Shown: positions 1-64,000 of the stretch, in pieces
Position numbering within the stretch: the first letter of the stretch is position 1
Layout of the letters: the number at the start of each line of letters is the position of its first letter
Assembly (NCBI GenBank): GCA_016647705.1
Contig: CM028329.1
Location: 17,107,410-17,171,409, forward strand
DNA: 64,000 nt
From: Eucommia ulmoides
Taxonomy: Eukaryota > Streptophyta > Magnoliopsida > Garryales > Eucommiaceae
Direction: 5' to 3'
Translations under genes and position numbers: made by a program
Notes under the pieces: model-generated
Databases searched by the model: none
Told to the model about the DNA's origin: nothing
The model's input: the letters and a program-made list of their open reading frames with translations, nothing else

Positions 1-2
1 AC

Positions 3-725
3 TGGGTATGGAGTCTCGTTCCTCACGATACAACAGTGGCAAGCACGGCTGGTTCAGACGTGCACATTTGGGATACCAACAACGGAAATCGCATTGCCAT
101 TATAGATGATGTCCATGTTGGTTATACTTATTCTTTGGCACGAAGCAGAACTGGGAAACTCCTTTTCACAGGTGGAGAAGATGGGGCAATACACATGTTT
201 GAGATCACCACTGGCGATGGCTTTGATTTTAGGCGTGTTTCGACGTGGATTCCTCATACGGGTCCTGTTCATTCTCTTTCCTTTGAATTCCCCTGGCTTG
301 TTTCGGCTTCCAGTGATGGGAAGGTCTCACTTATTGACGTGAGAAAGCTTATGAACACAAACAGAAGAAGCAAGCATGATTTCAGTTTGAAAAATGCAGA
401 GGCTCCACAGAGAATGCTTCAGGGTTTTGGGCCTAATTTATTCTCGGTGGATATAGGCGATGATCGTATTGTATGTGGAGGTGAAGAGGGGGTGGTTAGG
501 ATCTGGAACTTCTCACGTGCTTTGGAAATTGAGAAAAGGGTCCGTGCTTTGAGGGGTATACGGTTAGAGAACAGGATGAGGAGGCGTAAGCTCCAAACGG
601 AGATGACCGGCGGAAAGGGTGGCAGTGCTGATCAGTGCTCAGTTGCTGCAAAGAAGAACCAAATTAATGGTGATAGGAATGGCTGGCACAACAAGCGTGG
701 GATCAGTAGGAAACTCAAGGCGTAA
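3..725 (+). CDS. F-box/WD40 repeat protein, 3' terminal exon (partial)
   Basis: The reading frame is open from the left edge (a Trp-Val-Trp start is visible at base 3) to a TAA at 723-725, so the gene begins outside the window and no start codon should be assigned here. The 240 residues contain successive WD40 blades: STAGSDVHIWD, LLFTGGEDGAIHMFEI, WLVSASSDGKVSLIDVRK and IVCGGEEGVVRIWNF. A basic tail follows (RALRGIRLENRMRRRKLQ, ending KRGISRKLKA). This blade-plus-basic-tail arrangement matches the C-terminus of plant F-box/WD40 proteins of the At5g21040 (FBX2) type, which act as substrate receptors of SCF ubiquitin ligases. The F-box itself would lie upstream and is not seen, so the F-box assignment rests on resemblance of the tail. 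The WD40 call is certain; the exact orthology is an inference from memory. No intron interrupts this exon. Confidence 0.85.
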   Translation, partial: WVWSLVPHDTTVASTAGSDVHIWDTNNGNRIAIIDDVHVGYTYSLARSRTGKLLFTGGEDGAIHMFEITTGDGFDFRRVSTWIPHTGPVHSLSFEFPWLVSASSDGKVSLIDVRKLMNTNRRSKHDFSLKNAEAPQRMLQGFGPNLFSVDIGDDRIVCGGEEGVVRIWNFSRALEIEKRVRALRGIRLENRMRRRKLQTEMTGGKGGSADQCSVAAKKNQINGDRNGWHNKRGISRKLKA

Positions 726-1241
726 ATTTTTTGAACACCCGATGCGGTACGTTATATCCTCTACTACTTTCTTTGGTTGATCATTCAATATAGAATTAAA
801 GCTTCTTTTGGTTTTAGGCAAATAATTGCCTTGCGTCTCACGCTTCCATTGACCTTATATTAGTATTTTGCTTGAATTAAATGCCCCTTTCCTGTGTATG
901 ACTTCTGTTGCTTTGTTTTTTATGCTCCCTCTATATATATATTGTAGTAACACCTTCATGCACTGTTGTGTTTCCGAGTTTTTTTTTTTTTTTGGCACAA
1001 ATTACATAAAAGCCTCAAGAAAACCTTATATTTCCCGAGGAGGTTCTACCACGTGGAAACACTCTTTGATGAAATTTTAACTTTAGCTAGTCGTGACTAA
1101 GAAACTACTGGTTTTGCTTGGTGGGCCGGGAATGCACGACTTTTCGACAGGAAATTGTGAAATGACAATTGTTGACCAATGGAAGAACATGGGTTGGCAA
1201 CGTCTGTGTCTGTTGTCTGTTGTATAGCTTGTAGCAGATGC
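726..1241. other. 3' flank of the WD40 gene
   Basis: Holds the probable 3' UTR of the WD40 gene, with T-rich tracts (T16 near 980-995) and short open frames without recognisable similarity. No gene is seen. Confidence 0.5.
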
Positions 1242-1249
1242 AAGATAAG

Positions 1250-2066
1250 TAGGAATGTCAATGGTCTAGTTTTGGTTCAGTTTCATACAAAACAAAAATA
1301 ACAACTGTTGGAACCAAAATTGCCGGGGTTTTTTAAACGTTTTTAAAACTTAATCATTTAACTTTTATACAAAACTAAAACTAAAACCGCGAAACTGTGG
1401 ATCTTTTCTATATATATATATAAACAAAAATATAATTCAAATATAAAACATAAATTTCAAAAAATAAAATTAAACTACAAAATTATTAATTGTTACAATA
1501 AACGTCTCTAATCATAATTAAAATACAACGATAGATAATCGTTATACTAATATAAATCAAGCTCTCCGAAGCAAATACTACATCAATGTTCTGCACCGGT
1601 GCCATTTATTGGTGGTTGATGGTGGTGGCTACTGAGGATTGAAGTCCAAAGTAGAGTGGGATGAGAGAAGTCAGAGATGGCTGATGAGAGAACGGTGGGA
1701 TGGAATGAAAATCCGAAGTCAGTTAGGCTACAACACACACAAATGAGAAAACCTAATCCTAACATGCACGCACACATATGGTGGAGGGGTTAAATTGAAA
1801 ATTAAAAAACACACACACATATATATATTATAGGCATTAAACTATAAATATATAAAAAAGCAATGGTGTATATATCATAATAATATATCTAAAATATCGG
1901 ATACACAGTTCGGTTACGCGGTTCGGTTTTACAGTTATTATTCTAAAATTAAAACTACTTCGGTTGTTAATTTCAAAAACCAAAATCACAATAAAAACTA
2001 TTTAGTCGATTTTAAAATCAGATCGTTCTGTTTAGTTTCATTGAGTTACTTTAATTGCCATCCCTG
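1250..2066. mobile_element. Non-autonomous hAT-type element
   Basis: The ends form a 13-bp imperfect inverted repeat: TAGGAATGTCAAT at 1250-1262 and ATTGCCATCCCTG at 2054-2066 (reverse complement CAGGGATGGCAAT, the usual start of many plant hAT elements). The flanks are AAGATAAG (1242-1249) and GAGATAAG (2067-2074), an 8-bp target duplication with one mismatch, as expected for hAT. The 817-bp interior is AT-rich, has CGGTT-like subterminal motifs near 1385-1400 and 1905-1925, and has no transposase frame. It must have been mobilised in trans. Confidence 0.8.
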
Positions 2067-2074
2067 GAGATAAG

Positions 2075-3309
2075 TAGATTAAATATTTGACGTAATGTAA
2101 GAATGCATTGATCAACGGGCTTTCATATTATTCTTATATATTACGAACGGTCTACAAGAAACTGGGAAGAGACACAAGTGAATTTTTAACTTGAGGTTCT
2201 TAACTGCTTCAACGGTCGAATTTTTAACACCATATTTTGTATAGTAACACGGGGTTGAACCAAATAATAGAATGGTAATTTTTATCACTATTTCATCTAT
2301 GTTAGGTATATAAGATTATTTTTCTTCCATTTTCGAGTATTTTTTTTAATTCTGTAAATCATGGAAGTCGACAATCTCAAATCAAACAAGGTATCATGTA
2401 CTTGGATTAACAGGTAGCAGTTGACAAACTATGTATTTTCATTAGCGGATCATCTTTTTGGGTCCGCAATATTAGCAACGAATGTCATTGGAACTCTACA
2501 AATGTTGTCGAATTGTCACCGAAGTTTTGTAAATATCATCGATTTTCAACACAGAAGTTTTGTGAATGGCATATGAATGTCACCTTAATTCTGCAAATAT
2601 TGTCGGATATTTTAATTGAGATTATTTTCATTCTCTTTTCTCCCACAACTTCGTCGGATGTTTTTAATCTATTCATTTTTTTATATGAGATTTTATTTTC
2701 AACAAAATTAAAAAAGTTTCGGCAACTTCACCAGACTTTTAACTTCTTTTTTTCTTTCCTTCTTTTTTTTTTTATTTTTTTTTTATTGGGTTTTGGGAGG
2801 GCATTGTTTTGCTATAATTTTGCAATATTTTTCCACTTAATTTTCAATTGAGATTTTTGTCAGGTAGGCCACCGGAGCTTTGGTAATTTATTTCGCTTGT
2901 GCATAATTTTCGAGTAATGTTTTTAGAGCTCTGACCAATTCGTCGATTGGTACTCGAGACTTTCTTTCTTGCTAAATTGTTGGATCTCCAACGACTTCCC
3001 CGGATTCTCTTTCCATTTATTTTCAATTGAGACTTTTTTCTTTTAGGAAGAATTCGGAAAAACTCAATTTTTACCATTAAAATTAGAATAAGCCACTATT
3101 TGCAAATTTATATTAAGAAAATACTATTTATATATTTATTATTATTAAGATAAATTCAAACATATATTTTCTCACTACATCAATAGCAAAATAATAAATT
3201 GGGGTAATGTTAATAATATAATGAATGGGGAGATGTAAATGTTGTTTTACAGTAACATAATGAATGAGAGATGTAAATGTTATCGTATAATAAACAATTG
3301 CCGTATGCT
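2075..3309. other. AT-rich intergenic sequence, no gene recognised
   Basis: Contains degenerate short repeats built on TCTGCAAATATTGTCGG-like strings (2490-2610) and two direct copies of TTTTCAATTGAGA (near 2840 and 3020). Short open frames are low-complexity Phe/Leu-rich translations of T-rich DNA and are not believable genes. Confidence 0.45.
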
Positions 3310-3427
3310 AACTAAGTTTTTCTCTCAACTTAAGCAGTCACATGGTGAGAATGAATTAATAACTGGCCAACTAAGTTTTTCTCTCAACTTAAACGGTCAC
3401 ATGGTGAGAATGAATTAATAACTGGCC
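3310..3427. repeat. 59-bp tandem duplication
   Basis: Two adjacent copies, 3310-3368 and 3369-3427, each beginning AACTAAGTTTTTCTCTC and ending AATAACTGGCC. They differ at only a few bases, so this is a recent local duplication. No coding content. Confidence 0.9.
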
Positions 3428-3859
3428 TTGTGTCATATTATAAAATATCCATTTTTATTTGAATATTATACATAACGCACAATAGATCTATTAATTTTAT
3501 ATTTAATATATTTTTAAAAAGCGTAGAAAAACAAATTTTTAGATTGTGAAATAAAAAACAAAATTATAACTAGAAAGCTAATGTTAACCTCTGTGACTGT
3601 TAATGTTCATCTTTCATAATTAGATGATAAATAAAAAAGTTCTCAAATGAATTTTTCAAATTTTGTATTTTTTTTAAATAATAACTTTAAAATAATCTAA
3701 TAAGTTATTTATATGTTGTTTAGTAATTTCTATTATTTGGTCAAGAATTATCAAATAGTTGGAAAGAGAAAAAGGAAGAGAGAAAATCATATATAATTAA
3801 TTATGATAAAAACAATCATAAACCAAATGGATAAAGACTTTTTTGGTCCTTGAGAAATG
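3428..3859. other. AT-rich spacer, nothing recognised
   Basis: Very AT-rich sequence leading up to the left inverted repeat of the MULE-like element. No open frame, RNA gene or terminal repeat could be recognised. Confidence 0.4.
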
Positions 3860-5596
3860 TCTTTGGTGTCTAATTGATCCCTAAGAAATGCAATTCGACA
3901 ATTTGGCCATTAACATTTCAAAATAGTGTTCAATTGGCCCTTTAAACGAATTCCGTTAACAAAATTGGGAGGAAATGGACGAAAATAGCACGTGACAAGC
4001 ACATGACTATTTTGGTCAAGGGTACATGCGTCAATTCGCAATTAGGGGAGAAATTCGAAAGGTCTAAACTCATGGGGAGTAAAGTGCAATTAAGACTCTC
4101 TCCCTCTCTTTCTCATCTTCTTCCTCTGAACTCTCAAAAATCGAAATCCAAAACAAGATCCAAATCGAAATTCATCTTTCATCGTGATTGATTCAATAGT
4201 GCGATTGCTCGACGCGTTTGTGAAACAAGTCCATGACAAAGTTAACCTGGTTCTCTCGGTCGAAGCTATCCGTGGACATAGGGATCGAATCGGGTTCGGA
4301 AATGTTGTCGTTTGAGACTTGGGTTGGAGTATGATCGTGGCAGGTAGAGGGTTGAGGACGGAGTGAGAAATCCGACAGTGAAAAATCGAGATCTGACGAG
4401 TAGATGATGAAATTGCTATAACAATTGACGAACCTGAAATCAAATCCATTGAAGAAGTTTTGAGCTTTGAATCGTAGCTTTCGTGATGATTCATCTTCTG
4501 TTCGCGCTTATTTTTGCCGAGATGGCTCTAGTTATGGTCTTCGTCTTCAAGACGCCTCTCTGGCGGCCCGTGATAATTGGACTGGACCGGATCAAGAGCG
4601 GAAGAGGTCCAATCGTCGTCAAGACCGTCGGTTCCACCATGTTCGTGGTGATGGTGTTGAGTGTGTACAATGCGGTGAAGATCCGGAACCGTTGGATTGT
4701 CGACGGCAATGTAAATACGACGGATCAAGTTCTCTTCGCTAAACACGTGCTTGAAGCTTCTCTCATGGGTAAAAACTTCTCCATTTTTTGTTTTGCTTGA
4801 TCCGATTTGTGATCTGTTTAAGCTTATTTCAGAAGAATGAGGTCTGAATTGTCCAAATGATGTTGAATTTTTAAAATTTTTCACAAACGTGAAGAGGTTT
4901 AATTTTAACGAACCAGAATAATTTGCTATTATTAATTCTTCTAGAATGAGATAATTGCTAATTGCATTGAAATCCATATGCATATATACTCATCAGATAG
5001 CAATATGGCATTGAATTTTCGATAAAAATGTTTGAATTTCTGAGAAACTATAAACTTCCAGTCGTCGCGACTTCTTCTTCTTCTGCTTTTGTTTCCATGT
5101 TTCTACTGTTCAATTGGATGTTCAATTGTTTTGTTTCCATGTTTCTATTTTTGCTTCTGCTTCTGTTTTCCATGTTTCTGTTTCTGCTTCTGCTTCTGTT
5201 TCCCATATTTCAATTTATGTTTCCGTTTCTCGTTTAATTTTGTTCATTTGCCACAGATGGCTTTGGAGACAGTGTTGAAGATGGTAATTCTTTGGCGGAG
5301 GTGGCGGTGTTGTGTCATTCGGTGGTGGTGTTGTATTGTTTGGAACGATCGATCAAACGGTTTCGGTTACGGTTTTAGATTTGAAAATCGAAGCGTTTAT
5401 AGTTTTGACCCCTAAAAGTTTAGATGATTTTTCAAATTAATCCTATTGAATAAAAAAATCAAAATACCCTTAATGAAACGTTGACCGTTACTTTGACTTC
5501 ACAGAACCCGACCCAAGGGCCAATTGGACACTATTTTGAAATATCAAGAGTCAAATTGTCGAATTGTATTTTTTAGGGCCAATTGGACACCCAAGA
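3860..5596. mobile_element. MULE-like element with long inverted repeats and a captured gene fragment (Pack-MULE candidate)
   Basis: About 80 bp at 3860-3940 reappear in reverse complement at 5518-5596. Shared blocks include CAATTCGACAATTTG, ATTTCAAAATAGTGT and CAATTGGCCC in the same order. Long inverted ends around an unrelated host-like exon are the structure of a Pack-MULE. Inside are a pyrimidine-rich stretch resembling a 5' UTR (4090-4200), the BAP31-type exon (4483-4768) and filler with TTTCTG repeats (5090-5230). No transposase is present. I could not find a convincing 9-11 bp target duplication, so the exact outer ends are uncertain and another TIR superfamily is possible. Confidence 0.65.
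4483..4800 (+). pseudogene. BAP31-like ER membrane protein, captured first exon
   Basis: From the ATG at 4483 the frame gives a hydrophobic N-terminus (MIHLLFALIFAEMALVMVF), then KTPLWRPVIIGLDRIKSGRG, PIVVKTVGSTMFVVMVLSVY and DQVLFAKHVLEASLMG. These are the first two membrane spans and the connecting motifs of plant BAP31-like proteins, which are ER-resident three-span proteins involved in export and quality control of membrane cargo. Homology stops exactly at GG|GTAAAA near 4768, a plausible splice donor. The next 30 codons to the stop at 4798 read as intron. No later exon (third span, coiled coil, KKxx tail) occurs before the right inverted repeat, so only exon 1 with its donor was captured from DNA. 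The frame is intact and a short membrane peptide could be made if it is transcribed. Confidence 0.75.
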
Positions 5597-6265
5597 TATA
5601 ACCATTGTCATATAATCCAATAATGATTTATTACAATTTTTATTTATTAATAGTTTCATTCATATTAAAAAAAAAAAAAAAAAAGTAGTGGGCTTATGAA
5701 TTTTTTAATTCTTATTTTTAACTATTTATTGTGTTTATCATTTTTAACTCGTTTCCTATATAAAATTAATTGCATAAAAAACAAATATATATATATTAAA
5801 ACTTATATGAGAAACAAATAATATAAAACAATAAAACAATTATTTTTAAAAACAAAAAATAAAAAGCCTAGTAATTGATAGGTTTTTTTGTTATGTATTT
5901 ATTATTTCAAACTCATTGAAATAACAGATATATAAAATGTTAAATAGAAAGAAATTGAGGAAAATTGAGATTTTGTGCATAGAGAATCAAAGAGAGGAGA
6001 AGAAATACATTTGTTGAGGTCACTTTCATTTCTTAGTGTATGCTTTCAATTTCAAAAATAGTTTTAGACTTGTTATTATGTTGGTCTAAAAAAATTATAT
6101 TAATATATATTTTTTATTTGAATATTACTCATAACATTCATTGATATTTTAATTTAATATTTAATACAATTATAAATGTGTAGAAAAAATAACTTTTAAT
6201 GCTGAAAAATAAAAATAAATTGTGATATGGGGTAGTTTGACTAACCACTAGCATCCACTCAGAAC
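5597..6265. other. AT-rich spacer, no gene seen
   Basis: Poly(A) tract at about 5665-5683 and many A/T runs. No open frame with similarity and no inverted terminal repeats could be made out. Confidence 0.4.
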
Positions 6266-6428
6266 GAAACACGTGGCATGTTGGCCCCCCTGGGAACTCA
6301 CTTCATCTTTGAAGAATGGAGTTGGTCCATCCCACCAGATTCAATATGGGCCGAGCTCCTTGTATACGGAGTTTGTCCACTTGAAGGCCCATCCAGTCTA
6401 AGAAGGCATGTCAATGGGAAAATCAGCC

Positions 6429-6893
6429 AAGCTCGAGTTGTCAAGCTACCTCTATTCGGTCATCATCTTGGAAAGGCCCTATGGGATTTCAGTCGAGCAC
6501 GAGTTGCCGAGCTACCTCTGCTCGCTCATCATCTTGGGAAGGCCTTATGGGATTTTAGCTGAGCTCGAGCTATCGAGCTACCTCTGCTTAGTCACCATCT
6601 TGGGAAATCCCAATGGGACTTATACCGAGCTCAAGCCTACCATGTTGCCTCTTCTCAGCTATTGCCAAAAGGGGACGCCTTTGGGAGTACAGTCGAGCTC
6701 CAGCCTGTTGTTCTGCCTCTACTCGACCATTGTCAAAAGGAGATGCCTTTGGGCAGCCAAGCTCCAGCTTGCCGTTCTGCCTCTACTCGGCCATTGTCAA
6801 AAGGGGACACCTTTGGGAGTGCAGTCGAGCTCCATCTTGTCGATCTGTCTCTGCTTGACCGTTATCAAATGAAAGGCTTATAGGATTTCAATG
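6429..6893 (+). repeat. Seven-unit tandem array of about 66 bp with GAGCTC at unit starts
   Basis: Units begin at 6429, 6495, 6561, 6627, 6695, 6759 and 6827, with the next start at 6894 (spacing 64-68 bp). Each starts RAGCTC/RAGCAC, continues to a CTACCTCT or TGCCTCT block, then a CATC/CCATTGTCAAAAGG block. The first three units resemble each other most and the last four form a second subgroup, so the array grew in at least two steps. It lies in the U3 position of an LTR, where such arrays often act as promoter-proximal enhancer repeats (inference). Confidence 0.85.
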
Positions 6894-7299
6894 GAGCTCT
6901 GTGCTACTAAGCTATCCCTTCTTTGATGTCTTCCAACCAACGCTTTCTCATTGCCTGTACAGTTTTAAGACAGCGGCCTCTGCCTAATGCTCAGAGCTGA
7001 GGGGATCTCCACAAAGACCATCACTCGTCATCCAACCACAAACCTCTGAGCAATGTCCTACGAGCTGTGATCTCCGACCAGGGACCTCCTACTCTACTAA
7101 GGAAGATTCCAGAACTTCCATTGGCCTAGTTTAACCTCCTAAACAACTTGGTCTGATCCATGGGCTTTTATGGATGGGCCAAAAAGTTAAGTTTGAAGGC
7201 CTAATAAACTCACGTGCTTCTCCATTGACCACACACTGAGGTAGCTTAACTAACTGTGCTTAGGGCCCTAATCTTGCGACAGTAATTAAGCTCATCGCC

Positions 7300-7307
7300 T
7301 ATAAATA
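7300..7307 (+). promoter_or_regulatory. TATA box of the Gypsy-type LTR
   Basis: TATAAATA followed by CCC, about 80 bp before the R/U5-like block. The position fits an LTR core promoter. Confidence 0.5.
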
Positions 7308-7604
7308 CCCAAGCATTCAATGTCCTAAGCAATGTTCAACTACCAACTTGAAGCATATTGTGGCCTTTCTCCACCGAGTTATTACTCTTATGCCGAAAGG
7401 ACTTCACCAGGCACAACCGCGGTAGGTCTTTGTGTAGGTACCAGTCCGGACCTCTAGCTTGGATTCCCAAAGAATTGACTGTTGATTGCAGAACACTCAA
7501 AGAACTCCGCACTTCGAATTCGGGACCTCCATCTCTATAAGAAATTTACATGTGTACTCCAGCTGGACTAATTGAAGGTGTTAACCATTTTTCGGAATCA
7601 ACCG

Positions 7605-7985
7605 TTTGGTTTTGTCTATGGGAAGACTACTAAAAGCTTTCCTCTGGTTATCACTCTCTATCAGCTAAGACTTGATGATCACAAGGTCTGGTCAGATCTT
7701 CGAACGAAGAAACCAAACTCCCACCGTGAACAGTCACCAGGACAATCAATCCGGAAGAGATAAAAACATGTCTAAAATCTCGAGGTCAGATGCTCGAGAT
7801 CCTACCAACAAAGAGATCTACCGCCCACGGTCCAAACGGGCTCGTCCACCTTGCCTTCTGGTACCTTTGTAAGAAAGACCTTATGGGCTACTGAGGCCTC
7901 TCGTATTAACCTTCTAGAGTGCCAAATCAGTGAGTTTCAGACATATATCTTAGTCCTCTCGTGCCTGCCGTTAGCCCCCGTAGTG
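7605..7985 (+). pseudogene. Degenerate primer-binding site and start of a Gypsy internal region
   Basis: TTTGGTTTTGTCTATGGGAAG (7605-7625) resembles the TTTGGCGCCGTCTGTGGGAAG string that follows the 5' LTR in many plant Gypsy elements. It is followed by an open stretch with MITRSGQIFERRN (from 7672), which looks like a leader or gag N-terminus. Similarity ends near 7985 where minus-strand Copia sequence begins, so the element is truncated there. Confidence 0.45.
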
Positions 7986-7989
7986 GGAT

Positions 7990-9493
7990 GCTTTTGTAAT
8001 AATCATGTCATCCACATACAATAGAAGGAAGATAATGGCATTATCAGTTTAGCGAATAAACATGGAAGAATCATGAGCGCTAGATGTGAACTGGAATTGG
8101 TGGATGGTGGTGTTGAATTTTCCAAACCAAGCACGCAAAGCTTGTTTGAGACCATACAGGGCACGACAAAGGCAAAAAACTTTGTGTTGAGGATCTGGTA
8201 TACATATAAACTTCCGCAAGGAGATTGCTGTTGAGGAAGGCATTCTGACATCCATCTGAAAGAGTGACCATTTGTGAATGGAAAAGATGGTAAGGAGAGT
8301 GCGAACAAATGTGAGTCTAGCTATAAGAGTAAATGTTTTTTCGTAGTCGACGCAATATTCCTAAGCGAATCCTTTTGCAACAAGTCAAGCTTTATAGCGT
8401 TCAACGAAACCATTAGAAAGTGTTTTAATTTTGAAAATCCACTTGCATCCAATAGGAGTTTTCGAGGAGGGAGGTCAATGAGATCCCAAGTATGAGTTTT
8501 GGTTAGGGTATGAAGTTCCTCCCCCATTGCTTTCTGCCAAATAGGATTAGTACTAGCCTCCTCATAGGATTGGGGCTCATGCAAATTAAGTATGGTTGAA
8601 AAGCAATGATAATCATGAAGATATGGGGAAGGTTATGTTACTCTGCTAGAGTGGCGGGAATTCTCTAGGACATGCTTAGTTGGTGCAACACCTGAAGTCA
8701 CTAGGACAAGCTTAGTTGGTGCCACAATTGAAGTCATTGGGATAGCCTCGAGGGCTTCGTATTCAGGATCTGTAAATAGAGCAAGAATGTCAGTGGGGCT
8801 CAGTGGGGGTCGTCGTCGGATCTATTTGAGCCTAGTTCCTTTTTTTCAAAAAGAAATAAAAGATTCTTAAGAGGTCTATGGATGTATTGGTGAAATATAG
8901 ATATGCAATGAAACTTGAATATGGAAGAAAACGTATTGTGTTCCCTGAAGCTGGCATGATAAGAAATACGAAGACAAATAGAAATGGGATCCCAAAATCG
9001 ATATCCTTTGTGTTCAGTTCCATATCCAAGGAAATGCTATACTCGAGCTTGAGATTCAAGGTTGGAATGTTCATAAGATTGTAAGAGAACAAAGCAGGTA
9101 CACCCAAAGGCTTTTAAGAGACTTTAATTAGGAAAAACTCTATGCAATTTCTCTTGAGAACAAATATTATCGATGGTAGGTGAAGAGACCCGATTGATGG
9201 TAGCGACGATAGTGATAGCAATTTCTTCCCAAAAGCGCTTTGGACAAGAGGATGCAATGAGTAATGCAAGGATAATATCTAGTATATGTTGATGTTTACG
9301 TTCAGCTCAACCATTTTGGCCAGAGGTGCCAGGACAAGATCTATGGGGAATGTGCCATCTTTTTTATGGGGTGCAATGAAATATTGGTCCTTGTATTCCA
9401 TGGCATTGTCAAAACTGAAAATTTTGATATTGCGAGAAAATTGATTTTGAATCATAGCAGTGAATTTTGAATTCAAGATAATTTAGAACGCTC
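7990..9493 (-). pseudogene. Copia pol relic A, 3' part: integrase C-half and reverse transcriptase
   Basis: Reading the minus strand from 9493 downward, the integrase core continues (FTAMIQNQFSRNIKIFSFDN, then degenerate QNG and LLSLSSLPSI-type segments). The RT N-terminus follows (WQKAMGEELHTLTKTHTWDL, about 8530), then HKVFCLCRALYGLKQALRAW (about 8150) and a YVDD active site at 8007-8018 within LLLYVDDMIIT. Frameshifts and stops break it into pieces. The RNase H end is missing, because sequence beyond about 7990 belongs to the Gypsy-type element. The upstream half continues at 15464 across a 6-kb insertion. Confidence 0.8.
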
Positions 9494-9498
9494 ATGTA
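9494..9498. repeat. Left target-site duplication of the 6-kb insertion
   Basis: CTCATGTAA (9491-9499) and CTTATGTAG (15461-15469) share an ATGTA core and both translate in the Copia frame to Leu-His-Lys/Glu. This indicates a duplicated target of 5 to 9 bp around the inserted DNA. Confidence 0.6.
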
Positions 9499-11018
9499 AG
9501 TCTAGTCTTTGCACATTCATATTTCTAGTTACATTTTAAAACATTTAGAAAAATAATGAGATTCATTGTGCTATTTAATATTTACTTTTAAAAAATTTAG
9601 GGGTTACTTGAACATTTAAAAAGGTTGAATTTAAAAATTTTGGGGATTAATATGTAAATTTAATTTAATTTTTAAAGTTTTAGTGATTGATATGTAATTT
9701 CAAAATTTACTCTTAGAGTTTTTGGGATTGAACAAACATATATAATATTGTTTTAAGGTTACATGTGTAAATAAACAAAAAAAATCCTCTTCTTCTTATC
9801 ATGTTAGGCGGTGGATTTGAACAAAAAAAAAAAATAACAATAATAATAATAAGAGCTATCCAAATTGCCATGATTAAGTGATAAAATAAAAAGGGAAAAA
9901 AAATGTGGTTGTAATCTACTGTGAAACCCAAAAAAAAAAATAAAAAAAAAAAAAAATACAATTTGAGGTAAGGCAGTGGGATTCAACACACACACACACA
10001 TATCTATTATATAAAACAGGACGATTTTTTGGCTCATTAGGATAAACTTATGACTAGGACAAAAAAATATGATTAGGACAAATAAAGTTGCTGATTAGGA
10101 CAAACTAAATGCTGACTATGACATTTTAAGACATAAGTTGAGGACGTGTAAGGAAATTAGATTTGTCAAATAGGAACTCGGATTAATGTAAATGGAAATC
10201 AAATTAATATAGTATTGATTAATTAATTAATTAGACAAATGCTGACTAGGACAAACAAATTTGCTGACTAGGATATTTTCGAGATATAAGTTTAGGGCTA
10301 TAAAAGGAAATTGAAATTTAATTTGGGGCAAAAAATGTTGGGATACATATATGACCCTAAATTAACATTAATTAGTAAAAATAATGCCTAAAATAACATT
10401 AATGCCTAATTTTTTTGTCCTAATCACATTAAATTTCCAATTAATTAATTTTAGGGTCAAAATTAACATATTAAGTTTAGAGCCAAAAGTTTAGCCAATA
10501 ATATTATTTTAGGTAACGATTTATCCATTTTTCTCTAATTAAATTACTAATTAATTAATTAATTTAGACATTGATTCATCCATTTTTTCTTAATTAAACT
10601 ACTAATTAGGATTCAATTTAATTAATCCTTTTTTCAGCTCTCTCTCTCCCCAATTACAGTGCGCTTTTCCCTCTTTTCTGTAGTTACTCACCCTAAGTAA
10701 TTGAAGAACGCATCCTATTTGTGAGCACGTGATCAACTATTTACTGTTAAAAATGTTCATATTTTGTAATTTATGCTGATTTTGAAATCTTTTGTCTCTA
10801 CCTCTTTATTTTGCTAAATTTTAGTTCGTTATGTGTTCATCAGACTTGAAATATTTATTTCATGTGATTGTCAATTAACTTTTAAAATCATATTTTAAAA
10901 TATTAATTAAACCTATCATTTTTAGCACAAAGAATAAAGAAAATCTCTTTAAATACGTTGTTTTGTCATTGCTTGAAGGTCCGTGCACTATAGACACATA
11001 CATGTGTGCGCACACATC

Positions 11019-11667
11019 ATCCACATACACATATATAAGATAATATATATTGAGGTTTCAGGAAAACGTGATTTTTTTGTGAGCTTATTTTATTTTAATT
11101 CTAGCGTAAATAGTTTGTCAAGTTTACACGTTATTCTTTATTTTTTTAAGTTATACCTTGATTCTATCCGAATAGGAGGTAAGGTCATATTATTATTGGT
11201 TTTCCTTACAATGTGTATGTTCATTTGAGATACATTTTACGAAATTAATTATTGTCGTAAGAAATTGATTTTTGAATGCGTTTTTTGGGTTTTTTTTATT
11301 TGGCTAGGATTTTTCTTAAAAATATTTTTTAAGTGTTTGTATTTGTAATAAGATTGTTTCGTAATGAAGTATAATAGTGCTTTTGGGCTTTCTTAATGAA
11401 GTATAATAGTACTTTTAGGTACGCATTATGCACTAATTGTTCGGTACCATTATTTTGATTGGATAATTTCATAATTGTTATTATTTTTATTTCAATTGGT
11501 TTATAACTTACTTTGAAGATTAAATTATATATAAAACTGTAGAATATCATTGGATTTTTTATATTGTTGAATTTTTTTATATCAGAACAAGTTTTAGTCT
11601 CAATTTTTAATTACAATTGATGTTCGATTGTTAATTATTATCGATGTTCAAATGAATAGGTGTATTA
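11019..11667 (+). repeat. Helitron internal direct repeat, copy 1
   Basis: About 650 bp nearly identical to 13177-13828; in the compared first 230 bp only about eight differences are seen. Starts ATCCACATACACATATATAAG and ends AATAGGTGTATTA. No recognisable protein. Confidence 0.9.
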
Positions 11668-11744
11668 CAAAAATTTATTATATTTTATTATTTCATTCCT
11701 TCCCTCATTTTATTATATTTTACTATTTCATTCAATTTTAAGTT

Positions 11745-12175
11745 TATGTTCTCTAATTTCTGTTTCTGTTCTCAATTTTCAATTTCCATTCTCAATTTTT
11801 CGTTCTCTAATTTTCTGTTTTTGTTCTCAATTTTCAGTTTATACTCTTAATTTTTTATTTCTGTTCTCAATTTTTTATTTCTGTTCTTAATTTTCAATTT
11901 TCAGTTTCCATTCTTAATTTTCTATTATCTAAATTTCTGTTTTTGTTCTCAATTTTCTGTTCTCAAATTTCTATTTTTGTTCTTAATTTTAATTTTTTGT
12001 TCTCAATTTTCAATTTCCGTTCTTAATTTTATATTCTCTAATTTTATATTTTTATTCCCAATTTTCAGTTTATGTTCTCAATTTTCTCTTTCTGTTCTCA
12101 ATTTTTTGTTCTCAATTTTCTGTTCTCTAATTTTTGTTTCTGTTCTTAATTTTTAATTTTTGTTCTCAATTTTCA
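11745..12175 (+). repeat. T-rich degenerate minisatellite (TTCTGTTCTCAATTTTC units)
   Basis: About 430 bp built from variants of a 16-18 bp unit, such as TTCTGTTCTCAATTTTC and TTTCCATTCTCAATTTTC, with many single-base changes. It lies between the two copies of the 650-bp repeat inside the Helitron and explains the Phe/Leu/Ser-rich frame there. Confidence 0.8.
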
Positions 12176-13176
12176 AGGGCTTAAATATAAGGGTTATTAT
12201 GTAATTTAAGATATTGATTCCATTAGCTTAGAATCTCATTCCACCTCATCTCAAATGGAATCTCATTCCACCCTATTTCATTTCAATGGAATCATAAAAG
12301 TGATTTAATTGGAGAACCAAATAATGGAATAAGAATCGAGAGCGGAATGCGATTTCATTCTGCTCCTAATTCCGTCCAACCAAACATGCCGTTAGGGTTT
12401 TCATAAAGTGTAACAAATGAGATCGAACTAAACTCATTTATTTTAGAAGTTTTTACTAATTTGGTACAAGTTATAGGAGCTTCCATCAACTACCTTGTTA
12501 ATAGTTCCATTAGACATCGGTGAGAAAATTATGGACGTAAAACTAGGTGAGATAGACAGGAGAAGAAAGGGTTTGCAAATGAGGATCGAAACTGCTAACT
12601 TGAAGTCTCAAATTCTTTGATGAATGTTTGAAGGCTTTGTCATAAAGTTTCTTATATTTTCATTTTGCAAATTTTTATCTACATTTTTTAGCTATATTTT
12701 TCTAAAATATTGAATATTAACGCCATATCTCTTAATCGCATCTATGCATATGTATGTCATGTCCGATTTGAAATTAAACTATCAGCCCTTCAAAACACTT
12801 TGATACATATTTTGTTTGTATCCCGTCATCTTCCATGCGTGTCCATGTCCATATGTGTTCAATATACATACGACCATCCTGCAAATATCAGTATTTTCCC
12901 ATCTTTTTGTTTATATTCAGAAACAAAAAATAAAAATACTAAGGTGGTGTTTGGTAACCGTTTCTGTTTCCATTCCAGCAGTGGGATGAGAATTTTATTT
13001 TCTTCTTGGGAGTAGAATCGCGTTTGGTAATGATAATTTTTTTTTTGGTTTGGAAAGAGAATCGCGTTTAGTAACGATTTTATCTTAAAATCAAATTATT
13101 ATTTTTTTGCCGGACGACGATGGCGATGGCGACGATGACCGGCGGGTGGGGTGACGGTGGCGGACGGCCTACACAC

Positions 13177-13828
13177 ATCCACATACACATATATAAGATA
13201 ATATATATATTGAGGTTTCAGGAAAACATGATTTTTTTTGTGAGCTTATTTTATTTTAATTCTAACGTAAATAGTTTGTCAAGTTTACACGTTATTCTTT
13301 ATTTTTTTAAGTTATACCTTGATTCTATCCGAATAGGAGGTAAGGTCATATTATTATTGGTTTCCCTTGCAATGTGTATGTTTATTTGAGATTCATTTTA
13401 CAAAATTAATTATTGTCGTAAGAAATTGATTTTTGAATGCGTTTTTTGGGTTTTTTTTATTTGGTTAGGATTTTTCTTAAAAATGTTTTTTAAGTGTTTG
13501 TATTTGTAATAAGATTGTTTCGTAATGAAGCATAATAGTTCTTTTGGGCTTTCTTAATGAAGTATAATAGTACTTTTAGGTACGCGTTATGCACTAATTG
13601 TTCGGTACCATTATTTTGATTGGATAATTTCATAATTGTTATTATTTTTATTTCAATTGGTTTATAACTTACTTTGAAGATTAAATTATATATAAAACCG
13701 TAGAATATCATTGAATTTTTTATATTGTTGAATTTTTTTATATCAGAACAAGTTTTAGTCTCAATTTTTAATTACAATTGATGTTCGATTGTTAATTATT
13801 ATCGATGTTCAAATGAATAGGTGTATTA
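13177..13828 (+). repeat. Helitron internal direct repeat, copy 2
   Basis: Partner of 11019-11667, offset by about 2160 bp. It is followed directly by the last 136 bp of the Helitron. Just before it is a GC-rich stretch of GGCGAC/GGTGACGG repeats (13112-13170) that differs sharply in base composition from its surroundings. Confidence 0.9.
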
Positions 13829-13932
13829 TGTTGGTCTTGATTGTTTTATTATTAATATTCAAATGTAATAGATGTAGAATATTGTATAATAGATAAAATT
13901 ATATCATTTTTTTTTGGGTTTGGTTATTCTAC

Positions 13933-13954
13933 ACCCGTGCCTTCAGGCACGGGT
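13933..13954 (+). other. Helitron 3' terminal hairpin
   Basis: Perfect 9-bp stem ACCCGTGCC/GGCACGGGT with a 4-nt TTCA loop, 6 bp upstream of the terminal CTAG. This is the rolling-circle termination signal in the Helitron model. Confidence 0.85.
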
Positions 13955-13963
13955 TATACACTA

Positions 13964-13965
<2 letters not shown>

Positions 13966-14005
<40 letters not shown>
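13966..14005. repeat. (TA)n microsatellite at the Helitron 3' junction
   Basis: About 20 TA units immediately right of the Helitron insertion point. The left flank ends in a CA-repeat (9986-10001), so the target was a CA/TA tract. Confidence 0.85.
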
Positions 14006-14010
<5 letters not shown>

Positions 14011-14682
14011 TTGATTTATGAGACTAACTATACGAACATGTATATATGTATAATTATATGTTAAAAATATATACATGAGTTTGAGAAATATAGTGAGTAT
14101 AGTTATATCAAATTTACGAATAATACAATTTAAGATAAAAATTGCAAATTTTACTAAAACAGACAATTTTTAGCATTTCATCGACTAATAATATTTTTAA
14201 CAGTCGATTAACGTTTTTCTGCAAATGACATTATTAATGGAAATTTTTTTGTAGTCGTTATTATAATAATTTCTATGCAATTAATATTAACTTAAAAATT
14301 TAGACGTTAAATAATTTTGTATAATTAAAAAAAATTGGGAATGAGAAATAGTGCATTTTAGGGTCACGCATTGCATATTAGAGTTATTTTAAATAAATTA
14401 TTAATTTAGACTCTATCGTTGTTAGGTTCATAGGTGACGCCGACCACGTCTGCATTACGACAGTAGAGTATTTAGTAACACAAAAATCAAGGTGAGTGTA
14501 TTATCTTCTATGTAAATTGTCAAATTAAATTTTCGTACTAAAATGAAAAAAAAAAAGTTTATTAAAATTGATTATTTTATAACGTTACGCAGATCAAGTA
14601 AATTTTTAAATGTAAAAAGTATTTTTTATTATCCGACTATACCATAGTTGTTTTCTCGTCAAGATGACATGTCCTGCGAGAT

Positions 14683-14799
14683 GTGGATATATGTTGTTAC
14701 CTATCAGGTAAATCCTGCAGAGTGGATATATGTTGTTACCTGTTAGGCAAATCCTGCAGGGTGGATATATGTTGTTACCTGTTAGGTAAGTCCTGCAGG
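14683..14799 (+). repeat. Three tandem 39-bp units
   Basis: Units at 14683-14721, 14722-14760 and 14761-14799, each GTGGATATATGTTGTTACCT followed by RTYAGGYAARTCCTGCAGR. Located in the LTR-like part of the 6-kb insertion. PstI-like CTGCAG occurs once per unit. Confidence 0.9.
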
Positions 14800-15463
14800 T
14801 TGGTTGCTCCTACCATTGGAGATATTAAATGGCCATGGCACTGATAACCACCTTAGATGACACAGTCGCACAAGTTACTGTACCGTCATAACTCTCGATC
14901 ATGAGGTGAAATAATCATATGGCTAATAGGAAAATATGTGTGCGGTATTTTATTATATATCAAAAAACAATTTGATTGGTTGATTTAAATACATTATTTA
15001 ATTGCAATGATAGCTATGGAGTTTTATTTTATTTTTTTGCCTCAGTGTGCGGCTATATATATATATTATATTATGAAAAGTGGTATTTGATAATTATGCT
15101 TGATATATAAATTATTTTTATATTATGAAGACATTACACCAATAAAATATTTGGTTTCAGGTGCCGCAGCTAGAGATGGGTCTACTATTGGTATTAGGTA
15201 AAGTCAAAAAGTGGTGTGTTTTTGGAAGGATAGTCGGGACAAGTGTGAACCGTGAAAGATTCAATTTTTGTAGCTCTGTTATGGATATTTTTTGGGACGT
15301 GTATTTTTGGGTTTTGAGATTGGTAAATATTCATTTTTGGAAGAAAAAAATTTCTATAACAGTACATGTGGTATTTATATATTGGTGAGTTGGTCGGGTA
15401 ATGTCAAGTCGAAATCGTGCCTGACCTCGGGCATTAAGAGTCTGGGGAGGGGTGTGACAACTT

Positions 15464-16265
15464 ATGTAGGAGGTACAACCGAGTGTACTAAGAGTATTCA
15501 TTGACAAATAGAACAAATTATTTGGATCACCACATTGTGATAGAAGGTGATGGTCCCTAAACATCAAAGTGAACCAGATCACAAGGTGCATAAGAGATCG
15601 AGTCACTAGTTAAAAAAGGTAAGGCGTATATTTATCTTGTTGACATAAAAGACAATCAAGATGTTCAGTAGAGACAGAGCCAACTTTCCCACTAGAGAGT
15701 AAAGTGTGGATATGTCCAATGGATGCATTACCTAACCGAGAATGCCAAAGGGTTAGAGGAGAAAACTCAAGTGATAATGAGGAGGAGGATAGTGTTTAGT
15801 GTTGGTTGTGGTGGTGGTAGTGATAAGGAGGATCATGTTGATAGTAATGAGGAGGAGGAGGAGGAGGAGGAGGAGGATGATGATGATGATGATGACGATG
15901 AGGATGATGGTGGTGGCGAGGTTGCACAAGTTGATGAAAGGACATAGGTGATGGTGGTGGAGTTTGAAGTGGAAGATGCAAACTACTGAGCTAAAATAGA
16001 CATCTAACTTTACGACGAGTCCCAAGGATTTTTCTTATTTGAGGGTCCTACACAAGACAACCACTATTAGAAAATATCACTTCAAGTCCTAATTCACAGA
16101 GTTGCCCAGCAGAGAAAAGATTTAAAGTGAGTTTTGGGATTAAATACGTGTCATAAATAAAAAAATGTGAAATAAAAATTTGATCTGTATAACCAACATG
16201 CATATGAGAACCATCAACAGTATAAATGGTAGGAGCATTCATAGTGGATAATTTAAATGATAAAA
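15464..16265 (-). pseudogene. Copia pol relic A, 5' part: protease end, pre-integrase and integrase start
   Basis: From about 16250 downward on the minus strand: TIYTVDGSHM and LIPKLTLNLFSAGQLCELGL (the region after the Copia protease), then a His/Pro-rich linker. Next comes WHSRLGNASIGHIHTL (GAG pre-integrase His-Cys region, about 15755) and LVHFDV-GPSPS and YTRLYLLHK (integrase N-terminus) up to 15464. The same element continues at 9498. The linker has been expanded by a trinucleotide microsatellite (15849-15905). Several in-frame stops show that it is dead. Confidence 0.8.
15849..15905. repeat. (GAG)n(GAT)n microsatellite inside a Copia linker
   Basis: Plus strand (GAG)8-9 followed by (GAT)6 and GAC/GAT variants. 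On the Copia coding strand it reads as Pro/His/Ile/Leu runs, depending on frame. Confidence 0.9.
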
Positions 16266-16760
16266 TAAGATAATAGGCCTGACGAAGGCCCACGAGCTTT
16301 TTTTCTAAACGGGCCCGGAAACCCAAGCCTAAGCCCAGTGATTATCTCCTAAAGGCCTCAGTTTATCGGCTAAACACACTGTTTTGCCTAATTAACCGTG
16401 TTTAGACCCGATTAGATAAAATTAATCATCTCCAATGCCTATAGATACTAGAGGCTATGCAAACCCGAGATAACGCTCAAACGCTATTTACATATTTGAT
16501 GCATTTATGTAACTTTTTTTTCTCTAAGTTCTTACTCTCACGCCGGAGGGGTTTCGTTGGAACAAATTCCAACCAGGCCTTGTGCAGGCACAGCTCCCTG
16601 AAGGGCACGACTCTGGACTTCAGCAAGTCAGTCCCTCAGGTTGTCAAATACAGTTGACTTGAAGAATCTCCAACTCCACCTCTTACTCAGTGACTGCACC
16701 TTAGCAGTTGGACTCACATATTTCTGACTGAACTATACTCGAGGTGTTTGCCACTTTGGG
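16266..16760 (+). mobile_element. Second Gypsy-type LTR remnant
   Basis: A GC-richer block abutting Copia relic A. It contains CTCACGCCGGAGGGGTTTCG (16537-16556) and CCTTGTGCAGGCACAGCTCC (16578-16597), the R/U5 style of plant Gypsy LTRs. It ends in a TTTGGGGCC string (16755-16763) that may be a decayed primer-binding site. It resembles the block at 7380-7450 in layout but not closely in sequence, so it is a different family. Boundaries are approximate. Confidence 0.45.
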
Positions 16761-16767
16761 GCCAGCG

Positions 16768-16796
16768 TGTATATATATATATATATATATATATAT
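16768..16796. repeat. (TA)n microsatellite
   Basis: About 14 uninterrupted TA units just before the FHA gene 5' region. Confidence 0.9.
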
Positions 16797-17005
16797 GAAG
16801 AGAAAGTGAAGAGGTGGAGGGGCCCTTATTTTGTTCCTTTGAAAATCATATTAAAGATTTTGTTATCCAAAATCCATGTCGGAGCATTAAATGGACGCCA
16901 CATACTTCCACCACCAAACAACACATCCATTTATCCTCTCCCATCCCAAGTTACCAACACCCCCGTAAGGAACTTCAAACTGCAATTATTCAATAAGACG
17001 GCGAA

Positions 17006-19454
17006 ATGGAAATAGGTAGCCGTTATTCTCTTCGCCGTGCCAATCCGTTCCCACTTCCAAAGCCCGGAAGCTGCTCCGCCTATCTACCGCCGACGAAGGC
17101 CTCCTTCCATTCCATTGTCTCTTTTCAGGCGGCTTATGATTACGTACACATAACCAGAAGAAAGCTACAGTATTGTAGCAGCTCCAGTCAGCTCAGCAAC
17201 TTCGGACCTGTAAAGGCATCTGTTTCTCAGAGCAATCCTACAGCTGATGGAGAAAGATGGATTCTTCGGCCTGTAGGTCAGCCTAATCTTCTCTCTCTCT
17301 CTTCTATTATATTTGCCAAAATTTATAGCGCGAAGCATGAGAAGTAAAAGGGTTATTGGATTTGGAAAAATGTATACATTTATTGCATCTAACATTTTGG
17401 ACAGGTGTGGAAATGTTAAAATCTTAAATTCTCAGTGGACTTCATGGTCTTTCATCTCCTGCTATAGAGTTTTTTATTTAATAATGATAATAAAAGAAAT
17501 AATAATTTTGTATCACTTGGTAGTTTTAGGATCAAAAGTGTCGGAAACTAGCATTAAATAAAAGAGATACGCCACATTTTACCACAGGGTTTGAATCTTC
17601 TAAAATGGTAAATTTTGAAAAATGAAACTTATCGAACTACTATATAAGTTAGAAGAACACCCAAAAGACGTTAGTCCAGTTAGCAAGAGGAAGTGTCTCA
17701 TTTTTTTGTCAATCAAGATTCGACTGTCTTCAGTAGCACTCTAGGAATTAAATCTTGAATTTAATTATGAATGTATCAAACTGATGTGAAATGTGGGAAA
17801 GTGTGTTGTAAAGATCATCTAGTGAGATGATTAGACGAGGTGTGCGTGACCTTCCCCATGCACACGTTTATTGTAAAACCGAAAAAAACAACCACCACCA
17901 AAAACAAAAATCCTATATATAAGTTAGAAGCTCTACTCCATATATGCTTAGCAAAGCATATGATTTGAGGTTAAAACCTTCCAAAAGATACAATTTAGAG
18001 ACCACAAATCCATTGATCTTAGGTTGGGTTTGGGAGTACAGAATTGGGGTCTTGAAATTTAAAAGTATAAATGCATGCAGGCTAAAAAAAAAAAACAAAA
18101 AAATTTATATGCGTTCATTTTTAATTCCAAGGTTTGAATTCGGTGCAATCAAATACTACCTTAGATTTCTAAAGCGCGACCTCTGACTTCCACTCTCAAG
18201 TAGTGCTTGGTGGTATGTACTTAGAATTAAAAATAAATCCATGTGAAATTTTGACTTTTATATGTATTCACATCTAATTAGAACCCAAAGTTTATAGCCT
18301 AACAGTTACCTAGTGTGTCCCAGGTCTAGTGTTCAAGTCCCCCTCTCCCAATTGGTTGTACCAAAACACATGCTCACGCGCAAAAATAAAAATAAAAAAT
18401 AAATAAATAATACAAAGGAAAATTGCTTGATCTTGTTGACTGTAATAACTCTCATTTGGTTTGAGCATTTTTCGACATGCTCCTTTCAGTTCTTAAGAGT
18501 TATATGTTACATGTCACCGTTGGTCTCGGTAGAATCTCATTGAAAACGACATCTAGAAATTCGGTTATTGAAAAACTTCGGATTGGCAACTAAACAGACC
18601 CACCTGAGTACAACGCAACCGCTATTCATTTCTTGTACTAATACTTATATTATGCGAACTTCACAGGTGATGGTGATTCAAGGCACATAGGCTTCAAGGT
18701 TCCAATGCCTAATGCATTCGAAATAGCCTCTGTCAGTACGATGCAACCACGATTTATTTTATTTTATTTTATTCTTAAATGAATCCATGCTAACCCTAAA
18801 AATAATTTGTTGTGCTTCAGAGTGAGGTGACGATTGGTCGTCTTCCTGAGAAAGCGGACTTGGTCATTCCTGTTGCAACAGGTATTTAATTTTACAACCT
18901 ATGACTTGAAATATCTGAAGGTTCCATTTGGCTTGCTCCACTCTAGCTCTTGGGGGAGAACGAAGTTGGACACAGACAAAACCTTTTTTTCTACGAAAAT
19001 TGATTCTAGTCCCCGAAACATATAGATTGATTTTTTATTTTGAATTCAAATGTATTTTGCTGCTTCTTGTATTTGTCTTCGAAAATTGAAAACAGTGTCG
19101 GCACTGCACGCTCGTATTCAGAATAAAGGTGGGGGCCTTTTGGTTACGGATTTGGACAGCACAAATGGAACATTCATTGACGAGAGGAGACTTACACCCG
19201 GGGCTGCCACCTTAGCACCACCAGGAAGCTACATCACTTTCGGTATCTACCCATGCTCTATTTTTCTCACTCAAGCATGCAGAGAAGCTGTTTAGATAAA
19301 TGGATTTTTTAAATTATTGCCAGGGGATACAAATCTGGCCATTTTCAAGGTTTCAAAGGTTGAGAATGTGACAGATAGTGGCAAATCGGAGGACTCTGAA
19401 GCAAAATTAAACACTGAAGATCCAAGCAGCAGCAGCGGAGAAACCACGAGTTAA
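17006..19454 (+). CDS. FHA domain protein, probably plastid-targeted (5 exons)
   Basis: Exons 17006-17276, 18667-18731, 18821-18881, 19096-19242 and 19324-19454 join through GT-AG junctions into 675 nt (224 residues). Residues 1 to about 70 are rich in Ser, Arg and Lys with almost no acids, like a chloroplast transit peptide. The forkhead-associated fold follows (about 95-195): TIGRLPEKADLVIPVAT, VSALHARIQ (134-141, where families usually have S-R-x-H) and DSTNGTF (153-159). FHA domains bind phosphothreonine peptides. The C-terminus is an acidic Ser-rich tail. Size and layout match plant single-FHA chloroplast proteins such as At2g21530; that orthology is from memory. Intron 1 (1.39 kb) is the longest. 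The first ATG of the open stretch was chosen because it opens the transit peptide. The gene converges on CCT7. Confidence 0.85.
17277..18666 (+). other. Intron 1 of the FHA gene
   Basis: Runs from GTCAGC to TTCACAG. AT-rich with short open frames that show no similarity; no transposon ends were recognised. Confidence 0.75.
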
Positions 19455-19961
19455 TTTGGGAAATATGTTTTGGATCAATTTTGAAAGTCATTCAACTTGT
19501 GTCTCCAAAAGTTGGTCTGTAAATCCTAAAATATAATCCTAACTATTGATAATATTATTTCAACAATTATGCAAGCCGGAGCATTTGAATATACATGAGA
19601 ATCAAAAATAAAAAGTAAACTGATTATAGCAAATGATGGGGTCAACATTCACAATACAAAGAAATCAGAACCGACGACAAAAGCGTTTGTAGTGAACAGA
19701 AATAAGAGGGGGGGGGGGGGGAAGGAAAACAAAGGTGGCCAATAGCTTGAAGCACAAGGGCAGGCTTCACTAATATTGGCATAAAATTAAATGCACATAA
19801 AAGCACAATATGACCACACCGAATATTGAACCACAAGATAGGTAACACAATAAAAAAGCGGAAGTTATGGGCTTGGGAAAAAGACAAGGGAAGCCCTTGT
19901 CAGCCTGACCTAAGACTTAAACTTGACTAACCAACCAAAAGAAAATTAATTAAAAAAAGGC
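19455..19961. other. Convergent intergenic region between the FHA gene and CCT7
   Basis: Only 507 bp separate the two stop codons, so both 3' UTRs must lie here and may overlap. A run of 14 G occurs at 19708-19721. No other gene seen. Confidence 0.7.
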
Positions 19962-20681
19962 TTATCTTCTTCGCATTCCTCTTCCACGACCACCGAGAGC
20001 ACCCCCACCTCGCCCTCTACCACGCATAGCACTGGCAGCTGCTTCTCCCTGTGCACTCTCAGACTGCATTATCAACAATATCACCCAATATCAGAAAAAG
20101 TGTAGATGATGAAGAAGTGTCAAACACAACATTCGAACAGGAAGCACTCTGTTTTTAATGTTTGGAATAGATTGACATTATCTTGACCTATTACACGCAC
20201 AAAAAAAAATAAATTGAAATTGAAATTTACCTTGGGGTTTTGCACCGTCTCATCCACACTTAGGATAAGACAAGCTGCCTCTGTAGCAGCATTTATAGCA
20301 TTGATCTGTGTGAAAAAAGTATCAATAGCCAAACTATCATACACAAACTCAGTCCAAAAAATAGATTAACAATTTCTTTATTTCACAGGAGGAAAAGGGG
20401 GGGTTTCTTCTTCGTGAAGCGTCCAGAAACTTACAATTTTTTGCCATGCAATCCACATACTATAGTAATTTTTTTGGAAATCCAAAATCATTCCACTACA
20501 TGAAAATCACTGAAAATTTTCAACGTAAAATGCAGTGATTTTCTTGTAGTGCAGAGAGGGGGTTGCTGAATACTGAATAGTGCCCACAAAATTTCCCAGC
20601 AAAAAGAAGTTTGATAAGTGAGGATGAGGATTTGATCCCAGACTTTAAATTCAAGGGTACTACCTTGCCAGTTGGGAGACC

Positions 20682-20712
<31 letters not shown>

Positions 20713-23700
20713 ATGAAATGAAAGAAATTTCATTAAACAAATCGGGAGCATTTCAAGTGGACCAATACCTTCACAACAGCTGGCTCCCACACAAAGTTTG
20801 CAAATGAATCAGCAATTCCACCAGTGTTGATATCCACCCCATAAGGTGCACCCTCACCTGTTAAGAAAAAACATTGCAGCGTCAGCAAACAAAAGGAAAA
20901 GTAAAATCAAAGTACCCCTACATGAACCATCAACACCACCTTTTCCTTGCATTCATGAGTAGACACGACAAAACAAAACAAATATACATATTGATCACCA
21001 TACATGGGACTGAGGGACATAACATATAATTAATTGACCTATGAAATGATGCAGGAAGACCTGAATGGTATGTCACAGTGCTCAAGGATGAAACAGAAGA
21101 GAGCTAACCAGATGGAAGTGCATGTTTTTGTCTCAGTTTGTTAAGCACATCGGTTGCATCAAATCCAGCATTATCACACAGCTGCCGTGGAATAACCTGT
21201 AATATGAGTGTGCAAAGACACATAATTAGACCAAACAGATGGAATTGCAAAAAAATTGAAATAATTCAAAGCAATCACAGGGAATTATTTAGTTCGTAAA
21301 TCTAATTAGTGTGTATAGGGTATGGTATCATGTTCTCAATCTTGAGAAAGAAAAAATGGCAGATCACAAGAACCGCAGAATTACAGGTCATACAACGGTG
21401 ACAATCACAATCATGGAAACTTTTTACGAAGCACTATCTTGCACCAACAAAATGCCCCAGGCAAAATACAAGAGGAATGATCAAAGAAACAGAAGATCAG
21501 AAAGTCAAAAAAGTCACCTTGCAAAGGTTGTCCTGCAACTCATTCAAGCATTACAAGATAAGATAAGAAATCTCCTGATTCATTGGCATGGACTAGCCTC
21601 GGAACTTTCTATACGACAATTCAGCTCTATGGCCAAATTGACAATTTTAACCCACAGTTATCCAAACCCAATGAAAAATATAGCGCAAGATTATATACAA
21701 CTACTCTTCTTGTTCCATTAGCTAAAATTCACTTCAGCAGGATGCTGCTATGCCACAGATTGCATAAAAATAACACTTTTGCATTCACTTATTGAACAGT
21801 CCATGTACAACAGGCCCCACGTGCCTGCCAGCATAACACATATTTATTCATTCGAAACATCCAAATGGATACCATCGCCAGCAATAGCTTACATATCAAT
21901 AATTCCATGCAAATGAGACAATCAAGTTGCTTGATAAAACTAAAAATTAAGCACAGAAACCTGAACGCAGAATTGTAAATGTTGAAAATCACAAGTCATT
22001 GAATTAAATAATTGAAAACTATTTGGTCATGAACTGAAATTTAAGCACTAAACCGGAATGCTGAAGACTGAACTCTTCTAATTTGACAATTAGAACCTTT
22101 CACACCTGCCCTAATTCAAGTTCAAATTATGCACTGATAATACAATTTAATATGTAACAAAATTATTCGGGATGGAGTACCATGAACTACGTTGTTTGCG
22201 GATGATATTGTACGAGATGCGCTAGAGGACATCTTAAAAATAATTTAGAACTTTGAGATAAGCCCTAGAATCTAAAAGGTCTAAAAATTAGTAAAAACTT
22301 AGAAAAAATGCATGAAATATGGTATTAGTAATCTTTGAAGAGACGAGTATATGTTGAAAATTGGAGATTAGGTGGTTCACATGGTTGATCATTTTAGATG
22401 CTTAGGTTCTATAATTCCAGGTAATGGAGAAATTGAGGATGTTATGCAAATAGTCAAGGCCGAATGGTTAAATTGAGGATGAATATCCAAAAATATACAT
22501 TTGATAAAATCTCTCTAAATATACAAAAATATAGTTTTCTAAAATGCTTCTCTTGATTCTACTTTCTTTATTGGTGTAAATGAATATCCATCTAAGCCTA
22601 AGTCCAATAAATAGAAGAGCAAAATTCGACTCTTTTAGGGTTGAAACCACTACATTCTCATGAGGCTTGACCCACGAGGTGTTTCTAGAGTGCATCGCAT
22701 AGAAGCGAATCTATAACAACCCATGCATCCCATTGTTTATTTTACTTTTGGACCGGGTAAATGTGACCAATATACTGAAACCACTTCTCTAGTAGTAAAC
22801 CACATGATTCTTTATATAATATTATATCAAATATATTATCCATCAATTCCTATGTGGAATCTCACTCAAATACACGACACCCTCATTGCGTTTGCCCAAA
22901 TTGTCTAGGGTTCATGTAGATAGCATCCCATAACCAAACATTGCATTTGCCCAAATTGTCTAGGGTTCATGTAGATAGCATCCCATAACCAAACATATAG
23001 CGATCCACAAGCAGAGAAAGGTTATACACCCAGAGAGTTATTACCCTCCTAGAGCATCTAATCTATCAAACACCACTACCGTCCCATCTCTAGACCAATT
23101 TTGACTCTGAAATCAATGTAACACAGGCCTATATGACAACCTGTATCAATAATTGTAATACAATAGGTATACCATCGACTTAAAATGAGGGTCCATGTTG
23201 CTACATATGATATCAAGGTTGATCCAGGCCAATTATCAATGTGATTGGAGCTGGCCACGAGCCATTAATTTGTAAATTTGATACATGATCCCATCAAGGC
23301 ACTAGAACATAACCCCCACCCACCCACTCCTCGGGACAACCTATACCGGTAATATAATAGGGAGAACCTGGGTTTGTATGAGGATTCAAGGATCCTAAAT
23401 GTTACCTTCAACTAGTACTTCTGGGTGAAAGTCATGTTGTTTAAAGAGCCCCAACATTGCCTTTAAACATTGATTTCATCATATACAAATTGAAATATTT
23501 ACTGCAACACATAAAAAGCCCTCTCTACAGAAAATATATCTATATATACGCAAATAATAGTTTAGTTAATATATACTAATATTTTTTTATATTTTTTGTT
23601 GGAAATGGGTGCAAGTGAAAATCCTCTAAAGTGAAAGCCCGATGTGTAAAAACACTAAAGGTTCACTTTTCAAATCTATGGTTAAAAATACACATGCCTT

Positions 23701-26700
23701 ATAGGCTTAGTGGTTTCTCACGAAGCTTGGACTTTTTTTGGACCACCTCGCTACAACAAGCAACAGTAGTACCTTATAAACACCAGGCGCACCCAACGGA
23801 GGTTGGAACATAGTGTACAAGAACATGTAAAACATATATTTCATTACCATTTATAACAACAAAAGCATTATTATTCTGAATTTTTTTATAAGAAGATATA
23901 TCTAGGAGATGATATAAAAATCAAATCAACTTCAACTATATTAGTGTCTGATAATTTAATGATCAAAAAGTCCAAAAGGGCAAGTCCAAAGATCTCAAGA
24001 AACCGTGGTTAAAATACTAAAAAGAAAAATCAAAGAGATCAAAATCGAAATTGTCATGTAAAATATGATCGACGTTTGTAATTGAAAGGGTGAGTTACTA
24101 TCTATAATAATTAAAGAATTCATGCGAATGTCTAGGACTTGATATTTGGTAACTTATACTACCCAACAAACTCACCCTTTTACTGAACACTTGAATCAAT
24201 TAAAATGGTTGGATAATGGTCCAGATAGGTGTTAAGAAATACAACATTCTAAAATCAAAATGGGACCCAAGAGGAATGTTTGCTATCACTGATTGGGTAA
24301 ACACAAGCATCGTATCAAGAATATATTAGTGACCCAAGTTTCCAAATTCTGGTCAAACTAAACCAGGGGAGAAAAAAGACTTCAACTAAACCACAGAAGA
24401 AGAGAGGTAGGCAGTTTTAGGATGCCCCATCTAGAAGGCTCTCAAATCCCCCAAGCCCTATAGTCAGACCCCATCATATGTCGATGTGTATGAACATCCT
24501 TGCTTTACCTTTCTTGATGTAATTACATACATAATACAACAGATATTCTACCATATACTATTAATCAAAAATAGTAAGCAGATAGTAGCTAAACACACAG
24601 ATCCAATCATGTGAATTTGAAAGATGACATTAAATTAAACACAGCAACATTGAGATATTCCCAAGCAAAGTTGACCAAATCATTCATACCGAAAGTAAAC
24701 ATGAAGTCTCACTAAAACTAACCTCGAGTGCTTTTGCATAAGAGTTAATAAATAACTGAGACTTCCCAGCTATTGTGCGAGCATGCTGCCTTAGATATCG
24801 GCTTATCTCCATCTAAAACCACAAGATCAGTTTTAATCACTCTGTTATCAGTTATCCTCAATGTGTACAGTTATCAGCTAAAAACCAAAAAATATTAATA
24901 GATCCATACATCAATAGCACCGCCACCAGGAACAACAGTAGAATTTTTCAAAGCCCTTCTCACGATCATAATAGCATCATGTAGACTTCTTTCAGCTTCC
25001 TCAATGAACTAGAGATTATTGAGAAGCACATTATAGTCAAAATGACATAATCCGTATAACAGTAACTCTCACCAAAGTAGCAAAAACAAACCTGATCAGC
25101 TCCACCACGAAGAACGATAGTGGCCGTCTGACCAGAAGGGCATCCACTGAATATATTAAACCGCTCATTCCCGACTTGCTTTTCCTCGAAAAGCTCACAA
25201 GAACCGAGTACCTGTCAGGTTCAACATTTTCATGTGCGTTAAAATAGGCAAAAAAAAAAAAAAAAAGGGCTTTAGACATAAAATCTAAGCTCACAAAGAA
25301 ATCAGTCTTTGTTTTCTATCAATAATTGAGCGACAAAGAGCAAGGGATAAACTTCATCAATGACATCAAGAAATCAGTCTTCGTTTTCTAATAATCATTG
25401 AGTGACAAAGAGCAAGGGATGAACCTCATCAATGACATTGTTGACAGATGTTTGAACAGTACCACCAGTAGCAGCCGCAACCCTCTGTAGATCCTCTTCA
25501 GTAACACGACCCGCACAAAAGATATCTCGATCTGCAAAATACTAAAAGAAAAGAAAAACATTCAAGAAAAAGGAAAAACCCAAGCATTCCGAAGAAATTT
25601 ACAATGTCCTTTTCAGGTTCCAGCTGGATGTCAAATTTATATGTTATTCACGATGAATTAAACAATAACTTGAAACTGCAAATTTATGCAAGACATATAG
25701 ATGGTGCGAATTAGTATTAAATGGTGATGGCAAACCTAAAAGCTAAAGTCAGTATTCTTAGCAAACATTTATTTCTGAAAAAGGATGCATGTCAAAAAAT
25801 CTAATCATGGAGTTACTACTACCACCTCCGTTCCTAAATAATTATCCTACTTTCCTTTTTATGATGTTCCAAAATAATTGTTCATTTTCTTTTTTTAACA
25901 AATATAATTATCACTTTTCCGAAACTCACTCTCTTCACAACCACTCATTCAATTAAAAAAAAAAAATCAACTTTCCAACAAGCCCAATATAGTAAAGTAA
26001 CAAATATTCAACCACTACCTAAAACTTTGTGAAATTCAAACTTGACAATTATTTAGAACGGAGGGAGTAGTTGTTTTATCAATAATTACAAGAAAAAAAT
26101 CTTTTAGGGATTTAACATCTCCAAAGAAGTTATATGAATAACAAAAGGTTCACCCAGAACCATATCAACATTCTTAAACATTTAGAAATGGAGTCAACAC
26201 CTGTGTAGCTAGATCACCAATAGCCAAGCGTGACAGAACAATTTTGGCCCCGCTCTTCACACATTTATCCAATTTGTCATAAATAATATTCCATTCAGCA
26301 TCAACAATTGACTGATACTGCGATGGATCAGAAAGTCTGAGAGAAAAATAGTGTCAGGTAGATAAAAATCTCAGTGAAAATATATTTTAGAAAGTCTTAA
26401 GATATATCCTACCTTATCTCCGCATTTTCTTTCTCTGATTTGAGTTCCAATTCAATATTTAGTAAGAGTATCCTGGGATTTACAAACTTCTTTGGCTGCT
26501 GTTCAAAACCGGCATATGAGAATGTCTTCTTAAAGGCAACACCTTTAACAAGGAAGGAGTCTCGCATGTTACCACCAGGAACCTATAAGAAAAACATTAT
26601 CAATATAAAAAGTTGCTGTAAAAAAAGGCATAACAACAAAGTACCCTCATACACGGAAAAGATTTATGAAACATAGCCAACCAACCAAAAAAAATAAATA

Positions 26701-29700
26701 AATAAGAACAGTAAATTATACTGTATATGGAGCAGCATTGTAAAAAGCGGTGACGTTATGCAGGGCGTTTTGACCTGTCCGGGACGAGGCGTAAGCCCTA
26801 GGACGAGGAGTGAAATCCCAGCAATACATGAATTTTAATATTTTAAAAATATTATATAGAATTATAATTAAAAATGATATATATAAAAAAATAAATATAG
26901 TTAATATCCTAAGATGGTAAAAGTTATGAATCATAAATAGTAATTTAATTAAAATTTTATTTTTCATATGAGGCCAACTGATTTAGGAATGCTATTAAAT
27001 ATTATTCTCTATTTTGTTATCTGTTCTTTAACATATTATTCTCTATTTTGTTATCTATTCTTTAACAAATAATAATGTTCCTTGAATTCTGGACAAAGAC
27101 TCCAAATTTTTCCCTTATTATATTAATTAGAGAAAACAATTGTTATATTTCCAAATAAAACATGAAAAAACCGCATGACGTAACTCTAGTTATCTTATTT
27201 CAGCAATTCTCCTATTTCAACCACCATGACCTTTGGTTCCTCATCTGAATGATAATCTTTGCTACCCCAAACCTTGGTCGCACCTCCAGCCTTCAAGTTT
27301 TGACATTGGTGAAGCGATGAAGACAAAGACAAACACACCAAACATGTGCAAAATCAGCTTTCATCTCTCTTGATTTTTCTGGTGATGAAAATAGAGGGCG
27401 TAAGCCCCGTCGGACTTCTCCCAGAGCGAAGTTGGGTGTCGTCCCAACAACTGGGCGCGCACCCAGCTAGAAAACTGCCCCCCTCATCACCCCAGGGCAA
27501 TTTAGGACCGCCCCGCCTCTAGCAGAGCCCTAAAAATGCCTTTTACAACATTGGTATGGAGGAAGAGTCGTGGAGATACATTACTCATCCAATTTATATC
27601 GGTTCTCGCTTCCATCAAACACAACCCCACCCAAAAAAGGATATAAAAAGTCCACAAAAGAATATTTAGTATCATCGAATACGAATTATTGGTAAAGGTT
27701 CAGATTATCTGATCTGTATTCGAAGTGCAAGCTGACGTACTAACAAGTACCATTTCAAAAACGTACAACAAGTTTCTATCATCTTGATTATGTTGATGAG
27801 GTACAGATGAAAACAGTTACAAACCGATGAGACCATATAACCACAATTCTCTATAACACAAGCATTGCATTCCCCCAAGAATAATTTCATGTTACTGTAT
27901 AAAATCTACACTAGATACCAGCAAAAAATGTCAAAACTAAGTCCCTCTGTCATCATGGAAAAAAAGATACAAGGACCTTGGAAAACAGTACATTTTACAG
28001 CACATGATTGAAGAGTCATGGAGACACATTACACGTGCAATTTATATAGGTTCTTGCTTCCATCAACAACCACCCCACCCAAAAAAAGGATATAAAAAGT
28101 CCATGAATGAATATTTAGTATCACTGAATACAAATTATTGTTAAAGCTTCAGATTATCTAATCTGTCTTTGAAGTGCATGCTGACATAATAACAAGCAAC
28201 CACTTCAAACACGCACAAGTTTCTATGATCTTGATGACCTTTGATGAGGTACAAATGGAAACAGTTATAAACTGATATGACCAGATAATCACAATTCTAA
28301 ATTCTGCAAGCATTCCCCAAGACTCCCATGTCACGTTGCTGTATAAAATCTACACTAGATACGAGCAACAAAAGGTAAAACTAAGTCCCCCTGTCATTCA
28401 TGAATAAAGAAATACATGGACCCCCTGGCATTTCTAAAATGGCACTGGAACCCTTGCATACAACTGCTTACAAAGTGCGTCTGCCCATGACCCGAAACTG
28501 TTGAAGTCAGAAAAGAAAAAAAAAAAAATGAATTTACCCTCACCTCTAGGTTCAAACTCAAAACAAACCAAACCAAATAAGCATAATCATATGATCATAA
28601 CCTAAAAGTAAAAAAAAAAAAAAAAAAAGAAAAAAAAAGAGAAAAAAAAACCACAAAAAATGATAACAAACTTCTTGGATTCTTCTACCTCACCGCCAAG
28701 GATCCAACAAAACCAACTGAAGGCTGCCGCCACCTCCACCGCCCACAAAGACACCACAATAGTTAGTGCCACTGTAACCACTACCTCTCCTCCCTCCCTC
28801 AAACTTCACCCAACAGAATCTTCAACCTTCTCCAACTCCTCCTTCAATGCCTCAAATACAAAAAACTGATTTCCATCCACCAGAACCACTACCTCTCTTG
28901 AGTCTCTTCCTCTCCTCCAATTCCACCTAACAGGACCATCCAATCCAGCCGACCACCAACCTGCACCATCATCACCCCTGTCCTGATCAAGCAATCACTG
29001 CTACTCTGCTAGCAACACGATGCCTCCACTACCGCATGCTAGCCATCGTAATTGCTTCCCCTTCATCAAAAAATTTAAAGAAGAGACATCTGAAATTTTT
29101 AAATCAGATTTCAAGGAGAAGGGAACAAAATTTACACCCCTTAAATAATAATGTGATTATAATAAGTTAATAAAAAAAAATTACAAAATTGACCCTCCCA
29201 AAAAAACTGATGACACGGGCTTGTGAAGTGTCCAACACATTCATCACACGTGTCAGCGCTGTGTCGAAATCTAAAACAAAAGGTAAAAAAATTGGACATG
29301 TTCTGACACATGTCGGAGGCGTGTCGGACATGGACACTCAGACTCTGGCGGAGTGTCGGTGCTTCCTAGATTTTGAATATCGTAAAGATCTATCATATTT
29401 TAAGAATTAATATTTAGTTAGGATTTTTATTGTATTTTTTAAGTAGTTATTAGGGTTTACTACGTAATGGCCAATAAACAGGCTTCCAATGTATTACAAC
29501 TTCATAGTTGAATGTTGTGATTGATTGAAGCCTTCGACTTTAGGCATGAGTGAGACGATGAAGCATACCTTTCTCTTTCTTCCCTCTTCTATGATCCTCA
29601 ATGTCCTACACCATGTCATTTTATAAACAAAAAGAGGGCTCCCCCGGATTTATAATCAAAATGACTGTGGGTTTTGAGTGAAATATACCCATTTTTGAAT

Positions 29701-32700
29701 CTTTATTGATGTGTTTGGGTACGTTCAACAAAACAGTCACAAAGTGTAGCGCTTTCTCAATACTATGATTTATAAACACCATTGGAAGCAAACCAATGCT
29801 GGCCTCCGTAGCACAGCCAAAAAAAATCATGATCAAAAAATTAGAATCACAAAGTGTAGCTCCCACTTATGATTTTTATTGATGAATTTTGTTTCACTAA
29901 ATTTATTTAGTCATTGATTCTTCATATGTTTCAAAAGTACTATAACAATTCTCAATCAAATAAAAGAAATAATTAAAGAACATACAAAATCTGAAGAAAA
30001 GAAACCTCTTTGGAGTTTTTTTACTTCTTTACTATTTTTTTCTGAAAACAAATAACTGTGATGGACGTTAAGGTTGTTTTTGGATAAGGGATTTGGGGGA
30101 AGGATTTCATTTGTTCAAAGGATTTCACAAATTTTTTTTAGAAAATTCTTTGTTTGGGTACTATGAGAAAGGAATTATAAAATCCATTCATTTGTAAAAT
30201 AGGAGAATAAGAGGGACCCTTCAAAACACGTGTTATTTCTAAATCCTTCCAAGAGGGAATTTGCTATTTTTTTAAATTCTCATCCATTTCACTTGAATCC
30301 CATTTTTTATTTTTTTTTGGGATTATATGACTTTCAAAATTCTCTCCTCTCTATATATTATATGATAAAACTATATTTGTAAAATATGTATAAAAATCAT
30401 GTTTTTAAATAGTGATGTGTAATTAAAGTTATATTATAAAAATTATATTATTAAAATAGGTATAAAATTTATATTATTAAAATTATAGTATTAATACTCA
30501 ATAAAAATTATATTATGAGATATATTTTCATATTTTATTACTCAAATTTAATAGATTTCAAAATTCTACATACAAGCACTTGTCTATCCGAAAAAGGAAA
30601 TTATGAAATTACACAATATTTTAATTCAATTAAAGAAGTTATCCAAACAAGAAATTTGCAAATGATGGGATTTTGAAATCTCATCATTTACAAATTTCAA
30701 GGATTTATCAAATCCCTTACCCAAACGCAACCTCATTATTATAATGTATATCCAACATCGTTGGGACCAAACCAATGAGCTCTTATTGAGTTTTAAACTA
30801 AAAGGATAACTTGAGAGAAGAATGAAATAATAACAGAAAAAAATTGGGTTTACTCATGATTTAGAAGAATACGAGGTTTCAAGCAAGCACCCAAAAACCG
30901 ACCTCACCCCCACCCACCCCAAATAAAAAGAAAGAAAATAATACATCTACGCATATATTTTTTGCCATCCAAAACAAGCTTAGTTTCTCAGGTACAAGGA
31001 TTTAAAACAACAGTTGCAGTACTTTTAGCAGTGATAACAATAAGAATATTTTAGCAACATTATTCACGTGTAAATTTTAGTTTAAATCATGAAAATAAAC
31101 TTACTTGCGTGAAGCGGATAATTATAGTATTCATGTCAATTTCCATCAATTTGTGTAGAAAAGCAGACTATGATTACTTAAGGAATCTAGATAAACATAT
31201 TGTCAAGGTTCATTGCCACACATGCATACCTTCTTCATTCCAATCATGTTTAGCCGATCATCAATGCCTATTGCAAGGACTGCATCGACAACCATTGAAG
31301 CGAAAAACTCTTTCTCTCCGCCAATGAGCTTAGAGGAAAGTGTTGTAGCTGCACACTTAGCTAGCAAGCTTTTCTTTTCTTCCATACTTTTTCCCTCTAT
31401 GCTAACAGCCAAGTCTTTAACCTTTTCAATTGCCTATTGCATGCGAAGGATGCATTACGATGAGTATAACACCTCAAACCAAAATTAAACGACCAGAGGA
31501 AGAAGCATAACATTAAAACTTACCAAATGGGAAGCAGTGCGATAACTGCGTATCAAATTCTGAGGGTGGACTCCATCCTCGATGAAAGGCTTGGCTTCCT
31601 TCAGAAACTCTCCTGCCAGCAGAACTACAGTGGTGGTTCCATCACCTACCTGAACCACAACAAGAACATATTGAACTTCCACAGATGCTTCACAAAAATG
31701 ATTCTGGAGCAGATAAAGATAAGGGTAAGGGAAATCTACCAACACTAACTTTCACAGTCAACAAATGGTATGAAAAGTATTATATGCTGAATAACACAGG
31801 TCCGACTTCAATGTTAAAGAGTGACAAATTTCAAAGCACACCATTTACCCCCACCCCCCCCACCCACCCGGCACACACACAAATGATTGGAGGAATCTTT
31901 TGAAACTCACTGCATTCACAGCTGAAAAACATTAATTAACTTTTATCCCATTTTAAACACCATCCCAGATGATTTTAATATTTCTTGGTAATGAGGAAAA
32001 AAAATGTATGCAATCAACCTTTTTTCCAAGAACTAGTTTCCAGAGATTTATCAAAACAGATACCCATCTCTGCGAAGCCAATTAAAACTAATACCCAAAT
32101 GAAATCCAAGCGAGGGCTTTTGAAACCGTGAATCCACTAGTAAAGAAAATTTAATTAAAATTCAGACCCAACAAAAAGAAGCGAAACGAGAGCAACAATT
32201 GCAGTACCTCAGAGTCCTGTGACTTGGCAATGTCAACTAGGATTTTGGCTGCCGGGTGCACGATATCTAGAAGCTTCATAATAGTGGCTCCATCATTAGA
32301 AATGGTTGTGTTACCCTTCTCATCGTGGATCAACTTGTCCATTCCCCTTGGCCCTAGCGTGGACCTGACAACATCAGCCACAACCATGCAAGCACTAATG
32401 TTGCTCACCAACTGTGCCTTCCCTTGCGATGTATCAGTGCCTTCCTTCAACAGTATGATTTGAGGTTGCTGCGTACCAGAAGAAGGAAATCAGACAAGAC
32501 AAACAATCACCCATTTCAATCAAATAACTCAGACATCACTAACAATCACCCAATGCAATCAAATATAGAAATAGAAGAAAAGGCATGTGCTTGGCTGCAA
32601 AGAAAAAACTGTAAACAAAGTACTTGAAACCTCACATTGAGTTAGATCTTCACAGAAACCCAAGGTGACATTCAATCAAATCAAGAAACAATTTTAAAAA

Positions 32701-33350
32701 GCTAAACAGATGTGTATGGATATAAACGGCGCTGCTAATTACAAGCAACATATGTGGTGATAATGATCACATGAATTAAAGAACGTATAAATATTATTGA
32801 AAACAACATTCTATTTGTCAATTCGAAATGGTAATCGAAATATTGGACTAGGTTTTTTCATGTTCAATTTTAGAGAATTCGAACCAATGAAACCTTGCTT
32901 TCAGTTAGATCTTCCCCAAAAATCAAAAAGATCATCAATAAAATCAAGAAACAATTTTTGAAAAGCTAAACATATATGTGTATATATAAAACCCGGTGCT
33001 AAGAGCAAGTACCATATGCAGTGAGAATGGTTATATGAATTAATGAACATATAAATCTTATTGGGTAAAAGTAAAAACAATATTCTGCTTGATGCTGAGA
33101 AAACAGGCCGAACATTACAGGAAATGGTAATAGAAATATTGACTAGGTTCTTTCATGTTCAATTTTTTATCAAATCGAATCAACTGAACCTAGTAGCTGC
33201 AACCAGCAAATTTAGGATATACACATCGATATTCTTGATTGGCAAATGATGATACACTCGTGAGTCATGAAAAGCTAACGACATAGATAAATATGCATAT
33301 GTGCCCTTTTATGTTTGGCTGGAAGAGTGTATTACCATCATAGATGCCAT
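19962..33350 (-). CDS. CCT7: T-complex protein 1 subunit eta (CCT eta chaperonin), 14 coding exons
   Basis: One of eight subunits of the cytosolic CCT/TRiC ring that folds actin, tubulin and other clients with ATP. Coding exons in transcript order: 33350-33336, 32468-32208, 31649-31524, 31433-31230, 26582-26413, 26336-26201, 25541-25425, 25211-25092, 25008-24910, 24812-24723, 21196-21109, 20857-20769, 20305-20231, 20063-19962. They join through GT-AG sites into 1692 nt (563 residues; plant CCT eta is about 557). Group II chaperonin signatures are present: LGPRGMDKL (43-51), NDGATI (63-68), GDGTTTV (94-100) and GGGAID (411-416). [12 protein letters not shown] near the start and the Gly-Arg-rich tail (GRGRGMRRR) are typical of eta. 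The start lies in a tiny exon (MASMM). No frameshift or missing catalytic Asp is seen, so the gene looks functional. Confidence 0.95.
20306..20768 (-). other. CCT7 intron 12 with a 23-C run
   Basis: Contains C23 at 20680-20702 directly followed by A10, next to a segment (20620-20680) reading like the tail of an inserted repeat. The length of such a run is error-prone in assembly. Confidence 0.7.
22160..22480 (+). pseudogene. RTE-type LINE reverse transcriptase fragment
   Basis: Translating 22168 onward gives [14 protein letters not shown] (the catalytic ADD of RT). After frameshifts comes [19 protein letters not shown] followed by IVKAEWLN. This order (LFADDIV, DHFRYLGSII, GEIDEDV, R/K-AGWxKW) is typical of plant RTE-clade LINE RT. 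Only about 320 bp survive, with multiple stops, inside CCT7 intron 10 on the opposite strand. Confidence 0.75.
22884..22993. repeat. 55-bp tandem duplication
   Basis: 22884-22938 and 22939-22993 are identical except for one base (CATTGCG versus CATTGCA). Each reads on through CCCAAATTGTCTAGGGTTCA. In CCT7 intron 10. Confidence 0.9.
25296..25439 (-). repeat. 72-bp tandem duplication spanning the exon 7 splice donor of CCT7
   Basis: 25296-25367 is a diverged copy of 25368-25439. Shared strings include AAGAAATCAGTCTT, GACAAAGAGCAAGGGAT and TTCATCAATGACAT. The right copy contains the true end of exon 7 (25425) and its GT donor (25423-25424). The left copy therefore carries a second exon-like end with GT at 25351-25352, exactly 72 nt downstream in the transcript. 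Confidence 0.9.
26738..27555. mobile_element. Candidate TIR element in CCT7 intron 4
   Basis: Bounded by ATTGTAAAAAGCG (26738) and GCCTTTTACAAC (27539-27550), inverted to each other over about 12 bp. Inside, two GCGTAAGCCC-type strings face the same way (26789 and 27400) and the terminal 150 bp are strikingly GC-rich against an AT-rich core. No transposase. A target duplication could not be fixed, so superfamily (hAT or MULE) is open. Confidence 0.45.
27558..28408. repeat. Tandem duplication of a roughly 400-bp intronic segment
   Basis: 27558-27958 and 28008-28408 align throughout. Shared strings include GGATATAAAAAGTCCA, GAATATTTAGTATCA and TGTATAAAATCTACACTAGATAC. Divergence looks like 10-15% by eye, with small indels, so the duplication is old. 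No coding content. Confidence 0.85.
28600..29150. other. C/A-rich block following a long A-rich tract
   Basis: An A-rich tract (28609-28640) is followed by about 500 bp rich in CCACC/CACTACC. Open frames here are low-complexity (Ser/Thr/Pro on one strand, Val/Glu on the other) and show no recognisable domain. It may be a reverse-transcribed or captured fragment in minus orientation, but this is unproven. Confidence 0.35.
29190..29360. repeat. Short block of GTGTCGGACA-like repeats
   Basis: Strings such as GTGTCCAACAC, CACACGTGTCAG, GACACATGTCGG, GCGTGTCGGACATGGACAC and GAGTGTCGG lie within 170 bp, alternately on either strand. They resemble interspersed repeat sequence (inference) rather than a gene. 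Confidence 0.5.
30071..30733 (+). mobile_element. MITE, copy A (in CCT7 intron 4)
   Basis: Ends are inverted repeats: AGGTTGTTTTTGGATAAGGGATTTG at the left is matched by the reverse complement of the right end (AGGTTGCGTTTGGGTAAGGGATTTG), with further inverted similarity inward (ATTTCAT/ATGATGAG). 663 bp, AT-rich, no frame. A second copy in opposite orientation lies at 33906-35759. No clear target duplication. Confidence 0.75.
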
Positions 33351-33760
33351 TCTGAGAGGCGAGGGTAAGAGAGATTCCGATGAGAGGTTGCCCAAACTCA
33401 GTGGAGAAGATGCTTGCTATCGATACCAGATCTGCATACAAAAAAAAAAAAAAAAAAAAAAAGAACAAAAACTATAAATTCGCACGATTAGTTGATACGA
33501 ATTTTCACCTATTTTCATAGAAAACGATGTATCGTCGAGTCAGGACAACGAACCTGAGGACTGGAGAGACGTTCCAAAGGCGCAAGCGCCGCAACAGACT
33601 GAGAAACAAAATGACGGCGAAGAGCTAGGGTACAGAACGAAATGCGAACGGGAAGTGCTTAAGAATAGGGAGTAGTCCGAGGAGCGGCAGAGTAAGTGGC
33701 GGTGGTTGGTGGTTTTCGACAGCAGAGAGAGCTAGAGAGCGGGAAAGCGGCTGAGGACAC
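33351..33760 (-). other. CCT7 5' untranslated exon(s) and 5' UTR intron
   Basis: Upstream of the ATG (33350) the exon extends to an acceptor at 33432-33434 (GTATGCAG on the minus strand after a T-rich tract). A donor-like CAG|GTTCGT at 33553 would place an intron at 33432-33553 and a leader exon from 33554 to about 33760. Exact transcription start not visible. Confidence 0.55.
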
Positions 33761-33905
33761 AGCAAGGGGTAGGGTTTTGCCAAGTTTTTGTTTCCAATAA
33801 TTGTAATAGATTTTTAAGTTCATTTAATACCAGGAAAATTACATTTTACCTATATGCTTCAAGATCCTTCAAGCATGATACACACAACATACTCTTATAC
33901 TTGCG
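33761..33905. other. Probable CCT7 promoter region
   Basis: Only about 145 bp separate the leader of CCT7 from MITE copy B. No confident TATA box is visible. The native promoter must be short or extend into the transposon. Confidence 0.4.
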
Positions 33906-35759
33906 AGGTTTCTTTTGGCTAGAAGATTTTATAAATTCATAAAATTTATAAATAAGAATTTTGAAATTTTATTTATTTGGATAATTTTTTAAATAAAAAA
34001 TTTGATTGTGTAATTTCATAATTCCCTTATTTGAATAGACATGGATTTGTATGTAAAATTTTAAAATTTATTATATTTTAATAATAAAAAAATATAAAAA
34101 TATATCTCATATTATAATTTTTATTTACTAACTTGATAATATTTAATAAGAGATTTTTATTGTTTAGCCTTTATTTTAGAACTCTTTTAGTAAAAAAAAA
34201 TATTTTAAATAGTTGTGTTGTAATTTAGTTATTTTCTCAATATTTAGTTATTTGACAGTTAATAAAATTAGTGAACAGACGTTCCCTTGTATAAATATAG
34301 GAAATCCTAGCTTCATCTTTAAACTCTCCCTCATTTCAGTCGCTCTCTCTCTCTTTCCATTTTTCAGCCGTACCTCTCCCCCCCCCCCCTCTCTCTCTCT
34401 ATTTTTCTTCCAATTCGGATCCATTGCCGACTGTTCATCATCTGCCGCCGAGGAATTTGCCCCCATCACCACCACCACGCGAAGTCGCTCCACCGCGAAC
34501 CATCATCATTGCTCTATCTCGGTCCGCCGCGAACAGTTGTTGCCATGGAATTCCAAATTTGGAATCGCTGACCATCGATCTGTCGCTCTCTCTTTCTCTC
34601 TTTAAGCTAGAAAATTTAAGATCTGAAAAGTCCAGCAACAACAAATGAACGGTGGCGATTTCGTCTTTGTTGGCAACGACGAACGACAAAGATGAGAGCA
34701 AATGAGAGAAAGGCGATGAAGATCTTCAGCACCCTGGTCTGTTCGCATGATTTTTTTTTTAATTAAAAATTTATTTAAATTACACATTCACCCCTTGAAC
34801 ATTCACAATTGTATAAATATTAATATGAATGTTTACGCTGGTAATCTTTATTAAATTTGATGCGAGTTATTGTGTTCGAAATAGTGTGAACATTCATTTT
34901 TCAATGTTTTGATTTGTTATTCTTGGTTGATTTCTGTGTTAATTTTTTAAAATTGTAGTGTGAATGTTCATTAACAAAAAAACATAAATGTTTTTTCTGT
35001 AATTTTTATGAACATAACAAAAGAATGTAAAATAATAGAATGTGTTAATATAACAAGTAACGTAATTGTTTATACAAAAAATTGTGAACATTCACAGCAA
35101 CACAATCAACTCATTAACATATATTAAAATGTTTAAAAATAGAAAAATAAAAATATGATTTTTTACGTCTTGCTATATTGTACAAAATGACATTTTATGT
35201 AAATTATGGAGAAAAAAAAATGGTCAAAGAACATGAGATTATTTTCTAAAAAATATCTAGGGACTACAAACTATATTATAGTAGTTGGGGTCTATTTTTT
35301 TATTTCTATATCTTTTGAGGACTAAATGATAAAGGACTAAATAATAAAATTTTCTTTTAATAATATAATTTTTATACCTATTTTAGTAATATAATTTTAG
35401 TTATACATTACTATTTTAATAATATGATTTCTATACATATTTTACAAATATAATTTTATTATATAATATATAGAGAAAAAATATAATTTTGAAATTCATA
35501 TAATTACAAAATAAAAAATGGAATTGAAGTGAAATGGATAAGGAATTAAAAAAAATAGCAAATTTCCTCTTGGAAGGATTTATCAATAACATGTGTTTTA
35601 AAGTGATTTACAAATCCCTTTTATTCTCATATTTTACAAATGAATTAATTTTATAATTTACTCCTAATAGTAGCCAAGCAAAGAATTTACTAAAAAGAAT
35701 TTATGAAATCCTTTGAACAAATGAAATATCTCTCTAAATCCCTTACCCACATACAACCT
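33906..35759 (-). mobile_element. MITE, copy B, split by a 1.2-kb insertion
   Basis: 33906-34150 matches the reverse complement of the right third of copy A, including GTGTAATTTCATAAT and ATATATCTCAT-ATTATAATTTTTATT. 35355-35759 matches the reverse complement of its left part, including AATTTCCTCTTGGAAGGATTTA and AATCCCTTACCCACATACAACCT. The two halves are separated by unrelated DNA, so copy B was interrupted, or belongs to a longer subfamily. Confidence 0.7.
34151..35354. other. Insertion within MITE copy B with a promoter-like CT-rich block
   Basis: Contains TATAAATATAGG at 34291-34302, followed by CT/TC tracts and C12 (34322-34402) and a GC-richer 34420-34740. It then turns AT-rich with repeated GTGAACATTCA-type strings on both strands (34795-35105). 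No frame longer than about 130 codons and none recognisable. The layout resembles a promoter and leader of an LTR or a captured gene 5' end, but no terminal repeats were found. Confidence 0.35.
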
Positions 35760-35875
35760 AAAAATTTACACAAATGGTTTGTTAGGTTGGATAAGATGTA
35801 ATGGAATATAATGAAATAAATGATATAATAAATGTATCGATGCAATCACTATTTAATGCTTTTATTTGGTTCCAA

Positions 35876-35880
35876 TTGTA
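35876..35880. repeat. Target-site duplication TTGTA (left) of Copia B
   Basis: TTGTA directly precedes the 5' LTR and recurs at 42555-42559 directly after the 3' LTR. Confidence 0.95.
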
Positions 35881-36214
35881 TGTAACTAAACCGTTTCAAG
35901 AAATGGTAATCATAAATATGGTCCATTCAATACCATTAAGATTTCTAAACGTTTCAACAGTTACTCATATCTTTTATTCATGAATTGGTAACTCAAAAAC
36001 CATAGTTTTTTATGGGGAGCCTGGCTATATAAAGTGGTTTTGGTCCATATGCTCAAATACATAATCAACAACAAATACACCATCTAAATTGAGTGTGTTG
36101 AGAGCTTAAAAGTGTCAAAACAGTATGTAAATAGAGAGAAGAAGAGAAGGTAATTGATTTAATTATCTTATTGTTTAGTTTCCGTTTGAATATTGGATCA
36201 TTTAGATTCTTTTA
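35881..36214 (+). repeat. Copia B 5' LTR
   Basis: TGTAACTAAACCG to GATTCTTTTA, 334 bp, with TATATAAA at 36026-36033. It lacks about 43 bp present in the 3' LTR after GAAGAGAAGG (position 36150), probably by deletion. Confidence 0.95.
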
Positions 36215-36216
36215 TT

Positions 36217-36229
36217 TGGTATCAGAGCA
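36217..36229 (+). other. Copia B primer-binding site (initiator tRNA-Met)
   Basis: TGGTATCAGAGCA, the standard Copia PBS complementary to the 3' end of initiator tRNA-Met, two bases after the 5' LTR. Confidence 0.9.
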
Positions 36230-36696
36230 TTGCATATCTCTACCTTTGCTATTCTTCTGTTTTGGCCATGAAGAAATTTTAAAACAAAATTTATTTTTTG
36301 AGTTGTTTTTTGTGCATAATATTGTTAGAAATCTTTTGGATATTAATTTTTCTAAACTTTTAGTTATTAAAAATGGAGTTTTGGTGTAAAAAATGCTGCT
36401 AGTTTCGTGGGTCTGTAAATCGGGTCCGTATCGGGTCGGGTTGACTCGTCTAGAGGTTGAAGATGACTATTTTGGATTTTTGACACTTTGCACCCCTACA
36501 GTTTTATAAATAGATCATTTTCGTCCTTTACTAATTGTAAACATGAGAAAAATGTGTGAACCTTACATTTCACTTATCAATCATTTCTTTTCTTACCTCT
36601 TTATTTGGTTTTTTTTTTCGTCTTTTCTTGTGCATTTCATATTGTGAATGCATTTTTGAAATGGAAAGAGTGCATTGCAATTAGCATAATATTTTC

Positions 36697-36822
36697 GAAA
36701 ATGCCACTGACCTTATTTGCGAAAATTGCGAAAATGCCATTGATCTTATTTGCAAAAATGCCATTGGTACTCATTTGCAAAAATTGCGAAAATGCCACTG
36801 GTACTTATTTGCGAAAATACCT
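36697..36822 (+). repeat. Short repeat array in the Copia B leader
   Basis: Four degenerate units of CGAAAATGCCAYTGRTCTTATTTG separated by CGAAAATTG spacers. Lies in the untranslated leader upstream of gag. Confidence 0.75.
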
Positions 36823-37706
36823 CTTGTTATAAATGACATTTTTTATTCCTTTTTGTAATAAACAAAAAATGTCTTGGGCATCTATTTGTTTATGCCTATT
36901 TTGGTTTTGTATATGTTATTTATTAATGTTTAAAATAATATATGCAATATAAGGATAAATTAAATTGTTTGTAAAACTAAAATTTATGCTCATATTATGC
37001 ATGTATTATTAATTTATGTTTTTAGAATGAGTTTATTTTGTGCATATAATTAAATTAAGTGCATGATATTATATTTAATTATGCAATTTATGTTTATTTA
37101 TGAGAATTATATTTACATATGATAACATATTATTTAGTTTTAGATATTGCTAGATTAAGTAAAATTAGGGTTATTCTTATAAAACTTGATTTATGCATAA
37201 AATTTTAAAATGTCTAATGATCCATATTATATTAATTAATTAAGGATTAGTCATAACATCTTGAATTAATTAATATACATATATTAAGTTATGACAAAGA
37301 TCACATAAGAATTTAGACATAATATTGTGATTAATTATACTTAATATAATAAATTTTATCCCGTAGGAATTTTTATTATATTTATATAATTAATTATGAT
37401 AAAATATCATATTATTTTCATAATTACCCACAAGAATTATGAATTGATACATAATTTGATAATTTTATCATAAAGTAAAAGTTTAAGGTAGAAAATTAAA
37501 TTATTTTCATAATATACTCATAGAATATGAAATTAAGTATATAATTTGATAATTCTATCATTATGATTATTTGAATCTACTTGAATTAAAAATTTTGCCC
37601 ACAGACAATTTTTATGTCATGAGATTTATTTTTTGCATGTTTTACATTGGTACAACATGCAATTTAGACTATTAGGTCTCACTTTTTTAATAAGCAATTT
37701 GGATTT

Positions 37707-38540
37707 ATGCAGCTTCTCAATATGTTAGTTTCTCTGATATCCGATGTGATATTCCCGAACTTAGTAGTGATAATTAAAGATATGGAAGGAGATGATTCTC
37801 CTCTATCTAGGGTGTGTGGATATTAATTATGCTATTAGGAAGAACAAACCACCTGCAATCATCGATTTCAACACTCCAGATGAGGTCGCGCTATATGAGT
37901 GATCGGAGCGATCCAATCGGCTCAGCGTGATGTTTATCAAGACCAAAATAACTGCTGGAATACGTGGTTCTGTTGACCAGCATGAGAATGTCTGAGACTT
38001 GCTGAAAGCCATTGACGAGCAGTTTGTCACTTCAGAAAAGGCACTAGCAAACACCCTAATAATGAAGTTTTCATCTCTCAGACTTACAAATGTGAAAGGT
38101 GTGCGCGAGCACATAATGCAAATGCGAGACATTGTGGCTCAACTTAAAAAACTTGAAGTTAATATGTCAGTATCGTTCCTGGTGCACTATATTTTGAACA
38201 CCATTCCACAATAGTACGGGCCTTTCAAGATCTCATATAATACACATAAAGACAAATGGTCAATCAATGAATTAATAACCATGTGTGTTCAAGAAGAAGA
38301 GAGGCTTACGATGGAGTAGGGTGAGAGTGCATTGTTGGTAACCAACCATGGAAGGAACAAAGCTGACAAAGCTCATGCCAAACATAAAGCTAATCAGAAG
38401 GGTTACCACTTCATGCTGATATCAAGAAAGAAGCAAAGTGTTTCTTCTATAAAAAGAAGGGACACATGAAAAATGAATGTGATAAATTCCAAAAATGGCT
38501 TGAGAATAAAGGTAAACCAACTTCGTTTGTTTGTTATGAA
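37707..38540 (+). pseudogene. Copia B gag relic
   Basis: Fragments such as LLKAIDEQFVTSEKALA, KFSSLRLTNVKGVREHIMQM and LEVNMSVSFLVHYILNTIP match the Copia gag core. A zinc knuckle at about 38430-38478 reads CFFYKKKGHMKNEC, with the second Cys changed to Tyr. Multiple stops (e.g. near 38215). Confidence 0.75.
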
Positions 38541-41500
38541 TCTAATATGGTTAATGTTTATGTTAACACCTGGTGGATTGACTATGGATCTACAATCCAT
38601 GTTGCAAACTCTTTGCAGGATATGCAAAACCTAAGGAAGCTAGTGGAAAATAGCAAAATATCTTATCAGGCAACAAGATAAGCTCACATGTGGAAGCAAT
38701 TGGAACTTGTGTTTTAACTTTAAGTAGTGGTTTTGTTTTAAAATTGGAAAGGACCTTTTATGTACCAAGTTTTTCACGAAACTTGATTTCTATTTCAAGA
38801 CTAGTACCGTTTGGATATTCCTTTAATTTTCAAGACACATGATGCAATTTATTATATAAATCTGATTGTGTTGGGAATGGTATTTTGTTTGATGGTCTTT
38901 ATTGCATTTTCTTAAAAAATGATACTACTTATAGTTCAATGCATGTTCACACTAACACTAAAAGGTGTAATATTAACGAGGACTCCTCCATGTTATGGCA
39001 CTGGAGATTAGGACATATCTCCATAGAAAGAATTAAGAGATTAGTGAATGACAGGGTACGTAGTACTCTAGATTACATTAATTTTGAGACTTGTGTAGAC
39101 TGCATTAAGCAAAAGCAAACTAACAAGTCTAAGAAATATGCTAATAGGAGTTCGGACATATTAGAAATCATTCACACTGATACATGTTGTCCAGATATGG
39201 ATGCACATGGTAAAAAATACTCCATCTCTTTTATTGATGATTACTCATGATATATGTGTATTTATTTGCTTCATAATAAAAACGAAGCAGTAGATGCCTT
39301 CAAAATATTTAAGGTTGAAGTTGAGAACTAATGCGATAAGCAAATCCATATTGTGAGATCATATAGAAAATGGAGAATATTATGGTAGATACACGGAGAA
39401 TGGACAAGCACTTGGTCCCTTTGCCAAATTTCTTCAAGAACATGGGATCGTTGCCCAATATACCATACCTGGTTCTCCGGCCCAGAATGGTGTTGCAGAA
39501 AGAAGAAATCGACCATTACTGGATATAGTGCAAAGTATGCTTAGCAACTCCAATCTTCCTAAATTCTTGTGGGTTGAAGCACTAAAAATGACTGTGTCTA
39601 TATTAAACCAAGTTCCAACTAAGGTTATCCCAAAGATATCATTTAAATTATGGAAAGGCTGGAAACCGAGTTTGAGACATATGCGCGTATGGAGATGTCC
39701 GTCTAAGGTGCGGATATATAATCCACAAGAGAAGAAACTAGACTTGAGGACTATTAGTGGGTATTTCATTGGATATGCCGAAAGATCCAAAGGTTATAGA
39801 TTTTATTGTCCTTTTCACACTACTAGAATTATGGAATCAAGAAACGCTAAGTTTCTTGCAAAATGACTTGATCAGTGGGAGCAATCGGTTTAGGAACATA
39901 GTTCCTGTACATGATCATATAAAATTCAACCTTCCATATCAAGTGACAGATTGGTTATAGTTCATAGCACCCCTCTAGTTCAAACTGGTGTTGAGCAACC
40001 AATCATTGAAGTTCCACAAGATGCTAACAATCTTCTAATAGATTAAGTAATTCAAAAATTTCCACAAGCTTCTGAACAACAAGTTGAACCACAAGTTCCT
40101 CAGGGAAATGTTGGTACAATATTAAGAAGATCTACTAGAGATAAGAGATCAACAATTCCTAGTGATTATGCTGTGTATTTTCAAGAATCTGACTATAATA
40201 TTGGAGCCGAAAATAATCCTGAAACCTTTTCACAGGCCATGAGTTGCAAAGAGTCAGATTTATGGTACGAAGCCATGAAGGATGAGATGAATTTTATGAA
40301 AAGCAATAGAGTTTGGGATCTTGTAGAGTTTCCTAATGGGGGTGAAAGCCATTGGCAGTAAATGGGTTTTTAAGACCAATAAAGACTCATTAGGCAACAT
40401 TGAGAGATACAAGGCAAGACTAGTTACTAAGGGATTTATAAATGGGTTTTTAAGACCAAGAAAGACTCATTAGGCAACATTAAGAGATACAAGGCAAGAC
40501 TAATTGCTAAGGGATTTACTCAAAAAGAAGGATTTGATTACACATAGACTTTTTCTCCTATATCAAAGAAATATTCTCTTCGTATCATTTTGGCTTTCGT
40601 TGCCCATTTCGATCCTGAGTTGCAACAAATGGATGTAAAAACTGTCTTTCTTAACGGAGATCTAGAGGAAGAGGTTTATATGAAATAACCTGAAGGTTTC
40701 TCCTCTAGTGGTGTGACTAATTGGTTTGTAAACTTAAGAAATCTATATACGGTCTAAAACAAGCTTCCCGTCAATGGTATTTTAAATTCCATGGAGTAAT
40801 TTGTTCTTTAGAATTTGTTGAAAATCCCATGGATCAATGTATATACCAGAAGGTTAGTGAGAGTAAAATTTAATTTCTTGTTTTATATATGGATGATATT
40901 TTGCTTGCAACCAACGATAAGTGTTTACTGCATGAGGTGAAACAATTTATTTCCAATTTTTTTTTGACATGAAGGATATGAGTGAGGCATCTTATGTCAT
41001 TAGAATTAAGATCCACAGAGATAGATTTCGAGGCATCTTAGGTCTATCACAAGAAACTTATACCAATAAAGTTTTGGAGAGATTTCGGGTGAAGGATTGT
41101 TCACTAAATGTTGCTCCCATTGTGAAGGGTGACTGGTTCAATTTGAACCAATGTCTAAAGAACGATTTTGAGAGGGAATCAATGAAAAACATCCCATATG
41201 TTTCTGCTGTCGGAAGCCTTATGTATGCTCAGGTTTGTACTAGACCTGACATTGCATTCGTTGTGGGGATGATAGGGCGATATCAAAGTACTCCAGGTAT
41301 AGACCACTGGAGAGCTACAGAGAAAGTTATGAGGTATCTTCAAGGAACCAAAAACTACAAGCTTATGTATAGACAAATGGATAATCTGGATGTGATTGGG
41401 TACTCAGATTCAGACTTTGTCGACTGTGTTAATTCTCGCAAATCAACATCAGGGTACACTTTCATGATGGCTGGTGGAGTTATTTCTTGGAGGAGTGTCA

Positions 41501-41880
41501 AGCAGACCTTAACTGCTACTTCTACTATGGAAGCCGAGTTCGTTTCCTATTTTGAGGCCACTTCGCATGGTGTATGGCTTAAAAGTTTCATTTCTGGGCT
41601 TAAAGTCATGGATTCTATTTCTAGGCCATTGAGAATTTTCTGCGACAATTCAGTTGTTGTTTTCATAGCTAAAAACAATAAAAGTGGGAGTCGAAGTAAA
41701 TACATCGACATTAAGTATTTAGCCATAAGAGAACGTGTAAAAGAAAAGAAAGTGGTCATCGAGCACATTAGCACTGAGTTGATGATCACTGATCCATTGA
41801 CTAAGGGCATCCCACCACAGAAATTCAAGGATCATGTAGAAAAAAATTGGGCTTGTTGGTTTCCCTTTGTAATTGTATAC
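38541..41880 (+). pseudogene. Copia B pol relic: protease, integrase, RT, RNase H
   Basis: Protease TWWIDYGSTIHVANS (about 38566; the D-S-G active site is changed to D-Y-G). Pre-integrase LWHWRLGHISIERIKRL (about 38992). Integrase IHTDTCCPDM and FIDDYS (about 39170-39250), then [14 protein letters not shown] (about 39484). RT includes MDVKTVFLNGDLEEEVYM (about 40630) and LYMDDILLA (about 40886). RNase H retains GSLMYAQVCTRPDIAF, SDSDFVDCVNSRKSTSGYTF and SKYIDIKYLAIRE (41200-41740) in one 324-residue open stretch. An 80-bp duplication interrupts RT at 40361-40520. Confidence 0.85.
40361..40520 (+). repeat. 80-bp tandem duplication within Copia B RT
   Basis: 40361-40440 and 40441-40520 both begin AATGGGTTTTTAAGACCAA and differ at about five positions. 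80 is not a multiple of three, so it also shifts the frame. Confidence 0.9.
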
Positions 41881-42167
41881 ATACGGTTTATTAATGAAAA
41901 TCTTATATATTGTGATATTTTCTCATTTATATGTGCACCTTAATTTACTTGAAAAAATATATTTGTAATGGACCAAAATAAATATAGGGTTTATTCATTG
42001 AGTATGGTTACCATATTGAAAAATTTGCTTGAAGAACTAAATACGCCGTAATACATGGAAGATAATACTTATTGTAAAAGTACTTATCGCCATGATTCAT
42101 GTATTTATTTCTTAAGATAAATAATTAATGAGATTAAGTTGAGACATTAGGTTGAATGTATGGACCA

Positions 42168-42177
42168 AGTGGGGGAA
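42168..42177 (+). other. Copia B polypurine tract
   Basis: AGTGGGGGAA immediately upstream of the 3' LTR TGTAAC, the plus-strand primer site. Confidence 0.85.
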
Positions 42178-42554
42178 TGTAACTGAATCGTTTCAAGAAA
42201 CGGTAATGATAAATATGGTTCATTAATTACCATTAAGATTTCTAAATGTTTCAACAGTTACTCATATCTTTTATTCATGAATTGGTAACTCAAAAGCCAT
42301 AGCTTTTGATGGGGAGCTTGGCTATATAAAGTGGTTTGGGTCCCTAGGCTCAAACACACAATCAACAACAAATACACCATCTAATCTGAGTATGTTGAGA
42401 GCTTAGAAGTGCTAAAACAGTATGTAAATAAAGAGAAGAAGAGAAGGTGCAATGGAAGGAGGTATGTTTAGATTTTGAGTTTTTCTTTAGTTATTGATCT
42501 AATTATCTTATTGTTTAGTTTCCATTTGAATATTGGATCATTTAGATTCTTTCA
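42178..42554 (+). repeat. Copia B 3' LTR
   Basis: 377 bp, TGTAACTGAATCG to GATTCTTTCA, with TATATAAA at 42323-42330. Carries the 43-bp segment (about 42448-42493) that is missing in the 5' LTR. Followed by TTGTA. Confidence 0.95.
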
Positions 42555-42559
42555 TTGTA

Positions 42560-43550
42560 TGCTTAAACAAATAGAATAATTAAACATAACAAAATTCTCA
42601 TAATGCCCTCTTACATATCATTTTTTAAATCAAACTTATTCACAATATATACCTCGATGCCACCTCTTGTTAAATCTCTTCCTCAGTCGTTGAAGCACAA
42701 TGTGTATTTAAAGCATTAAACACATTTTTTTCTCCTTGTGTAAAATCATGCAGACAGACCACTTTAAAAACCTGTCATCATTTGAACTATCCCCTATAAA
42801 GAGAATGCTCTTATTCGTCTGTTGGATCTTGAAGCTGTCAAACTAACTAATATCATATCTGCTCTCAGATTCACACCTATTTTTCAGATTCTATATGTGT
42901 CAAAAGGGGCAATCCGAGAAATAAAATGTATAATAGAGCTTTAGAATCAACAAGTGATCTCTATGTATCCCTCGTTATTCTCATGGTTTCGATCAATGCA
43001 GGCAATCTCTGGCACCATTTTTCCCAAGTTGAAGGTTGGTAATGTTAAACTATGATCCTAGTTGTGGCTTCACTCTGGTGCAAATTGCTTATTGGAGCGA
43101 ATTCCATCCCTATTTATTTTGTAAGCTCCTGTCGATGCTCATGATCATGAGCAACTCGATGGAGGGCCCGTCGCCCAATTTCACGACGAGAAACAGTAGG
43201 ATGTTGCGATTGGGGATTTCAAGGCGATAAATGATAGTAAAGATTTCATTTGATTTCGATTCCTTCGCCAATGATGCAGTTTTCATTTGGATCTTGGATT
43301 GGTCGAAAAGTTTGAGAATAGTGATGATTATCTTGTAAAGAACAATGTGTAGTCTTTTATAGTTATGAATTTGTGGACTGGGCTATAAATGTACTTTGAA
43401 ACGTTAATTCTCACATTGGGTGAGAGTAGAAATGGTGAAGTGCCTATTTTTTTGAAATTTTAAAATAATTTGAAATAGTAAAGCGTAAAAAGAGAGTTTT
43501 TTTTTTTAGTGTCAATTTTCTCAAAAAAGTACCTAGTCTTATTTTTTGAA
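42560..43550. other. Intergenic sequence right of Copia B
   Basis: A mixed-composition kilobase with no recognisable gene. 42600-43300 is less AT-biased than its surroundings and contains short open frames without known motifs. Confidence 0.4.
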
Positions 43551-44450
43551 AGAAAGGAATCGTCACCTACAATTGGGTTTAATTTGTGTGCTAGATCACT
43601 GAGTTTCTAGAAATCAATTAAAAATTACCTAAGTAAATTTGTGACTCAAAAAACATGGTCAAGCCAAGGATTTATTTAAGAGTTCGGGGATCGGTTACGC
43701 TCGGGGAAGGTGTTAAGCACCTTAAGACACCCGTTCAAAAATGGTACCTTTTATCCAATTAAGTCCATTTAATATAAGTTCAAATGATTTATTTTATTTT
43801 GAAATATTTTTTCCTTTCTTTATGAAACTATTTGTTTCTTTTTTTAAAAAAATAAGGTGAGATAATATTTTGGTATTTTTTTTAAATTTCCTCCCTATAT
43901 GATCTCTTATCAAATATTGAAGACTCGACAACGATGATCCCTAGGGAGATTTAGTGTAATGGATCTGAATATTAGACTAAGTTGGCAATTTAATCCATGT
44001 TCGTTGTAAGAAAAGAAAATCTTTGAAAAGAATGAGATTTTTGAGGGCCTTTTTTTTTTAGAATGATTTTTGTAGGAGAGTCTTTTCTTTCCTTCTTTTT
44101 TTTTTTAATATATATATATATATATATATCTTGAAGAAGAAAATATTTGAAGACTTTTTTTTTTTTTTTTTTTTTTTTCTTTAGAAATGATTTTCTCAGA
44201 AAATATATGAATGGTTTTTTAAGATTTTGTTTATTTGTTTGTTTTCAGAGTGATTTTTTTAGGAGAGAACAAAACAATTTTTTAAGACTATATTTTGGAA
44301 AAAGTGTTTGTTTTTCACAAACATGATTTATGAGGATTTACATTCTATATATATAAATTGGAAAAGTGTTAACTTGCTAAATATGATGTGAAAGCAAAAA
44401 AAGATTTTTATTTATCTGTTATTTTTTTTGGCCAACTTACCGTAACTTAA
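43551..44450 (+). repeat. LTR-like repeat, left copy
   Basis: GAATCGTCACCTA (43558), GTTCGGGGATCGGTTACGCTC (about 43682) and GGGGAAGGTGTTAAGCACC (about 43703) recur in the same order and direction near 58360-58530. Similar GTCGCCACC/CTCGGGGAAGGTGTTAGG blocks are found in long plant LTRs, possibly of Ogre/Gypsy type. The following T/A-rich 43780-44450 also parallels 58570-59500. Includes (TA)n at 44107-44130 and a T-run at 44155-44179. Confidence 0.6.
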
Positions 44451-44639
44451 AATCTAACTAAGGTAAGTGTCTTAATGTAGCCCGAATTGGGATCACACAC
44501 GACACTTTAAAATGAATAATCTTATATGCATTATAGTAAGAAGTGATAAGTTTAAGGTTCTATAATAGTTTTTATAAAGTGTTAAATCATAAAAACGTTT
44601 TTGGGTAACGAGTTCAATTGAAAAATGGTTTTAATACAT

Positions 44640-45688
44640 AAAATAATGTGCTTTCTGGTCAATTAGGTCAATCGAAGAAATGAGTCGGTCAATTAATGAA
44701 AACAATAGCTTAATGGAGTTAAATGGGTGACCCTACTAGTCAATTCGGTCAATAGACGGTTAGGGATGGTCGACTAACAAATCTAGTAGTTAAAATGAAA
44801 AAAAAAATTAGAAAAACACACTAGGCTATTTGGTCAACTGATGGGGAGGTCGATCAACCAACCGTAGGCAGTGCAACGGTTAGAAAGTTGATCATTGCAG
44901 GGGCGATCGATTGACGTATGGGTTGGTCAACCGATCAGGTCAGACAATCAACAATTGGCTGTTTCGATTTTTGAGCAAAATCACTTTGTTTTGAACGATT
45001 TTCAAAGAGATTTTTAAGGGATTTAGGTATTTTACTTTTGTATATCATATATTACTAATTTCCTATTTATTTGGTTCATATATTAAATTATTCTTTTAAT
45101 TGAATTGGTAAAATTACTTCCAATCTTTAAGAGTTTTGAATCTAAAAAGTTTTGGGGACCAGATCGAGCTTTTCTAAAATATTTTTAAATGAAACATACC
45201 TATATTGATAGTATATGATATATGGGGTATGAAAGAGTTATTTAAGGTCTTGTAATTTGAAAATTAACCGTTGGAGGTCTAGTTAGAAGTCTATATATAT
45301 GTACTTGCGTTTTTTAAATGAATCAATCACGAACATTCAACTTTTGCTATTATAAGAGAGAATTTTACCCTGAGAAATTTATAAGAAAGTATTATCAAAA
45401 GAGTTCTTGATCGAAACGCAAAAAAAAATTGGTCACCAGTCTATGTTCTTTACTAAGTTATCATAATCGTTTTCAAGAAATCCTAATGAGATCCTTCTAA
45501 GTTAATTAATTTTATTTCTTAGATTATTTGTTTAATTACTTAGATTAAGTACTTTAGAAGAATCGTTTTCAAATCTACTATCGTGAAATCTTTTAAAATG
45601 ATTTTTATTTGTGAAGTCTGATTATTTACTATTTATGCGTTAAATTGATTAAATTAGAGTTGTGCCTCACATAAATTCTATCACATAG
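44640..45688 (+). mobile_element. Older SIRE-like LTR, 5' part (split by the 11.2-kb element)
   Basis: Contains GGTCAAC/GGTCGAC-type strings (44690-44950), a TCTATATATATG core-promoter-like stretch (45290-45301) and transcript-start context in the same order as the solo LTR at 49628-51719, but much more diverged. It continues at 56874 after the inserted element. The 5' end is not resolved. Confidence 0.6.
45684..45688. repeat. Target-site duplication CATAG (left)
   Basis: CATAG before the LTR start at 45689 and again at 56874-56878 after the other LTR. Confidence 0.95.
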
Positions 45689-47644
45689 TGTTGACCCAGT
45701 AGAATACTCAAGAGGGGGGAGGTGAATTGGATAATTAAATAAATAATCAGAATAAAATTAAATAAATCAAATAATTAATTTTATACCTAAATTAATTATT
45801 ATCTTTATAACACAGTGAAATAATATTATCAATATAAGTGCACACCCAAACAACAAAAATAGTAAAGTAGTAATGCAACAAACAAAAGATTTATACTGGT
45901 TCACCAAGCTACTCTTGGCTAATCAAATCCCTCGAGCTTTAATGAGGTCGCACCCACTAAAACCAAGATCCCTTTAAAGGTAGGAACCAAACCCGCACAC
46001 CGATTCTTTTACAGGCTTAGAATCAACCTTTACAATATCTTTTTCTTAGGCTAAGGAAAAACCTCTACTTTTTACAGGTTAAAGAATAACTTAATTATTT
46101 TTAACACTAAGGCACAAGTATCAAAACCTCTCAAAATACTCCAACTATCATTTTCACAGGTAAGGATGGAACCTTTATAAATCACCCACAACACAATTCT
46201 TATTCAGGAAGAATCACTACCTCAATCTCTTGACAGGAAGAAACTGAAAGAAAAATGTGATATACAAAAATTGATTTTAACAAGAATATGGGTAGCAAAT
46301 TAGAGCACGTAATCAGATTCAAGAAATTATTTGTAAAAATATTTTCTTTAAAAATCAGAAATAATTTCTAAGATCAATTTCTAAATATAGAATAAAAAAT
46401 AAATAATAAGCAATATGGAAAGATCTCACCTGGATTCCATAGAAATAATGATTAGAACAATGTAGCTTCAAATCCGGTATCAGCAAAAATTGATCACAAT
46501 TGATTCTCAAAATCACTCTTAGAAAAGCTCACAATATCGTTGAATGATAATTCTTATAAAAGCTCACAAATGATATAAACTCTTTTAGCTCTCTCAATGA
46601 ATGATCAATTATATCAGAAATTCACAAGTCTATATATAGGAATATGAAATCAGCCTTCTAACGACTAGTTTACATATGTCATGACAATTAAAAACTCTTA
46701 TAGACCCCTTATATCATAAAGACTTCATTTTGGTTAAATGTCCACTTAAAAACAGCTTTCAAATCTCTTAATTAAACCCCCAAAGTATTTCTCAATCTTA
46801 ATTAATAAAAATAGAATCTATTTCAAGTACTAAATTGAGAAATATTAATATTTGATGAACTATATTAATAGGATTTAATTAATATATGAACCATATCTTA
46901 AATATAGAGAATATCCCCGAAATCTCTCTCAAATCCCAACAAAAAATGACTACTATTGGATTTAATCTCAGATAAAATAATATCCTGAAACAGTTCATTC
47001 AGTCAACTGCCCAGTTGACAGGAAGATTCAGGATGTAGCCAATGCAGTTTATCGGTCGACTGCCCGGTCGACTTGTAAATTCAGAGAGTTTGTATTTCTT
47101 TCACTAGTCGACCTATCAGTTGACTTGTTGATTCAGAGAGTTTAGCACTTCTTGGACGGTTGACCTGTCGGTCGACTTAGAGATACAGGATGTTACAACT
47201 ACTTGGTTCGATCGACTCACCAGTCGATTGTTGTCTTTTGGATCTCTTCTTTGAATACGTTTTTAATTCATTTTCTTTTACGTTTTCGCCTCTTTAACTA
47301 TTTTCTCTCTTCTTATATTTCATTTTAGTCATTCAAAATTATTTATTCTCAATTCACATAGGAGCAAATAATTTAACTTAATCAATACACACATAAATAA
47401 GAAAATATATTTTGTGCCATGTGTGTGTCTTAAATGGGATATTAAGAGTTGAAATTTACGTGAGTTGTTTTCCCTAATTTCTTCAAACTCTTAAATCTTC
47501 AATATATTCAACTTCATTATTTAGTATCCATTTAATTTGTCATTTTCATCACTTGGAACTTTAAATCACTGAAACACTCAATTAAAACATTAGTTCCATC
47601 AAAATATCAATACTTAATTGTTCATCAAAATCTTAGGATCAACA
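45689..47644 (-). repeat. Element C 3' LTR (left)
   Basis: 1956 bp, TGTTGACCCAG... to ...GGATCAACA on the plus strand. Relative to the right LTR and the solo LTR it lacks about 155 bp near 46247, in the segment carrying AGCTTCTACCACCTCAG. Contains the GTCGAC-rich array at 47000-47240. Confidence 0.95.
47000..47240 (-). repeat. GTCGAC-rich degenerate array in the LTR
   Basis: Paired sites such as GGTCGACTGCCCGGTCGACTT (47054-47074) recur every 55-60 bp between GATTCAGAGAGTTT spacers. Members decay to GTTGAC, GTCAAC and ATCGAC. Equivalent arrays lie at 50080-50240 and 56205-56435. Confidence 0.8.
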
Positions 47645-47659
47645 ATCTCTCCCTTTTTT
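47645..47659 (-). other. Element C polypurine tract
   Basis: ATCTCTCCCTTTTTT on the plus strand (AAAAAAGGGAGAGAT on the coding strand), immediately upstream of the 3' LTR TGTTGATCC. Confidence 0.85.
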
Positions 47660-47945
47660 ATGATGACAATTAACTTTGATATTTTTTTCAAAATAAAATA
47701 TAACCACACTCCCCCTGAATCCGAGGACGGGTTCTTTAACTCATTAAAGCATCATAATGAAGATTTCAATAATGCACAAATTAAAATACTTATTAAAGCA
47801 AACATTACTAATTTCTCCCCCTTTTTACAAATAAAAAATACTTAATTAAAACATTAAAATACTCCCGCTTAATAAAACATCACTAATTTATCCCCATTTC
47901 TCATCTTCAAAAATAAAATTTAGGGAGGGGGGGAACACACGTAAC

Positions 47946-49627
47946 TCACTCTAGGCAAACATCATTATGCCTAGGCATACCCAAACCGCAAATGATTTTC
48001 ATAAACTGATCTTCTGTTGGTGGTTTGGTAAAAACATCAGCAAGCTGGTCGGAGGTATCAATATATTCAATAACAATATCTCTTTTCTGAATGTGATCAC
48101 GAATGAAGTGATGTCTAATCTCTATGTACTTAGTTCGTGAGTGCTGTGTAGGATTCTTACTTAGACAAATAGTACTTTTATTATCACAAAAGATCGGGAC
48201 TTCCTCCATACAAACTCCAAAATCATTTAACTGTTGCTTAATATATAAAATTTGAGCACAATAGTTACCAGCTACCATGTATTCAACCTCAGTAGTAGAT
48301 AAAGCTATAGAATTCTGTTTCTTGCTTGACCAAGAAACCAAAGCATGTCCTAACAAATGACATAAACCACTTGTGCTTTTTCGCTCAACTTTGTAACCAG
48401 CAAAATCAGCGTCGAAGTAACTTACCAATTTAAAATCACTCACCTTGGGACATCATAATCCCAGGTCAATCATCCCCTTTAAATAACGAAAGATTCGCTT
48501 AACCGCAGTCAAGTGCAATTCTTTAGGACAAGATTGAAATCTAGCACAAAAACAAACACTATACATAATATCAGGTCTACTAGCAGTTAAATACAATAGG
48601 CTACCAATCATACCTCGATACATTTTTTCATTAACGCTTTTGCCTGTATCGTCTTTTTCTATCTTTGTAGCCGTTGCCATGGGAGTTTTGTACTCTTTAG
48701 CACCTTCCAAGCCATATTTCTTTAGTAGCTCCTTGGTGTATTTAGCTTAGTTTATAAATATCCCTTATTTGATTTACTTAATTTGCAATCCAAGAAAGAA
48801 ATTCAGCTCTCCCATCATGCTCATTTCAAATTCAACCTGCATTATCTTAGCAAACTCTTAGTAAAGATTCTCATTAGTAGATCCGAAAATGATATCATCA
48901 ACATATACTTATACTAATAGGATATCAGAATCAGTTTGCTTTACAAATAGTGTAATATCACAAATACCCTTTCGAAAACCATTTTTGATCTAATATCGGC
49001 TAAGTACCTCATACCAAGCTCTCGGGGCTTGTTTAAGCCCATACAAAACCTTGTGAAGTTTAAATACATGATCAGGAAATTTATCACTTTCAAATCCTGG
49101 GGATTGTTCCACATAAACTTCTTCAGCTAGAAAACCATTTAGAAATGCACTATTTACATCCATTTGATATAGCTTAAAATTACGTGAACATGCAAAGACG
49201 AGTAGCATTCTAATTGCTTCTAGTCTAGCAACAGGAGTATAAGTTTCATCATAATCAATTCATTCCTCTTGATTATAGCCCTGTGTCACTAATCTTGCTT
49301 TATTTCTAATTACCATACCTGATTCATCCTTTTTGTTTCTAAATACCCATTTAGTTCTGATAACTGGATGAAAATTCGGTCTCAGAACAAGACATCACAA
49401 TTTGTTCTGCTCAAATTGAACCAATTCATCCTGCATTGCAAAAATCCCAGATTAATCAATTAACGGCTCATTTATATTTTTAGGCTTAATTTGTGATAAG
49501 AAAGCAAGATTAATTATATCCCTAAGAGAAGATCAAGTACTTACACCTTTTTCAAAATTACTGATGATTTCTTTAATTGAATGCCCTGATACTTTCTTTA
49601 TAGCTCTTCGTAAAGTTGAATTCTTCT
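47946..49627 (-). pseudogene. Element C pol, 3' part: reverse transcriptase and RNase H
   Basis: RT: QMDVNSAFLNGFLAEEVYV and KLHKVLYGLKQAPRAWYE (49160-49010), a catalytic YVDD at 48894-48905 (VYVDDIIFGSTNE). Then MYRGMIGSLLYLTASRPDI (about 48620). RNase H: DADFAGYKVERKSTSGLCH, SLSTTEVEYMV-type core, FCDNKSTICLSKNP and TKYIEIRHHFIRDH (48440-48080), ending QLADVFTKPP. Stops occur at several points (e.g. 48449, 48750, 48987). The frame continues across the solo LTR to 51725. Confidence 0.9.
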
Positions 49628-51719
49628 TGTTGATCATAAGATTTTGATGAACAAATAAGTATTGATGTTTTGGTGGAACTAATGATTTAATTAAGTGTTT
49701 TAGTGATTTAAAGTTTCAGTGATGAAGATGACAAATTAAATGGATGTTAAATGATAAAGTTGAAGATATTGAAGATTTAAGAGTTTGAAGAAATTAGGAA
49801 AAATAACTCAGGTAAATTTTAACTCTTAATATCCCAATTAGGAACACACACATTGCACAAAAAGTTTTTTTTTTTTATTATTTATGTGTGTTTTGATTAA
49901 GTGAAATTATTTGCTCCAATATGTGATTTGAAAAGAAATATTTATAAATGGTTAAAATGGAATTTGAGAAAGTTAGTGGAGTTTATTTAGAAAAGAAATT
50001 AGTCAAAGGGGCAAAATCATAAAAGAAAATGTGTTAAAAACGAGATTAAAGAATAGATGCAGAAGGTAGTAATCGACTGAGGAGTCGACCGGAGAAAGAA
50101 GTTGAAATATCCTAAATTGATAAGTCGACTGATGAAAGATAAACAAACTCTCTGAATCGAAGAGTCGACCGAGCGGTCGACCGATGAACTGCATAGGCTA
50201 CTCTCTGAATAATCCAGTCGACTGGCCAGTCGACTAAGTGCTCTGTTTCAAGATATTGTTTGATCCAAAATCATGTCTAAAAATAGCTATTTTTTGTTAG
50301 GATTTAAGAGAGATTTAAGGGATTTGGTGATATTTAAGATATGGTTCATCTATTGTTTAATTCCTATAGATTTGGTACTTGGAATTAAAGTGTTTTTCAA
50401 ATTGGTCCTTTTAATACTTCATTTTTTTTGGAATTAAGTTTGAAAATTCTTTTGTGGGACTAAATTGAATATTTTGAAAGCTATTATTAAGTGAAATATA
50501 CCTTAAAAGAAAGGCTAATATATGGGGTCTTTAAGTGATTTTAGAAGACATATCTTGTAAAAACTAGCCGTTATAGGGCTTGTTTCATATATCTATAAAA
50601 AGACCTGCAGATTTCATAATGAAGTAACACTATATTAAGAACTATTCAGTTCATAAGATTTTATAAGAGTCATCATTCTGATATTTATTTTGAGGGATCA
50701 TATTGTGATATCAATTATTGAAGTGTTATTCAGTTAAAGCGTTGATTGTGTAAGCGTCACTGATTGAGCTATCCAACATTTCAATCTATTATTCTTCGGT
50801 GTTATCCGGGTGATATCTTTCTAATTATATTATTTTATTGCATTATTTGTTTATTATTTGAAAATTGATCTTAGAAATTATTTATGATTTTTGAAGAAAA
50901 TATTTTTACAGATAATTTCTTAAATCTGATTACGTGCTCCAATTTGCTACCCATATCTTGTTAAAATCAGATTTTTGCATCTCACATATTTCTATCACTA
51001 GTTGGGATATTAATTGAGTTATTGTTTATCTGGGGTGATAGAAGCTCCGAGTGAGATTTACTTCTTATCAATTTTCGTATTGGTGAGTTATGACGGGTTA
51101 AATACCATTGGGGTATTTAATCAAGGGTAGCCGGGTTTCAGTCTCTTCCTGTAAAGAGATTGAAGTATTAATTCTTCCTGAATAGAATTAGTGTGAGTGA
51201 TTTGTAAATGTTCCATCCTTACCTAGAAAAATGATACTTGGAGCATTTTGAGAAGTTTTGATTCTTGAGCTTAAGGTATAAAAAAAGTTAGGTTAATTTT
51301 TAGCCTGTAAAAAGATAGGTTATTCTTATGCCTATAAAAAGTAGAGGTTATTCCTGAGCTTTGGAAAAGGATATTGTAAAGATTGATTCTGAGCCTGTAA
51401 AAGAATCGATGTATGAGTTTGGTTTCTACCTTTAAACGAATCTGAGAATTAGTGTAAGCGAATCTCCGTAGGGCTCGGAGGACTGGACTAGCCAAGAGTA
51501 GCTTGGTGAACTAAGATATATCTTGGTGTGCTGCATTACTACTTTGTTATTTTTGCTTTTTGGGTGTACACATAAATTGATAATATTATTCCGCTGTGTT
51601 ATAAAGATAATAATTAATTTAAACTTAAAATTAATTATTTGGTTTATTCAAGTTTTTTTTCTGATAAGTTTTTAATTACCCAATTCACCCCCCCTCTTGG
51701 GTATTCTTCTAGGCCAACA
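49628..51719 (+). mobile_element. Solo LTR of the element C family, inserted in opposite orientation
   Basis: 2092 bp from TGTTGATCATAAGATTTTG to TTCTAGGCCAACA, the same termini as the element C LTR but reading plus. Flanked by CTTCT at 49623-49627 and 51720-51724, which is a perfect 5-bp duplication. No internal region remains, so LTR-LTR recombination removed it. It retains the 155-bp segment deleted from the left LTR of element C. Confidence 0.95.
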
Positions 51720-53138
51720 CTTCTCCTTTGGTTCCTCCTCTTATTGAGACTCATTTGGTACATTATTACCTTGGTTTTGGTTATTTAAGATACCTGTATC
51801 ATTATCATCCAAAACCTTTCTCGACAAGAATGGATTAGCCTCCTAAAAAACAACATACATTGTTTCTTCTACTACTAGAGTACGTTTATTATAAATTCTA
51901 TAAATCTTACTGTTAGTAGCATATCCAAGGAAAATCCTATAATCAGATTTGGCATCAAATTTACCAAGATTATCCTTGTCATTCAAAATGAAACATTTAC
52001 ATCCAAAGACTTTAAAATAGGAAATATTAGGAGTCTTACCATTTCAAATTTCATATGGGGTTTTGTTAAACCCTCTACGAATTGATACACGATTTACCAC
52101 ATGACAGGTTGTACTTAGTGCTTTAGCCCAAAAATAGGTTGGTAACCGATTTTCATTTAGCATCGTTCTAGCCATCTCTTGAAGCGTTCTGTTCTTTCTT
52201 TCCACTACACCATTTTGTTGCGGTGATCTTGGTGCAGAAAAATTGTGAGCATAACCATGCTCATCACAATAACTTACCACTTCATCATTCTTAAATTCTT
52301 TTCCTCTGTCACTACGAATGTTAATAATAGAGCATTACTTCTCATTTTGAACACGTTTACAAAATTTAGCAAGAACCGAAACAACCTCACTTTTCTTAGC
52401 AAGAAAATATACCCAGGTAAGTCTAGAATAATCATCAACTATGACAAATGCATAAAACTAACCACCAAAACTAGCAACAGAGTTAGGCCCAAATAAATCA
52501 AGATGCAATAATTCAAGACATCTAGACGTGGACGTGTGCATCTTTTTCTTAAATGATGATCTAACTTGCTTGTCTAATTGCCATGCATCACATACTTTAT
52601 CCTTTACATATTTCAAATCAGGTAGGTCACGTACAAGACTCTTCTTAGATAAATTAAAAATTAACTCTATATTAGCATGCCCAAGTCTTCTATGCCATAA
52701 CCAACTATTTTCAGATAAAACATTCAAAGAAGATAAATTTTGAGAATTAAAATCATCAAAAGAGCAAGTATACACATTCTCAAAACGTGATGCAATTAAC
52801 AAGATACTACTATCATGACTATTTTTAATGATGCATCTATCATGATCAAATATAACATTATAACCCTTGTCACATAGTTGACTAATACTAAGCAAATTAT
52901 ATTTAAGTCTATCAACTAGTAACACATTTTTAATCATAGTAGTACCATTATCAATATTACCTATACCGATAATTTTACCCTTTGTATTGTCTCCGAAAGT
53001 CACATGACCTCCATCTTTAGGTGTCAAAGATGTAAATTTTCTTTTATCTCCCGTTGTGTGTCGAGAACAACCACTATCCAGGAACCATTTGTCCTTACTT
53101 ATTGATACTTTTAGAATAACCTGCAAGGAGTACCTCAA
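51720..53138 (-). pseudogene. Element C pol, 5' part: protease and integrase
   Basis: Protease KWFLDSGCSRHTTG (about 53090; the D-S-G catalytic motif is intact), VLLVDRLKYNLLSISQLCDK, then pre-integrase WLWHRRLGHANIELI (about 52690). The His-Cys site decays to CDAWQLDKQVRS (second Cys to Trp). Integrase: LLHLDLFGPNSVASFGG (about 52470) then a stop at 52458, SAPRSPQQNGVVERKNRTLQ (about 52220), and VFGCKCFILNDKDNLGKFD (about 52010). It continues after the solo LTR at 49622. Confidence 0.9.
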
Positions 53139-53200
53139 ATAGTTCCTAACTGGTACCCAACCTACGTGGGTTCGATCTTGTTAGTCAGGACAATTTTAGT

Positions 53201-54697
53201 TCATTTTGGAACCCAAACTTGTCTACAGTTAGATATTTTAGTAAAACATCTACAAATAGTACACCCTACAATGTTACATTTAAAACATTTCACAAGATCC
53301 TTGGTTTTAGAAAAGAATTTATGAAAGCGTTTTGATTTAATATTTTTCTGAAAACCAACACTGGCTTTATAAAAAACTCCACGTGAACTTCCCAAAAGCA
53401 TTTTCAAATTATTTTCACCACCGGTGAATTTGAGAATAATTGATTGCAAATCCATCAATTTAGATTTCAACCAATTGTTTTCAGATTTGTAGTCCACCAC
53501 TTGCTCATTTAATGTGTTAATTGTACTTTGAAGGGCATTTATTTTAGAACAATAGTTTTTATAATCATGTGAAAGTTCTTGATGAACATCAAACAATTCA
53601 TCAAAATTTAAAGGACAAGAACTTGAACAATCGATTACCTCACCACCAGTGGCCATTAATGCAAGCATGGAAGTATCATCATTATCTGATTCTTTCGAGC
53701 TATTTGAATTGGTATCATCCCAAGTAGCCTTCATTGATTTCTTCTTACTCTTCTTTGCTTTCTTATTTTCTTTCTTCTTCTTCTTCTCATTTTCTTTATC
53801 CTTCTTCGGTTCGGGACAATCATTTTGAAAATTACCGATTTTACGACAGTTGTAGCATTGTACTTTAGACATGTTGAGATTTCTTTTCCCACGGAATGTG
53901 CGCCGAGTCATTATTCTAAAGTTATTTGTGAGAAGTGATACATTCTTCTCTTGCTCACTATCAAGACTTTCATCATCACTGTCATTCTCTTCTTCAATTT
54001 TTTTAACTTTTAGCGCCAAGGATTTCTTCTTGCCATTTCTGGTATCATTCTCATAACCTTTAATTTCCGATTCATGTGTCATCAAATTGCCAATGGGACC
54101 ATCAATATCATATTTGCCAAGATCCTTGGCTTCCTCGATTGTCGTCACCTTTAACTCCCATAGTTTTGTCAAGGACCTTAGGACCTTTCGTAGTCTATCA
54201 TCCATAGAATATGGCTTTTCGAGTTGACTCATGTTGTTGCATATATTGTTGAAGTGATTATACATCTCATGAATCGATTCATTCTCCTCCATCCTGAACA
54301 ACTCAAATTTTCTCAGAAGTGCATTGATTTTTTACTGCTTCACTTGACTTATCCTTTTGTGGGTGACTTGTAGCTTATCCCACATCTCCATTGCGGATTT
54401 ACAACCTGAAACTCTAGAATACTCATTAGCATCTAAAGAACAAAAGAGAATATTGATAGCTTGAGAGTTAATGAAGAGTTTCTGTTTATCGGAAGCGGTG
54501 AGTTGTTCCTTCTTCTTTTCAACTCCGTTTTCTATTGGAATGAATGGACCATCCTTGATTGTTATCCACACGTCGTAATTTGTAGTTCGAAGAAAGGCTA
54601 TCATCCTGTCTTTCCAAAATGAGTAACTTTCACCTGCAAACAAGGGTGGTCGGTGTATAGACTGCCCCTCAACTAGTGTGCCTACTATATGTGCCAT
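53201..54697 (-). pseudogene. Element C gag
   Basis: Begins MAHIVGTLVEGQSIHRPPLF with SYSFWKDRMIAFLRTTNYDVW, typical of SIRE-type Copia gag. The frame continues uninterrupted except for one TAA at 54332-54334, then through the UBN2 gag core, a Lys/Glu-rich segment and a zinc knuckle CYNCRKIGNFQNDC (about 53840; G-H changed to G-N). It ends at 53201. The gag-pol boundary needs a frame change. Almost intact for its age. Confidence 0.9.
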
Positions 54698-54733
54698 GTG
54701 ATCTTTGTTAACTAATAAATTCGAGCTAAATCA

Positions 54734-54747
54734 GCTCTGATGCCAAT
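54734..54747 (-). other. Element C primer-binding site
   Basis: ATTGGCATCAGAGC on the minus strand right after the 5' LTR, a one-base variant of the initiator tRNA-Met PBS TGGTATCAGAGC. Confidence 0.9.
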
Positions 54748-56873
54748 TGTTGGCCTAGTAGAATACCCAAGAGGGAGGGGGGAAAGGTGAATTGGGTAAT
54801 TAAAAAATAATCAGAATAAAATTAAATAAATCAAATAATTAATTTTATACCTAAATTAATTATTATCTTTATAACATAACGAAATAATATTATCAATCTA
54901 AGTGCACACTCAAACAACAAAAATAACAAAGTAGTAATGCAACACACAAAAGATTTATACTGGTTCACCAAGCTACTCTTGGCTAATCTAATCCCCCGAG
55001 CTCTACGGAGGTCGCGCCCACTAAAACCAAGATCCTTGTAAAGGTAGGAACCAAACCTATACACCGATTCTTTTACAGGCTCAAAATCAACCTTTACAAT
55101 ATCATTTTCTCAAGCTAAGAAAAAATCTCTACTTTTTACAGGCTAAATAATAACTTAATTATTTTTAACACTAAGGCACAAGAATCAAAACCTTTCAAAA
55201 CACTCCAACTATCATTTTCACAGGTAAGGATGAAATCTTTACAAATCACTCATAACGCAATTTTTATCCAGGAAGAATCACTATCTCAATCTTTTTATAG
55301 GAAGAGATTGAAACCCAGTTACCCTTAATTAAATACCCCTAATGGTATTTAACCCGTTACAACTCACCAATACAAAAATTGATAAGAAGTAAATCTTACT
55401 CGGAGCTTCTACCACCTCAGATAAATAATAACTCAATTAATATCTCAACTAATGATAGAAAAACGTGAGATACAAAAATTGATTTTAACAAGAATATGGG
55501 TAGCAAATTGGAGTAGGTAATCAAATTCAAGAAATTGTTTATAAAAATATTTTCTGCAAAAAATCAGAAACAATTTCTAAGATCAATTTTCAAATATAGA
55601 ATAAAAAAGAAATAATAAAAAATATTGAAATATCTCACCTGGAATTCACAGAAATAATTATTAGAACAATGTAGCTTCAAATCCAGTATCAGCAAAAATT
55701 GATCGCAATTGATTCTCAAAATCACTCTTAGAAAAGCTCACAATATCGTAGAATAATAACTCTTATAAAAGCTCACAAATGATATAAACTTTTTTAGCTC
55801 TCTCAATGAATGATCAAATATATAAAAATTCGCAGGTCTATATATAGGAATATGAAATCAACCTTCTAACGACTAGTTTACATATGTCATGACAATTAAA
55901 AGCTCTTATAGAGCCCTTATATTATAAGGACTTCATTTTGGTTCAATTTTCACTTAAAAATAGCTTTCAAATCTTTCAATTAAACTCCCAAAGTATTTCT
56001 CAATCTTAATTAATAAGAATAGAATCTATTTCAAGTACTAAATTGAAAAACATTAATATTTGATGAACCATATTAATAGAATTTAATTAATATATGAACC
56101 ATATCTTAAATATAGAGAATATCCCCGAAATCTCTCTCAAATCCCAACAAAAAATTTCTACTATTGAATTTAATCTCGAATAAAATAAAATCCTGAAACA
56201 GCGCATTCAGTCGTCTGCCCAATCGACTGGGAGATTCAGGATGTAGCCAATCCAGTTCATCAGTCGATCGCCCGGTCAACTTGTAGATTCAGAGAGTTTG
56301 TCTTTCTTTCACCGGTTGACCTATTAGTTGACTTGTTGATTCAGAGAGTTCAGCACTTCTTGGATGGTTGACCTGTCTGTCAACTTAGAGATATAGGTTG
56401 TTACAGCTACTTGGTCCGGTCGACTCACCAGTCGACTGTTGTCTTCTAGATCTCTTCTCTGAATACATTTTTAACTCATTTTCTTTTACTTTTTCGCCCC
56501 TTTAACAATTTTCTCTCTTAAATAAGCTTCTCTAATATTCTTATATTTTATTTTAGTCATTCAAAATTATTTCTTTTCAATTCACATAGGAGCAAATAAT
56601 TTAACTTAATCAATACACACAGAAATAAGAAAATAAATGTTTTGCCATGTGTGTGTTCCTAAATGGGATATTAAGAGTTGAAATTTACTTGAGTTGTTTT
56701 CCCTAATTTCTTCAAACCCTTAAATCTTCAATATCTTCAACTTTATCATTTAGTAGCCATTTAATTTGTCATCTTCATCACTTGGAACTTTAAATCACTG
56801 AAACACTCAATTAAAACATTAGTTCCACCAAAACATCAATACTTAATTATTCATCAAAATCTTAGGATCAACA
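54748..56873 (-). repeat. Element C 5' LTR (right)
   Basis: 2126 bp, TGTTGGCCTAGTAG to GGATCAACA on the plus strand. Contains the 155 bp missing from the left LTR (about 55310-55465). Clear similarity to the left LTR throughout, with many substitutions and small indels. Confidence 0.95.
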
Positions 56874-57536
56874 CATAGTATTCATGACATGAATTGAGCA
56901 TAATTGTTTTGAGCTGGTAAAAGCTCTTGTAGGAAGAAACTTGTGATTTTTTTTTTTGTATTTACAGGTTTGAGTGGATTAGACATATTTAGAATGGTAT
57001 CTAATTTGGGTACTTAGGGTTAAATCTTTAGCCTGAGAAAAATATTAGGGTTTGATCTTTAGTCTGCGAAAAAGATTAGGTTAATCTTTAGCCTTTTAAA
57101 AGATTAGATTTTGATTCTTCCTGTCATAGAATTAGAGTAAGATGAGGTTCTTCCTAAGCCTATAAAAAATATAAGTGTAATGGTATAATAGTGTGAGAGT
57201 ATAAAGGTTGATTTTGTGCTTGCGAAAAGAATTAGGATTGTAAGGGTTTGATTCCTACCTAGGACAGGAATCAAAGGGTTAGTGGATTGTAAAATCCTTG
57301 TGGAGCTTGGGGGACTGGATGTAGGTTAAAGTAACTTGCCGAATCATGATAAATCATTATGTGCTGCATTGTTAATTTTTTGTCATTTGGGTGTGCATTT
57401 AGTTAAACACATTTCCGCTACTTAATAAGATAATAATTAATTAAGAAAATTGATAACTTGTGTTTGAATTAATTGTTTAAATTTTTCTCACTAACCAATT
57501 CACCCCCCTCTTGGGTAAGTCTTTGGGCCAATAACA
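56874..57536 (+). mobile_element. Older SIRE-like LTR, 3' part
   Basis: Starts with the right copy of CATAG and continues the LTR interrupted at 45688. Repeated AAAAGATTAGG and CCTGTCATAGAATTAG strings parallel the R/U5 region of the solo LTR. It ends CCAATTCACCCCCCTCTTGGGTAAGTCTTTGGGCCAATAACA-like, matching the 3' end of the element C LTR family in diverged form. Confidence 0.65.
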
Positions 57537-57647
57537 ATAATTTGAGAAAACAAATATAAAAAAATATATATAAATACTGGGAATAAATAATCAATAAGAA
57601 CATTGTCTTTTACCTAAAAAAAAAAAAACAAGTTTACCCTTTTTTTT

Positions 57648-57860
57648 CGTCAAATCCGCAAAACGAATTTCAACTACTCATGATCGCATCTTTTTTACAA
57701 TGTTTTATCAGATCTACAAAGCGATCTGACTACACAGGTAGCGTTTTATTTTTATGATATTTCGTCAGCTCTACAAAGGGATTCTGACTACTCAAGTAGT
57801 GTTGTCTTATCATAATATTTTGTCGGATCTACAAAGTGATTTCGGCTACTCAAGTACCAC
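57648..57860 (+). repeat. Four degenerate units of 55-60 bp
   Basis: Units start near 57648, 57708, 57763 and 57821. Each has a GTCAGATCTACAAAGYGAT-like head and a CTACTCAAGTAGCG-like middle. Probably part of the LTR-like region that includes 58350-58570. Confidence 0.75.
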
Positions 57861-60540
57861 AAGAACTCTTATTATTTTAATGGATATTGTAACTAAGGAA
57901 GTATTAATTGGAAAGCCTTTATGAAGCAAGAACGGGAAAGACGAAGACTATAAATGAAGAAGCTTACCTTGGGTAAAATGATGTATACTTTTTTCAATTT
58001 CCTCTTCTCTATCTTTACTTGATTTTTTTTATTCTTAAGATGGGGTATTTTTAGGTAGGGTGAAAGGGATTTAAGAGAACATCAAGAGTGGAAAAATAAG
58101 GTAGAAACTAGGAAGGGATAGGGGGGATTAGTTGTGCAAAATGAGGAGAAATGATTGTCCGTTTATAGGTAGCCCCTCATTTGTGCATCTAACGCACTCT
58201 TGATTTTGGAAAAAAAGAAAGGCGAGAAGAAAAGAAAATGAAACTTGGTTTCCTCCATCTCAAAATCAGTTTATTTAAAAAAAAAAAAAAAGTTTCATGG
58301 ACTTTTCTAGGCATCGGTTTTGAAAACGTTCTTTGGGTCAAAATTATTTTGAAGAATGGAGTCGCCACCTAACATTAAGTTAAATGGTGTGCTAGGTCAC
58401 CGGGATTTTAAAAATCATTTTATTTTAGAAATGATCCAAGTTTTGACTCGAAAAATGTTTGGTCTTAAGCAGATATTTCTTTAAAGTTCGGGGGGTCGAT
58501 TATACTCGGGGAAGGTGTTAGGTACCCCAAGACACCCGTACAAAGATGGTACATAAGTTTAAATAAATATTTAAATTCAAAACAAAACCAAATAATTTTC
58601 TTCGGTTTTTGTTAACACACTAATTCCCATTTTTATTTTTGTCCTTTTTTTTTTTTATGTTTATTTTATGTAAAAGAAAGAAAAAAACATTTAAAAAAAA
58701 AACCCAAATAAAATAGAAAATAAATAAAGAACAAATGTCCATATTTTAGATTGCCTATTGATTATGGAAGAATCGACAAATTTGGCCCCTAGAGAATTTT
58801 ATTGTTTAGTTCATGATGTTTTGACAAAACTAGTTTGCATTTTTTAAAGAAAAGAAAAAGAGTAAAATAATTTTTTGGAAAACATATTTTTATTGGAATG
58901 TGGAAAAGAATATGTTTGAAGTAAAGAAAACATGATAAAAAAAAAAAAAAAAACACACACAAGCAAATGTTTTAACTATAAAAAATAAAGTACATAATAA
59001 AACATTTATTTATGGAAATAATTTAGAAAAACAAAAAGATCTCAAGAATTTTCTTTTGGAAAAATCTTTAAAAATATTTTTTGTTAAGAAATAAGTTACA
59101 TATTTTAATTTTTGACTAATTTAAAAAAAAAAAAAACAAAGTTTGAAATAAAAAAAAAAAAGAAAAAGTAAAAGGTTTTTTGGAGAGACATTCTAGGAAG
59201 AATATTTTTTTAGAAAACACGTCTTGGAAATAAAAACATCTTTGTGAAAAAGTTGAGAAAAGATTTTTTGAAAAAATGATTTAAAAAAGGTTCTAGAAAA
59301 ATAACAACAATCTTTTTAAAATAACCTTATTTAGGAAAACCTTAAAAAATCATTTTTCAAAAAGAAGAAGCTTTTTTTTCCCAAGAACAATTTGGAAAAA
59401 ATATTTTTAGAAAATAAGAACATAAAGAAAAGAAACATATTTTTGTGAAAACAGGTAAACATATTTTTTTGTATTTTTTTTTTTTTTTTTGTTAAAGACA
59501 TCTTTTGGAAAGAAAATAATTACTTTTTTTTTTTTTTTAAAATTGTTTTTTTGGAAAAAAGGTATTTAAAGACAACATGTAAAATATTTTTAGGGAAAAC
59601 AAATTTTAAAAAATATTTTTAAAAGACATGAAGTTTAGAGAAATAATTTTTAAAGACATTAAGTTTAGGAAAATACTTTTAAAGACATTCTCTTAAAAGT
59701 CATTTCTTTAAAAAATTAAAATCTATTTTTTTAGAGTAAAACACAAAAGTCTCTTTTTGTGAAGAAAACTTTCTATGTAAAACTCATTTTTTTTTCTTGT
59801 TTTTTGTTTCTATATCTATACATATTATCTTATATATCTTATATAAGATAAAGTTTATGTTACTATTTATTTCCATATGTAAAATTACAAATTTATCGTC
59901 AAAATTTTTTAAAACTAAAAAACTACTTTTCACCCATTTTTTCTTCTTCTATATTTACATATAACTATTAGCTATGATCTATAATTATTATATAACTATT
60001 AACTTTTAAAGTCAAACTTTTTTACTATTCATTTGTATAAAAAATTTTTATAAATTTATCCTTAAAATTTTGAAAAACTAAAAGTTCACTTTTTCATTTT
60101 TTTTTTTTAGAAGAGAGACATTTGATACTTCTATATATTATATATGATAACATGGTTAATTTCACTTTGCACCTCTTTAGTTGGACCGAATTGCATTTTG
60201 CACCTTTATGTTATTTTCGTCATAACTTAAACTCCATGCACTTAAGAGTTAAGACTTAAGTGCATTGATTAATTTTTTGTTAACTTTAATAGTCAAAAGA
60301 TAAAAGTGAAAAATTAAATAATTAATGTTAAATAACATTTACACCTTTTAAAAAATTTAATAGGATTTATTTTAATACTAATTCAAAACTTAGTTATATC
60401 CTTATCCTTATCCTTACTATTATATAAGGGAAGGTTGAAGTTACTATATATTTAGCTAAGTGAATTACCCTTACCAATTATGAAGACTTAAATGTATAAA
60501 TATTAGTTAATTAAAAAACACAAACAAACCAATTTTGTCA
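57861..60540. repeat. LTR-like repeat, right copy, and A/T-rich tail
   Basis: 58350-58570 (GGAGTCGCCACCTAA, AGTTCGGGGGGTCGATTA, CTCGGGGAAGGTGTTAGG) matches 43551-43760 in direct orientation. 58600-60100 is dominated by degenerate TTTTTGGAAAA/AAAGACATTT strings and long A or T runs, also paralleled on the left. No gene was recognised between here and the LINE. Confidence 0.55.
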
Positions 60541-63232
60541 AAAAATTGGAATACTGTGGGTAAAGTTTATGTGATTTTGTCAAAAAATATTTTGCTGAGA
60601 GTGATATGTGTTATACTATGAATAAGAAACTCATTGCTCTTATCTTAAAAGTTGATTGTCCTGAGAAAATAAACCAATTTTGTTCTATTAGCCTTTGTAA
60701 TATCTCTTATAAATTAGTTACTAAAATTCTTGTGGCTAGGCTTCGTCCTCTTTGTCATCTATTATTGGTCTTTTTCAAAGTAGCTTTATTTTGGGTTGTC
60801 AAACTTCGAATAATATTATTATTACTCAAGAAATTTTTCATAATTTGAAAAGGTCTAAGGATAAGAGAAGAGGTATGATTATTAAAATTGACCTTGAGAA
60901 AGCTTATGATAAACTTAGCTGGGATTTTCTTGAAAATACTTTATTTTTCTTTAATTTTCCTGAAAGATAGATTAGGTTGGTTATGAATTGTGTTAGAAAA
61001 GCTTCTTCCAAAGTGTTGTGGAATGGGGAACCTCTTGAGGGTTTATCTCAATGTAAAGGGCTTAGACCGAGAGATCATTTGTCTCCTTATCTTTTTGTTA
61101 TTTGTATGGAAAGATTGTCCATTATGATTAATAAGGAAATTGTTAAGAGGAAATGGAAGGGGTTGAGAGTTGCTAGAAATGGTATGATTCTTACTCATCT
61201 TTTCTTTGTTGATGATATTCTGTTTTTTGCTAAATCTAATCTTACGTACTGTGAATCAATTGTTAATATCATGCATGATTTTTCTAAAGCTTCTGGTCTT
61301 GTGGTGAATCAAAGTAAATCAAGAGTTTTTGTTGCTCTTAAAGTTCCAGTTTCGATTGCTAGGGAGATTAGTAGACAGTTAGGTATTGGTATTTGTAATG
61401 ATCTAGGGACCTATTTGGGAGCCTTGCTTATTCTTAATAGGTATAGTGATAAATATTTTAACTTCATTTTGGAAAAAATGCATAAAAGACTTACTAATTA
61501 GAAGGGCTCTAATTTATCTATGGCAAGAAGAGCCACGCTTGTAAAATCTATTTTGACTTCTATTCCTTTTTATGCTATACAAACTAATCCCTTCCCTTTT
61601 AAAATTTGTGACAAAATTAATCAAATTGCTAGAAATTTTCTTTGGGGGGATTCGAATAGTAAAAGGAAATTTCATCTTGTAAATTAGGATAAAGTTTGTA
61701 TGCCTTATGATTTAGGGGGTTTGAATATTATGAAGGCTAGAATTAATAATTGTGCTTTCATATCTAAATTGACTTGGAGGATTGTGAATAATGATTGGTG
61801 TCTTTGGTTTTCTATTTCTAATAAATATAATCTAGAGAGAAATCCTTCTTCTTGGTCTAAGAGGATAGGAGGATATCATGTTTGGAGGGGTATTTTTAAG
61901 TATGAAGATTGTTTAAAAAGAGATTTAAAATGGAAGGTGGGTAATGGTACTAATATTAATTTATGGACGGATTAGCGGTATAGTAAGGGACCTCTTGGTG
62001 ATGATGATATTAAAAAATATTATGATATGAAGGTTTCGAATATGATGGATTATTGTGGTAGTTGTTATCTTTTGCTAATCATTCATCTTTTATTAGATAC
62101 CCAGGTTAATGATATTTTAAAATCTGAGCCGCTAAATCTTTTTGTTGAGGATATGACTGTTTGGGCTCGGGAAAAATCTTGTAAATTTTCTATTAGATCT
62201 GCTTACTCCCTTCTATCTGATTTTGATGTTTCTCGAAACATTTTCTGAGTGGGAGTGGATTTGAAAATTAAAAATTCCTCAAAATCTAAAATTTTTCCTT
62301 TGGAAAATTTTTCATAAGAGGCTGATGATTAACTCTTTTAGAGCTAGTTGGTTAGATGATGTTTCTGCTATTTGTAATCGTTGTCATAATACTGTTGAAT
62401 CTATTGATCATGTGCTTAGATTTTACCCAAAGGCTTGGGTTGTTTGGAATTCGTTTTTGGACAGGGGTACTTTGAGGCGGGATTGAGACTTGGAGACATT
62501 AGATTGGATTTCGAAATACATTAAAGGGATAAATACTAAATCCTCTCTTTTGATTCTTTTTGTGGCCATTTTATGGGAATTTTGGAAGGATAAAAACAAG
62601 GTTGTGATTGAGGGAGTTATCCAAGATCCTCACCTTATTGTTTCTAAAATTAATCGACTTGCTCGAGGGATAAAGGAAGCCTTTCAACCTAGCCAAATTA
62701 AAAATGGTTTGTTTTATGATTTACTCTTAATTGGTTTTCTCCTCCTGTAGGATTTTTTAAATTAAACACTGATGGAAGTGCGTTGGGAAATCTTGGTAAA
62801 TGGGGTATTGGCGGATTGATCAGGCATAAGGATGGTTCTTGGAATATTGGCTTTTTTGGGGATATCAAATCTTGTACCTGCTTGGAGGTTGAAATTTGGA
62901 GCATTCATACAGGGCTTTACTTGGCGATTTCGAGGGGTTTTCCTAGAATTATTGTGGAATCGGATTCAGAGGAAGTGGTTGAGCTTATTAGATGAGACTA
63001 TTATGAGAGCCAAGTTTATAGGAGCTGGATCATGGAGTGCAAACATATTATTGAGATGCATGATTTAATGATCCAAGCTACTGGATTTATTAACAATAGA
63101 TATGCTGATTTTCTAGCTAGGCAAGGAGTTAACTATGGTACGGAGGTCCATTATCTTGAGGATCTTTCAAAGGCGATGGAGAGCCTTTTGAGTGATGAGA
63201 TAATAAAAGTGGTTTCTTTACAGAACCCGTAG
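60541..63232 (+). pseudogene. L1-type LINE ORF2 relic: reverse transcriptase, zf-RVT region, RNase H
   Basis: Opens inside ORF2 just before RT (DFVKKYFAE, LIALILKVDCPEKINQF, ISLCNISYKLVTKILVARL). It continues through MIIKIDLEKAYDKLSWDFL (about 60877), LSPYLFVICMERLS, the active site FFVDDILFF (about 61202), NQSKSRVF and WGDSNSKRKFHLVN (about 61650). After several broken segments, a C-terminal RNase H reads FKLNTDGSALGNLGKWGIGG (about 62755) with VESDSEEVVELI. The endonuclease and ORF1 are absent, as expected for 5' truncation on insertion. Plant L1 elements often carry an RNase H of this type. Stops at 61499, 61686, 61973 and later show it is inactive. An A-rich tail follows at 63258-63290. 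Confidence 0.85.
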
Positions 63233-64000
63233 TTGTTTGTTTTGTTTCCATTCTACCAAAAAAAAAAGCACAAACAAACAAAAAAACATTTAGTGCTTTG
63301 CTCTATACATCACTCCCATTTTAACTTTTCAATTGAAATAGTATTAATTAGAAAAAAATATAATTATTTCATTAATTGTAACTAAAAACATAGATGACTT
63401 TATCTAAAATTACTAATGAATATTTTACTTATAAACTATTTAGTAACAAAGGTGGTAGTGCAAACAGTGACACCAATGAATGGCGACGGACAAAGAAAAC
63501 TGGCGAATGTGGTAAACAATGGGACTACAAATTAAGTCTAAAAATCACGGGATATAGATTATGAGTATAGCGTAAAATAGGATCTAGAATTAACTTACAT
63601 GATGGAGATGTTAAATGTTATTTTTCTTTTAGTTAACACAAGAATTCATAATAACATGTTTTTAAATGGACCATGTGCCTTATTTGTAAGTAAAAGTTTC
63701 TATTATTATATGAAAAAATTAAAGTTTTATTGTAAATTGTTTTGTTAATAATGGGTATAGACTTGTCTGTGCTCTCTTCCTAGTGTTTAAGGAAAAATAA
63801 GGATAAAACATGAAACTAAAGGTGAAATGCACTTTTGATTCTTGTCAAGAACACCATAACCAAACTAACTTGTTTAGGAAAGGTTAATGTTATTGTTTCC
63901 TTTTGTTAGTAAAAAAAAAAAAAAAAGAATACATACATATATATATGGCCAGTCCTACTCATAATTAAGAAGGAAAAAAATATTTATGAAAAAGGCACAC
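63233..64000. other. AT-rich sequence after the LINE
   Basis: Starts with the probable LINE 3' end and A-rich tail (63258-63290). The rest has poly(A) tracts and no recognisable gene or repeat boundary. Confidence 0.5.

Follow-up and report, generated by a model that had tools for sequence, protein, structure and literature searches.

A probable decayed Pack-MULE in Eucommia ulmoides carrying the first exon of a BAP31-type gene and a RING-finger gene fragment

The window analysed here, a stretch of 64,000 nucleotides from the genome of Eucommia ulmoides (C5:17107410-17171409), holds towards its left end an element in which the 5' end of a BAP31-type gene lies between a pair of inverted arms, together with an antisense piece of a second gene and sequence that is shared with many other loci (Table 1).

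Table 1. Features of the element in the window, with strand and the basis of each assignment
Feature	Position	Strand	Remarks
Left terminal inverted repeat	3829..3942	+	tip GGATAAAGAC
Left subterminal sequence, common to other family members	3943..4099	+	3961-4099 at 86-95% in 16 loci
Captured BAP31 leader, first part	4100..4199	+	parent L015:1011-1110
Second captured fragment, part of a RING-finger protein gene	4200..4404	-	source L020:1649-1870
Captured BAP31 leader, second part, to ATG	4405..4485	+	alignment to parent
Captured BAP31 exon 1	4486..4768	+	open, 94 codons + 1 nt; 24/283 differences from parent
Start of parental intron 1, donor GTAAAA	4769..5056	+	parent homology stops at 5056
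Element-internal sequence, no match to BAP31 parent	5057..5407	+	found at many other loci; dispersed repeat 5161-5343
Candidate chimeric terminal exon	5257..5378	+	acceptor TTCATTTGCCACAG, AG 5255-5256, in frame with exon 1
Probable internal deletion scar	5402..5407	.	6 bp matched by both sides
Right subterminal sequence	5402..5514	+	comparison with other loci
Right terminal inverted repeat	5515..5599	-	outer ~30 bp missing

Elsewhere the window holds a direct repeat (11012-11667 and 13171-13828, 659 aligned columns at 97.3%, 1.5 kb apart) that shows no obvious LTR ends and no obvious flanking duplication within 15 bp to either side. Between 45687 and 57531 blocks of 0.3-2.2 kb are found in direct and inverted order at 66-91% identity around a match to a copia-type gag (53201-54331), these are probably nested LTR retrotransposons. 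An exon-sized match to the TCP-1/cpn60 chaperonin family at 31500-31661 on the minus strand (3.5e-13) is probably part of an ordinary host gene. Rfam gave nothing at the gathering threshold in the window.

The element and the origin of its cargo

The inverted arms of the window copy (3857-3942 and 5515-5599) align over 86 columns at 85% identity, in agreement with the inverted ends of about 80 bp that were described in the first-pass annotation. Their local alignment scores 105, compared with a top score of 91 and a next best of 45 for 1966 random pairs of 300-bp segments from the window, and the pair that scores 91 may itself be a repeat pair. The extent of 3860-5596 that had been given for the element needs correcting at both ends, since other copies show the left tip to be at 3828/3829 and the window copy to have lost its right tip. 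In most other copies the offset of the flanking duplication sets the end one base further out, the window base at 3828 being T. The ends of the element family start GGGATAAAGAC, and the long terminal inverted repeats are of the MULE type, with arms of ~114 nt in other copies and 86 columns left in the window copy, which is damaged: it has lost an internal block and the outermost part of its right end. At the site of the block, 5402-5407, five other copies (L010, L011, L016, L017 and L018) hold 0.9-1.7 kb and L014 holds 3.6 kb; judged from this comparison, the site is probably the scar of an internal deletion in the window copy. No target duplication of the window copy was found: matches beside its ends are at chance level, and the only recurrence of the 9 bp next to the left tip in the 3 kb to the right has one mismatch and lies at 7709, well away from the end. 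A minisatellite with periods of 66 and ~132 bp lies to the right of the element at 6423-6869.

The open exon 1 of BAP31 type and its splice donor, both previously described, are present: the ATG at 4486 opens a frame of 283 nt, the exon ends in ATGG immediately before GTAAAAAC, and the GT of the donor is at 4769-4770. A pyrimidine-rich leader had also been described and such a stretch is found at ~4095-4136, part of it (4105-4124) is also common to other elements of the family, and the left capture junction falls within a CT-rich tract (~4100-4124) that is present in the element and the parent both.

The parental BAP31 gene, which the first-pass annotation had proposed to look for in the same genome, was found with both coding exons in a search of the plant's own assembly (947 Mb, 391 contigs). 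It lies on contig C54 (L015, exon 1 at 1181-1463 and exon 2 at 2720-3102) and has a product of 221 aa that matches Pfam Bap31_Bap29_C at 8.9e-9, above the cut-off, and falls below the cut-off of the transmembrane-region model PF05529 (E 0.049). The captured exon-1 product is 87% identical to the parental exon-1 product, and over the 4 kb compared L015 matches the element solely at 4100-4199 and 4405-5056 and is without element ends. Judged by these alignments, L015 is the parent of the captured exon, or its closest surviving relative. It is through this parent, whose full product passes the Pfam cut-off, that the captured exon is assigned to BAP31. A search of the genome with the exon-1 protein gave 16 matches, which are the 11 element copies (window included), the parent and four more distant relatives on C2 and C14 (38-54% identical), among which L036 also has an exon-2-like stretch within 3.3 kb. 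The exon-1 protein found nothing in the Pfam, PDB, prokaryote-genome and viral collections, with the Pfam result being uninformative since a presumed Arabidopsis exon-1 fragment is likewise not recognised as Bap31 by Pfam (E 0.34 when exon-2 residues are added). Compared directly with this presumed Arabidopsis sequence, the exon-1 product of the window has 61 identities in 95, which serves as a lead only.

That no later BAP31 exon accompanies the first had been noted before and continues to hold. The parental exon-2 protein reaches a best score of 50 in the window, with 20 shuffled proteins scoring 38-49 and the parent itself giving 625, and exon 2 was not found in the sequence compared from the 10 other element loci. 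Retroposition was considered and is ruled out, because the start of intron 1 is still there.

In exon 1 (L015:1181-1463) the parent departs from the majority base of the copies at nine sites, and eight of these are third codon positions. The corresponding numbers are 3 in 270 for the intron and 10 in 170 for the leader, where several of the sites belong to the CT tract. Parent and copies differ by more silent change than would be predicted from the intron; gene conversion in the parent is a possible explanation of this excess, as is a different donor allele.

The element had been thought to have caught a single fragment, this proved wrong as an antisense piece of a RING-finger gene is also inside it. 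Window positions 4195-4416 match L020 at 93% on the opposite strand, within a 482-codon open frame of L020 that has a RING finger, and L020 matches the element solely there. In the window the piece lies within an ORF at 4193-4507(-). It splits the captured BAP31 leader at a point where the parent is uninterrupted, its junctions share ~2 bp with each source, and it is carried by 4 of the 11 copies (window, L009, L010, L011) and absent from the other seven. Because it interrupts the BAP31 leader and seven copies are without it, the RING piece would have been the second to arrive. The common junctions of the four copies point to a single insertion; in a tree of the captured DNA the four are not grouped, with support values of 0.51-0.84.

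The element family and its mobility

As a query against the genome the element gave at least 96 matches (40 of 1767 candidates scored). Eleven loci, the window included, hold the BAP31 leader, exon 1 and intron start between the ends of the family, and 20 further loci share parts of the element, 16 of these loci being bounded by the same ends at left and right. Pieces of the BAP31 leader, exon or intron or of the RING gene are absent from all 20, judged by matches of at least 35 nt at an E of at most 1e-4. Thus the same inverted ends are found around other internal DNA in 16 elements, as the first-pass annotation had suggested might be seen, and its reservation that the inverted repeats could be unrelated, with no mobile structure, can be set aside, the repeats being mobile ends.

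Of the 21 testable elements, 19 lie between direct repeats that are 8-11 bp long and differ at one position at most (score of at least 6). Random placements reach this score in 1.1% of 6300 cases, and for real and random sites the scoring used the best fit among lengths of 8-11 and offsets of up to 3. The two elements below the threshold are L011 and L042. Elements with an end missing, or absent from the sequence compared, were excluded, namely the window copy, L009, L012, L017, L019, L037 and L053-L056. Duplications of 9 bp make up 12 of the 19 and 11 of the 19 are at the same offset, simple A or T runs account for five (L014, L038, L039, L046, L052), and amongst the BAP31-bearing elements a duplication is seen in five out of six. 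The prediction of target duplications of 9-11 bp is therefore borne out in other members of the family and not in the window copy, where the right tip is lost.

The family is large, with 1029 first-look candidates for the end sequence (40 scored), and many of the matches to this sequence come in pairs or triplets ~190 bp apart, that is, as tandem ends. No transposase was found by Pfam in the window copy (11 translated stretches of 3860-5600, one of them in duplicate), and by this measure, which applies to the window copy alone, it is non-autonomous. With regard to an autonomous partner, the family ends match none of the four MULE transposase loci compared, among the 150 matches listed. Among the 150 MULE transposase matches listed in the PF10551 search, 15 have identical scores and an open frame of 757 codons each; this group is perhaps a recently active autonomous MULE.

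Decay and selection on the captured exon

The window copy differs from the parent at 15 of 170 sites in the leader, 24 of 283 in the exon (8.5%) and 12 of 284 in the intron, and over the copies the divergence of the exon from the parent is 6-13%. With the 11 copies pooled, transitions per site in the captured non-coding DNA are 0.10-0.14 for CG, 0.09-0.17 for CHG, 0.05-0.09 for CHH and 0.002-0.006 for A/T, the leader rates including part of the CT tract, which may be element DNA. In the exon, A/T transitions reach 0.045 and are mostly at sites where the parent differs from nearly all copies. The bias of decay towards cytosines suggests the pattern expected of methylated DNA.

From its unbroken frame the captured exon had been taken to be either recent or under some constraint. 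Neither is upheld for the window copy, the exon of which is 8.5% removed from the parent with private changes that are 2 synonymous and 7 nonsynonymous, as neutrality predicts, and its open frame is no evidence of constraint. Over the copies 27 of the private exon changes are synonymous and 49 nonsynonymous; under neutrality 26.5 synonymous ones are expected, with a 95% range of 19-35 (the last 8 exon columns of L009 are masked in this count and unmasked in the pair counts).

When the copies are divided post hoc, neutrality does not hold evenly over them: private synonymous to nonsynonymous changes are 21:23 in the six frame-intact copies compared with 6:26 in the five broken ones (Fisher P 0.015), and 19:16 in the frame-intact copies minus the window copy (two-sided P 0.02). 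Also post hoc, exon 1 of L016 (C10) and L017 (C14) shows 12 synonymous and 3 nonsynonymous differences, and between these two copies the exon is the slowest of four segments, at 5.3% compared with 6.0-10.5%; it is the fastest in 10 of the 12 other copy pairs compared. The figures for L016 and L017 are a weak, post hoc hint that their exon 1 may be under constraint. There is a slight chance that in these two copies exon 1, spliced to the acceptor provided by the family, gives a chimeric membrane protein that is expressed and weakly constrained by purifying selection; if this were true, the element would serve captured first exons as an exon trap.

Interpretation and comparison with known systems

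With a probability of roughly 0.95, the element in the window is a decayed, non-autonomous member of a Mutator-like (Pack-MULE) family, with host DNA copied between its ends. It was as a Pack-MULE with a captured BAP31 exon 1 that the stretch had first been described, and the discovery of the parent, of the same ends around other DNA and of duplications of ~9 bp in the family all strengthen that description, with a host gene fragment lying between the ends and its identifiable parent lacking them. The transposition of the window copy itself is inferred from its relatives, because it has no target duplication and its right end is broken. A single capture from BAP31 would have been followed by multiplication via transposition, with the transposase presumably provided in trans, and by cytosine methylation and decay. 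The captures may have taken place through template switching in gap repair, a published model of capture that comes from an animal study and whose use for plant Pack-MULEs is described as still to be explored (PMC8277862). Any transcript would encode no protein, or at most a two-exon chimera of 134 aa, and would most likely be functionless.

It could instead be thought that the locus is a living chimeric gene, in which exon 1 is spliced to the element acceptor at 5257 to give a short ER membrane protein that selection retains. The donor, acceptor and frame are compatible, since splicing from 4768 to the acceptor at 5255-5256 would carry the frame to a stop ending at 5378 and give the predicted 134-aa chimera; all 9 copies that can be aligned at this point (of 11, L011 and L013 being without an aligned acceptor) still have the acceptor AG, 6 of the 11 copies retain the ATG, the donor and an open chimera of 112-150 aa, and some frame-intact copies have the synonymous excess described above. 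However, the other 5 of the 11 are broken, by stops (L013, L018), loss of the ATG (L009, L011, L018), a 4-nt gap (L019) or loss of the donor (L009), and the private changes of the window copy run 2 to 7 in favour of nonsynonymous ones. Furthermore, because the acceptor sits in a dispersed repeat and alternative acceptors in the window copy also leave open frames, one of 122 codons, the predicted chimera is possible but would probably be without function, and a living gene is very unlikely.

A role that requires no protein would be that of a regulatory decoy, in which antisense or hairpin transcripts of the family give rise to small RNAs that target the parent of the BAP31 piece or that of the RING piece. 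The element does contain both sense BAP31 and antisense RING pieces, its cytosine-biased decay suggests methylation, and small-RNA control of parental genes by Pack-MULEs is cited in PMC8277862, yet an exon divergence of 6-13% from the parent weakens targeting and such a role is unlikely. Were the window copy taken alone, with no target duplication, it might also be read as the product of a segmental or ectopic duplication that copied the BAP31 5' end, with inverted repeats nearby by chance and no transposon involved; ten more copies of the captured stretch at other loci, the common ends around other DNA and the flanking duplications contradict this, and it is barely credible.

Under the preferred reading of a decayed Pack-MULE, one plant genome shows the parent, the order and junctions of two captures, multiplication, internal deletion and cytosine-biased decay. 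It also illustrates that an open captured frame is by itself no proof of function, as 6 of the 11 copies are open, yet the pooled changes look neutral.

The source family of the captured exon is that of the plant BAP31-like (PBL) genes, the counterparts of an ER membrane protein that crosses the membrane three times in its N-terminal part (PMC11222708); the element differs from these genes in holding exon 1 alone, the parental coiled-coil tail (exon 2) being absent. A limited literature search found no published report of a BAP31 5' end as Pack-MULE cargo, which bears on the cargo alone. This cargo, and a second capture inside the first, set the window family apart from other Pack-MULEs.

Pack-MULEs are themselves well known, and those of rice, tomato and Arabidopsis, as they are described in PMC3310237 and PMC8277862, resemble the present family in their long inverted ends, ~9-bp duplications, gene fragments and multiple copies, as well as in the lack of a transposase seen in the window copy. 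The terminal inverted repeats of MULEs are typically 100-500 bp, and tandem terminal inverted repeats are known for MULEs of tomato and Arabidopsis (PMC3310237); the family end matches ~190 bp apart are like these, although the window copy has a single pair. Stepwise gain, with a one-piece group and a subgroup that has a second piece, is shared with Pack-TYPE elements of other superfamilies, second captures being reported for a subgroup of a Pack-PIF family (PMC8903248), but those examples have 15-nt ends whereas the family described here is Mutator-like, with arms of ~114 nt and duplications of ~9 bp, and the window case fits the known behaviour of Pack-MULEs.
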